In this document: positions 1 through 39,497 of the stretch, one piece after another | How positions within the stretch are numbered: position 1 is the stretch's first letter | Layout of the letters: each line of letters opens with the position of its first letter | Source: a virus | Length of the DNA: 39,497 nucleotides | Reading direction: 5' to 3' (one strand) | IMG/VR virus record: IMGVR_UViG_3300048927_000334 | Coordinates: 1-39,497 of that record | Translations under genes and position numbers: made by a program | The notes under the pieces: generated by a model | Seen by the model: only the letters and a program-made list of their open reading frames with translations | Database searches by the model: none | Told to the model about the DNA's origin: nothing

Positions 1-28
1 GCGTACTACCCCGGACCGATGGATTTGA

Positions 29-103
29 GCGGGTGTAGCTCAGGGGTAGAGCACAACCTTGCCAAGGTTGGGGTCGAGGGTTCAAATCCCTTCGCCCGCT
101 CCA
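29..103 (+). tRNA. tRNA-Gly(GCC)
   Basis: The cloverleaf folds completely. The acceptor stem GCGGGTG pairs with CGCCCGC with one G-T wobble. The D-arm contains AGCTCAGGGGTAGAGC, the anticodon stem is CAACC/GGTTG around the loop TTGCCAA, and the T-loop contains TTCAAAT. The anticodon GCC is at 61-63 and the CCA end is encoded at 101-103. It reads GGC/GGU glycine codons. It lies at the very edge of the window, so its promoter is not visible. Confidence 0.97.
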
Positions 104-268
104 AAATTTCCCAGGACACAGTTATTTCGTCTTCTTATGAGGACGCCGCTCCCGGTCTGTCGGCTTGTCGTGCATGATTTTTATCGGGCGACATGTAATC
201 AGGCGGAACTTATGGCGGGGATATCCGTTCTTGACGCGAGGCTCCTAACCCCAGTTCCCCTCTGAATT

Positions 269-293
269 GCCCGCCGCGAGCGGGCATTTTTTT
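269..293 (+). terminator. Rho-independent terminator downstream of tRNA-Gly
   Basis: The stem GCCCGC/GCGGGC (269-274 with 280-285) has a 5-nt loop and is followed by A and seven T. It probably ends the tRNA-Gly transcript. The 165 bases between the tRNA and this hairpin hold no reading frame I would defend. Confidence 0.8.
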
Positions 294-381
294 GTCACCC
301 CGTGAAAATACCATTTGGCACAGGGAACAGCTTCCGGGCGCATCGCGTTTTCCTGCGTTGTTCAACGCGAGGGGATAGCTC

Positions 382-681
382 ATGTCCATAAATCTCAGAC
401 GAACTTGTGTGGTTGCCGTATTTGCCGTCCTGTCCATCCCGGCTGCCTCTTTCGCTGCCGACATGATCACTTACGGAAGGGAAACGGCCCCGAAATACAA
501 AGTGCACCATCATCCACGTGCCGTTGCAAATGTGTATGCTGCCGGCGCGCCCTTACGCTGCAACGAGAATATCGTGTCTTACCGCTCCCCTTACGAGCGG
601 CATACGGAAGTGGTTACTCTCTGCCATCCGCCGCTAAACTGGCAAACAGAGTCTTCTACCGCAACAATATGGTCGCCTTGA
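382..681 (+). CDS. Small secreted protein, unknown function (99 aa)
   Basis: The start ATG is preceded by GAGGGGATAGCTC, a usable ribosome site. Residues 1-25 form a Sec signal peptide: basic SINLRR, a hydrophobic stretch, then an AASFAA cleavage site. The mature part is about 74 residues, rich in His, Tyr and Pro, with two cysteines (LRCNEN and TLCHPP) that could form a disulfide in the periplasm. No domain is recognised. It stands alone, followed by a terminator at 747-790. It could be ordinary host chromosome next to the tRNA rather than island or phage DNA. Confidence 0.7.
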   Translation: MSINLRRTCVVAVFAVLSIPAASFAADMITYGRETAPKYKVHHHPRAVANVYAAGAPLRCNENIVSYRSPYERHTEVVTLCHPPLNWQTESSTATIWSP

Positions 682-746
682 TCTTGTCATAATTCATTTG
701 ATGTGCTTTTGTTCGCTCGCCCTTGTGGGAGGGGGTAAAGGTTGAG

Positions 747-790
747 ACCCGCTGGCTGTTTCGATACGGCAAGCGGGTTTCCCTTTTTTT
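747..790 (+). terminator. Rho-independent terminator
   Basis: The stem ACCCGCT/AGCGGGT (747-753 with 772-778) is followed by TTTCCC and seven T. It terminates the secreted-protein gene upstream. The motif GTTGAGACCCGCTGG at its 5' side recurs in the terminator at 2685-2720. Confidence 0.75.
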
Positions 791-886
791 GGCGTCCGGC
801 CAGCCACAGGCAGTGCGAGAAATGCCGCAAATTCTCAACGCACGTCCAGAAGAAGACGCAAACTTTGCTTTTCTCATTGAAGATGA

Positions 887-1066
887 ATGGTAGCGGGAGA
901 CCGTCTTAATCTTTATCACCTACAGCAAGCCGCCGAGCTTATTGATGTCGGCACATGGCAAATTGCTTTGAAAAAAGCGATCAATGAATATCTCCCGACA
1001 GTCGCCCCGCCGCCGCCAGCGAACTATCTGAATGACGTCGAAGCGCGGTCGCGAAACACCCATTGA
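887..1066 (+). CDS. Possible small or remnant gene (59 aa)
   Basis: This reading frame starts at ATG 887 and contains a plausible amphipathic, coding-like stretch (LYHLQQAAELIDVGTWQIAL), then a Pro-rich segment and a stop at 1064. Its start overlaps the stop of an even shorter frame (ATG 822 to TAG 893, 23 aa, containing NARPEEDANFAFLIEDEW). Its 3' end overlaps the next small frame at 1032. The chain of overlaps could be translationally coupled phage-style small genes, or the debris of one gene broken by frameshifts. No ribosome site is convincing and no family is recognised. Confidence 0.3.
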   Translation: MVAGDRLNLYHLQQAAELIDVGTWQIALKKAINEYLPTVAPPPPANYLNDVEARSRNTH

Positions 1067-1181
1067 CAGCTATATCGCCTCGCGAGAAATCGCAGGGCCT
1101 TTTCCGTATTGGCCCCCAAGTTCCAGTGAGCATAGCTTTATTGGAGCACCTGCTGGCATCGCCTATTGCCGTCATTCATAA
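1032..1181 (+). CDS. Possible small or remnant gene (49 aa)
   Basis: This frame runs from ATG 1032 (immediately after an in-frame TGA) to TAA 1179. It reads as plausible protein (TPIDSYIASREIAGPF, then a Pro/Ser-rich tail). It overlaps the previous small frame by about 35 bases in a different phase. It may be the C-terminal remnant of the same broken gene. Nothing else is seen between it and the gene starting at 1239. Confidence 0.25.
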   Translation: MTSKRGRETPIDSYIASREIAGPFPYWPPSSSEHSFIGAPAGIAYCRHS

Positions 1182-1238
1182 ATACTACTCCGATATGCCT
1201 TAGAGGACCGGTGGGGGCGTTGTGACCTCCTGTCCAGC

Positions 1239-2492
1239 ATGGAGGCAGTTGTGGATGAACCAAAGCGATCAATGAGCCGAGAGGAGCTTTACAAACTGGT
1301 GTGGTCCACACCTATGCAGAAGCTAGCGGAGACGTACGGCCTATCAGACCGAGGTTTAGCAAAAACCTGCGAGCGATATCTAATTCCAGCGCCATCGAGG
1401 GGGTATTGGGCAAAAATTGACGCCGGGCAAACTGTCAAGCGAACGCCGCTGCGAGCGGTCGAGAATACAGCTCTCCATACGGTGCACATTGGCACCAAGC
1501 CGGCGAGCACCCGTAGCCCTTACGTAACCCAAATTCTCGAGACTGCTCTGCGAGAAATGGAGGATGAGAACAAGCGTCTGCGTCAGCCTTCTCCAGCTGA
1601 AAAATTTCCTCCTGCGCAGCCTCAACCACGAAAATCTCCTCCCACATCCCAAGGCAAAGACGAGCGGCCCGTCGTAATGCATACAGGAAAGCTTAGATCT
1701 GAAGTCCAATCCTTTGTGGCTGAACTCCGAAGTCGTGAGATCGATCGAGATGGGTACGTTTCACTGAAGGGCGCAAAAGTTACCCCAAAAGACGTGCCTC
1801 GCGTCGGCGCCATTTTAAACAGCCTCTGCACTGAACTCGAACCTTATGGTTTTGCGTTTGCTGCCACGTCCGCCAGGCTGGGCTTCGCGAAAGATGGGAC
1901 AACATTGGGCTTCACTATTGACGCTCCGAGAAAGCGACAAGTCGAGATATCCCGCAGTGGCTGGCAGCACTTCACGTACGTGCATGTGGGGAGATTGAGG
2001 TTACACTTTTACGGCCCAGGTGCTGGGATCAAAACGGAGTGGTGTGATACCGAGGCCAAAACGATCGAGGACCATCTAGCCAAAATTGTAGAGAACTATC
2101 GGATCGCGCATGTCGCCGCGCGCGAAAACGATGAGCGAAATCGCCAGGAGGCTGCGCGTCGAGCGCATATGGCATCTCGTAGGAAAATGGCAGAGCAGCG
2201 TACGAAGCGTGAAAGCGACCGCCTTGCCTTTTTGCAAGGTATTACCGATGCTCGCCGTGAGGCGGACGATTTGCGCGACACCCTTGCGACTGTTCCTACC
2301 AGCGAAGACGTCCCGGACGATTACCGGCGCATGCTGGAGTGGGCGGAACAGCGTCTGAAGCACCTTGAAGAGCAAACCAGTGTGGAAACAATCCAAGCAT
2401 CACTAGAGACCAAGCAGCTTTTCGCCGATCCAGACCCGCTTTATGACCCGGAAGGTGATCCGCCAGTTAAGGTCAACTACTGGGACGATTAG
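1239..2492 (+). CDS. HTH plus coiled-coil protein, unknown function (417 aa)
   Basis: Residues about 13-65 form a helix-turn-helix-like N-terminal region: REELYKLVW, then LAETYGLSDRGLAKTCERY, ending GYWAKI. It suggests DNA binding with a role in reading sequence. Residues about 100-150 are a Pro/Gln-rich linker. The middle (about 150-275) is a globular domain with alternating beta-like segments. Residues about 280-390 are a charged coiled coil (AARENDERNRQEAARRAHM and following), ending in an acidic tail. ATG 1239 has a poor ribosome site; ATG 1272 (MSREELYK) is an alternative start and fits the domain border better. The gene is monocistronic between two similar terminators. Related uncharacterised proteins occur in proteobacterial islands; I assign no function. 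Confidence 0.75.
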   Translation: MEAVVDEPKRSMSREELYKLVWSTPMQKLAETYGLSDRGLAKTCERYLIPAPSRGYWAKIDAGQTVKRTPLRAVENTALHTVHIGTKPASTRSPYVTQILETALREMEDENKRLRQPSPAEKFPPAQPQPRKSPPTSQGKDERPVVMHTGKLRSEVQSFVAELRSREIDRDGYVSLKGAKVTPKDVPRVGAILNSLCTELEPYGFAFAATSARLGFAKDGTTLGFTIDAPRKRQVEISRSGWQHFTYVHVGRLRLHFYGPGAGIKTEWCDTEAKTIEDHLAKIVENYRIAHVAARENDERNRQEAARRAHMASRRKMAEQRTKRESDRLAFLQGITDARREADDLRDTLATVPTSEDVPDDYRRMLEWAEQRLKHLEEQTSVETIQASLETKQLFADPDPLYDPEGDPPVKVNYWDD

Positions 2493-2635
2493 TGTAAGTC
2501 TCCAAGGAAAGCAGATGGCAGATTTTAATATGCGCATTGATTGGTGCAATTGATCTGCGCCTCCTTTACGGAGATCGAGAACGTCGGGACAATGGTCCAC
2601 AAGTTCAGCCCGCTCAAATGTGCGGCTTGATCAAA

Positions 2636-2681
2636 GTGCCCGATTGGGCACGTTGAACTTCGCGCCAATTGGCGCGAAGTT
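2636..2681. repeat. Two adjacent inverted repeats, one a perfect 26-bp palindrome
   Basis: GTGCCC-GATT-GGGCAC (2636-2651) is a 6-bp stem. A perfect 26-bp palindrome follows at 2656-2681 (arms AACTTCGCGCC and GGCGCGAAGTT around AATT). They sit between two convergent genes, directly before a terminator hairpin. They could be extra terminator or RNA-processing hairpins, or a dimeric protein-binding site. Confidence 0.7.
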
Positions 2682-2684
2682 GAG

Positions 2685-2720
2685 AACCCGCTGGCAGTAC
2701 GAGGCTGCTGGCGGGTTTTC
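2685..2720 (+). terminator. Rho-independent terminator between convergent genes
   Basis: The stem AACCCGC/GCGGGTT (2685-2691 with 2711-2717) has weaker internal pairing, and TTTTC overlaps its end. It is the expected 3' end of the 417-aa gene transcript. Its 5' part shares GTTGAGA(A)CCCGCTGG with the terminator at 747-790. Confidence 0.7.
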
Positions 2721-2741
2721 GTCTAGGTCTGGAACTCAACC

Positions 2742-3332
2742 TCAATCATCGTATTCGCGCCACTCTGCCTGAACGAAGCCGTCAAGCGCCTCAATAGCTC
2801 GCCCGAGATGCTTGTAATTTATCCGGTTCTTCCCAAACCATTCCGACTTGCGGAAATACTTCTTCGTCTTAGCCGCTTTATCAAGGTCGATCATGGTCCA
2901 CCCAATTTCAAAGCAGCGTAGGCGTATCTCATCCAAGAGTGGTATGCCTGTAGCCTTGTATGGCTTGCGACTTCTTCTCATCCCATGATAGCGGGCAACA
3001 TACCGTATGTTGACTATGCTGGAGTGTGGGAACGCTTCACATAAATCTTTGATGCTCCCCGACGGGTAAAGTTTCCGAAGCCTTGATATCTCTGCTGCGG
3101 TCCATTGATGCGCCGGCTTTCTCAGCCCCATTTGCGCGCACTTCCAACCTATGGCCCCGCGGGTTCGGTTCAGCGCCTTCTCCATCGCGTCGTAGTCCGG
3201 GGCAAGCTTTCTTACTATCTCGTGCTCAGCCTCAGACCACAGCTTGTTGTGTCCGACATAACCAGTTTTGCGCGCGCGCTCCCTGGATTGGGCAGCCACG
3301 CGCGCATACTTCGCATGATAAGTGAGATTCAT
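2742..3332 (-). CDS. SANT/Myb-like DNA-binding protein (196 aa)
   Basis: The start ATG follows GAGAGGAGGTGGGCC, a very strong ribosome site. The protein contains two repeats of a Trp-anchored SANT/Myb-like pattern: LWSEAEHEIVRKLAPDYDAM with RTRGAIGWKCAQMGL (about 32-70), and QWTAAEISRLRKLYP (about 76-93) followed by a helix-turn-helix-like segment. This resembles the GcrA/SANT-type HTH proteins frequent in alphaproteobacterial phages and islands. The C-terminal part is basic and Trp-containing. A role as a transcriptional regulator is likely but its target is unknown. It is transcribed convergently with the 417-aa gene and divergently from the membrane protein at 3600. Confidence 0.75.
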   Translation of the reverse strand: MNLTYHAKYARVAAQSRERARKTGYVGHNKLWSEAEHEIVRKLAPDYDAMEKALNRTRGAIGWKCAQMGLRKPAHQWTAAEISRLRKLYPSGSIKDLCEAFPHSSIVNIRYVARYHGMRRSRKPYKATGIPLLDEIRLRCFEIGWTMIDLDKAAKTKKYFRKSEWFGKNRINYKHLGRAIEALDGFVQAEWREYDD

Positions 3333-3599
3333 GGCCCACCTCCTCTCGCGATTTCATCCTTTTCCCACCTGAAATGCGAGTCTGAGGCCGAGCTTTTCCC
3401 GGCTTTCCACACCCCTCAATTTTAACCATTGGGATTATGCTGAGGTGGCAAAATTTGGCATCCGCGAGACACAACTGGTGCGAGAACGCAAACTGTCGTA
3501 GGTGCGGGCCACTTGTTCGCTCAGTGAGCAGGCACAGCCGATATTTCAGTTTTACGCTAACGACAGTATATATCGGGCTTCGTAGCTACGGGGAATTAA

Positions 3600-3929
3600 A
3601 TGGAAGGCCTTGTCATTGCTGGTTTTGCGACGCTTGTGATTGGCGGGATTATGCTTTTGCTCTTCGCGGTACCGACAGCGCTGATCTTATGGCTCATCGG
3701 CCGGTTTTTGGGGCGGCTTGCAAGCGGCATAGCTGGCACTGGATTGATTGCGTATCTCACTTACTATGCCGTAAGCTCGCACATGGCCTGTGGATCACTT
3801 GGCGCTTGCGACACCCCCGGCATGATGCTTTTTGCACCAATGATCTATCTGGGGATACCTGCGGCCAGTCTCATCACGGGGATTTTAACGCTTAAGGTCT
3901 GGATCGATCTCAGCCCTACCCGTCGATAG
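3600..3929 (+). CDS. Small integral membrane protein (109 aa)
   Basis: ATG 3600 is preceded by GGGGAATTAA. Three hydrophobic segments are visible: about 3-30 (LVIAGFATLVIGGIMLLLFA), about 38-58, and about 72-98 (MMLFAPMIYLGIPAASLITG). Two cysteines (MACGSLGACD) lie in the loop between the second and third segments. It is an inner-membrane protein of unknown role. The 267 bases upstream separate it from the divergent SANT-like gene and hold the promoters of both, but I cannot assign exact boxes. Confidence 0.65.
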   Translation: MEGLVIAGFATLVIGGIMLLLFAVPTALILWLIGRFLGRLASGIAGTGLIAYLTYYAVSSHMACGSLGACDTPGMMLFAPMIYLGIPAASLITGILTLKVWIDLSPTRR

Positions 3930-4101
3930 GGAGCTGCGACCCAACTGCAAATGCGCGTCGAGCCGCTGGAGTCGGGTGTGAGACCACTGCTCTCCGCCAG
4001 AGGGTTTCTTTCGTCCCCTAATGAAAATTCTAGTTGAGTAGACTCGACTCCAATCTCTCTGCGTGTTTTTCTAATCGCGGGGACGTTATTGGGGGCTTTT
4101 T

Positions 4102-4524
4102 TTGACAATTGTATATTTGCGGGTGCTCAGCGCCCTATTCATTTCGTGTGCCTTGAGCGCATGCACCACGTCGCGTGAGGCATTCAACGCCAATCCAAAG
4201 TCGATCGATAAACCGACGCTCTGTCGCACATACTTGCAAAGCCAAGACCCAGCATTTCAGCAGGACCTCGCCAAGGAACTCAGCCGGCGCGGCGTGCAGT
4301 TCTATCAATGTCCGGAAATGGTGAGGAACCAGGATGCGGCAGCAGCCGCTTTGGTTGCTGTTGCGCTGGTCGGGACGGCAGTCGCTGTTTGCGCCAACAA
4401 CAATTGTGGGAGCGGCTACCCTACGAGAACGTATCCCGGCAACTGCTACTCCTACTACGACCGTGCGGCCGATGGCAGCCTGTGTGGCCATCGAAGCGCG
4501 ATGTCTCGCCCTGGCGGACGGTAA
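4102..4524 (+). CDS. Putative lipoprotein (140 aa)
   Basis: The N-terminus has a hydrophobic signal ending in the lipobox LSAC, followed by TTSREAF, so the protein is expected to be lipidated at that Cys and exported. The C-terminal half holds a hydrophobic Ala/Val stretch (AAAALVAVALVGTAVAV) and a Cys/Tyr/Gly-rich tail. The start is not ATG: TTG 4102 (preceded by GGGGGC), TTG 4117 or GTG 4123 are all possible and all leave the lipobox intact. No enzymatic motif is seen. Confidence 0.6.
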   Translation: MTIVYLRVLSALFISCALSACTTSREAFNANPKSIDKPTLCRTYLQSQDPAFQQDLAKELSRRGVQFYQCPEMVRNQDAAAAALVAVALVGTAVAVCANNNCGSGYPTRTYPGNCYSYYDRAADGSLCGHRSAMSRPGGR

Positions 4525-4580
4525 ATTTAAAAATGAGTTGCTCATGGCAATGAGCAGCACCAAATGAAAGGAGCGAAGAC

Positions 4581-4676
4581 ATGAATGACATGACCATCAG
4601 CACGCGCATCGCGAATATGACCGAAAAAGTCGTCTATTACGATCCAGTAAGACTTGCCTGCTATAAGTGTGAATAG
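4581..4676 (+). CDS. Very small protein at head of the dGTPase cluster (31 aa)
   Basis: ATG 4581 has an excellent ribosome site (AAAGGAGCGAAGAC) placed just after a 7-bp hairpin (TGCTCAT/ATGAGCA, 4539-4556). The product starts MNDMTISTRIANMTEKVVYY and ends ACYKCE, with a C-x-x-C pair. It lies 54 bases upstream of the next small gene and in the same direction as the dGTPase. It could be a true small protein or a leader peptide whose translation affects the downstream genes. The ribosome site is the main support. Confidence 0.4.
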   Translation: MNDMTISTRIANMTEKVVYYDPVRLACYKCE

Positions 4677-4730
4677 ACGAAACGCGATAAACTTCGTATT
4701 AACGACTCAGACAAGGCTTGGGAGAGCGAC

Positions 4731-4922
4731 ATGGCAACTTTGAGCAGAACGAGTGCAAGCGTCAGACTCGGTAGAACGAGAGCGACTGAAAAAAACCCAG
4801 CGTTTCGAGTGGTTGAAAACGAGCTTCGAGTTCTACATTCAAGCATCGGCCGAGATACTGAAGGTAAATGGTCAATGACTATCCGCTCTAAGCGCTCGCG
4901 TGACCAAATCAAAGAGAAATAA
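4731..4922 (+). CDS. Small basic protein directly upstream of the dGTPase (63 aa)
   Basis: ATG 4731 follows GGGAGAGCGAC. The product is strongly basic (many Arg/Lys, start MATLSRTSASVRLGRTRATE) with no transmembrane or known domain. Its stop is only 6 bases before the dGTPase start, and that gene has only a weak ribosome site of its own (AGAGAAA), so the pair is probably co-transcribed and perhaps translationally coupled. A regulatory or nucleic-acid-binding partner role is a guess. Confidence 0.5.
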   Translation: MATLSRTSASVRLGRTRATEKNPAFRVVENELRVLHSSIGRDTEGKWSMTIRSKRSRDQIKEK

Positions 4923-4928
4923 TTTCAG

Positions 4929-6401
4929 ATGAACCCACTCTACGGCCCCTCTGACCGCAAGAGAGAGGCTGGGATAATTGAACACGGGGAGATCGAAGCC
5001 CATCGCTCCCCGTGGCGAAGAGATTATGCCCGCCTTATACACAGTAGCGCATTCCGTCGGCTTCAAGGTAAAACGCAGGTTTTTCCGGGCCATGAAAGCG
5101 ACTTTTTCAGAAATAGATTGACGCACTCTCTCGAGGTCGCCCAAATCGCAAAATCGATTGCGATCAGGTTGAATGCCACGCATCCGCTCTTCAAGGCAAA
5201 GAGTCAGAAGATTGATCCAGATCTTGTCGAGTTCGCAGGAATGGCTCACGACCTTGGCCATCCTCCGTTTGGTCACAATGGTGAAGAAGCGTTAGACGAG
5301 TGCATGCGCGAACATGGCGGGTTTGAAGGCAACGCGCAAACACTGCACATCCTTGCCAAACTAGAAAAGAAAAGCACACTTACCCAGCCTGATGATTTTC
5401 AGCCATTTCAGGAGGGTGGGATAGACCGTCGCGCGGGCCTCAACCTTACGTATCGTTCTCTTGCCGCGATTTTGAAGTACGACGATGTAATTCCAATGAC
5501 CTCGGACCATCGCGGTCCGGGAAAAACAAAAAAAGTCGTTAAGGGATACTACGATGAAGAAAAAGAGCTTGTAGAGCGCATCAAGGAAGCAGTCGTAGGG
5601 GATAAGTCCTATCAGGATTTCAAGACGATCGAATGCTCCATAATGGATATAGCAGACGACATCGCCTACTCTACATATGATCTTGAAGATATTTTTAAAA
5701 GCGGTTTCTTAAGGCCCCTAGACCTATTTGTTCTCGACAAAGAAATTTATGAAAATGTTGTGAAAACAATAAACGAGCGGCTCGGGAAGCAATACAAGGA
5801 CACACCGACGACCGTCACAGAGAAGAACGTGTATCAAGTCCTGACATATGTTTTTGAAGAAGTATTTTTTGTTTCCAAAGCGGGAGAACGACTCGTTAAG
5901 AGACAAGACGTGACCAAAGAAGAGAAGAAGATGGCGTTTGCCACAGAGGCGCACAGTTGGTCCAAACTCATGGCGGATGACGGCTACTACCGAACGGATT
6001 TCACTGCGGCGCTCATTCAGTTGTTTTTGGAGGGAGTTGAAGTACTAAAAGACCCCAACTATCCCCAGTTACATAAAGCTCGGCTGACTGTTGACACCTT
6101 TATAGCTGTCGAAACACTCAAGAACATCACATATCAAGCGATTATAAGATCTCCTACACTCCAAGTAGTCGAGTTCCGTGGTAAAGATATTATAAAGAAA
6201 ATCTTCAACGCGGTCGTGACGAACGATGGAGATAGGCTTCTACCAACCGACTTTAGAAAAATTTACCAGCGAGCAAATAATGATTCACAAAAACGGCGGG
6301 TGGTATGCGATTTTATTGCCGGAATGACCGACCGGTACGCAATTGAGTTCTATAGCCGCCTCTTTGGGGCCAATGGTCTTACAATGCACAAGCCTTTCTA
6401 A
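4929..6401 (+). CDS. dgt: Deoxyguanosinetriphosphate triphosphohydrolase (dGTPase), HD superfamily, E. coli Dgt-like (490 aa)
   Basis: The family hydrolyses dGTP (some members other dNTPs) to deoxynucleoside and tripolyphosphate in the cytosol. The N-terminus carries the family signature HSSAFRRLQGKTQVF and NRLTHSLEVAQIA with metal ligand H66. The HD pair is H107-D108 in MAHDLGHPPFGHNGEE, and a distal Asp-rich motif IMDIADDIAYSTYDLED completes the site. At 490 aa it matches the long E. coli Dgt type (about 505 aa) rather than the roughly 400-aa housekeeping alphaproteobacterial form, so it is probably an accessory copy. It sits 6 bases after a small basic gene and 82 bases before the SDH protease, and its base composition is more A/T-rich than the phage late genes. 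dGTPases of this kind are known antiphage effectors that deplete dNTPs; that role here is inferred from the setting. Confidence 0.92.
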   Translation: MNPLYGPSDRKREAGIIEHGEIEAHRSPWRRDYARLIHSSAFRRLQGKTQVFPGHESDFFRNRLTHSLEVAQIAKSIAIRLNATHPLFKAKSQKIDPDLVEFAGMAHDLGHPPFGHNGEEALDECMREHGGFEGNAQTLHILAKLEKKSTLTQPDDFQPFQEGGIDRRAGLNLTYRSLAAILKYDDVIPMTSDHRGPGKTKKVVKGYYDEEKELVERIKEAVVGDKSYQDFKTIECSIMDIADDIAYSTYDLEDIFKSGFLRPLDLFVLDKEIYENVVKTINERLGKQYKDTPTTVTEKNVYQVLTYVFEEVFFVSKAGERLVKRQDVTKEEKKMAFATEAHSWSKLMADDGYYRTDFTAALIQLFLEGVEVLKDPNYPQLHKARLTVDTFIAVETLKNITYQAIIRSPTLQVVEFRGKDIIKKIFNAVVTNDGDRLLPTDFRKIYQRANNDSQKRRVVCDFIAGMTDRYAIEFYSRLFGANGLTMHKPF

Positions 6402-6483
6402 ACGGGATAAGTGGTTTAACTTTTTCAAGGCGAGTTTCGGACAAGCTTCGCAGTGTAATTCGGGACCATACTGGGGGATATAA

Positions 6484-7395
6484 TTGGACGTCTTTCTCTA
6501 CAATGGTGAGATTAAGAGAAGCGCCGATCTCAGGTTCATCGAGTTGGTGAACAAGGAGAAGCGTCACAACGACTGCCTAATAATTATTGTAACGCCAGGC
6601 GGTGATCCCGACGCAGCTTACAAAATGGCCCGCTACCTCCAGCACCGGTACACATCTTACAAGGTTTTGATCTCCGGATACTGCAAGAGCGCGGGAACAC
6701 TTTTCGCTATCGGAGCGGACGAGGTGATTTTTACACCATACGGGGAACTAGGCCCCTTGGATGTCCAGATGGCCAAGACGGATCAAATCGCAAGTTTGGA
6801 ATCGGGTCTAAACATAACCGAAGCGTTCGTTACCCTAGAAGATCGTGCACGGCAGACATACCAAAACGTAATTACAGACATCTTGTCATCAAGCGGTGGT
6901 ATCGTATCATTCCAAACGGCGTCGCATGCAGCTACAGAAATTGTAACCGCGCTTTACGGACCTATTTTTGGTAGGATAGACCCGGAGGAAGTAGGCTCTC
7001 GATCTCGAGCAATGCGAATTGGCGAAGATTACAGCCATAGGCTTGCTGAAAAATGGAACAATTTGAAAGGAGATGCGGTTTCGACCCTGTCTCAAACGTA
7101 TTCAAGCCACAACTTTGTAATAGATTACGGAGAAGCTCAATCGTTATTTAACAACGTACGGCTTGCGACTGAAGAAGAAATGAAACTCGTGATCGAACTC
7201 GGTTCGCTGGCGAGGCATCCGCAACGGTCATCATTGACTATCGAAAAGCTTAGGGATATTGGCGCGTCTAACCAAGAGAGTGAAGACAATGAACAAGACA
7301 CCGAACAAAGCCCAGCCACGAACAGAGAAGACGGAAATGCCGATGGACTCGATTCTGAAGCAGCAGGCGGAGCGGAAAGTTCTACGTCCATCTGA
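6484..7395 (+). CDS. SDH (serine dehydrogenase proteinase)-family ClpP/SppA-fold serine protease (303 aa)
   Basis: TTG 6484 is used as start, with GGGGG seven bases upstream. The core shows the ClpP/crotonase fold seen in SDH proteases: LIIIVTPGGDPDAAYKMARY (about 32-51), then the nucleophile motif GYCKSAGTLFAIGADE with Ser69, then FTPYGELGPLDVQ. This matches the SppA/SDH_sah pattern in which the nucleophilic Ser follows a small-residue turn. The rest is helical, and the last about 40 residues are an acidic, low-complexity tail overlapped by another gene. There is no signal peptide, so it is probably cytosolic and oligomeric. The substrate is unknown. It follows the dGTPase in the same direction, which is an unusual pairing. 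Confidence 0.82.
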   Translation: MDVFLYNGEIKRSADLRFIELVNKEKRHNDCLIIIVTPGGDPDAAYKMARYLQHRYTSYKVLISGYCKSAGTLFAIGADEVIFTPYGELGPLDVQMAKTDQIASLESGLNITEAFVTLEDRARQTYQNVITDILSSSGGIVSFQTASHAATEIVTALYGPIFGRIDPEEVGSRSRAMRIGEDYSHRLAEKWNNLKGDAVSTLSQTYSSHNFVIDYGEAQSLFNNVRLATEEEMKLVIELGSLARHPQRSSLTIEKLRDIGASNQESEDNEQDTEQSPATNREDGNADGLDSEAAGGAESSTSI

Positions 7396-7483
7396 GACTA
7401 AATTCGCGCCGCCGGCGCGCGACCAATATCGGCCTATGAGGCATGGGCACAAGACTGCCGCCTTCAGCGAATGCTCTTTTTAG
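7289..7483 (+). CDS. Overprinted small basic protein (64 aa) at the end of the dGTPase/SDH cluster
   Basis: ATG 7289 follows AAGAGAGTGAAGACA and lies inside the 3' end of the SDH gene in another phase; the overlap is 107 bases. The product begins MNKTPNKAQPRTEK and continues MPMDSILKQQAERKVLRPSETKF, a plausible soluble basic protein, and ends 10 bases before a terminator stem. The upstream gene's overlapping tail is low complexity, as expected when the second frame carries the constraint. It could be a regulatory or adaptor partner of the two enzymes. No family is recognised. Confidence 0.5.
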   Translation: MNKTPNKAQPRTEKTEMPMDSILKQQAERKVLRPSETKFAPPARDQYRPMRHGHKTAAFSECSF

Positions 7484-7492
7484 CTTACAACG

Positions 7493-7513
7493 AACCCCGC
7501 CAAGGCGGGGTTT
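7493..7513 (+). terminator. Terminator closing the dGTPase/SDH cluster
   Basis: A nearly perfect hairpin AACCCCGCC/GGCGGGGTT (7493-7501 with 7504-7512) is followed by a short T-rich tail. It separates the rightward cluster from the 3' end of the leftward phage late operon, and its symmetric stem may slow transcription from both sides. Confidence 0.75.
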
Positions 7514-7569
7514 ATGATTCTAGTCCACGACCTCCAGCTCTTTTTCATCTGTTGCAAGTGGAGTTATCG

Positions 7570-7896
7570 CTAGGTCGACTGACCACCCCTTACCCACCGC
7601 TGCATTGCCTCTATAAGAACATCCGAAATCCACATCGCGCTTGCTCCTGTCAGAAAGGCGGCAGCGTTCATCGTGGCTATCGGATCTTCCGGCAACGGCC
7701 AATTGATGCTGTAGAGGTAATGCAACAAAGGCGTGGTGAGATATGCCGCCGCCAGAGCGCCACACACTGGAGAGGCAAGCATTTCACGCCACGTGTATTT
7801 CTGACGTGACAACGCACGCAGAAGGCCTCCAGCAAGACCAGCGATAAGCACGCCGAGCTTGATGCCAATGGCGTCGAGGATGTCAGTAAGGTGCAT
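7570..7896 (-). CDS. Holin-like small membrane protein (108 aa)
   Basis: ATG at 7896 (MHLTDILDAIG) follows AAGGGCCAATC and is preferred to the in-frame ATG 14 codons upstream. Hydrophobic segments are visible at about 8-25 (IGIKLGVLIAGLAGGLL), about 41-60 and about 75-90. The last third is amphipathic, with a basic C-terminus (MQRWVRGGQST). Size, topology and position at the 3' end of the late operon suit a phage holin or antiholin. A second, more typical holin lies at 10312-10485. Without homologues the holin call is tentative. Confidence 0.5.
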   Translation of the reverse strand: MHLTDILDAIGIKLGVLIAGLAGGLLRALSRQKYTWREMLASPVCGALAAAYLTTPLLHYLYSINWPLPEDPIATMNAAAFLTGASAMWISDVLIEAMQRWVRGGQST

Positions 7897-7955
7897 GATT
7901 GGCCCTTGAAGATGCGAGTAAAGAAATGCCCCGGCCATGGGTCGGGGGTGATGTG

Positions 7956-9434
7956 TCAGGCGAGCAAAGCCGCAATCTTCGGGGCCACCAGTGCGGACTT
8001 GAGCTGATAGGCCTGCGCCGTCTGGTGCAGCTTGTCCGATGCGAAATATGTAGTGTTGTTCGGGTCGGCCATTTCGGGGATGTTGGCATAGTCAACCATG
8101 TCATCAGCGAACGTTGCCCAATTGGCGCGGATCTGCGAATTGATCGACAGGCGATACGTTTCAGCCTGCGCGGTATAGGTGGCGTCAACAACCTGGGTGT
8201 TGATCGTTGAGGTTATGACCTTGACGCCTAGACCGCGCAAATAAGTGCAGTAGGCCACCATGGCATTGTAGATCGTCGTATCGGTTGAACCGGCACGCAG
8301 GTCGTTGATGCCAGCGTGAACCCGCGCAACTCGCTTTGTGATCTCGGGATAGGCTGTCATCAGTTCATTGATGCGGTTTCGGTCGTTGGTGGAGTTTAGC
8401 GCCGTCAACGGGATTGATGGCTGGCCACAATTGAAGATGGCCGTGTCTGCAGGGTTGCCGAGCGCGCCGAAGAGCTGATCCGGCTCCGTGGCTGTCATGC
8501 CGAGACCGGCGGTATAGACGGCAACGCTGCCCTGCCCCGCCGTGATGCTATCCCCGATCATGAAGACGCCCTTGGTTTGGCCAAGCTGAAGAGCCGCGAC
8601 GGCTTCAAGCGATCTGCCGACCGAGGCCATTTCCGAAGCGGTCAGAGCGCGCGGGAAGATAGCAACGGCCATGATCTCGCTATAGCCATTTCCGTTCTCA
8701 ATGGTGCCGCCCGTGAGCGTGCCGGCGGTCAAGGCTCCGGCAACAGTCTCGATCACGCGGTTGTTGTAGAACTTCACATCGGACGCACCGCTGGAATATC
8801 CCATGATGGCCACTCCGGAAGTCTTCGGTGCACGGCTTTGGACCTTCGAGACGTTGCCGTTCGCCGTATCGAGAATACGTGCGCCGCCGCCAGCCGTTGG
8901 TGTGTCGGGTGTCGTTGTGCCATAGGAGAGCGTCGTTCCGAGCCTGATCCAGTAGTAAGATGCACGGGCGAGATGCGGGCGCAGTACCAGAAATACGGAA
9001 TGATTGGCGCGATCGACGGAAAGGCCGGACGGGATCGCGTACTGGATGTTTGGACCGCAAGTGAACGGAAGCCCACCATCAATGATCTGCGAGCGCTGGA
9101 GATAGGCTCTAGCGCCCTGTGTCGTCTGCACTGGATCGAAACCGTTCCCAGACTGATCAAAGAAGGTATCACCACGGGCAGAAATATTCTGGCCACCGAC
9201 ATATGCTTCAATGGCTGCAAGATCGAGGCGGCCGCCAGCGTCAAAGCCGAACGTCTGCGGTGTCGTTGGGTTGGCATTGCGGGCTACCTTGGCCGCGCTT
9301 CCTGACCATCCTGCCAGTTGCACAGTTCCAGCGAACATGAGAGGCGGAACAGAAAGGTTCAATGGCAGTGGCGGAATTGGCCCGACAACGCCGCGCCCCC
9401 GCGCCAGCCAGTAAGATGTGAGTTCGCCAGCCAT
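7956..9434 (-). CDS. Phage tail protein with C-terminal SGNH/GDSL hydrolase domain (492 aa)
   Basis: Residues about 60-280 look like a concanavalin/LamG-like beta-sandwich (Trp/Tyr/Gly-rich strands). Residues about 288-492 are an SGNH hydrolase: block I IGDSITAG with nucleophile Ser296, block III AGINDL, and block V DKLH with Asp467 and His470. Such tail-borne esterases deacetylate or trim cell-surface polysaccharide during adsorption. The start ATG overlaps the stop of the upstream gene by one base (TAATG). It is the last large gene of the late operon and probably forms, or attaches to, the tailspike. Confidence 0.82.
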   Translation of the reverse strand: MAGELTSYWLARGRGVVGPIPPLPLNLSVPPLMFAGTVQLAGWSGSAAKVARNANPTTPQTFGFDAGGRLDLAAIEAYVGGQNISARGDTFFDQSGNGFDPVQTTQGARAYLQRSQIIDGGLPFTCGPNIQYAIPSGLSVDRANHSVFLVLRPHLARASYYWIRLGTTLSYGTTTPDTPTAGGGARILDTANGNVSKVQSRAPKTSGVAIMGYSSGASDVKFYNNRVIETVAGALTAGTLTGGTIENGNGYSEIMAVAIFPRALTASEMASVGRSLEAVAALQLGQTKGVFMIGDSITAGQGSVAVYTAGLGMTATEPDQLFGALGNPADTAIFNCGQPSIPLTALNSTNDRNRINELMTAYPEITKRVARVHAGINDLRAGSTDTTIYNAMVAYCTYLRGLGVKVITSTINTQVVDATYTAQAETYRLSINSQIRANWATFADDMVDYANIPEMADPNNTTYFASDKLHQTAQAYQLKSALVAPKIAALLA

Positions 9435-9868
9435 TAGCTTGCCTGTACCGCAATGAGTGAAAATTCAACGCCCGTGGGGGAGCCTGCGAAAAGGTTGAAA
9501 ATTCCGCCCAACAGCAACGTGGCAAGGTTCTGCGGGATCGCCTGAGCACGGTACCCCTTGATGACACAGCCAACGAAGTTGCCGTTTCCGTCTTGCGTCC
9601 ACGTCTTCACCTTGAACACGACAGGCTGGCCATCTGCCGTTTCGGCATAGGTAAGCGTCAAGCCCGGTTTTGTCGGGAAAGTTCGCGTGAATGTCACGGT
9701 TGCCTCACCGGAGGAGTTAAGCGTGCCGGTGGCTGTGGCGGTCAACCTCGGGTGGACATGATCCGCGCGACTGCCAAGCCCCATGGTGCCAGGGTTAGCA
9801 GAACCTGCTTCGGCAGATGGATTCTGATCCGCAAGCGGGATCGATGGGCCGGTTGACCAGAAAGGCAT
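9434..9868 (-). CDS. Small tail appendage protein (144 aa)
   Basis: The start MPFWSTGPSIPLADQ at 9868 has an AAGGAGACCGCG ribosome site; the longer frame upstream has none. The N-terminal 45 residues contain GLGSRADHVHP, a motif common in phage tail fibre or host-specificity tips. The remainder is beta-rich with alternating Thr/Val strands. It is translationally joined to the SGNH tail protein. The likely role is as a fibre or adaptor subunit that carries the esterase. Confidence 0.6.
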   Translation of the reverse strand: MPFWSTGPSIPLADQNPSAEAGSANPGTMGLGSRADHVHPRLTATATGTLNSSGEATVTFTRTFPTKPGLTLTYAETADGQPVVFKVKTWTQDGNGNFVGCVIKGYRAQAIPQNLATLLLGGIFNLFAGSPTGVEFSLIAVQAS

Positions 9869-9878
9869 CGCGGTCTCC

Positions 9879-10301
9879 TTACGTGAAGAACAGGCTAGAG
9901 AATGTACCGCCAACAGCCGTGCCAAGAGCGGCGGCAGTCGCGGCGAAAGGAAGGACCGTAGAGCCAAGCGGAACGCTCAATGTAGCCGATCCGCCATTCG
10001 CAAGGGTCAGCGTGACGGTTCCGGCAGTCGTGACACCAGTGACGAGAACAGCGTCACCTGCTGTGGCGCCAACAGCCGCCGAGCGGCGGTATGTCTGGCC
10101 GACACGATCATAGTCCTGATTGCTGAGGGTCACAGGAACAGAGGCGGCAGCATTTGCGCGACCGGGAGGAAGCCCGGTTGCAGTGCCGCCAGACCCGTCA
10201 GATTGTGACGTGACGAGAGGGTTTGCTGCGGTGCCAAGGGGCCGCCCCTGCGGGTTGTCCTGGCTCGACGTGGAGTCGTGTAGAATGACGGGGTTGGGCA
10301 T
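9879..10301 (-). CDS. Structural or appendage protein, unknown (140 aa)
   Basis: The start MPNPVILHDSTSSQDNPQG at 10301 has a perfect AAGGAGGCAACG site. The protein is Gly/Ala/Thr-rich and beta-prone (VLVTGVTTAGTVTLTLANGG), as in decoration or head- and tail-fibre proteins, and ends with a hydrophobic Phe-rich tail (GTFSSLFFT). No enzymatic motif is seen. It lies between the holin and the tail appendage gene. Confidence 0.55.
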   Translation of the reverse strand: MPNPVILHDSTSSQDNPQGRPLGTAANPLVTSQSDGSGGTATGLPPGRANAAASVPVTLSNQDYDRVGQTYRRSAAVGATAGDAVLVTGVTTAGTVTLTLANGGSATLSVPLGSTVLPFAATAAALGTAVGGTFSSLFFT

Positions 10302-10311
10302 CGTTGCCTCC

Positions 10312-10485
10312 TTACTTGACCGTTTTCTTGTTCCAGACGAGCCACCAGACGACGGAGGCAACGGAGATGACGCCACCGGTCAGGGTGACGGCCATTTCTT
10401 CGGTCAGCACGCCCTTGCTGATGAGGACGCCCGAGCCGAACTGAAGAAGGATGCGCAAAAGCTGCTGTACGGTGTTCCAGTCCAT
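10312..10485 (-). CDS. Holin, Pam3-gp28-like (57 aa)
   Basis: The start MDWNTVQQLLRILLQ at 10485 follows GTGGAGAACTAAA. This short protein has two hydrophobic stretches (about 5-25 and 32-52, GGVISVASVVWWLVWN) and a Lys-rich C-terminus, matching the small holins that precede or follow endolysin genes in alphaproteobacterial phages. Its ATG starts two bases after the stop of the preceding lipoprotein, so the two are translated together with the endolysin just upstream. It would time lysis by forming holes in the inner membrane. Confidence 0.7.
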   Translation of the reverse strand: MDWNTVQQLLRILLQFGSGVLISKGVLTEEMAVTLTGGVISVASVVWWLVWNKKTVK

Positions 10486-10486
10486 T

Positions 10487-10813
10487 TTAGTTCTCCACTT
10501 TCTTTGCTTCACGAAGAGCGAGGGTGATGGCGGCATAGGCTTCAGCGGCACGCACGAGAGCGGTTGCAGCAGTGACGGAAGAAGGGTCGCGGCAAACAAC
10601 ATCCAGAGCCGCCCACGCAGCGCTTTCCTTGGCTACGGTGGACTGTTTGATGTTGCCGGTACTGGCGACAATCAGAAATGCGCTATGCGCCGTTGCGGCG
10701 GCTGAGCAAATCTGCGGCAGGTTCTTCTGGATCGCCGTATCGATCGATCCGGTGGACTGGCAAGCGGACAGACCAAAGGCTGCCACTGCCGCAATGAGCA
10801 GAGACTTGAACAT
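10487..10813 (-). CDS. Phage lipoprotein in the lysis cassette (108 aa)
   Basis: The start ATG follows AAAGGAACAACC. The signal MFKSLLIAAVAAFGLSACQS ends in the lipobox LSAC, giving a lipoprotein with lipidated Cys18. The remainder is Ala-rich and helical with two more cysteines (LPQICS and DVVCRD). It lies between endolysin and holin, the usual place for spanin or Rz1-type proteins, so a role in outer-membrane disruption is plausible. Homology to known spanins is not evident. Confidence 0.65.
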   Translation of the reverse strand: MFKSLLIAAVAAFGLSACQSTGSIDTAIQKNLPQICSAAATAHSAFLIVASTGNIKQSTVAKESAAWAALDVVCRDPSSVTAATALVRAAEAYAAITLALREAKKVEN

Positions 10814-10835
10814 GGTTGTTCCTTTGATGAAGGGG

Positions 10836-11513
10836 TTAGGCTTCGTTCGTCGTGACGGAAGCGGAAATCGTCGTCATAGGCAGGGCCGCAAATGGCGCGT
10901 CCTGATAGGTGATCGCCCAGCGATAGCCGAGCAACCGAGTTTTCGCGATGCGCGCGATGCTGACGGAATCGGACTGGTTGCCGCCAAGGATATGAAGGTG
11001 CGTCTTGTCGTGGCCTACGACGATACCGACGTGGCCTTGCCAGCCATCCTTTGAGCCGCGCCAGAAAACAGCGACGGCGCCGATCTGCGGCTCATCCAGA
11101 GGTTTTCCGAATTTCAGCCAGTTGCGAGAACCGAGCGGGTTCGCCGGCATCGGCTCTTTCGGCAGCGCCGTGGCAACGACCATCCCGACGAACGCACCAC
11201 ACCATGCGATTTCGCTCGCATCAAGCCGAAGGGCCTTATCCAGTGCCTTGGCGTTTTTAACCTCGTGCTGGCCGATGAAGCGACGGGCTTCCGTCACCCA
11301 CGGCGGCACCATGGGCTTATTGTCGTTCAGGCCGAGCGCTGTAAGCGTCTTCGGGCCGATCGTGCCGGGATAGAGGATCGAGAGCTTCTTATCCTCCTGG
11401 AACCGTGTCACGGCCTTTGTCGTGCTCCGGCCGGGAATGCCATCAGCGCCAGTCGGCCCGACATCATAGCCGAGCGAAATCAAGCGCTGCTGTACGTCGC
11501 GTACAGTCGCCAT
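10836..11513 (-). CDS. Endolysin: PG-binding domain plus NlpC/CHAP-like amidase (225 aa)
   Basis: ATG at 11513 (MATVRDVQQRL) with AGGAGAAAAGC is preferred to the frame start 20 codons upstream. Residues 1-65 form a PG_binding_1 domain (VQQRLISLGYDVGP, DGIPGRSTTKAVTRFQ). Residues about 70-215 match the TIGR02594-type phage peptidase with catalytic Cys105 in AWCGAFVGM and His161 in GHVGIVVG. It would cleave peptidoglycan at the end of the lytic cycle. It has no signal peptide, so release depends on the holin downstream. Confidence 0.85.
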   Translation of the reverse strand: MATVRDVQQRLISLGYDVGPTGADGIPGRSTTKAVTRFQEDKKLSILYPGTIGPKTLTALGLNDNKPMVPPWVTEARRFIGQHEVKNAKALDKALRLDASEIAWCGAFVGMVVATALPKEPMPANPLGSRNWLKFGKPLDEPQIGAVAVFWRGSKDGWQGHVGIVVGHDKTHLHILGGNQSDSVSIARIAKTRLLGYRWAITYQDAPFAALPMTTISASVTTNEA

Positions 11514-11538
11514 GCTTTTCTCCTGATTTTTTGGAAGG

Positions 11539-11916
11539 TCAGACCGTGACGGCGTATCGCCACATGGCGTCAATCTGCGCTTCGGTCAGCCCGAGAGCAG
11601 CGGCAATTTGCAAGAGCGTTGGATGATTTCGGTTGAACGTGCTGGCGTCGGCCCATTCGATCTGGGCTTCTTCTTTAGGGAGGCCTTCGGGCATGGAGGC
11701 GATTGCAGCCTCTACCGTAGACAGGGCGATGCCATTCCTAACAAGAGTTAGACGAAGCTGGCGCTTGGTGATGGGCGGCAGAACTTCAGGAGGGTTGAGG
11801 AAGGCGACTATCTCCGGATTGTCTTCTTCCAGAAACTCTTCTGCAAATCCTTCCTGAAAGCTCGCATACAGCCCGACGATGGCGCCGGTCTCGGCACGTT
11901 GAACGTAGTAGCCCAT
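11539..11916 (-). CDS. Tail fibre assembly/chaperone-like protein (125 aa)
   Basis: It starts two bases after the stop of the tail fibre gene, with GGGAGAGCATAATT overlapping that stop. The N-terminus is compact (MGYYVQRAETGAIVGLYAS) and the C-terminal half is helical and contains PPITKRQLRLTLVRNGI, which is typical of small proteins that follow tail fibre genes and act as fibre chaperones. The fibre-chaperone role is inferred from position and general pattern. Confidence 0.55.
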   Translation of the reverse strand: MGYYVQRAETGAIVGLYASFQEGFAEEFLEEDNPEIVAFLNPPEVLPPITKRQLRLTLVRNGIALSTVEAAIASMPEGLPKEEAQIEWADASTFNRNHPTLLQIAAALGLTEAQIDAMWRYAVTV

Positions 11917-11918
11917 AA

Positions 11919-13064
11919 TTATGCTCTCCCTCGAGTGTCGATCCAGCCTAAGGTAATGAGCGAGTTCAAAGACAATGAACCGCTGAAGATTTCGACTGCA
12001 AACTGTATTTGGCTGGCAGTATTCGTAAATATGCCGCCTGCGATGATGGCAGAATCAGTATCCCCTGCTGCGGTAGTAATGACGTATGGGGAGGTAGAGC
12101 CGCTAGCCGATCCGAAAAACGTCTGGGCATTGCCGGCTGTTGCCTGCTGTTGCTGGGATGCGAGCTTTGGCTGCGTAACGATCCCGAATGGCACGCCAAG
12201 AGCCAGCAGAGTTGCGACTTGAGCCGCCGTGCTGCTTCTTTCCGTAGGTGGCGTAGTGTAATCGAAATGGTCCTCACGCTGCACGAAAGACCGAATAGCG
12301 CCGCCGCTTCGAATGATCGACCCAACGCGACGGTAGAACGAGAACCCGGCGGGATAGTTTGGCTGTGACGTAGGATTGAGCGTCTGCGAAAAACCGCGAG
12401 AAACCAACGTGCCGTTGCTGATGATGTAGCAATGCCAGGTCCCGTCCGACACTACGGAATCAAACCTCCCACCGCTGCCCGTGCCGAATGCGGTGCCAAG
12501 CGAGACAGTGCCGGAAGGGTGCACCATCAGAATAGGATTGGCCCCTGTGGCGGCGACGGCGCCGGCCGGAAAGGTTATCTGATCGGATGTATTGTAAGCC
12601 AGATTGAAGCCGGGAGAGATATAACCGCTAAACGACGTTGCCGTCGCAGGCGAGTAGAACAGGCATCGCCAATTCCCGGCACCCTCAGATACAAATGCGG
12701 CGGTATCGCCGGCCGCAGTCGTGATGGACGCGCTCCCCGGGAGAATCATCGACGTCGCGCTGTATGTGATGCTTGCAGCGCCCGTGAAGCGGACGAACTT
12801 CATCCACCCGGCCTTCGCGGTTCCAAACGAGGTGATGGTGCTGGTGCCGGTAATGGACACATACATGCCTTCGACGGTCGAAAGGTCCGTCGTCGTACCG
12901 GATGCAATCGTGCTGCCATCCGTCCATTTGGCGATCTGTGACATGAAAGTGCGGAAAGCATTGTCGAAGTTGTTGACCGCTGACGTGCCTTGAATGCCAA
13001 TACCGCCCATATCAGTATTGTTGTCGGGGATGTTGCTGTAATCGAGGACCGAATTTTTCGCCAT
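11919..13064 (-). CDS. Tail fibre protein (381 aa)
   Basis: The start ATG follows GGTAAGGAGAGCCGGTT. The N-terminal 45 residues (DYSNIPDNNTDMGGIGIQG and NNFDNAFRTFMSQIAKW) match the common fibre-anchor segment of phages whose tail fibres bind the baseplate. The rest is Gly/Ser/Thr-rich beta structure (about 55-300), and the last about 60 residues form a variable receptor-binding tip. It would mediate adsorption. It is directly followed by a small fibre-assembly gene. Confidence 0.75.
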   Translation of the reverse strand: MAKNSVLDYSNIPDNNTDMGGIGIQGTSAVNNFDNAFRTFMSQIAKWTDGSTIASGTTTDLSTVEGMYVSITGTSTITSFGTAKAGWMKFVRFTGAASITYSATSMILPGSASITTAAGDTAAFVSEGAGNWRCLFYSPATATSFSGYISPGFNLAYNTSDQITFPAGAVAATGANPILMVHPSGTVSLGTAFGTGSGGRFDSVVSDGTWHCYIISNGTLVSRGFSQTLNPTSQPNYPAGFSFYRRVGSIIRSGGAIRSFVQREDHFDYTTPPTERSSTAAQVATLLALGVPFGIVTQPKLASQQQQATAGNAQTFFGSASGSTSPYVITTAAGDTDSAIIAGGIFTNTASQIQFAVEIFSGSLSLNSLITLGWIDTRGRA

Positions 13065-13076
13065 AACCGGCTCTCC

Positions 13077-14267
13077 TTACCAAAGGCCTGGGGATTTGCT
13101 GTCCACGGCGTCACGGAAATCCTTGCTTTCGTTGTAAGCGTTCTGTCCGTAGTCATTCAGACCCCCGTAGCTCCTGTCATCGACCCCGTTCGGATTGAGG
13201 CGCTCAGGCGCGGCGGGGTGATAGCCAGTGTTCGAGAAGGTCTTGCCGAGATAGCCGCCAAGAAGGCCGCCGACCGGGCCAAGCAGCGCACCACCGAGAA
13301 CAGCGCCGCCAAGAGTTCCGAGAATCCCGCGATTGCGCATGTCCCTCGTCGTCTGGTCTGCGATCTGCTGTTGCCGGGCAGAAATCTGTGGTGCGGCAAC
13401 GGAGCCAGTGGCCATCTGCGAAATCGACATGGCTGGGTTCGGCTGAGAGACCGCAACAGATGGCTGCGCCGAAACTCTGGGGTCAACGTAGGCCGGAACC
13501 TCTTCGACGGCCGGCGGAATGTTTGGCAGGATGCCTACGGAAAGCTGCTGATCGAGCAAACCGCGTTGTAGCGCCGCCTTTCCCTGCGCGACCGCATCAG
13601 GGGAGGCGAAGCGCGTGGCGTCGAATACGGGGGATGATGTGGCAGGGCCGAAGCGGCTGGCATCGAAGGGTGACATGGAGACCTCTTGCAAGGGGGCGCG
13701 TTGAACGGACGACAGTGGAGCAGTGAAGGTTGGCTCAGGGCGAGCCGTGGGCGTTGGAACGTTGCGGATCTCGGGGAAGGCGCTTGCGACAGGCGCACCC
13801 CATGCCTCTTGCATGAAGGACATGGATTTCGTCGGCTGGTTATACGGAGACCCCGGAAAGGAAGCCCATGTGTCTTTTGCGGAGTTCACGAACCCCTTGA
13901 GGTTGCCGGACATGACATGGCCGAGCGCGCCGGCTCGATCCAGAAGGCCAACAGCAGCGATGTCCTGGCTTTTCTTGCTGAAGTCCGGAAGGCCAAGCGA
14001 CTTGCTGATGTCTCCCCATGTGCCACCAAGGAACTGATAAGCGCCGGCCGCCGTCGTCTTGCCGCGCCGGCCGGAATTGTCGCGGAATGAAGCCGACACG
14101 TTCGGGTGCTGTGCCAAGCTCTGCACCGGACGTCCGCCAAATCCCACGGAATAAGGGTTGGTGTATCGCGCCGTGCCTTCAGCCGCCCTGATCGTGCCGA
14201 GCGCGCGCTGAACATTCGGCTCGTCAAGCAAAGCTTCGTAGAAGTCGCGCCTGTCTTTAAGCTGCAT
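13077..14267 (-). CDS. Virion-associated protein with lambda R-like transglycosylase domain (396 aa)
   Basis: Residues about 8-150 match the lambda R endolysin/GH104 pattern: RAAEGT with catalytic Glu30, GRRGKTTAAGAYQFLGGTW, then LPDFSKKSQDIAAVGLLD and a WASFPG segment. This fold cleaves the glycan backbone without water. The C-terminal half is Pro/Ala/Ser-rich with a Gly-rich membrane-like stretch (about 315-345). Its place after the ejection-type proteins suggests local cell-wall digestion during DNA entry rather than host lysis. The Rho-type hairpin at 14281-14304 lies in its leader. Confidence 0.75.
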   Translation of the reverse strand: MQLKDRRDFYEALLDEPNVQRALGTIRAAEGTARYTNPYSVGFGGRPVQSLAQHPNVSASFRDNSGRRGKTTAAGAYQFLGGTWGDISKSLGLPDFSKKSQDIAAVGLLDRAGALGHVMSGNLKGFVNSAKDTWASFPGSPYNQPTKSMSFMQEAWGAPVASAFPEIRNVPTPTARPEPTFTAPLSSVQRAPLQEVSMSPFDASRFGPATSSPVFDATRFASPDAVAQGKAALQRGLLDQQLSVGILPNIPPAVEEVPAYVDPRVSAQPSVAVSQPNPAMSISQMATGSVAAPQISARQQQIADQTTRDMRNRGILGTLGGAVLGGALLGPVGGLLGGYLGKTFSNTGYHPAAPERLNPNGVDDRSYGGLNDYGQNAYNESKDFRDAVDSKSPGLW

Positions 14268-14280
14268 GACCGCTCCATAG

Positions 14281-14304
14281 AAAAAGGCGGCTCAGTGAAC
14301 CGCC
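14281..14304 (-). terminator. Terminator-like hairpin inside the late operon
   Basis: On the minus strand GGCGG/CCGCC with a 9-nt loop is immediately followed by TTTTT. It lies 14 bases upstream of the lysozyme-domain gene and downstream of a small moron, so it may partly reduce read-through into the genes beyond. Confidence 0.6.
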
Positions 14305-14353
14305 TCGACTCTTGCAAAAAAGGATTCGATGATGCCCCTATTTGGGGGAAGAT

Positions 14354-14566
14354 ATGAGTGACCAGAATATTGTTGAAAGACTGGCTGACCTTGAAGCGCA
14401 AGTAACCGGCCTCAACATGGTGATTAGCGCAATGCTTAAGGTCGCTCCGTCAAGGGATCGAGTTCTCAGCAGCCTTCGCGATATGGAGGAGTACGCTCGT
14501 CGCGAGAATGCCCACTCTGGTGCGATCGAGATTCTTCGCCGTCATCGCGAGTATTTCGAGGGCTGA
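14354..14566 (+). CDS. Small coiled-coil protein on the opposite strand of the late operon (70 aa)
   Basis: ATG 14354 has a strong ribosome site (TTTGGGGGAAGAT). The product starts MSDQNIVERLADLEAQVTGL and is a helical, heptad-like protein with a charged C-terminus (EILRRHREYFEG). It runs against the surrounding late genes, which is typical of a moron inserted into a phage operon and expressed in the lysogen. No family is recognised. Confidence 0.6.
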   Translation: MSDQNIVERLADLEAQVTGLNMVISAMLKVAPSRDRVLSSLRDMEEYARRENAHSGAIEILRRHREYFEG

Positions 14567-14636
14567 TCGTTTTCCCGGCCCAATACGTGAACATCTTTTC
14601 GGCATAGCTCTTTTCGCTGCCATCAATATCGGCCAT
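14466..14636 (-). CDS. Possible small protein (56 aa) overlapping the plus-strand moron
   Basis: The frame starts MADIDGSEKSYAEKMFTYWAG at 14636 with a good minus-strand ribosome site (GAGAGGAAATGAAG). The first 30 residues look like protein. The remaining 100 bases overlap the plus-strand coiled-coil gene in antisense and look like shadow. It would be read from the late operon, unlike its neighbours. It may be a true short gene with an overlapping 3' end. Confidence 0.35.
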   Translation of the reverse strand: MADIDGSEKSYAEKMFTYWAGKTISPRNTRDDGEESRSHQSGHSRDERTPPYREGC

Positions 14637-14672
14637 CTTCATTTCCTCTCTGGATTGTGCATAATCCGCGCC

Positions 14673-14879
14673 ATGCACGAAATCGACCACGACCCACACG
14701 AAAGACCCGGCCGCCGTTATTCCCTTGGGAAATGGTGGTGGGGCATATGGGCCATGATCGTTCTGTTCTGGATCGGGCAATTCGCATTCGACGGCTTTGA
14801 CTGGGTTCAGATTTCACTCGGCTTCGTTACCGGGGGTATTCTTTCCATGTGGGCCGTCGATATGTCATCGGACGGCTGA
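14673..14879 (+). CDS. Small membrane protein, moron (68 aa)
   Basis: The start is ATG 14673. The product has a basic cytosolic N-terminus (HEIDHDPHERPGRRYS) and two hydrophobic segments (WWWGIWAMIVLFWIGQ and ISLGFVTGGILSMWAV). Its 3' end overlaps the end of the 600-aa gene on the other strand by 15 bases. The ribosome site is poor, but GTGCATAAT just upstream could be an extended -10 giving a nearly leaderless transcript. A membrane moron such as a superinfection-exclusion protein is possible but unproven. Confidence 0.5.
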   Translation: MHEIDHDPHERPGRRYSLGKWWWGIWAMIVLFWIGQFAFDGFDWVQISLGFVTGGILSMWAVDMSSDG

Positions 14880-16667
14880 CGGCCTTTCCCCTCCAACCAT
14901 ATTCGGCAGGAACGTTGCGTCGATCTGGTTGATTGCCGCCGTTATCTCCGCTCTCATCTGCGGGCTGAGCGATCCCGACAGCAACTGGTTCTTGAGATAA
15001 GCCTGTCCAGCACCCGTCATCATCAGCCTACCAACCACGGCAGGAACAGCGGCGCCAGCAGCCGCGCCAGCAACGGCGCCAAAACCACCACCAGCAGCCC
15101 CACCAGCGCCAGCGCCGAGCACCGTGGGCAAAGCAGCCCCCAGATTGCGAACTGCCGTCCTTGGAGCCGTACCAGACTGCGGCATGGCCTTCATAACGCC
15201 TTCACCAGCCCGCGCCAGTTCCGCAAAGTCGCCCGAACCTCTCGCATAGTTCCTGCGACCCTGTTTCGAAACCGTGGCGTTTCGGAGTGCGGATGGCGAG
15301 ATGAGACCAGCAGCGGCATTTTCGCCGGCACCGGTCGCGGCCTGCTCCAGCACCAGCATGTTCTTGTACTGGTCTCGGACTTGTCGGAACGCGCCAAGAT
15401 CTGCCGGATTGTTGGCCGCAATGCTGCGCTCCATGGCATCATCAAGCGAGTTGCGGAGACCGTACAGGGCGTTGCTAAGCTCCGGGTCTGCCGTGCCACG
15501 CGCTGCACGATCAAGGCGGGAGCGTGTTGCCTGGTAAACAGCACCGTCGAGCGGACGGTTGTTGCGGAAGACATCGCCCAAATCCCTCACCGTGTTCTCG
15601 ATGATGGGCGCGCGATGGCTGGGAGCGACCATCGACATGTAATCGCGCCACGTTTTGCCGATGTCCTGCGCAAGCCTTCCATCTGGAATGACGTTGTTCT
15701 GTGAACCAAGCCGGCCGAACTCGCCGCCGATGCGGTTGAATGCGTCATCGATCACATCCGGCGTGGCGCGCTCCGCGTTGATGCCAGCCCGCGAAAGCGC
15801 GGCCTTGGTGAACTGGCTACCCTGACGCTCGGCAATGTCTTGTGCTGCCTGACCGCCGATTTCGCTTTCGGCATAGCGCAGTGTATTGCTTCCTGTCGCT
15901 TGACCGGCGGTGACATCCACGCCTTCGCGCTTCAAGGTATTGACAAGCGACTGACGAGCGGGAGAAGTTGATACGGGCGATATGGCGCGGCGAACGAGCC
16001 CGGAGACGCCAGAAACTGCCACAGGAAGGCCAAAGCCAACAGCAGCACCTAGCAAGCCGGTGTCCTTCGCGTTCTCCAACCTATTGAGAACACCACCTTC
16101 GCCCTGACCATACCCCTGTGCAGAGGCAAGAATTCCACCCTCTGCTGCCGAAGCACCGCTGACAGCGGCGAGACGAGGCAACTTGCTCATGTTCGCCGTT
16201 TTGGCAGCAACAGCAGCCGTTGGTGATAGACCAGCTTTCATCAAGCCAGAACCGAGACCAACAGCGCCCGTAACATTGCCCGCGATGTTCGCCACTGGAT
16301 GCGCTGCTGCAGTTGCCTTGTCAGACCCACGCACTTCGGCCAGCGCTTCGTCATAGGAGACATTCGGCTGCCACGGCAGAACCTTGCCGCCCAGCCAGCG
16401 TGCACCGGCGCCGACCTCATCAGCGAAACCGAATGAAGCGGAATTGGCAATGCCGCGGCCAAAAGCGTCCACCGAATCTACGGCACTGCGGAGCGCGCCT
16501 TTGCCTTCTGCGGGTTTCGCATCCTTGGCTTCCGAATGCGGCTTGAAAGCGCGCACGTCATCGACAGTCACACCTTCGGAGGCGATGTAGCCGTCAATGT
16601 CGCTTTCCGGCGCGTCCTGGGCAACCATTTTGGCGACGTTGTTTTTGATGCGAGCGAGATCGGCCAT
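14865..16667 (-). CDS. Large ejection/injection protein, P22 gp16-like position (600 aa)
   Basis: Size (600 vs 609 aa in P22 gp16) and place (third of three ejection genes) match the gp7-gp20-gp16 block. The N-terminus is soluble and charged (LARIKNNVAKMVAQDAPESD). The middle is Ala/Gly-rich with hydrophobic segments (about 125-180, 200-225), and the C-terminus contains a Gly/Ala membrane-active stretch (about 510-550). Such proteins leave the virion with the DNA and help it cross the envelope. Sequence homology to gp16 is not evident; this is a positional call. Confidence 0.65.
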   Translation of the reverse strand: MADLARIKNNVAKMVAQDAPESDIDGYIASEGVTVDDVRAFKPHSEAKDAKPAEGKGALRSAVDSVDAFGRGIANSASFGFADEVGAGARWLGGKVLPWQPNVSYDEALAEVRGSDKATAAAHPVANIAGNVTGAVGLGSGLMKAGLSPTAAVAAKTANMSKLPRLAAVSGASAAEGGILASAQGYGQGEGGVLNRLENAKDTGLLGAAVGFGLPVAVSGVSGLVRRAISPVSTSPARQSLVNTLKREGVDVTAGQATGSNTLRYAESEIGGQAAQDIAERQGSQFTKAALSRAGINAERATPDVIDDAFNRIGGEFGRLGSQNNVIPDGRLAQDIGKTWRDYMSMVAPSHRAPIIENTVRDLGDVFRNNRPLDGAVYQATRSRLDRAARGTADPELSNALYGLRNSLDDAMERSIAANNPADLGAFRQVRDQYKNMLVLEQAATGAGENAAAGLISPSALRNATVSKQGRRNYARGSGDFAELARAGEGVMKAMPQSGTAPRTAVRNLGAALPTVLGAGAGGAAGGGFGAVAGAAAGAAVPAVVGRLMMTGAGQAYLKNQLLSGSLSPQMRAEITAAINQIDATFLPNMVGGERPSAVR

Positions 16668-16673
16668 GGCTGA

Positions 16674-17747
16674 TTAATCCAGTCCGTATTTTGATTTGTA
16701 ATTTGTGCCATTCGGCGCAGTGGGCGCTGGGGCGCTCCCGGAATTGGAGCCTTGCGCTGCCGCCCGTGCACGAGAAACACCCGTTGCAACAATGCCGCGG
16801 AGTTCAGCCAGGGCTTCTCGGTAGTCTTTTTCGGTCTGGGCCGTATTGAGGCGGGACATTGCTTCCGTCGCCTTCTTGCCTTCCACCTCAGTGATCTGAC
16901 CACCGCCGCGCAGTGCGTTATAGGCCTGTAGAAATGACTGGCCGCCGATCTGATCCATCTTGGACTGAACGCGGGCAGCATCACTCGACACGTTCGGCAG
17001 CCATTTCCCCTGAACCGACCCCACCATACTGTCGAGATAGGGGTCATTGGAAAGGCTGTCGATTGTGGACAGCATATTGTTTGCCGCCTCTTCGATCTTC
17101 GGAAGCGCCGCCTTGTTTTCCGCCAGCGCCTTGCCACCGGCCGTCTCTTCGGCAGCGGTAGACAGATTCTTGGAAATCTGCCCGATAGGCTGGCGCGTGA
17201 TCGGGTCGAGAAGAACTGTATGCGTTCCGGCGTCAATGCGGATCGGCTCTTTCGATAGGCTGACGCCATCAGGAAGCGCCGTGCGCCGGGAGGTGCCGCC
17301 CTTGCTCAACTGGATGATGACGGGGTTGCCGTTCTCATCTGTGCCGTACTGCGGGTTAAGCCCATATTCTTGATCATCCGCACCACCGACGCCGCCCGGC
17401 GGATCAATCCATTCACGGGTGTTGGTATCGTACAGGCGTTTGCCAACCGCCATGAAGTTGTTCTTCGGCTTCTGAGCCTCAAGTTTCTGCTGATAGTAGA
17501 GCTTGTAGGCATCACCAGCGCCGAGCGATCCAGCTTCAACAGCCTGCGCAAGTTCAGGATTGGCGCTTTTCAGGAATTCAACCGTCTTGTTCAGCTTTCG
17601 AGCATCGGAAAAGCCTTTCAGCCCGAGAGCTGCTTGCTCATTCCCTGTCTTCCCTGCCAAAAGGCCAAGCCCGGACTGAAGAAGTGCATCGCTGTTGCGC
17701 TGGATGCTGGGGAAAAGATTGGCGCCGAAATTATCGAAGAGTGCCAT
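16674..17747 (-). CDS. Ejection-type structural protein, P22 gp20-like position (357 aa)
   Basis: It begins MALFDNFGANLFPSIQRNSD and has an amphipathic N-terminal region (ALLQSGLGLLAGKTGNE), a beta-containing middle (YDTNTREWIDPPGG and so on) and a long helical region at about 205-330. It lies between the 280-aa and 600-aa genes with gaps of 6 to 12 bases, so all three are one translation unit. The gp20-like role is inferred from order; the sequence itself has no diagnostic motif. Confidence 0.6.
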   Translation of the reverse strand: MALFDNFGANLFPSIQRNSDALLQSGLGLLAGKTGNEQAALGLKGFSDARKLNKTVEFLKSANPELAQAVEAGSLGAGDAYKLYYQQKLEAQKPKNNFMAVGKRLYDTNTREWIDPPGGVGGADDQEYGLNPQYGTDENGNPVIIQLSKGGTSRRTALPDGVSLSKEPIRIDAGTHTVLLDPITRQPIGQISKNLSTAAEETAGGKALAENKAALPKIEEAANNMLSTIDSLSNDPYLDSMVGSVQGKWLPNVSSDAARVQSKMDQIGGQSFLQAYNALRGGGQITEVEGKKATEAMSRLNTAQTEKDYREALAELRGIVATGVSRARAAAQGSNSGSAPAPTAPNGTNYKSKYGLD

Positions 17748-17759
17748 GTGGTTTATCCC

Positions 17760-18602
17760 TTAAAACAGGCCGCCGAGGAGGCCGAGACCGGACATGCCGT
17801 AACCCGCCGCCGTGAGGAACGGATTCTGCCCCGGCTGGGTCGTCGTTTGCGTGCCGCCCATTGCCCCCGCACCGGAAGCAATCGCATTGAGGCGCCCGAG
17901 TTGCTCCCATGGCTTGTTCTGCCACTCGTTGAAGATGCGCAGTTCATCGTTCTTGTTGCGGGTTGCTAAATCCTCATTCATGGCACCGACGTTCATCAAA
18001 TCCTGATCAGGCGCATTCATTCCGGTGTAGGCCGCTCCGAGATTGCCAAACCCCTGCTGCCCCATGTTGAACAGGTTGGTGTTCGCGGCATCGCGACGAC
18101 CTTGCCAGTTGTTGTAATCGCTCAAAATCGTGCTGTTCGTCAGATCGCCTACATTTTTCGCGAGCAAGCTCTGGTTTGCGCCAGAACCATAACGACCGGC
18201 CGCCGAAGCATTGAGATTGACGGCATCGCCTACCTTGGAGGCCTGCGCATCAAGCACCTTCTGAAGTTCAGGCGAAACCGCATAGGTCGAGTTTGCCAGA
18301 GCGCGCGTATTGCCCATTGCGTCAAGCTGGGGCGTATTAAAGCCGCCCGTGTTTATGACGCCCTGGTATTGTCCGGTAAGGCCAGCTCCACCCGTATTGG
18401 TGTTCGCGTTGCGCTCGATGTTCCCCATGGCCTGTTGTGTCTGCGAAGACCATGGAGTGACGGTCGATCCTTTGTAAATCTCCGTTCCAAGACCGGAATT
18501 GTAAAGGTCCGTTGCGCCGCCGACTGCCTGTTTCAGTGCTGGCTGCGCGCCTTCCCACGGAGAGGAAGACTGCGTGGTCGTCTGTTTTCCGCCACCGGTC
18601 AT
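17760..18602 (-). CDS. Ejection/tail-associated protein, P22 gp7-like position (280 aa)
   Basis: The protein is Gly/Asn/Gln/Thr-rich with a polar N-terminus (MTGGGKQTTTQSSSPW) and repeats of Asn and Gly through the helical middle (AMGNIERNANTNTGG), and it ends with a hydrophobic segment (AAGYGMSGLGLLGGLF). The same style is seen in phage DNA-transfer proteins of many podoviruses. It starts one base after the GNAT-like gene's stop. Confidence 0.6.
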   Translation of the reverse strand: MTGGGKQTTTQSSSPWEGAQPALKQAVGGATDLYNSGLGTEIYKGSTVTPWSSQTQQAMGNIERNANTNTGGAGLTGQYQGVINTGGFNTPQLDAMGNTRALANSTYAVSPELQKVLDAQASKVGDAVNLNASAAGRYGSGANQSLLAKNVGDLTNSTILSDYNNWQGRRDAANTNLFNMGQQGFGNLGAAYTGMNAPDQDLMNVGAMNEDLATRNKNDELRIFNEWQNKPWEQLGRLNAIASGAGAMGGTQTTTQPGQNPFLTAAGYGMSGLGLLGGLF

Positions 18603-18603
18603 G

Positions 18604-19008
18604 TCAAAGCTCCATCACGTAAGTTGAGCGAATTCTTTTCGGCTCATCAAAAATCTTCACCCACCCCTCGCGGCCTTCTGCCACGATCCTCGTGGCTCCA
18701 TTGGACAGGGCCATTTCCGAGAGGAAGCGGTTAACCTTCGCCGCCCATTCGCTTATCTGTTCGCCGACGAGAGACAGGACGCGAAGAACAGCGCCATTGC
18801 TCCAGCGCTCAAAGCGGACGATGGCCGCCATCAGCAGCCCCGTATCGTCGCGAGCAATCACGAGGAAGGCATGCCCAGAGCGGCACATTTGCCAAAGCTC
18901 TCCGGTCGAAAGGTCGTCGCCATACTTCTGCATGACGGCATCAAAGCGGGGCCCCACCGATTGCCAGAGGGCGTCCACGTCTGCGACATTCGCGATGTAG
19001 ATGTTCAT
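18604..19008 (-). CDS. GNAT-like phage protein (134 aa)
   Basis: The start ATG overlaps the upstream stop (ATGA). The fold pattern fits a small GNAT acetyltransferase: an N-terminal helix (VADVDALWQSVGPRF), strands HAFLVIAR and LLMAAIVRFERWSNG, and a C-terminal helix. The acetyl-CoA P-loop signature R/Q-x-x-G-x-G/A is not clear, so it may be a catalytically dead structural relative. Such proteins are common in podovirus tail modules. It sits where P22 gp14 would be. Confidence 0.55.
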   Translation of the reverse strand: MNIYIANVADVDALWQSVGPRFDAVMQKYGDDLSTGELWQMCRSGHAFLVIARDDTGLLMAAIVRFERWSNGAVLRVLSLVGEQISEWAAKVNRFLSEMALSNGATRIVAEGREGWVKIFDEPKRIRSTYVMEL

Positions 19009-19346
19009 GATACCTGATACGCCAGCGCATAAATGAGGTTGACGATAACGCCAGAAGAACCTGCAGCCTTGATGGAGTTGCCCGTTTCAAGGCGGACAGG
19101 AAGGTTGCTTTCAACCTGGGTGTCATTCGCACCGACAGACTTTCGCCATATCAAGTGATCGGTGACCCCATCGTTCCAGTAAAGGCTGCACGTCACAGCG
19201 CCGCCTGTTGGATTGACAAATGACCACCCTGCGACGGTTTGTGTTCTGTCTTCCGCGACCGCACCAACCAGTTCAAGCGAGGTGCCGGAAAGCGCGCGGC
19301 TCTCTGGCTTTCGAATGTTGCCGGTGTAATTTGCGTTCACGCTCAT
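19005..19346 (-). CDS. Small beta-rich structural protein (113 aa)
   Basis: It overlaps the neighbouring genes on both sides by four bases. The sequence is strand-rich (TVAGWSFVNPTGGAVTCSLYW and SLELVGAVAE) without charge clusters, as in virion accessory proteins. It probably forms part of the neck or tail, or a decoration subunit. Nothing specific is recognised. Confidence 0.55.
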   Translation of the reverse strand: MSVNANYTGNIRKPESRALSGTSLELVGAVAEDRTQTVAGWSFVNPTGGAVTCSLYWNDGVTDHLIWRKSVGANDTQVESNLPVRLETGNSIKAAGSSGVIVNLIYALAYQVS

Positions 19347-20794
19347 TGTTCACCGGCCTCCTCGAATTCTGCCTCGATGTCCGAGATAATCGACCAGTCA
19401 GAGCCGGAAGGAATGGAGCAGGAGAACTTGTGCAATCGTCCGTCCTGACGGAAATTAAGCAGACCGGCGCGGTTAACCGTCTGGGGTGCGGAAACCTCTC
19501 CTGTCGCGCCGTGGTAGCTGTAGACGGTGTCCGTCACCGATAAGCCGATAGCGTCACTGATGACGCGCGCTGCGCGGCAGAATGTTCGTATAACCGGATC
19601 GGTCTCCACGATGGCAGTATCGAGCGTTGCCGACTGATTTTGACCAGAGAAAAACGCCAGCCTGTTATCAGGCGTGAACGTTGCCATCGTCGGGCGGCCG
19701 CCAAGGAATACGCGGCTGTCAAACGGCTCGGTCACCTCTTCAATGGAAGCGTAGAGCGTCGATAGACCGTCCCATGTGATGCCCGGCGTGACCAGCGACA
19801 TCATCTCACCCACCTGCAGGTCCGTCGTGCACCAGCGGTCAAGCTGCCAGTCATAACCCAGCCTGCGAAACGTCCCGTCAGGCCTGCGGTATTTCCACCA
19901 GATGATTTTCTCGTAGGGGTCTGCCGACCCTTGAACCTCTCCGAGATAGGTCATATCGACTTGCGACAGGAACCACTTGTCAACGCGCTCGGCCCCGATC
20001 GGCTTACGCGCAGCGCCGGCGAAAAAACCGTCCTCGGACAGGTAAAAGAACATTCCCGGCCCGATGGACACGATTGAGCCTGACGATACCGCGCCCTGCT
20101 TCGGGTTCATCGTCTGGCGCGTGAAGGTGTATCCCGACGAGGGGGAAAAAACAAAGAAATGCATGGCGCTGCGATTGACGACATAAAAGCCGTTCTGCTC
20201 GCCAAAGCCGCCCATGACCTCTTCGCCTTCCGGCAAGACCTGCTCGTCGGCTCCCTTTTCGCCAATCGTCCAGAATTCGATATCGTTGACGCCAGACCAC
20301 CGGATTTTCTTCTCACCCATAGTTCCGGCAAGATAGCCCAGAACCAAAAAGTCGCCCGACACCCAAGAGAATTTCGCTTGGGGAGGAGAGCCGGCAAGGT
20401 TTACGCAGTCGGACCCGGTTTCGATGTCGTAGACCTGAATAGGATCGGCAATGTTGTGGATCAGAAGCTTCGTGCCAAATACGGTGAACGTCCACGTATC
20501 GACCAGCGGAAGGCTGTAAGGGGCGGCCGTGCCAGAGATATCATCCCAGGAATAATTCGTGGTGTTGAGCCGGTAGATGTTTGTGGCTGTTGCCGCAATG
20601 ATGGTGTAGTTGCCGACGCTGTCGCGAACGTAAACAGCACCACGGCAAGCGCCAGGCAATGCGTCTGTAATCACTGACAGGCCGGGCATCGGACCCCAGC
20701 CGTTGGCAACTGGAAAAGCGTTCACGATGCTGCCGCTGACAGCCGTGTTGTAAACGCTCTTGTCAGGTTCGAACGGGCCGAACGCTATTCTCAT
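19343..20794 (-). CDS. P22 gp10-like tail accessory/DNA-stabilisation protein (483 aa)
   Basis: Length (483 vs 472 in P22 gp10) and repeated Trp/Tyr/Gly beta-propeller-like motifs (TWTFTVFGTKLLIHN, KIRWSGVNDIEFW and FFYLSEDGFFAG) match this family. P22 gp10 joins the portal-adaptor to the tail needle and keeps DNA packaged. It overlaps the adaptor gene upstream (ATGA) and a small structural gene downstream, as expected in a neck gene cluster. Confidence 0.8.
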   Translation of the reverse strand: MRIAFGPFEPDKSVYNTAVSGSIVNAFPVANGWGPMPGLSVITDALPGACRGAVYVRDSVGNYTIIAATATNIYRLNTTNYSWDDISGTAAPYSLPLVDTWTFTVFGTKLLIHNIADPIQVYDIETGSDCVNLAGSPPQAKFSWVSGDFLVLGYLAGTMGEKKIRWSGVNDIEFWTIGEKGADEQVLPEGEEVMGGFGEQNGFYVVNRSAMHFFVFSPSSGYTFTRQTMNPKQGAVSSGSIVSIGPGMFFYLSEDGFFAGAARKPIGAERVDKWFLSQVDMTYLGEVQGSADPYEKIIWWKYRRPDGTFRRLGYDWQLDRWCTTDLQVGEMMSLVTPGITWDGLSTLYASIEEVTEPFDSRVFLGGRPTMATFTPDNRLAFFSGQNQSATLDTAIVETDPVIRTFCRAARVISDAIGLSVTDTVYSYHGATGEVSAPQTVNRAGLLNFRQDGRLHKFSCSIPSGSDWSIISDIEAEFEEAGEQ

Positions 20795-21453
20795 GTTGCA
20801 ATATCCAGATTGGGGCCATGACGTCGCGAGCCAGAAAGCATGGGGTCAACCGTCAGGACGGCTCGTCTGCTCTTGGCATAGGTGTTGCGCGCTTCGGCCA
20901 AGCCCTCTTCAAGGACGGATTTCCACATCGCCCCATCCTTCACGGACTTGGTGTAAATGCAGCCCCACACGATAGCAGCGGCCATATAGACGTCTGGGAA
21001 ATTGGTCAGGACGTCGTTCGTCGGCGCGGCATCGGACAGAGCAAACCGGCCCCGGTAGGTGAAACGGAACGTGTAGGGCGCGTCCATGTCTCTATCGAAG
21101 CGGAGGTACGTTTTATCGGCGCCAGCGTCGACAACTCTCTCCATGGCGCACATGGATGGTGTTGAGGCTATCTCTGAATAGGCGAATGTTCCTTGCGGTC
21201 GCGGCAAGATCGGAAACTCCCGCGTCGTTCCATCCACGAACAGCGATATCGGCTCCACGATGTTCAGAGCAGTGATGTCGATGAAGTTCTGTCCAGCCAC
21301 ACCCGAGAGAGTGAGTGTCGAAGCGATGGTTCCAAGGGTCCGGTTCAGGCGCGCCTCGGCCAGAGCGATGAATTCCGAAGCTTTTCCCGAAATGTCATTG
21401 CGGGCCATGTAGTCGGAAATCGAAGCCTGGAGCTCGGTGTAGTTGGTAATCAT
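20791..21453 (-). CDS. Phage adaptor/head-to-tail connector protein (220 aa)
   Basis: The N-terminus is typical of the phage adaptor family: NYTELQASISDYMARND and then SEFIALAEARLNR, a helix pair that binds the portal ring. Length is 220 aa, against about 166 for P22 gp4. A middle beta region and a C-terminal helix (VWGCIYTKSVKDGAMWKSVL) follow. It lies between coat and gp10-like genes, exactly where the adaptor is expected. Confidence 0.75.
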   Translation of the reverse strand: MITNYTELQASISDYMARNDISGKASEFIALAEARLNRTLGTIASTLTLSGVAGQNFIDITALNIVEPISLFVDGTTREFPILPRPQGTFAYSEIASTPSMCAMERVVDAGADKTYLRFDRDMDAPYTFRFTYRGRFALSDAAPTNDVLTNFPDVYMAAAIVWGCIYTKSVKDGAMWKSVLEEGLAEARNTYAKSRRAVLTVDPMLSGSRRHGPNLDIAT

Positions 21454-21456
21454 GGA

Positions 21457-21714
21457 CTATTCCTCTGCGCCGTCCTGATCGTCTTCTTCATCTTCAACGG
21501 TAGTTTCGGTATCGACGTCTTCGGCGGTTGCCTGCGCGGGAACCTCAGTGGTTTTTGCTTCCCGCTTTTTACGCGGCCCTTTCGGCTTCGGCTCCACGGC
21601 CTTTTCTTCGACTTTGGAGGGGCTGTCGAAATAGCCTTTCGGAATTTCGTCACCTTCTTGGAACAGTTTCGCGCCGTCCTTTGAGTACATCCACGTCGGG
21701 TGTTCTGCTTTCAT
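21457..21714 (-). CDS. Small protein with acidic tail (85 aa), head-gene cluster
   Basis: The first 30 residues are compact (MKAEHPTWMYSKDGAKLFQ), the middle is a Lys/Pro-rich linker and the C-terminus is strongly acidic (DVDTETTVEDEEDDQDGAEE). It lies between the coat gene's terminator and the adaptor gene. It could be a head accessory or late-assembly protein. No family is recognised. Confidence 0.6.
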   Translation of the reverse strand: MKAEHPTWMYSKDGAKLFQEGDEIPKGYFDSPSKVEEKAVEPKPKGPRKKREAKTTEVPAQATAEDVDTETTVEDEEDDQDGAEE

Positions 21715-21743
21715 CGCCCTGTCCTTTTGTAGCGAAAGAGGAA

Positions 21744-21765
21744 AGCGGGAGCCGAAGCCCCCGCT
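21744..21765 (-). terminator. Terminator after the major capsid gene
   Basis: On the minus strand AGCGGG/CCCGCT carries a stable UUCG-type loop (GCTTCGGC) and is followed by TTTCCTCTTT. It is 12 bases after the coat gene's stop. It probably stops most transcripts there and so sets the coat protein in excess over the tail genes downstream. Confidence 0.7.
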
Positions 21766-21776
21766 GTCGGATTGTG

Positions 21777-23027
21777 TTACGGCGTGCCGCTGACGCGCGT
21801 GGCCAAGCGCGGGTCAATCGCCTTGACGCCATACAGAACGTCGTAACGCCAGCCAGCGACGTCGTTCGTGCTGTCATAGGTCGGGATCAGACGGATGCTG
21901 ATACCCTTGTAGGACTGACGCGAGCCGTTGTAGACGGCGGCCGGCATTTCCATCGGAACGGCTGCGAAAGCGAAGGCGTTCTTGTGGAACATCAGGTTCT
22001 GGCGGAAGCCAGTGCCGCCCGTGCCCTGAACCGTGATGGCCGCGTTGTCTGCTGGGGCAGCAGATACCGTTGCCTGGGAACCGCCAACAATGATCGGCGG
22101 GCTGATGGTCAGGGTGGCCGGACCGGTCGTTGCGCCCGAGTTGGCGTCAGCCTTGACAACGAACTGCCGCAGGAAGGGCAGCGTTGCTTTCGTCACCGGA
22201 TTGACGGCGAAGACGCCGGCAATGGTGAACACGTCGCCCTTTTTCAGAATGCCCGTCGTGGAGTTCGTCCAGCCGTCGGTGATGAGCGATTGCTGGTATG
22301 TGTCCTTGACAGTGTCATAGGTGACGTTCTGGCTTGCGCCGTTGACCAACGGCGTGCCGGTGGCGACACCGACAACGTGCGTCGGCACGTTCTGCGACAT
22401 GTATGTGTCGACGTCACCGATAGGGCCCAGACGGGCCATGCGGTAGGCGTCGTTTGCGGCCTTATCGATGTAGAGGCTAGTCTGCGAACCCACCATGCCC
22501 CAGTAGTCCGACGGCGAAAGAACGCCGGTGCGGTCCATCTGGAGAACGGCCAGTTCATCGAGGCGCTCCGGTCCCTTTGAGAAATCCGCAAAGCTGTTGA
22601 TGACGTTGCCGGGCGTGCCCACCCAGGACGGGACATCCTGATAGAGCGACATCAAATCCATGTCGATCTGGTTGGCAAGCTGGATCATCGCAGGCTTCAG
22701 AACGCGCTCACGCACGCCGGATTCATCGATATCAAGCGTCAGTTCCTTGGAGGTGAAGTTGACGTCAACGCCCTTCTGCTTGTTGACCGTGATGGTGGTC
22801 GAACCTTCAACGACATCCTGAACCTGACGAACGGCACCGTCACGCACCGTAAAGTCGGCAGGGCGCTTAATGGAAATCGTGTCGCCCTTCTTGAAGCCGT
22901 TGATTTCCTGACTGAACTCTTTTTCGTAGTCGACATGAACCTTCTTGGTCATGACGAGGGTGTTTTCGAGGATGATCAGCGATTCTTTCGCGAACACACT
23001 CACCTGTTTTGCAACGCTATTTGCCAT
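21777..23027 (-). CDS. Major capsid protein, P22 coat family (416 aa)
   Basis: The N-terminus has the HK97-fold P22-type coat pattern: KESLIILENTLVMTKKVHVDYEKEF and GDTISIKRPADFTV, followed by the acidic/aromatic SKELTLDIDE. The length (416 vs 430 in P22 gp5) and the preceding scaffold fit. The 230-330 region, which is Thr/Ala-rich, probably forms the I-domain-like insertion. It assembles with the scaffold into T=7-type procapsids. Confidence 0.9.
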   Translation of the reverse strand: MANSVAKQVSVFAKESLIILENTLVMTKKVHVDYEKEFSQEINGFKKGDTISIKRPADFTVRDGAVRQVQDVVEGSTTITVNKQKGVDVNFTSKELTLDIDESGVRERVLKPAMIQLANQIDMDLMSLYQDVPSWVGTPGNVINSFADFSKGPERLDELAVLQMDRTGVLSPSDYWGMVGSQTSLYIDKAANDAYRMARLGPIGDVDTYMSQNVPTHVVGVATGTPLVNGASQNVTYDTVKDTYQQSLITDGWTNSTTGILKKGDVFTIAGVFAVNPVTKATLPFLRQFVVKADANSGATTGPATLTISPPIIVGGSQATVSAAPADNAAITVQGTGGTGFRQNLMFHKNAFAFAAVPMEMPAAVYNGSRQSYKGISIRLIPTYDSTNDVAGWRYDVLYGVKAIDPRLATRVSGTP

Positions 23028-23039
23028 TGCTGCAGTTCC

Positions 23040-23972
23040 TTATTTCTTGAATTTGCGATCAGACCACTTGGCGTATTCCGCCATGCTCATTTGCGACGGA
23101 TCTTTGCTCGTCTCGGGGGACGCCGTGCTTTTGAGCGTGGTTAGCGGCTGCGTGGCCTGGGCGGTGGTTTTCGGTGCTGTTTTTTGCTGCCGGATCAGCT
23201 TCTCGCCCAGCATTGCACGATGGAGGACTTTGTAGATCTGCGGTGTCATCGATGCGCGGAGTTGTTCGGCGGTAAAGCCGAAGTCCGTCGCAAATTTCGT
23301 GACTTCCTCGTCCACTTGCTGGTTCCAGCCGGGAATTTCCTTCTGCGCGAATTCGGCCGTTTGGCGCAGGCGGTTGGCAATCTCTTGCTCCGCTTTCACG
23401 CTACGTTCGCCTTCGGCATTTTGCAGGTATTGAGCGACCTGCTGACGCTGCCCCTGAAGCTGCTGGAATTGCCGCCAATGCGACATTGCAGCGACCGGGT
23501 CGGCCTGCTCAAGCTGTTGCCAGTCAATCGACTGGTACTGCTGTAGCTGGCCATCGAGGTTCATCATTACCGCATTGGCTTCGATGAAATCCTTCGAACT
23601 CTGGAAGATTGCGGCGGCTTCCTCGCGAAGCTGCTCTTGTTCCTTCTTGATGGCGGCGGTTTCTTGCGTCTTTTTCGTGTAATCCGCCTGCATCATGAAC
23701 TTGTCTTTGAGCTCAGCCGGCACGCTGTACTTTTTGCCGTCAAACTCGACTTCCACCAGTTCAGGCTCTACCGGGATGAGGTTTGCCAGGGTGTCGTCAA
23801 TACCCGTGTTCTCCTCTGCCGGCGGCTCCTGAACATCCGCATCGTTCCTGAGATGTGCGTCCAGATCGAAAGGCTGCTCCTCTTTCTCTGCCGCGTTCTT
23901 AACGGGCTGCGTTGCTTCGGTTGCTGGCGTGACCAGTCCTTCGCCGGTTGCTTCCGTCGTTACATCAGTCAT
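23040..23972 (-). CDS. Capsid scaffold protein, P22 gp8-like (310 aa)
   Basis: ATG at 23972 (MTDVTTEATGEG) is better placed than the longer frame, with GGGAG ten bases upstream. The protein is highly charged and Gln/Glu-rich with a long coiled coil (QLREEAAAIFQSSKDFIEA, then QQLQGQRQQVAQYL, about 120-200), and ends in a basic helix (AEYAKWSDRKFKK) that is typical of the coat-binding tail of scaffolds. It lies between portal and coat, as in P22. Confidence 0.82.
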   Translation of the reverse strand: MTDVTTEATGEGLVTPATEATQPVKNAAEKEEQPFDLDAHLRNDADVQEPPAEENTGIDDTLANLIPVEPELVEVEFDGKKYSVPAELKDKFMMQADYTKKTQETAAIKKEQEQLREEAAAIFQSSKDFIEANAVMMNLDGQLQQYQSIDWQQLEQADPVAAMSHWRQFQQLQGQRQQVAQYLQNAEGERSVKAEQEIANRLRQTAEFAQKEIPGWNQQVDEEVTKFATDFGFTAEQLRASMTPQIYKVLHRAMLGEKLIRQQKTAPKTTAQATQPLTTLKSTASPETSKDPSQMSMAEYAKWSDRKFKK

Positions 23973-24009
23973 CTGTGGTCGACTCCCTGGAGGTTGGTCG
24001 TGTGGAAAT

Positions 24010-26076
24010 CTATTGGGCCGAGGCGGCGCCAATCATCTTCAAGCCGAGTTCGGCATGATCGTTCTGCTGATCGCCCTCAACCTTCATCCGGTTGGTCAGG
24101 GCGTCATAGGCCTTGATGTCGTGGCCCTGCTTCAGTTGGGCGTTCTCGCCGGTCAGCTTTTGAAGCTGCTGCTGCATCTCCTGCAATTGCTGCTGGATCT
24201 GCGGCGGAATCTCGTTCTGCTTGGCCGGGTTCATCGCCTCGAAGCGCTTGGCAATCTCGTCAGCACCGGGCCAGTCGAAGTTGCGGGCCATGATGTCGGC
24301 AACGAACGGCGCGGCCTGCGGGAAGGCCCGGACAAGCTCCGTCATCTGGGCCGCTGCTTCCTCGCGCCGTGTGGTGAAGCTCGGGCCTGTTGTCACCGTC
24401 AGGTCGTATTTCCCCGCGGTGAGGTCGTGTATGGCCGCAATTACCTGTCCCTTTTCATCCTGAACAGGCTGACCATCTGGGCCAATGGCTGGCTGTGGCG
24501 TCCGGCTGTTGACCGTTACCGACTGCGCGGTTCCATCCTCGCCAATGATACGAATGATGCGCTCACGGGTGTAAACCTTCGGGATCAGGTCGATCAGGAT
24601 TCGGCCGGTGTGGCGAATGGCGCGCGACAGGTTATCGATGAAGTGGAATGTTGAAACATCGCCTTCGCGCTGGCGTGCCATAATGGCTTTGCCGCTGGTC
24701 TCATTCGACCGGGCGCCAAGCGAAGCATCATAAACGCCGATGATGGCCTTCATGTTGTCCGAACTCTGCATTGCCTGTGATATGGCGCCGACAGCCTGCC
24801 CGCCATCCAGCGGTTGGCGAATAGGAGCCTCGGTATCGTATTCGAGATACGCGTGGCTCTTCGTATTTGCCGTCGCCCAATTGGGGTCAGCATCAAACGT
24901 TCCTGTCTTGCCAACCCACGGAACCTTCGGGGCAAGGGCGACAACCTCTGTTGCCGTCGTTTGCCAGTAGTTGAACATCCGCTGACTGTCTTTCGCGTCA
25001 TGGATCAGGCTGCGGAAGTACCGCTTGCCCTCAACAATGATTTCATCACCGTAAACCGGGACAATCGGGATATACTTGCCGGGCCACTCGTTGATTTCCA
25101 GCACGTCGGCGCCAGTCATGATGACCTGACGAACCTTGTGAACTTTACGCTTGCGGCGCATTTCCTTGCCGTTTGCGTCCGTCTCGATCGTCAATTGCCC
25201 GTTCGCAAGACCAAAGCGGATAGCGTCCATGACGTCATCAGTGCCGGCGCTGGAGTATTTGTCATCCTCCCTTCCATCTTTGCCCATGATCTCGCTGACG
25301 CGGTAGATATGGCCGTTTGAGAGCTTGACAATCTCTTCTTCCTCGACGCGCCGAGTCCACCACTCAGCGACGAGAACGCCATCCTCAGTGACCCATGAGC
25401 CCTTGAGCGACGACCACGATTCCGTGTCCCAATCGACAGGCGTGTCTTTCGCGTAATCGACGTTGACGTCGTCGCCATCAACGTTCTTGGACTTGCCGTA
25501 CTTGGCCTTGAAAGCCTCCTTGGAAAGCCGCTCGACAATGAAGGCGACATTCCAGTCTGACGAATCCGCGCACATGCTATCAGGATCGCCGTAGACGGAA
25601 AACTGGTTGGCAACCCGGTCAATGGAAAGGTCCATGTCGAACGTGTCGTCATAGGCGTAATCCATGCCGATGCGCCAGTAACCGAAACCGCCGGAAACGC
25701 TTTGCTCTATGGCGGTGTCGTAAGCCACATCAGAGTTGGACGTATACTCGATGTTGCGGATCAGGCCGTTGATAACGTCGGCCGTCTTCGGGTCTGACCC
25801 GCTATCCACTGGATGAACCTTGATTTGCGGCTTGTTCTGACGCGCATCGTTGACCACCTGGCGAATGAAGGGCTTCATTCGATTTATGGTGAGCATCGGG
25901 CGGTCTTCCTGTCTCCTCTGGTTCGCAACATCGTCAGGCCATTGCTGCGAAAGTCGAGAAAAACGGATGTCATCAAGTCCAGTCTCGCGATTTTCGGACT
26001 CGTAGTCGCTGCATCGCTGGAACGCCTTCCGCCCTTCGGTCAGCAGATCGCTGGAATTCTGCTTACTGTCGGCCAT
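24010..26076 (-). CDS. Portal protein, P22 gp1-like (688 aa)
   Basis: ATG at 26076 (MADSKQNSSDLL) is chosen, with GGAAGAG upstream; the long frame above it lacks a site and overlaps a separate gene. Conserved P22-portal regions are visible: FSRLSQQWPDDVANQRR, then PMLTINRMKPFIRQVVND, and GGFGYWRIG. The C-terminal third contains Gln-rich helices (PPQIQQQLQEMQQQLQKL) and corresponds to the barrel end that extends into the capsid. The 688 aa length is close to P22's 725. It forms the dodecamer through which DNA is packaged. Confidence 0.9.
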   Translation of the reverse strand: MADSKQNSSDLLTEGRKAFQRCSDYESENRETGLDDIRFSRLSQQWPDDVANQRRQEDRPMLTINRMKPFIRQVVNDARQNKPQIKVHPVDSGSDPKTADVINGLIRNIEYTSNSDVAYDTAIEQSVSGGFGYWRIGMDYAYDDTFDMDLSIDRVANQFSVYGDPDSMCADSSDWNVAFIVERLSKEAFKAKYGKSKNVDGDDVNVDYAKDTPVDWDTESWSSLKGSWVTEDGVLVAEWWTRRVEEEEIVKLSNGHIYRVSEIMGKDGREDDKYSSAGTDDVMDAIRFGLANGQLTIETDANGKEMRRKRKVHKVRQVIMTGADVLEINEWPGKYIPIVPVYGDEIIVEGKRYFRSLIHDAKDSQRMFNYWQTTATEVVALAPKVPWVGKTGTFDADPNWATANTKSHAYLEYDTEAPIRQPLDGGQAVGAISQAMQSSDNMKAIIGVYDASLGARSNETSGKAIMARQREGDVSTFHFIDNLSRAIRHTGRILIDLIPKVYTRERIIRIIGEDGTAQSVTVNSRTPQPAIGPDGQPVQDEKGQVIAAIHDLTAGKYDLTVTTGPSFTTRREEAAAQMTELVRAFPQAAPFVADIMARNFDWPGADEIAKRFEAMNPAKQNEIPPQIQQQLQEMQQQLQKLTGENAQLKQGHDIKAYDALTNRMKVEGDQQNDHAELGLKMIGAASAQ

Positions 26077-26245
26077 TGACGCTCTTCCACTCGATTGAAA
26101 TTCTGTTTTCCGCCTCGACAACGGCTTCCCGGTATTCGCCCCGATCACCCCATTTTTCTGTGAGAGCCATTCTTGCCAAAGCTTCATCGGCAGCAGAGAC
26201 AGGCTGGGCTATATCGACGCCAATATGGTCTGAACGTTCGGTCAT
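26063..26245 (-). CDS. Small protein between terminase and portal (60 aa)
   Basis: The ATG overlaps the terminase stop (TGATG arrangement) and its 3' end overlaps the portal start by 14 bases. The product (start MTERSDHIGVDIAQPV, end SIEWKSVNGRQ) is a short acidic helical protein. Overlaps on both sides mark it as a real, translationally coupled gene. Its function is unknown. Confidence 0.6.
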   Translation of the reverse strand: MTERSDHIGVDIAQPVSAADEALARMALTEKWGDRGEYREAVVEAENRISIEWKSVNGRQ

Positions 26246-27768
26246 CAGGACATCCATCCATGTGAAGAAGTGCTGCGGCGATCAGGCCGCTTTTCTGCTG
26301 TTTTTCGAGGCGATTTGTAACCGTCCGTGAATGTCATGAACCCGTCAGCGCCATGGCTGTGCGCGTCATGCCTTGGGTAGCTGCGAAATACGCCGAGCTT
26401 TTCGTCCCAATCGCGGCTGTAGTTTTCCAGATGAAGAATGCCCTGCGCACAGCCCACCTCATCGAAGCAGCAGCTGGGCAGCTTGGCGCGAATCCCCATG
26501 ATGGAATTGATCTTGTCCGGGTTTCGCTCAACCGTTTCGAAGATGAAGCCCTGCTTGGCCGACATCGTCTTGATGGTCTCTGCTTGCCCCGCTGTCGTCG
26601 TCTGGCGTCGATGGTCAACGTCATGCGGCCCGTAGTGCTTGCCCCACCGTGCGCCGCGCTGTGCCGCCCACTTGTCCAGCCAGTTGAAATAGTGGCCGAG
26701 ACCCATACCGCTGTCTTCGAAGTAACCGGGGAACCGATGCTCTCCCGCCACCTCTTGATGCAGCCATATCGTCTGGTTGTCGTTCAGGCCGAAATCCCAG
26801 AAGGTATTGACGGCGATGTTCGGCACAAACGGGAAAGAACCGATCCGGCCCAACTGGCGCAGCGTGCGCATCTCCTTGCCGAAATACGCGCCTTCCTTTG
26901 CTGCCCGGAAAGCTTCGTCAGGAGTGGACGGAAACTCTTTCCACATGTCCTCACCCTGTTCGGCCTTCTTAGCCACGTACCACCATTTCTGTGGCTCTGT
27001 GAGCCGTATGCCGTGCTCTTCCTGAAGCCCCGCGAAATAGACCGCGTCCTCTTCAGTGATCAGCGTGGGCTTGCTCAGCTGGTATGAGCCATCTTCCCAC
27101 CATGCGAAGAAGTGGAACCGATAATCCATCTCGCCGGGTTCACGGCCTGCATCCAGAATCTTCCGAGACGCCTGCACCTTTTCGTAGAAGTCGCCGCCCC
27201 TGCCTTCTGCCGTGCTTTCGATGAAACCAAGCTGCCCAGCTGCCAGAGTGTTCAGCGAACCGGACTTCACTTCCTTGGCCTTGTCAGGCGTCTTTGCGCA
27301 GATCTTCCCGTATTCGGAGATATGCAGAAAGTTCTTCGTGCCAGATCGCAGGGAAACGCCCACCTCGACGCCCGAGCCATTGCTGAACTCTATCTCCGTC
27401 GAATTGTCCGACACGATTTGAACAGTGCGCTGGATCGGCGCGGGCAGCTTGTCATAGGCGTACTTGATGCGCTCAAGCAGGTTCTGCGCATTCTTCTTCG
27501 TGTCAGCGATAAGACCGGCCGCGAAGTTCGAATTGAATATGCAGCAGTCCAGCGCCAGCAGCAGAATAAAGGTCGAGAAACCCATCTGCCGCGCCTTGAG
27601 GATGATGTTCAGGTAATGAAGCTCATCCAGCAGCTTTTCCTGCGCCGGGTTCATCTTGAACAGCACGACGTTGCCGTGCTTGTCCTTGATGTAATAGAGG
27701 TTATTCAGGCGCCAGCGTCGGTCAGACCATTGCGCAACGATGTCCTCACTTAGTGCGGGTTTTTCCAT
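26245..27768 (-). CDS. Terminase large subunit (507 aa)
   Basis: An ATPase domain has an adapted Walker A (KARQMGFSTF, around R60-S65) and a hydrophobic Walker B with acidic partner (NFLHISEYGK). The C-terminal nuclease begins at WDFGLNDNQTIW with its first catalytic Asp. Size fits P22 gp2 (499 aa). It packages DNA with the TerS at 27746-28204, overlapping it by 23 bases, and works at the portal. Headful packaging would be expected by analogy with P22. Confidence 0.9.
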   Translation of the reverse strand: MEKPALSEDIVAQWSDRRWRLNNLYYIKDKHGNVVLFKMNPAQEKLLDELHYLNIILKARQMGFSTFILLLALDCCIFNSNFAAGLIADTKKNAQNLLERIKYAYDKLPAPIQRTVQIVSDNSTEIEFSNGSGVEVGVSLRSGTKNFLHISEYGKICAKTPDKAKEVKSGSLNTLAAGQLGFIESTAEGRGGDFYEKVQASRKILDAGREPGEMDYRFHFFAWWEDGSYQLSKPTLITEEDAVYFAGLQEEHGIRLTEPQKWWYVAKKAEQGEDMWKEFPSTPDEAFRAAKEGAYFGKEMRTLRQLGRIGSFPFVPNIAVNTFWDFGLNDNQTIWLHQEVAGEHRFPGYFEDSGMGLGHYFNWLDKWAAQRGARWGKHYGPHDVDHRRQTTTAGQAETIKTMSAKQGFIFETVERNPDKINSIMGIRAKLPSCCFDEVGCAQGILHLENYSRDWDEKLGVFRSYPRHDAHSHGADGFMTFTDGYKSPRKTAEKRPDRRSTSSHGWMS

Positions 27769-28204
27769 CGATCGCCTTCATCAGCGCCATTACGCTGTCG
27801 CCAGCCTCAAGCGTCGTCTTCTGCTCGACATCGATCTTGTCGCCGTATTTCTTCGGTCGCATCCGGGCAGCAACCCATTTGCGCGTCTCGATTTGCAACC
27901 GGCGATGCTCGGTCATGTCGAAGGTGGTTTCTTCCAGCTTTCCGTCCGAAGTCCGCTTCGTTTTCTTGCCCAGCTTCGGCCGGTCGGCAATCTCGACAAT
28001 CTCGTCAACGAAGTGATCAGCCTGGGCTTCGCGCGCACGCGCGTACTGGTCAGCGAACTCCGCATTTTGATGCAGCCATTTGAACACCGTCGTCTTTGAC
28101 GGCATTGCGTCATTTCTGCATATCGCTCTCAGGCTCAGACCGTTGGCGAGGCGTTCACAGATCGCGTCAGCGGTGCGCTGATTGAATTCCGTCTTCCTAC
28201 CCAT
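27746..28204 (-). CDS. Terminase small subunit (152 aa)
   Basis: The N-terminal helix-turn-helix (ADAICERLANGLSLRAICRN and KTTVFKWL) recognises phage DNA, and the C-terminal part is a charged oligomerisation region (ADHFVDEIVEIAD). Length fits P22 gp3 (162 aa). The overlap with TerL shows a joint unit. The promoter of the late genes is probably just upstream in 28205-28300, but I cannot fix its boxes. Confidence 0.85.
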   Translation of the reverse strand: MGRKTEFNQRTADAICERLANGLSLRAICRNDAMPSKTTVFKWLHQNAEFADQYARAREAQADHFVDEIVEIADRPKLGKKTKRTSDGKLEETTFDMTEHRRLQIETRKWVAARMRPKKYGDKIDVEQKTTLEAGDSVMALMKAIDGKTRTK

Positions 28205-28304
28205 CGGTTACTCTGCTTTTCTAGGTTAACCATCAATAGTGCTTCCTGGTTGAAAAAACCGACGCACCAATGCATCGTTCCTGTCAGTCAAACAGGAGCG
28301 GAAA

Positions 28305-28508
28305 ATGAAACTGTTGAAATTTACCAGAACGTCCCCGCAGGGCGCTGAAGTGGCGATCAACCCGGAGTTTGTCGTTTCCGTCACTAAGCATAACGACAAA
28401 ACGGCTATTCATCTTGCTGCCCCGGGCGGTGATAGTAACCTAACTTATCATGTGGCCGAAGACTTTAGTTTCGTCGTTTCCCGTCTGCAAGGAATAGCAA
28501 CTAGCTGA
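28305..28508 (+). CDS. Small unknown protein (67 aa)
   Basis: ATG 28305 follows AGGAGCGGAAA, an excellent site. The protein starts MKLLKFTRTSPQGAEVAINP and is a compact beta-rich domain with no membrane segment. It is transcribed away from the terminase genes into the accessory pocket, so it probably is expressed from its own promoter and belongs to the moron region. Confidence 0.55.
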   Translation: MKLLKFTRTSPQGAEVAINPEFVVSVTKHNDKTAIHLAAPGGDSNLTYHVAEDFSFVVSRLQGIATS

Positions 28509-28552
28509 CCTTGCGTTCCTGAATACTGGCGTAGACAACCTTGGCGGATGGG

Positions 28553-28792
28553 ATGGGTGACGAGAAGCGATTTTATGTGAAAGTGTTCCCACCTCACTGT
28601 AGGGCTCGCATTCACAAGTCAGAATGCAAACACTGCCGAAACGGCCAGGGCCAAGAGAACCAAGACAAGGGTACTGGCCCGACTTACTGGGAAGGCTTTA
28701 CGACCTACTCGTCGGCGGCATCGTTCATGGGGTCGCTCGGGCCAAGATTCAAAGACGTGGGCGCTTGCCAATACTGCAAACCCACGGGCTAA
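28553..28792 (+). CDS. Small zinc-ribbon-like protein (79 aa)
   Basis: ATG 28553 (MGDEKRFYVKVF) is preceded by GGCGGATGG; an upstream TTG at 28541 is also possible. It shows a metal-binding pattern with two Cys/His clusters: CRARIHKSECKHC near the start and CQYC near the end, with TYWEGFTTYSSAASFMGS between. This fits a small Zn-ribbon protein found scattered in Rhizobiales genomes and phages. Nothing shows its target. It ends about 150 bases before the 3' end of the convergent KAP gene. Confidence 0.55.
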   Translation: MGDEKRFYVKVFPPHCRARIHKSECKHCRNGQGQENQDKGTGPTYWEGFTTYSSAASFMGSLGPRFKDVGACQYCKPTG

Positions 28793-28887
28793 CGCCCTAC
28801 AGCTCTTGCTCGGTGGTGGTCATGCGGCATCACCGAGATAGTTGTTAACACCCCACTTACGCCGGCTGGCAAATCCCAGAAATTAGA

Positions 28888-28920
28888 AAGGCAGCTTTCG
28901 CCGCCTAACTCAATTTTTTT
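28888..28920 (+). terminator. Weak terminator-like hairpin after the zinc-ribbon gene
   Basis: The stem AGGCAGC/GCCGCCT (one mismatch) with a TTTC loop is followed after about eight bases by seven T. It lies between the convergent zinc-ribbon and KAP genes. The distance from stem to T-run makes it a weak call. Confidence 0.35.
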
Positions 28921-28945
28921 GAATATGTCACTGCAACGGTTACAC

Positions 28946-30361
28946 CTATCGATCGCTCGTAAGTCTACCAGCATTTACCACCAAAGGAAGTATCTGCGCC
29001 TGTATAGACGGTTGCACGTCGTCAACATAAACTCCGTTCCATTCAGGCCTGAATATCCCAGAGACATAATCTTCTACGATGCCTTCTGATCCATTTGCGT
29101 TCATGGAGTAGCTTAGTGCGCCGAGTTTCGATTTTGCTTGGGCGTAAATCGACATCATGTAGAATGATCGATCTATTTCGGAGCCATCGCGATCACGACG
29201 ATACCTCTTCATTACCCAATTGCGCTTATTGCGAAAATCTCCGTCATCCGGCCATTGTGCTTTGCCGGTTAGATAAAAATTCGCGCATACAGGAAACAAC
29301 AATGAAATATCCATAGGTATCTTGTGTGGCCAGGATACCGCAGTGTTTTCGATTACCTCCATCACTTGAAAAATAGCCCTTAAATCGAAATCCATGGCCC
29401 GACATCCGGTCCAGATTGCCTCATCTAATTTATCCTGAGGAGCCCGTATTTTCCCAGCGGGAAGGCCCTCACATAGAGCGCTAACAAGTTCTTCTATCGA
29501 AGGTTCCTCAAAAACGTATGTTCGATCAAAGAACCTTTTAAGATAGCTGAAACCATCGAAGCCTGCACCATAGGCCCCCGCTATAGAATGTTTGAGTTGG
29601 TCCGAATTTGTTGCGAAGACGAAAATCACACCATCAACATCGAATAGATGCTTAACGCGCTCCAGCAATTGCACTGCATAGCTTGGACGGCACCTATCAA
29701 GTTCATCCACGAGAATGAAGATTGGCTTTTTTGCCTCTCCACCCAAAGCCTTCACGACTTGAGAAAGTCTTTTACGAAAATCAGATGTGGCCTTCTCGGT
29801 AGTCTGGAAGCCTTCAATCATTGCCTCGAGCGTACCGTCGAATAGCTTCTCGAACTGCCCAGCAATAGCCTGTCCACCTTCTTCTAAAACCGTATGGGCA
29901 ATGTCGCCAGAAGCAATCTCACCCAACTCGTCGAGCGATACACCTGTGTGCTTCTTTATGAGGCCCTTAGTAACCGCGCCTGCAACTCTAAGTGCGATCG
30001 CACCGCCGCTGGATTTCGCTTTCTGCCATGAAGACTGTAGCGTAGATTGCTCTTTTAGGTGAGGCGCAAACGCGCCATCAATCGCAGCCATAATAGCCAC
30101 GTAGGGGTCCTGAGCATGGTCGTCCTTCCATGCATTTATGCGGACCACAATATGTTTACGCTGAACCGCGTCTTCAGCGAAACCATCAAGAAAAAAGCTC
30201 TTTCCACCTCCCCAAACAGAGTCCACATTCAACACGTATGAACCGGGTCTGTCCTGCTCCCGTCTTTTCGCTACTTGGCCAACCAAAAAATTATACAAAA
30301 ACTCAGCGTCTTGCTTGCGGCCTAGCTTGTCTTTTTTCCAATAATTCACTTTATGATTCAT
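28946..30361 (-). CDS. KAP-family P-loop NTPase (471 aa)
   Basis: The ATG follows AAAGGAGCAAGGAACA. The KAP hallmarks are present in order: Walker A DSVWGGGKSFF at about 47-57, the motif RINAWKDDHAQDPYVAI at about 74-90, and Walker B FILVDELDRCRP at about 215-226, followed by FVFATNS (sensor-like). KAP NTPases are STAND-related proteins, several involved in phage exclusion (PifA of F is the classic). The long region between the Walker motifs contains only a weakly hydrophobic stretch (GGAIALRVAGAVTKGLIKK), so this member may lack its own membrane helices. It is the main candidate for a defence or exclusion moron in this prophage. Its composition is more A/T-rich than the late genes. Confidence 0.88.
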   Translation of the reverse strand: MNHKVNYWKKDKLGRKQDAEFLYNFLVGQVAKRREQDRPGSYVLNVDSVWGGGKSFFLDGFAEDAVQRKHIVVRINAWKDDHAQDPYVAIMAAIDGAFAPHLKEQSTLQSSWQKAKSSGGAIALRVAGAVTKGLIKKHTGVSLDELGEIASGDIAHTVLEEGGQAIAGQFEKLFDGTLEAMIEGFQTTEKATSDFRKRLSQVVKALGGEAKKPIFILVDELDRCRPSYAVQLLERVKHLFDVDGVIFVFATNSDQLKHSIAGAYGAGFDGFSYLKRFFDRTYVFEEPSIEELVSALCEGLPAGKIRAPQDKLDEAIWTGCRAMDFDLRAIFQVMEVIENTAVSWPHKIPMDISLLFPVCANFYLTGKAQWPDDGDFRNKRNWVMKRYRRDRDGSEIDRSFYMMSIYAQAKSKLGALSYSMNANGSEGIVEDYVSGIFRPEWNGVYVDDVQPSIQAQILPLVVNAGRLTSDR

Positions 30362-30391
30362 TGTTCCTTGCTCCTTTACAGGAGAAGTGAA

Positions 30392-30420
30392 ATCAAAAAA
30401 TCATGCATAACGCGAGTCAA
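30392..30420 (-). promoter_or_regulatory. Candidate sigma-70 promoter of the KAP gene
   Basis: On the minus strand TTGACT (30420-30415) and TTTGAT (30397-30392) are separated by 17 bases, about 30 bases before the KAP ATG. Its -35 box lies inside the inverted repeat 30414-30431, so a repressor there would block it. Confidence 0.45.
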
Positions 30421-30431
30421 TTAATCGACTC
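30414..30431. promoter_or_regulatory. Inverted repeat (candidate operator) between KAP and TM/coiled-coil genes
   Basis: GAGTC-AATTAATC-GACTC is an 18-bp near-palindrome. A second hairpin, GCGTGC/GCACGC (30434-30448), follows on the plus strand and is followed by a T-run. Both lie in the shared intergenic region of the divergent genes and could control both. Confidence 0.45.
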
Positions 30432-30539
30432 ATGCGTGCATCGCACGCCGCGCGGTTTTTTGATGTTGCTCGTTTTGTTGGCGCTAGGACCGGACCTTGC
30501 TTTCTAATTAGAGACGCGATTGATTACCTTGTGCGTTCT

Positions 30540-31010
30540 ATGGAGCTTTTAGAGTTGAATATTCCATCCTGGGAATTTTGGAATAATCCAACCACTTGGG
30601 GAGCGGTGGTTGCTATAATATTTACCGCAGTCGGAGGCTTTCTAGCCTCTTGGAACGGCGCGCAACAGAATGCTGATATCGCTTTAGAAAGATTTCGGCG
30701 AGAAAATGCTGATGCGGCGCTTCTAGCAATTCAAAACGGGCAAACTCGTATATCAGCCCAAGGCGACCAAGCTGCTCAGACACATCAAGAAATTCTTGAG
30801 AGACTCAGGCGAAGCACTGTTTCGGAACTACTAGAGGTATATCGGTTAACTACTAACGCGCCCCTACCTGCAGGCTACGGTAAAGATTGGTGGCCCATCG
30901 AATGGATAAACTCTCAACTGGCAGATAAAGAAGAACGTTTTTTTGTGGCAAAAAATAAAGAGGGTAGACTGGAATACATAACGGGTAAGCCACGCGTCCC
31001 AATGCAATGA
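30540..31010 (+). CDS. Single-pass membrane protein with coiled coil, divergent from KAP (156 aa)
   Basis: One transmembrane helix (WGAVVAIIFTAVGGFLASW, about 19-37) is followed by a charged helical region (ADIALERFRRENADAALLAI, about 45-105) that looks like a coiled coil, and then a compact C-terminal domain with several Trp and Glu. ATG 30540 is chosen because the long frame from 30432 begins in a hairpin region; 30432 remains possible. It shares the intergenic region with the KAP gene. A membrane partner for a KAP protein lacking TM helices is an attractive hypothesis. Confidence 0.6.
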   Translation: MELLELNIPSWEFWNNPTTWGAVVAIIFTAVGGFLASWNGAQQNADIALERFRRENADAALLAIQNGQTRISAQGDQAAQTHQEILERLRRSTVSELLEVYRLTTNAPLPAGYGKDWWPIEWINSQLADKEERFFVAKNKEGRLEYITGKPRVPMQ

Positions 31011-31110
31011 GCGGTTCGGAGCTTCCCCGCCGACTTCGCGATTCACGCTTACCATCGATTTGCTCTTTACCTCAATATTAACTTCTCTGTGGACCCCGGT
31101 CTTTCATCCG

Positions 31111-31725
31111 CTATGTGGCGGGCATTTCTTCGGGCGATGTCCACGAACGCAAACCCGATCTTATTGATTTGCCCGTGTGTTTTGTCTCCTCGTGGGCCAC
31201 TTGTAAACCCGTCTCCAAAGGCCAGACCGTCCCATTCTGGCGAACGCCTTCTTCAATTATTTGCAAAGACCGAACAATCCAGCGCTGAACTGTTCGTTTA
31301 ACCCACGCCTTTTTTTGCGGATTGCGCCGGTTTCGGTTGTTCAGATACCGACTCCAATCCCATCCGCGGGCCTTCACCTCTGCATAGGCAAGCAGCACCT
31401 GGCGGGTTTCATCGTCCCAGATGAAGCGCCTGATCCAGTCAAATGCTTCTTCCATCCGTGATACGCGTTCCCGTGAACACTTCGCACGGCGTTCGGTTCG
31501 CCGGCGTTCAGATGCTTCCATTTCCTTTTTCCAGCGGCCGCCTTCAGCGATATCCTCGCGCTCTCTGGCAAAGTTTTCGGCTGGCGTGTGGATGTAGTCT
31601 GGCATGGATGATCCGAAAGCCTGCGGCCCGACACGAACCGGTAGGGCGATATCGGTTTCGAACGCCTCTATCAGCCGCTCGAGAATGCCGCTTTGTGCTT
31701 CGGTCATGGATGCGTTTTTGCTCAT
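31111..31725 (-). CDS. Phage early/late-control protein, possibly DUF6362-like (204 aa)
   Basis: The start ATG overlaps the upstream stop (ATGA). The C-terminal half has a helix-turn-helix-like pattern: RMEEAFDWIRRF, then EVKARGWDWSRYL and KAWVKRTVQRWIVRSLQII, reminiscent of the DUF6362 proteins of Rhizobiales phages that carry a Trp/Arg-rich HTH. The N-terminal half is charged and helical. As the last gene of the leftward early chain it may regulate the late genes downstream, but this is a guess. Confidence 0.55.
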   Translation of the reverse strand: MSKNASMTEAQSGILERLIEAFETDIALPVRVGPQAFGSSMPDYIHTPAENFAREREDIAEGGRWKKEMEASERRRTERRAKCSRERVSRMEEAFDWIRRFIWDDETRQVLLAYAEVKARGWDWSRYLNNRNRRNPQKKAWVKRTVQRWIVRSLQIIEEGVRQNGTVWPLETGLQVAHEETKHTGKSIRSGLRSWTSPEEMPAT

Positions 31726-32147
31726 ACAATGGGTTCCTTCTGCAGAATGGCCCGCGCCAACTCGATACCGATCGCGGCAGTTTGTTTTGATAGTGTTCCA
31801 CCGACTCCCACAGAGAGGCGCAGAGCTGCTTGCTTGATCTGCGCGACGTCGATAGCGGAGAACGCGCCAATCGCTTCCCTCGCATCACTGTGGGGGAAAT
31901 GGACGGCAAGAAACCGCCAGATCGACCAGAGATAGATATCATCGAAGCAAACGGGGTTACTGGCTTGGATACAGCGGACGGTTATGTCGGTCCTGTCCAT
32001 GTCCTTGCGCATCAGGCGTGCGACTTCCCGGCCGCCATAAACGACATTGGCCGGTCGTGGGTCGCGCTTGAGATGATACGGCAGCACCTTGACGCCGTAG
32101 CCTTCAAGGAAGCGATGCACGTTGATGCCGTTGGGTGATCGGTTCAA
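31722..32147 (-). CDS. Phage early protein, unknown (141 aa)
   Basis: TTG 32147 overlaps the upstream stop (TTGA) and the 3' end overlaps the next ATG (ATGA). The start MNRSPNGINVHRFLEGYG is plausible; an internal GTG (VHRFLEGYG) is an alternative. It has no signal or membrane segment. A helical middle contains WSIWRFLAVHFPHSD. It is part of the coupled early chain. Its function is unknown. Confidence 0.55.
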   Translation of the reverse strand: MNRSPNGINVHRFLEGYGVKVLPYHLKRDPRPANVVYGGREVARLMRKDMDRTDITVRCIQASNPVCFDDIYLWSIWRFLAVHFPHSDAREAIGAFSAIDVAQIKQAALRLSVGVGGTLSKQTAAIGIELARAILQKEPIV

Positions 32148-32605
32148 ATCTCACCCCTTGCCGCCTTCTCGGCCAGATACTCCACGGGATCGATCTTGCG
32201 CACCTCAGACGCGGCGCCGAACGTGCCGAGCTTCTGATCTCGGTACGCGCGCTTTGCAGCCGGATCGAACTTCGCGGCGGCGACCGTGCGCACCCAGCCC
32301 ACAGCCTTGGCTGCGTTGACCTTCATCTGGTGTTCCTGCTTCGGCGTCATCTTGCCGTGCTGCTGTCCAGCTTGTCGCTTCTCCTTTCGGCGCTGCTTCT
32401 TTGATTTATTCTCGGGCTTGCCCCAAAGCACCTTTTTGTTGCTGCGCCGCTTATCCGGCCGGCTGGCGTCGTCGTTGTCAATCCGATCGAGCGCTTTCCA
32501 TGCGGCGGCGTTCGTTTCGAATAGACCTTCGACCAGCTTGCCGGCGGCATTGACGAGCTCGAACTGGCCATCGTCGTTCCGGGTGACGTTGAGAATTTGG
32601 GTCAT
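32144..32605 (-). CDS. Phage early basic protein, unknown (153 aa)
   Basis: The start MTQILNVTRNDDGQFELVN at 32605 has GGAGGGTCGCGCG before it and overlaps the stop of the 22-aa gene (ATGA). An N-terminal small beta domain (about 1-35) is followed by a very Lys/Arg-rich middle (about 55-90, KPENKSKKQRRKEKRQAG), suggesting nucleic-acid binding. The C-terminus is helical. The same frame stays open upstream to 32869, but I take this as a separate gene. Confidence 0.6.
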   Translation of the reverse strand: MTQILNVTRNDDGQFELVNAAGKLVEGLFETNAAAWKALDRIDNDDASRPDKRRSNKKVLWGKPENKSKKQRRKEKRQAGQQHGKMTPKQEHQMKVNAAKAVGWVRTVAAAKFDPAAKRAYRDQKLGTFGAASEVRKIDPVEYLAEKAARGEI

Positions 32606-32670
32606 CGCGCGACCCTCCATTTGCGGGCAACCAGCTGCAGCTTGATCTTGATGATTTCGAGCAGGATCAT
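32602..32670 (-). CDS. Tiny coupled gene (22 aa) in the early chain
   Basis: ATG 32670 overlaps the TGA of the preceding frame, and its TGA overlaps the ATG of the next gene; both are ATGA overlaps. The product begins MILLEIIKIKLQLVARKW, an amphipathic basic helix. Its only support is the perfect coupling and plausible composition. It may be a real microprotein or a coupling device. Confidence 0.4.
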   Translation of the reverse strand: MILLEIIKIKLQLVARKWRVAR

Positions 32671-32869
32671 TTCGCCCTCGCAAAAATGTGCGGCAGGAGC
32701 TTGTGGATTTTCTTGACCGCTTTTTCGTCCTCGCGCGCCGCGTATTCCATCCGCCACCGCGGCTTGAGAACCGTTCAAGGTGTTCCTGAAAGTTTCGGTT
32801 AAAGGGCCCATAGTGCTCGTCAAAGGCCAAGACCCACTGGCCTGACTCGATGTGGACTGGGTGCGTCAT
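32667..32869 (-). pseudogene. Early-chain gene broken by a -1 frameshift
   Basis: Reading from ATG 32869, MTHPVHIESGQWVLAFDEHYG continues to about HLERF, and then the frame becomes unlike protein. Restoring one base near 32767 (TTC-TC becoming TTC-CTC) gives F-L-K-P-R-W-R-MEYAAREDEKAVKKIH and a stop at 32667 that is ATGA-coupled to the 22-aa gene. The restored protein would be about 67 aa. The deletion could be a real mutation, an assembly error in a C-run, or a programmed shift; the first two seem more likely. Confidence 0.6.
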
Positions 32870-33039
32870 GCTGCTCTCCTTTGCATCGGGATGACAACCG
32901 CTCCCCCAGTCGGCCGTGGGATTTTGTAAGCCTGCTCGATCCTGATCTTCTTGAGCAGGTACGGCAGCGCGTCGAGAACAACGGCTTCAGGCGGTTGATG
33001 AAGGTGGGCCCATTCAAAAAGGTCGGGTTGATCCGTCAT
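32866..33039 (-). CDS. Small phage early protein (57 aa)
   Basis: ATG 33039 overlaps the TGA of the replication gene and its TGA overlaps ATG 32869 (ATGA both sides). GGGAGATTGCCGC precedes the start. The product begins MTDQPDLFEWAHLHQPPEAV and ends PRPTGGAVVIPMQRRAA. It is helical and plausible. Its function is unknown. Confidence 0.6.
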   Translation of the reverse strand: MTDQPDLFEWAHLHQPPEAVVLDALPYLLKKIRIEQAYKIPRPTGGAVVIPMQRRAA

Positions 33040-33791
33040 GCGGCAATCTCCCTGATGAATTCAGGCGTGAGAGAATCTGTGGCGAGACGCTGAAGGGCTT
33101 CTGCTAGCCGCGATCGATCCGAGCAGATGGCATCAATCCAGCGTCGGGCTTCTCTGGGATCTTCCGGGGGGATGAGAATTAAAGGATCAATGTCCTCTAT
33201 ACGTTCCTCTCTACCGTAGAGTAGGTTTTCCTTACTCCCTGCAGAATCTAGTGTGTCTACAGTGTACCCTACAGTGTTAGCCGGTCTGACGTAGGCCGGT
33301 TTATACCGGTCTGACGTAGACCGCTCATACCGGCCTGTCTCAGGCCGGTGTTGCATTCTTGCTGCAAGCTTCTTCCTGGTCTCGCTCGGGCCGTTGGCCA
33401 TCTGAAACTTGTAGCGCTCGAAAGTCTCGAAGGCCCAAAACAGATTGAGCTTGTAGACGACTGCTCTCATCGTCCGATGGCCGAGCTTTTTCACTACCTC
33501 CAGCGTTTCGGGTTGCAGGTCCTGCATCCTCTTGCTGGTGACGGCGCCTGATGCCTCAAGCGATCGAATGGAAGTCCGAACCTGACGGTCCCCAGCGAGA
33601 CGGCTCCATTTGGCGATGCTTTCCTGCGTCGGGAAAGAAAGCCCAGTTTCGTCGTTCATGTGCTGCATCAACGTGTTTGCCAGACGCAGATCGCGAGGGC
33701 GGTCGCAATGTTGGGTGCTGACGTTCACCGCAGTTAGCCAGTCATACCGCTTGATGTCTTTGAACTCTTTCGTCCAAGGAGGGGTGCTCAA
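33036..33791 (-). CDS. Replication initiator-like protein with winged-HTH (251 aa)
   Basis: TTG 33791 overlaps the upstream TGA (TTGA). The N-terminal region carries the replication-protein HTH pattern of lambda O/DnaD-like initiators: RLANTLMQHMNDETGLSFPTQESIAKWS, then VRTSIRSLEASGAV. The middle is Arg/Tyr-rich and degenerate at the protein level because the DNA there is made of repeats (33257-33350). The C-terminus is helical (REARRWIDAICSDRSRLA). Initiator genes that contain their own origin are well known (lambda O), so this gene probably marks the phage origin. Confidence 0.65.
   Translation of the reverse strand: MSTPPWTKEFKDIKRYDWLTAVNVSTQHCDRPRDLRLANTLMQHMNDETGLSFPTQESIAKWSRLAGDRQVRTSIRSLEASGAVTSKRMQDLQPETLEVVKKLGHRTMRAVVYKLNLFWAFETFERYKFQMANGPSETRKKLAARMQHRPETGRYERSTSDRYKPAYVRPANTVGYTVDTLDSAGSKENLLYGREERIEDIDPLILIPPEDPREARRWIDAICSDRSRLAEALQRLATDSLTPEFIREIAA
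33257..33350. repeat. Iteron-like direct repeats inside the replication gene (candidate origin)
   Basis: CTACAGTGT occurs twice (33257-33265, 33269-33277). Then CCGGTCTGACGTAG-type units occur at 33281-33305, 33306-33329 and, shorter and more divergent, at 33330-33350; the first two are almost identical for 14 bases. A more A/T-rich, pyrimidine-rich stretch lies to the left. This is the layout of the lambda-type origin inside the O gene. Confidence 0.6.
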
Positions 33792-33949
33792 CTGAAAGCC
33801 CTCCGCAGCATCTTCATGTTGCGAGCTTCCTCGACGGCTTCACGAGCCTGAGGCATAGGAAGGCCGAACCGTGTCGCCAACTCCTGGGCGGGTTCCGGTG
33901 GCCATGTGGGGAGGTTGGAAAGCCAGATGGCGGCAGAGGTGGCGCTCAT
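33788..33949 (-). CDS. Small phage early protein (53 aa)
   Basis: ATG 33949 overlaps the Cro-like gene's stop (ATGA), and its own stop overlaps TTG 33791 of the replication gene. The product (MSATSAAIWLSNLPTWPPE, then helical to KMLRRAFS) is short, and its only evidence is the coupling and composition. It may be a replication accessory. No family is recognised. Confidence 0.5.
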   Translation of the reverse strand: MSATSAAIWLSNLPTWPPEPAQELATRFGLPMPQAREAVEEARNMKMLRRAFS

Positions 33950-34203
33950 GGCGACACCTCACTTGATTTGCGCGATAGGAAAGACTGGCGAACGTTCATC
34001 CACGAAGATGTCGTCACTTGCCCATCGCTGATAAGTTCCACCCGGGCCACCAACGAAATTGGAGGCGCTGATATCCCCGTTTCGTATCGGTGCCAGGTTC
34101 GCGCCGGGTTTTTACCGCCGATGCCAAGCATTGCGGCAATGCCTGCCATCGATAATTGCTTCTGCTGTCGCCAGCGTTTTGGGGTGAGTGATTGGTTTGT
34201 CAT
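33946..34203 (-). CDS. Cro/CII-like HTH regulator (85 aa)
   Basis: ATG 34203 (MTNQSLTPKRWRQQKQ) is the first gene of the leftward transcript, divergent from the CI-like gene. The HTH is visible in QLSMAGIAAMLGIGGKNPARTWHRYETG. It should bind the same operators as the repressor and favour lytic growth. There is no ribosome site upstream, as is common for leaderless or near-leaderless phage regulators. Confidence 0.65.
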   Translation of the reverse strand: MTNQSLTPKRWRQQKQLSMAGIAAMLGIGGKNPARTWHRYETGISAPPISLVARVELISDGQVTTSSWMNVRQSFLSRKSSEVSP

Positions 34204-34301
34204 GGCTCGACTATATAGCAATAAAACGCTATGCCTGGTCAAGCTAGATATAGCATATTCGTGTTATGTCATTTTTAACGGCCCTAAGCCATAATTGGCT
34301 T
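34204..34301. promoter_or_regulatory. Divergent early operator region (cI-cro intergenic)
   Basis: The half-site TATAGCA occurs at 34214-34220 and 34249-34255, with ATAGC-N8-GCTAT (34215-34232) as a symmetric pair and GCTAGAT (34243-34249) nearby. The region is A/T-rich and separates the Cro-like gene (minus) from the CI-like gene (plus). Repressor-binding sites for both directions are expected here. Confidence 0.55.
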
Positions 34302-34934
34302 ATGAAGAATGCATCGCACAAACCGACAAACAGAATAGCAACCGTACGGGCTGAAAAGGGCCTGACCCAACAGGAACTTGCCGATCTCGTAGGGGTTCAC
34401 TGGATAACAGTCAGTAAGCTTGAGCGAGGGCTAATTCGCCTCTCTCCCAAGTGGATTGTGAAGCTTATGGAAGCCTTAAAGGTTACGGCCGAGGAATTGC
34501 TGCCAGTTGACCGGGTTCTGACGACGATACAGTTTGCTGGAGAGATCGGGGATGGCGGGATTCCAACTCTGTTTGATGAAGACGAACCTCGAATCGCAAA
34601 GATAGAAAACGGCATATTTCACGAACCTTCGAGGCAGTGGTACGTCGTGGAGGGTAACGAGCTTTACCCTCAATTCCACGATCAAGACCTGATTTGCTTT
34701 GACAACGTAGCAACGGACTTTGAGAGCGCTTACCTCGATCGCTTCTGTATGGTCTGGGTGGATGGTTATGACGTCGCGCAGCTGGGCCACTTGCGAAAGT
34801 CGGCAGGCGGAAAATACATTCTTACTGGTGTTGATGGTCGCCAGAGGGCCGTTGAACTCGACGGAGTTGCTGTCGCAGCAATCATAATTTGCAATCAAAA
34901 GCCCGAGCAAAATCAGTCCGAAGACCACAACTAA
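34302..34934 (+). CDS. CI-like phage repressor, S24-type region without catalytic Ser (210 aa)
   Basis: The HTH is IATVRAEKGLTQQELADLV followed by HWITVSKLERGL (about 12-45). The C-terminal half resembles the LexA/CI dimerisation-peptidase fold, but where lambda CI has VEGNSM this protein has VEGNEL (residues 117-121), so the nucleophilic Ser is Glu120. The Lys region (GHLRKSAGGKYIL) also lacks the expected KKL. Autocleavage is therefore unlikely and RecA-driven induction may not work. ATG 34266 upstream is an alternative start; neither has a clear ribosome site. Confidence 0.8.
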   Translation: MKNASHKPTNRIATVRAEKGLTQQELADLVGVHWITVSKLERGLIRLSPKWIVKLMEALKVTAEELLPVDRVLTTIQFAGEIGDGGIPTLFDEDEPRIAKIENGIFHEPSRQWYVVEGNELYPQFHDQDLICFDNVATDFESAYLDRFCMVWVDGYDVAQLGHLRKSAGGKYILTGVDGRQRAVELDGVAVAAIIICNQKPEQNQSEDHN

Positions 34935-34942
34935 GCGTTTTT

Positions 34943-34990
34943 CTGCTATGCAGCTATTGACGGCAGATTAGCAAAACATGCTATATAATG
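34943..34990 (+). promoter_or_regulatory. Promoter/operator of the antirepressor operon
   Basis: A consensus -10 TATAAT is present at 34984-34989, with TGCTATA overlapping it (34979-34985), TGCTATG at 34943-34949 and GCTATT next to it. TTGACG at 34957-34962 is 21 bases from the -10, which is longer than ideal. The half-site is the complement of TATAGCA in the cI-cro region, so the same repressor probably controls this promoter. Confidence 0.55.
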
Positions 34991-35014
34991 CTCTATCAAC
35001 TCGATGGAGCGAAC

Positions 35015-35818
35015 ATGCATACCGTAGAAATCCATGGGAATGCACTTCCGGTAACCGCCTTCAATGGCGTGCGCGTGCTGACGACCGAGCGCCTAGCAAA
35101 GGTGTTCGGCGCATCCACAACGCAGGTCATCAACAACTACGACCGTAACGTCGAACGCTTCGAAGAAGGCAAACACTTCTTCAAGGTGGGCGGTGACGAT
35201 CTGCGCGACCTGAAGAACAGCATCTCTTTTAGGGATGCTGTTGGTAAGAACGCCAAGAGCCTCATGCTCTGGACCGACCGCGGCGCATCCCGTCACGCAA
35301 AGATCCTTGACACTGATATAGCATGGGACGTCTATGGCGAGCTTGAAGAAGCCTACTTCGCGAACCGCGCCGATCGTCGTCCGATGACGATGGCTGAGAT
35401 GGCCCTGCAGAATGCTCAAGCGCTTGTCGACATGGAGCGCCGCCAGTCTGAACAAGACGCCAAACTTGATGCGGTCGTTTCCGACATTGCCGAAATCAAG
35501 CAGGCCCATACGGTTCTTGAGCGTATGCCCACCGACTGTGAAGGCATCGAGCGCATCCGGAAGCGGATGAACAAGGAATATAGCCTGTCTGTCCCGGTGG
35601 TCGACAAGATCATGCGCGATAGCCCGTTCGCACCGACAGTTCGCGTGCTTGTCCGCAATCAACACGCCGAAGGCGCACACAACTCCGGCTTCGCTATCAA
35701 AGAAGTCTCGGCAATCTTTAAGCGCTTCGTGAGCGAATGCCGGCACTCGGCTGGCGCGCTCCATACTCACCCATACATCGACGGCCGGTTCAAGCTGATC
35801 CTGCCAAAACGCGAATGA
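35015..35818 (+). CDS. ORF6N-domain phage antirepressor (267 aa)
   Basis: ATG 35015 (MHTVEIHGNALPV) follows GGAGCGAAC; the open frame begins 27 bases earlier. Residues about 5-95 carry the ORF6N signature: VLTTERLAKVFGAST, then NNYDRNVERFEEGKHFF. The C-terminal part (about 100-267) is helical with a charged central coiled coil (QSEQDAKLDAVVSDIAEIK). Members of this group inactivate phage repressors by direct binding, giving an alternative route to induction. Its promoter lies under the same operator repeats as cI-cro. Confidence 0.8.
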   Translation: MHTVEIHGNALPVTAFNGVRVLTTERLAKVFGASTTQVINNYDRNVERFEEGKHFFKVGGDDLRDLKNSISFRDAVGKNAKSLMLWTDRGASRHAKILDTDIAWDVYGELEEAYFANRADRRPMTMAEMALQNAQALVDMERRQSEQDAKLDAVVSDIAEIKQAHTVLERMPTDCEGIERIRKRMNKEYSLSVPVVDKIMRDSPFAPTVRVLVRNQHAEGAHNSGFAIKEVSAIFKRFVSECRHSAGALHTHPYIDGRFKLILPKRE

Positions 35819-35823
35819 TGCCC

Positions 35824-35839
35824 TGCTGATTTTTCAGCA
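35824..35839. other. Small hairpin after the antirepressor gene
   Basis: TGCTGA-TTTT-TCAGCA (35824-35839) starts six bases after the antirepressor's stop, with no T-run. It may be a weak transcript end or an mRNA-stability element before the gene at 35874. Confidence 0.35.
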
Positions 35840-35873
35840 ACCCCAATCCACCTGACAATTTGGAGACACCATC

Positions 35874-36623
35874 ATGCCGAACACGATTCCGGCCGCTGGC
35901 GAAGCCATGCCCGAAGTTACCCTTGAAGCTATGATCGAACGCTACCTTGCCGCAAAAGCGACAATGAACGCGGGGAAGGCTCCCGCAAACTCGTCTGCCG
36001 AAGCCGAATTCCATGCTTCACTCGAAGCGTTGCAGGAAACCGATGCCAAACCGTCAACTCTGGAAGGCGCCATGATGGCGCTGCGTCTGGCCGAGAAGGA
36101 GGTGAACGACTTCGACAGCCCCGAAATGGTGCCCAATCTGCTGGCCGGTGCAATTGCCGTTCTCGAGGCACGCCAAAAAGAACTCCCCGTTGATCGCGTC
36201 GAGCGCCTGGCTTTCGAGCTTTCCGAAACCTTGCCACAGTGGGTCAATGGCCAGTTCATGGCAATGGTCTACCCGGCGGGCGATGTTCGCGGTTATTGGT
36301 TCCGTAGCATCCGCTTTGATCGCAGCAAGGAGCCTGACCCGGTTATAGCCGCTCTTCAAGCATACGCCGATGGCAACAAAGCCTTTGAGGCCATCCCCAG
36401 CGCAGACCACCACAAGCATGGCGGCGAAGAAGCCGTTATCGCGAAAACGTATGGACCACCGATGAAGGTGGTCGAGGCGTGGGACAAGCCGTGCACGACA
36501 AGAGAAGGGGCAATTGCCGCCCTTCGTCACGCCCTTGAAGAGTGCGATGCGTTCTCCTGTTCCGACAGCCTCACCGCCATGACACGCGCTGCTCTCCTTT
36601 ATCTGGAAGGAACACCAGAATGA
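35874..36623 (+). CDS. Phage early protein, unknown (249 aa)
   Basis: ATG 35874 has TTGGAGACACCATC upstream. The protein is mostly helical with charged residues: an N-terminal acidic region (VTLEAMIERYLAAKATM), a helical middle (LPVDRVERLAFELSETL), then YPAGDVRGYWFRSIRFD and a C-terminal helix with cysteines (EECDAFSCSD). No signal, membrane helix or catalytic motif is seen. Its stop overlaps the next start (ATGA), so it belongs to a three-gene unit. Confidence 0.6.
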   Translation: MPNTIPAAGEAMPEVTLEAMIERYLAAKATMNAGKAPANSSAEAEFHASLEALQETDAKPSTLEGAMMALRLAEKEVNDFDSPEMVPNLLAGAIAVLEARQKELPVDRVERLAFELSETLPQWVNGQFMAMVYPAGDVRGYWFRSIRFDRSKEPDPVIAALQAYADGNKAFEAIPSADHHKHGGEEAVIAKTYGPPMKVVEAWDKPCTTREGAIAALRHALEECDAFSCSDSLTAMTRAALLYLEGTPE

Positions 36624-37288
36624 AAACGACCCGTCGCATCTTTCTCGGCGGCGTTGCTGCTGCCGCGCTCCCTGTAGCTTCCGCGGCCTGCGAGGGTGTA
36701 ACGACCGCCCAGACCGAGCCATCGGCGCTAGCAGCGCTGATCGCTGCCTATAACGAAGTCACGGCCGAAGCCAATCGCGTTGACGGTTTGTCGGAGGCTC
36801 TTTGGGAAAGTCCCGAGCGCCCGCCGGTTGCGAAGCTCGATAGAGCCGAGCTGACGCACAGTTACCGTTGGCACATGCTGAAGCAAAAGTTCGTGATGTC
36901 GCGCGATGCTGTAAATCACCTCTTCGACCGCGAGGCGAAGGTTTTCAAGATGAACGCCGAGTTCTGCGGAAACGCGCAGAACTTCGCGCCTCACTTTGCT
37001 AGGATCGAAGCTGATCGTGAGCGCTATCTCGCGATGTTCGACGCCCGCGAAGCGCGCTATCAGGCATGGGCAACATCGAGCGGATTTCATGATCTCGGCA
37101 GAGAGCAAGATCGGCTTGCCGATCTGGAAAACGATCTGAACGAAGCAATCATCGCGCACCCGATTAACACGCTGGAAGACGCGCGCATGAAGGCGGCGCA
37201 CGTCAAGAAGGTCTATGGCTCATCTCTGAGCGGCCAAGATCAATCCGTCTTCCTCGCATCCCTCATCAATGCGGGAGAAGAAGCATGA
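36620..37288 (+). CDS. Tat/lipobox-signal protein encoded in the phage early region (222 aa)
   Basis: The start MKTTRRIFLGGVAAAALPVA at 36620 (ATGA overlap with the previous stop) carries a twin-arginine motif RRIFLG followed by a hydrophobic core and ASAAC, a lipobox-like end. The protein is thus predicted to be exported folded and perhaps lipidated. The mature part is helical and highly charged (DREAKVFKMNAEFCGN, and others) with a coiled-coil look. An exported lysogenic-conversion protein inside an early operon is unusual. No family is recognised. Confidence 0.65.
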   Translation: MKTTRRIFLGGVAAAALPVASAACEGVTTAQTEPSALAALIAAYNEVTAEANRVDGLSEALWESPERPPVAKLDRAELTHSYRWHMLKQKFVMSRDAVNHLFDREAKVFKMNAEFCGNAQNFAPHFARIEADRERYLAMFDAREARYQAWATSSGFHDLGREQDRLADLENDLNEAIIAHPINTLEDARMKAAHVKKVYGSSLSGQDQSVFLASLINAGEEA

Positions 37289-37710
37289 TTACGGCGATCA
37301 ACGGAATTCCGGTAGAATTCCTTCGGCCCGAGCAGGATTGGCTCAACGAACTGGACATGACGGCTTTCGAGGGTCGTCAATTCAACGCCGTGTATGAAGC
37401 GCTATCGCTCGCCATAACTGGGCTTTCCGGCGTTATGAACCAGCCCAGGAGTAAGACTGACAGGGGCCTCAAACCCGCAGGCGAATACCTGAACACGATG
37501 TTGGAGTTCATGCACTCCGAACGGACGCGTTTGATCGAGACCCTGAACCACCGGAAGCCCAAAAACGATGAAGAGGCACATATCCGCATGTGCCTGCTCG
37601 TCCAATACGAGGCGGAATGCGAAGACATGAGGGCAATCGAACTGGCAGCCTTCGTCAAGTCATTCGACAACAGCGCCCCTGTGGATAAGTCGAATAACGG
37701 GGAGAACTGA
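37285..37710 (+). CDS. Phage early protein, unknown (141 aa)
   Basis: ATG 37285 overlaps the stop of the Tat-signal gene. The product begins MITAINGIPVEFLRPEQDW and is helical with several charged blocks (ERTRLIETLNHRKPKNDEE). No motif is recognised. It is the third gene of the coupled set. Confidence 0.6.
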   Translation: MITAINGIPVEFLRPEQDWLNELDMTAFEGRQFNAVYEALSLAITGLSGVMNQPRSKTDRGLKPAGEYLNTMLEFMHSERTRLIETLNHRKPKNDEEAHIRMCLLVQYEAECEDMRAIELAAFVKSFDNSAPVDKSNNGEN

Positions 37711-37713
37711 TCG

Positions 37714-37845
37714 ATGGAGAAAGAAAATCCTTTGATTGAGTTCGTGAAGGCATTGGCAAGGTGGCAGGCGAAGGCTGACGCTGAAGCCTTGCGACCGTCC
37801 AATGACGACGCGAAACCCGCCACACCCGCCAAGAGATCGAAATGA
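37714..37845 (+). CDS. Small protein coupled to the integrase (43 aa)
   Basis: ATG 37714 follows GGGGAGAACTGATCG. The product begins MEKENPLIEFVKALARWQAK and ends in a Pro/Lys-rich tail (KPATPAKRSK). Its TGA overlaps the integrase ATG (ATGA), so it probably sets integrase translation. It might be an excisionase-like partner, since small basic proteins beside serine integrases can act as directionality factors, but nothing in the sequence proves it. Confidence 0.55.
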   Translation: MEKENPLIEFVKALARWQAKADAEALRPSNDDAKPATPAKRSK

Positions 37846-39443
37846 GACGCGCAGCTATCTACGCCCGGTATTCGACCGACCTGCAAAACGACAAGTCCGT
37901 CGAGGATCAAATAAGGCTCTGCGAAGCCCACGCGCAGCGCATCGGCGCGCAGATCGTCAAGACGTTTCACGACAGAGCGAAATCAGGCGCGTCCATGTTT
38001 GGGCGCGCTGGCCTGTCTCAACTGATGCAGGACGCAGAAAACGGAACCTTCGATGTTCTGATATCGGAGTCTCCCGACCGTGTTTCCCGCGACATTGCCG
38101 ACCTGGCGCACATTCATAAGACGCTCAAGTTTCGCGGCGTCGAAATGAACTGCGTGAACGGCGGCGTCATGGATACGATGCAGATCGGCATGTATGGCGT
38201 CGTGGGGCAGATGCAGCGTGAGGAAGGTGCCAAGAAGGTCAAGCGCGGCATGGTGGGCGTTGTTCGCTCAGGCCGTCACGCTGGCGGCAGGGCATACGGC
38301 TATGAGCCGGTACCGGGCAAACCGGGAGAGCTTCGCATTCTTCCAGACGAAGCGCAGATCATCGTTCGAATTTTCAAGCAATATTCGGCCGGGACATCGC
38401 CGCGAACCATTGCCGGCGCATTGAACGAAGAAGGCATTACCCCTCCCCGCGGCGATAAATGGAACGCATCGACAATAAACGGCAGCGGGACGCGCGGATA
38501 TGGCATCCTGCGCAATCCCATTTATGACGGCCGGATGATTTGGAACCGGGTGCGTATGGTGAAAGACCCGAGCACCGGGCGCCGTGTTTCGCGCGCGAAC
38601 GACGCGAGCGAACACGAGACGATCGACGTTCCGCATCTGCGCATCGTGGATGAATGGTTATTCCAGAAGGTGCAGGAGAGAAAGGCCGCCACCGGTGGCG
38701 AACACAAGATGATGCAGCCCAGATCGAAGCGGCTGCTTTCGGGCCTGCTGCGCTGTGGAGCGTGCGGCGGGGGAATGGTGATAGTCGGCCCGGATCGGGG
38801 CGGCAATCGCATCCAGTGCAGCACCTACCGGGAATCCGGAACGTGTGATAACCGCCGACGGTTTTATATCGACCGGATCGAAGAACAGGTTATCGACAGC
38901 TTACGCATGGCATTTGCCGATACGAGCGTCATCGAGGCCTACGTGAAGACATATGAGGAGGAGTTGAAGCGGCGGCGCGGAAACGCCTTCAAAAGCAGAG
39001 CGGCAGCGCAACGCGGCTTGAATGATGCCAAAGACGGCATCACGAAAATAATTGAGAAAATAGTGAAGGGCTTGATCGAGGACGACGAAGCAGCGGTTTT
39101 GCTGACGGGCCTTCGCGAGGAGCGAAGTAGGTACCAGGCAATTCTCGACACGGTCGATGAGCCGGTAAATGTGATTGAGCTTCAGCCTAAAGCGTTGCGC
39201 AGTTTCCGGGCTAGCATAGAAAGCTTGGCGAAAATCTTGCGATCGAGCGACGGTAATGTGCCGATTGAGCTTGGGGAAACGTTCCGTCAACTAGTGGCCG
39301 CGGTCGTTGTGGAGCCGACGCCAGCCGGAGAGGCTTATTCAGTCAGCCTGAAGGCTTATCTCTCAAGCCTTATGAGTTCCGACCTGTCGGTGATAAAGTT
39401 GGTAGCGGGAGAGGGACTTGAACCCCCGACACGCGGATTATGA
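37842..39443 (+). CDS. Large serine recombinase (phage integrase, 533 aa)
   Basis: The resolvase N-terminal catalytic domain has the nucleophile Ser11 in YARYSTDLQNDKS and the conserved SPDRVSRD region (about 77-84). A recombinase domain follows (about 145-285, GITPPRGDKWNASTI and GYGILRNPIYDGRM), then a zinc ribbon (Cys305, Cys308, Cys326, Cys335) and a coiled coil (about 345-440). The last 14 residues (VAGEGLEPPTRGL) are encoded by antisense of the tRNA-Met gene; the TGA stop is at 39441, inside the anticodon region. This shows the recombinase gene ends within the attachment site. It integrates and, with a helper, excises the prophage. Confidence 0.93.
   Translation: MRRAAIYARYSTDLQNDKSVEDQIRLCEAHAQRIGAQIVKTFHDRAKSGASMFGRAGLSQLMQDAENGTFDVLISESPDRVSRDIADLAHIHKTLKFRGVEMNCVNGGVMDTMQIGMYGVVGQMQREEGAKKVKRGMVGVVRSGRHAGGRAYGYEPVPGKPGELRILPDEAQIIVRIFKQYSAGTSPRTIAGALNEEGITPPRGDKWNASTINGSGTRGYGILRNPIYDGRMIWNRVRMVKDPSTGRRVSRANDASEHETIDVPHLRIVDEWLFQKVQERKAATGGEHKMMQPRSKRLLSGLLRCGACGGGMVIVGPDRGGNRIQCSTYRESGTCDNRRRFYIDRIEEQVIDSLRMAFADTSVIEAYVKTYEEELKRRRGNAFKSRAAAQRGLNDAKDGITKIIEKIVKGLIEDDEAAVLLTGLREERSRYQAILDTVDEPVNVIELQPKALRSFRASIESLAKILRSSDGNVPIELGETFRQLVAAVVVEPTPAGEAYSVSLKAYLSSLMSSDLSVIKLVAGEGLEPPTRGL
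39400..39443. other. Right attachment-site region (att) within tRNA-Met
   Basis: The integrase reading frame passes into the 3' half of the tRNA-Met gene and stops in the anticodon loop. In known prophages of this type the phage carries a copy of the tRNA 3' end so the gene stays intact after insertion, so the crossover core should lie here. No second copy is visible further left in the window. Confidence 0.6.
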
Positions 39444-39476
39444 TTCCGCTGCTCTAACCACCTGAGCTACCCCGCC
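39400..39476 (-). tRNA. tRNA-Met(CAU), probably elongator
   Basis: Reading the minus strand, the acceptor GGCGGGG pairs with TCCCGCT (G-T at both ends) and A plus encoded CCA follow (39403-39400). The D-arm is GCTCAGGTGGTTAGAGC, the anticodon stem GCGGA/TCCGC with loop ATCATAA, and the T-loop TTCAAGT. The anticodon CAT is at 39442-39440. Elongator Met is more likely than tRNA-Ile2, as the sequence resembles alphaproteobacterial elongator Met. It overlaps the integrase end in antisense. Confidence 0.95.
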
Positions 39477-39497
39477 ACAGGGAAAACGTGACAGCCA

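What the first reader, a model, noticed from the sequence alone, without database searches (positions are those of the whole stretch)
28946..31010. KAP NTPase with divergent single-TM coiled-coil protein in a prophage accessory pocket
The KAP NTPase has all its motifs but apparently no membrane helices of its own; the divergent neighbour has exactly one helix plus a coiled coil. KAP proteins include phage-exclusion factors (PifA, established). The pocket between terminase and early genes is a typical moron site, and both genes are more A/T-rich than the phage core. A two-protein membrane exclusion system is a reasonable hypothesis.
Basis: partly seen in the sequence, partly recalled or inferred. 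Interest (0 to 1): 0.62.

Follow-up and report, generated by a model that had tools for sequence, protein, structure and literature searches.

The report
Prophage single-gene KAP NTPase defence candidate
A dormant virus in a bacterial genome carries a one-gene cassette for a ring-type ATPase of a kind already suspected of blocking rival viruses; the membrane protein next to it is an unrelated neighbour, but one end of the ATPase is strikingly variable between close relatives and may be its recognition surface.

Summary
The two genes are really there. The KAP gene (28946-30361, minus strand, 471 aa) has intact NTPase motifs and no transmembrane segment. The divergent ORF (30432-31010; probable start 30540) has one. 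Both fill a replaceable pocket (about 28219-31102) that holds other cargo in a sister phage. The two-protein membrane system is not supported. Three KAP cassettes about 80% identical, in three different phage settings, share only the KAP gene, its promoter and its terminator; homology stops at the edge of the neighbour. The neighbour has no homologue beside 168 KAP relatives or in phage or plasmid records. Divergent single-TM neighbours are no commoner than background and unrelated to each other. The KAP gene strongly matches PADLOC's uncharacterised single-gene candidate PDC-S20 (E 1.3e-72). Its predicted fold (pLDDT 87) is an AAA+-like NTPase whose best solved match is RdrA, the RADAR ring. 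New here: a C-terminal patch (residues 366-436) differs at 55% of positions between two relatives that are 96% identical over residues 1-365; the C-terminal segment is less conserved than the NTPase core in 18 of 18 independent pairs. Most likely a stand-alone exclusion gene with a fast-changing recognition module. Defence activity is untested.

The parts
28946..30361 (-). Soluble KAP-family NTPase (PDC-S20 type), 471 aa
   Evidence: Pfam KAP_NTPase 9.9e-32; PADLOC PDC-S20 1.3e-72; PHROG 8614 6.4e-55; AF2 model pLDDT 87.1, pTM 0.82
30362..30438 (-). Conserved promoter region of the KAP gene; 5' end of the mobile cassette
   Evidence: Nucleotide homology with L001 and L002 runs to 30431/30438 and stops there; AAGGAG ribosome site before the start codon
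30414..30431 (.). Inverted repeat GAGTC-N8-GACTC (two GANTC sites), overlapping a possible -35 TTGACT
   Evidence: Arms identical in three cassettes while spacer and outer flank diverge; only GANTC pair of this spacing in the window; GANTC depleted in the window, 57 against 191 expected
28889..28906 (-). Hairpin plus T-run, probable intrinsic terminator of the KAP gene; 3' end of the cassette
   Evidence: hairpin conserved in L001 and L002
29054..29266 (-). Hypervariable C-terminal patch of the KAP protein (residues 366-436)
   Evidence: L001/L002: 39 of 71 residues differ here against 13 of 365 before it (p 5e-25); same trend in 18 of 18 independent pairs
29732..30046 (-). Helical hairpin between the second strand and Walker B (residues 106-210), at the place where, from general knowledge, canonical KAP proteins carry TM helices; here not hydrophobic
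   Evidence: AF2 helices 106-138 and 164-210; insert hydropathy 95th percentile 1.37 in 97 relatives
30432..31010 (+). Divergent single-TM orphan ORF (probable start 30540); passenger, not part of the KAP cassette
   Evidence: No homologue; outside the shared cassette
28219..31102 (.). Replaceable accessory pocket between the small terminase gene and a phrog_6836 gene
   Evidence: L169 alignment breakpoints at 28218 and 31103; different cargo in L169

Best explanation
The KAP gene is a self-contained one-gene moron with its own promoter and terminator, encoding a soluble, probably ring-forming AAA+-like NTPase of the PDC-S20 group. Proposed mechanism: the prophage expresses it in the lysogen; the fast-changing C-terminal module senses a component of an incoming phage (protein or nucleic acid); ATP-driven assembly or remodelling through the conserved core then blocks the infection or disables the cell. 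Shown here: family, motifs, absence of TM, cassette limits, different insertion contexts, variability of the C-terminal patch. Inferred: oligomeric ring, sensing by the patch, exclusion activity. The effector step is unknown, and no effector domain was found. The neighbouring TM ORF is independent cargo of the same pocket.
For: PDC-S20 is the top PADLOC match for the window protein and matches all 97 relatives. The 81% identical KAP genes of L001 and L002 sit among tail genes, and window homology covers only gene, promoter and terminator; several other close pairs also lose homology about 100-200 bp upstream of the gene. The pocket is replaced in sister phage L169, with a weak PDC-S32 match among its cargo. 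Some neighbours of chromosomal relatives are defence genes (AriA, ThsB, DRT, mads). Best solved fold: RdrA heptamer of RADAR; RdrA is a heptameric AAA+ ATPase (PMC9994260) and QatA, another KAP, forms 7-8-mers and binds DNA (PMC13279940). C-terminal segment less conserved than core in 18 of 18 pairs (Wilcoxon p 7.6e-6), with dN up to more than tenfold higher and in several pairs a jump in dS; in L115/L116 and L118/L122 the DNA just past the gene is again 0.9 or more identical.
Against: No experiment shows that any PDC-S20 protein defends; a library search for 'PDC-S20' found no paper, and PMC12988326 calls PDCs unvalidated. The RdrA match is weak (TM-score 0.40 by query length). The PADLOC neighbour count has no matched control. 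Non-catalytic C-terminal regions commonly evolve faster than NTPase cores, so part of the variability may be relaxed constraint or recombination rather than arms-race selection. The PDC-S20 profile covers residues 5-338 only.
Confidence: 0.6

Rival explanations
1. Two-protein membrane exclusion system: the KAP NTPase acts through the divergent single-TM coiled-coil protein as its membrane anchor or effector.
For: Adjacent and divergent around one promoter region of about 70 bp; both AT-rich. L002, one of the two nearest relatives, also has a divergent single-TM ORF. Single-TM upstream ORFs in either orientation are mildly above background (20 of 85 against 14%, p 0.024, not corrected for relatedness).
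Against: The partner lies outside the shared cassette. It has no homologue in 168 KAP-relative loci. The L002 ORF is unrelated and L001 has a retropepsin-like ORF without TM. The divergent single-TM excess is not significant (p 0.20).
Confidence: 0.07
2. The KAP NTPase serves the prophage itself (for example DNA or assembly chaperone, or lysogen fitness) rather than excluding other phages.
For: KAP fold is close to AAA+ remodelling enzymes such as HslU and ClpX in the structure search. No direct phenotype is known.
Against: Not shared with sister phage L169 at this site, so probably not needed for the phage cycle. Same gene in unrelated phages at different places, and relatives on plasmids and chromosomes. 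PDC-S20 assignment and a fast-changing C-terminal patch fit conflict better.
Confidence: 0.2
3. Counter-defence or plasmid-exclusion role: the KAP protein acts against host defences or incoming plasmids rather than phages.
For: The comparable pocket region of related phage L170 holds an ORF with an Acb2/Tad1 hairpin, an anti-CBASS/anti-Thoeris type domain (below Pfam cut-off). KAP relatives occur on plasmids.
Against: No similarity of the KAP protein itself to known anti-defence families was found; its best matches are defence candidates.
Confidence: 0.1

Closest known systems
PDC-S20 (PADLOC single-gene phage defence candidate, KAP NTPase)
   Same: Profile match E 1.3e-72, single gene, soluble, about 470 aa; all 97 relatives match
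   Different: Profile covers residues 5-338 only; C-terminal part diverges. PDC-S20 itself is a computational candidate without a known mechanism
PifA (F plasmid exclusion of T7)
   Same: KAP NTPase core, exclusion role proposed
   Different: Only residues 34-277 match a 720-position profile, E 3.4e-12
QatA of qatABCD
   Same: KAP NTPase core; QatA forms 7-8-mers and binds DNA (PMC13279940)
   Different: E 8.7e-15 over the core only; Pfam scan of ten ORFs around the KAP gene found no QueC or TatD partner
Tmn
   Same: KAP family defence NTPase (PMC11846954)
   Different: Tmn has two TM segments in the protein; this one has none
RdrA of RADAR
   Same: Best solved-structure match, heptameric AAA+ ring (PMC9994260)
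   Different: About 830 aa, about 12% identity, TM-score 0.40; acts with the RdrB deaminase, which was not seen beside the KAP gene

Membership tests
KAP NTPase (PF07693) | Significant match to the KAP P-loop domain with Walker A and B | tested here: met
   E 9.9e-32, 110.8 bits against cut-off 20; motifs invariant
KAP NTPase (PF07693) | TM helices inserted in the NTPase domain (typical, not universal) | tested here: not met
   Insert between strand 2 and Walker B is a non-hydrophobic helical hairpin in this protein, and is not TM-hydrophobic in its relatives; this clade is soluble
PDC-S20 | PADLOC profile match as best defence family | tested here: met
   E 1.3e-72; all 97 relatives match
PDC-S20 | Single-gene system | tested here: met
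   Only the KAP gene with promoter and terminator is shared between cassettes; similar in other pairs
PDC-S20 | Antiviral activity | not testable with these tools
   Needs plating assays; PDCs are described as unvalidated (PMC12988326)
PifA | Match over the whole protein | tested here: not met
   Core only, E 3.4e-12, profile positions 33-246 of 720
Qat system | QatB, QatC (QueC) and QatD beside the KAP gene | tested here: not met
   Pfam scan of ten ORFs around the KAP gene gives no QueC or TatD hit
Tmn | Two TM segments in the KAP protein | tested here: not met
   No TM segment
Two-gene KAP plus TM partner system | Partner conserved beside KAP relatives | tested here: not met
   No homologue in 168 loci

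The most novel reading that the evidence does not exclude
PDC-S20 KAP proteins are immune-receptor-like NTPases in which a conserved ATPase ring is kept while a C-terminal recognition patch is exchanged or diversified between close relatives, and prophages move such one-gene receptors around as interchangeable cassettes; in this alphaproteobacterial-type cassette the promoter carries a conserved GANTC pair that may tie expression to CcrM methylation and the cell cycle.
Probability: 0.2. Interest if true: 0.65.

Novelty: new member of a known kind. Interest (0 to 1): 0.4.

Why it matters
PDC-S20 is a candidate defence family spread over phages, plasmids and chromosomes with no mechanism that I could find in the paper library. 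The window shows it as an autonomous cassette and removes the tempting but unsupported membrane partner. The comparison of close relatives points to one concrete place, residues 366-436, where specificity may reside. That makes it testable with simple patch swaps between two proteins that are 96% identical over residues 1-365.

Tried and rejected
Partner co-occurrence: viral, phage and plasmid searches, 168 loci, about 300 Rhizobiaceae genomes and 397 genomes drawn from the same order gave nothing, apart from one weak hit (E 0.0086, 28% over 99 residues in a 344-aa frame, L205), treated as chance and not examined. Statistics of divergent TM neighbours: no specific enrichment. First genome scan with exact motifs found nothing; a broader alignment then gave 80 loci. 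AF2 on three sequences failed (pLDDT 36); with 97 sequences it succeeded. Sequence search of solved structures gave only chance-level matches for KAP and partner. The promoter motif on other viral contigs looked like chance outside L001 and L002. The extended GcrA motif YGAKTCK (PMC7987155), compared by eye with the inverted repeat, fits the window copy (TGAGTCG) but not L001 or L002, so GcrA control is left as a lead. No related phage in GenBank by megablast. Genome Biology 2004 R30 (the KAP family paper) is not held, so the usual position of KAP TM helices rests on general knowledge.

Full report
Observation. The KAP gene (28946-30361, minus, 471 aa) matches Pfam KAP_NTPase at 9.9e-32 and has no hydrophobic segment of transmembrane strength. 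The divergent ORF (30432-31010) has one such segment and coding-like composition in its frame. A terminator-like hairpin within its first codons, and the end of the KAP cassette falling at about 30431, make 30540 or 30555 a likelier start than 30432.

Setting. The window is a virus record in a catalogue with a repressor, an antirepressor and a large serine integrase, so a prophage-type genome. A sister phage, L169, aligns up to window 28218 and again from 31103, with unrelated DNA between. The pocket is thus a replaceable accessory site. L169 holds two other reverse-strand ORFs there, one with a weak match to candidate PDC-S32. The comparable region of L170 holds an ORF with a sub-threshold Acb2/Tad1 hairpin.

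Cassette. Two IMG/VR prophages carry 81% identical KAP proteins, both among tail genes, not beside the terminase. Their DNA matches the window only from 28865/28882 to 30431/30438, that is terminator, gene and promoter. The neighbour ORF lies outside. In L001 the divergent neighbour is retropepsin-like without TM; in L002 it is an unrelated single-TM protein. In other close pairs of the family (L003/L102, L049/L056, L138/L148) homology likewise fades 100-200 bp upstream of the gene. The gene therefore tends to move alone.

Partner test. In 169 loci (168 relatives plus the window), 12 have a divergent upstream ORF with one TM segment. For upstream ORFs of 80-350 aa, 7 of 32 divergent ones have one TM against a 14% background, p 0.20; pooled over orientation 20 of 85, p 0.024, uncorrected for relatedness. 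The divergent ones are unrelated to each other. The window's ORF has no homologue in these loci, in phage or plasmid records, or at E<=0.001 in 397 genomes drawn from the same order; its one hit among 298 Rhizobiaceae genomes was left as chance. The two-protein hypothesis is not supported.

Family. The best defence-library match is PDC-S20 (1.3e-72), far ahead of QatA (8.7e-15) and PifA (3.4e-12); all 97 aligned relatives match PDC-S20. PDCs come from a guilt-by-embedding screen and most await experiment (PMC12988326). Neighbours of chromosomal relatives include AriA, ThsB, DRT and mads genes, suggestive but without a control.

Structure. With 97 sequences AlphaFold2 gives pLDDT 87 and pTM 0.82: an AAA+-like core with a long helical hairpin (106-138, 164-210; the tip, about 140-170, is uncertain) between strand 2 and Walker B. 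From general knowledge, canonical KAP proteins carry TM helices there. The top solved match is RdrA of RADAR, E 6.8e-6, TM-score 0.40, a heptameric AAA+ ATPase (PMC9994260). QatA forms 7-8-mers and binds DNA (PMC13279940). A ring is therefore likely but not shown.

Variable patch. L001 and L002 differ at 13 of residues 1-365 but 39 of residues 366-436, with no change in length, and 3 of the last 35 (p 5e-25). In 18 independent pairs with core identity 75-98.5%, the C-terminal segment is always less conserved than the core (medians 0.72 against 0.91, Wilcoxon p 7.6e-6). In several pairs dS rises too (L001/L002 0.33 to 1.07; L138/L148 0.22 to 1.34), which suggests replacement by recombination. 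In L049/L056 dN rises tenfold with dS almost unchanged. In L115/L116 and L118/L122 the DNA is about 0.9 identical again just past the gene. Faster evolution of non-catalytic regions is common, so the general trend alone proves little. The sharp patch in L001/L002 and the return of identity in L115/L116 and L118/L122 are the stronger points. A recognition module is the natural reading.

Promoter. The 5' end of the cassette carries GAGTC-N8-GACTC, with arms identical in three cassettes while the spacer varies. GANTC is depleted in the window (57 against 191 expected) and this is its only pair at that spacing. At least one GANTC lies in the 110 bp upstream of 35% of 31 alphaproteobacterial KAP relatives, against 18% of other genes. 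CcrM/GcrA control is a lead only.

Verdict. The two-protein membrane system is not supported. Best explanation: a one-gene PDC-S20 exclusion cassette with a conserved NTPase and a variable C-terminal recognition patch (0.6). Untested step: antiviral activity.

Noticed in passing
30414-30431: Inverted repeat GAGTC-N8-GACTC (two CcrM-type GANTC sites) at the 5' edge of the KAP cassette, arms conserved in three cassettes.
   Followed up: partly
window 1-39497: GANTC occurs 57 times against 191 expected from dinucleotide shuffles, as if selected against.
   Followed up: no
37842-39476: The 3' end of a large serine integrase gene (+) overlaps a tRNA-Met gene (39400-39476, -), possibly the attachment site; no direct repeat longer than 13 bp to the rest of the window was found.
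   Followed up: partly
L170:7938-8507: Small ORF near the small terminase gene of a related phage with an Acb2/Tad1 hairpin match (E 1.2e-4, below Pfam cut-off), a possible anti-CBASS/anti-Thoeris sponge.
   Followed up: no
L169:6221-8453: Cargo of the same pocket in the sister phage: two reverse-strand ORFs, one weakly matching PDC-S32 (E 1.3e-4), the other without any Pfam or PADLOC match.
   Followed up: partly
L001:5453-5884: Divergent neighbour of the L001 KAP gene is a retropepsin-like ORF (gag-asp_proteas E 0.021, below cut-off).
   Followed up: no
28541-28792: Orphan 83-aa ORF in the same pocket with paired cysteines (possible zinc ribbon, Pfam E 0.097 only).
   Followed up: no
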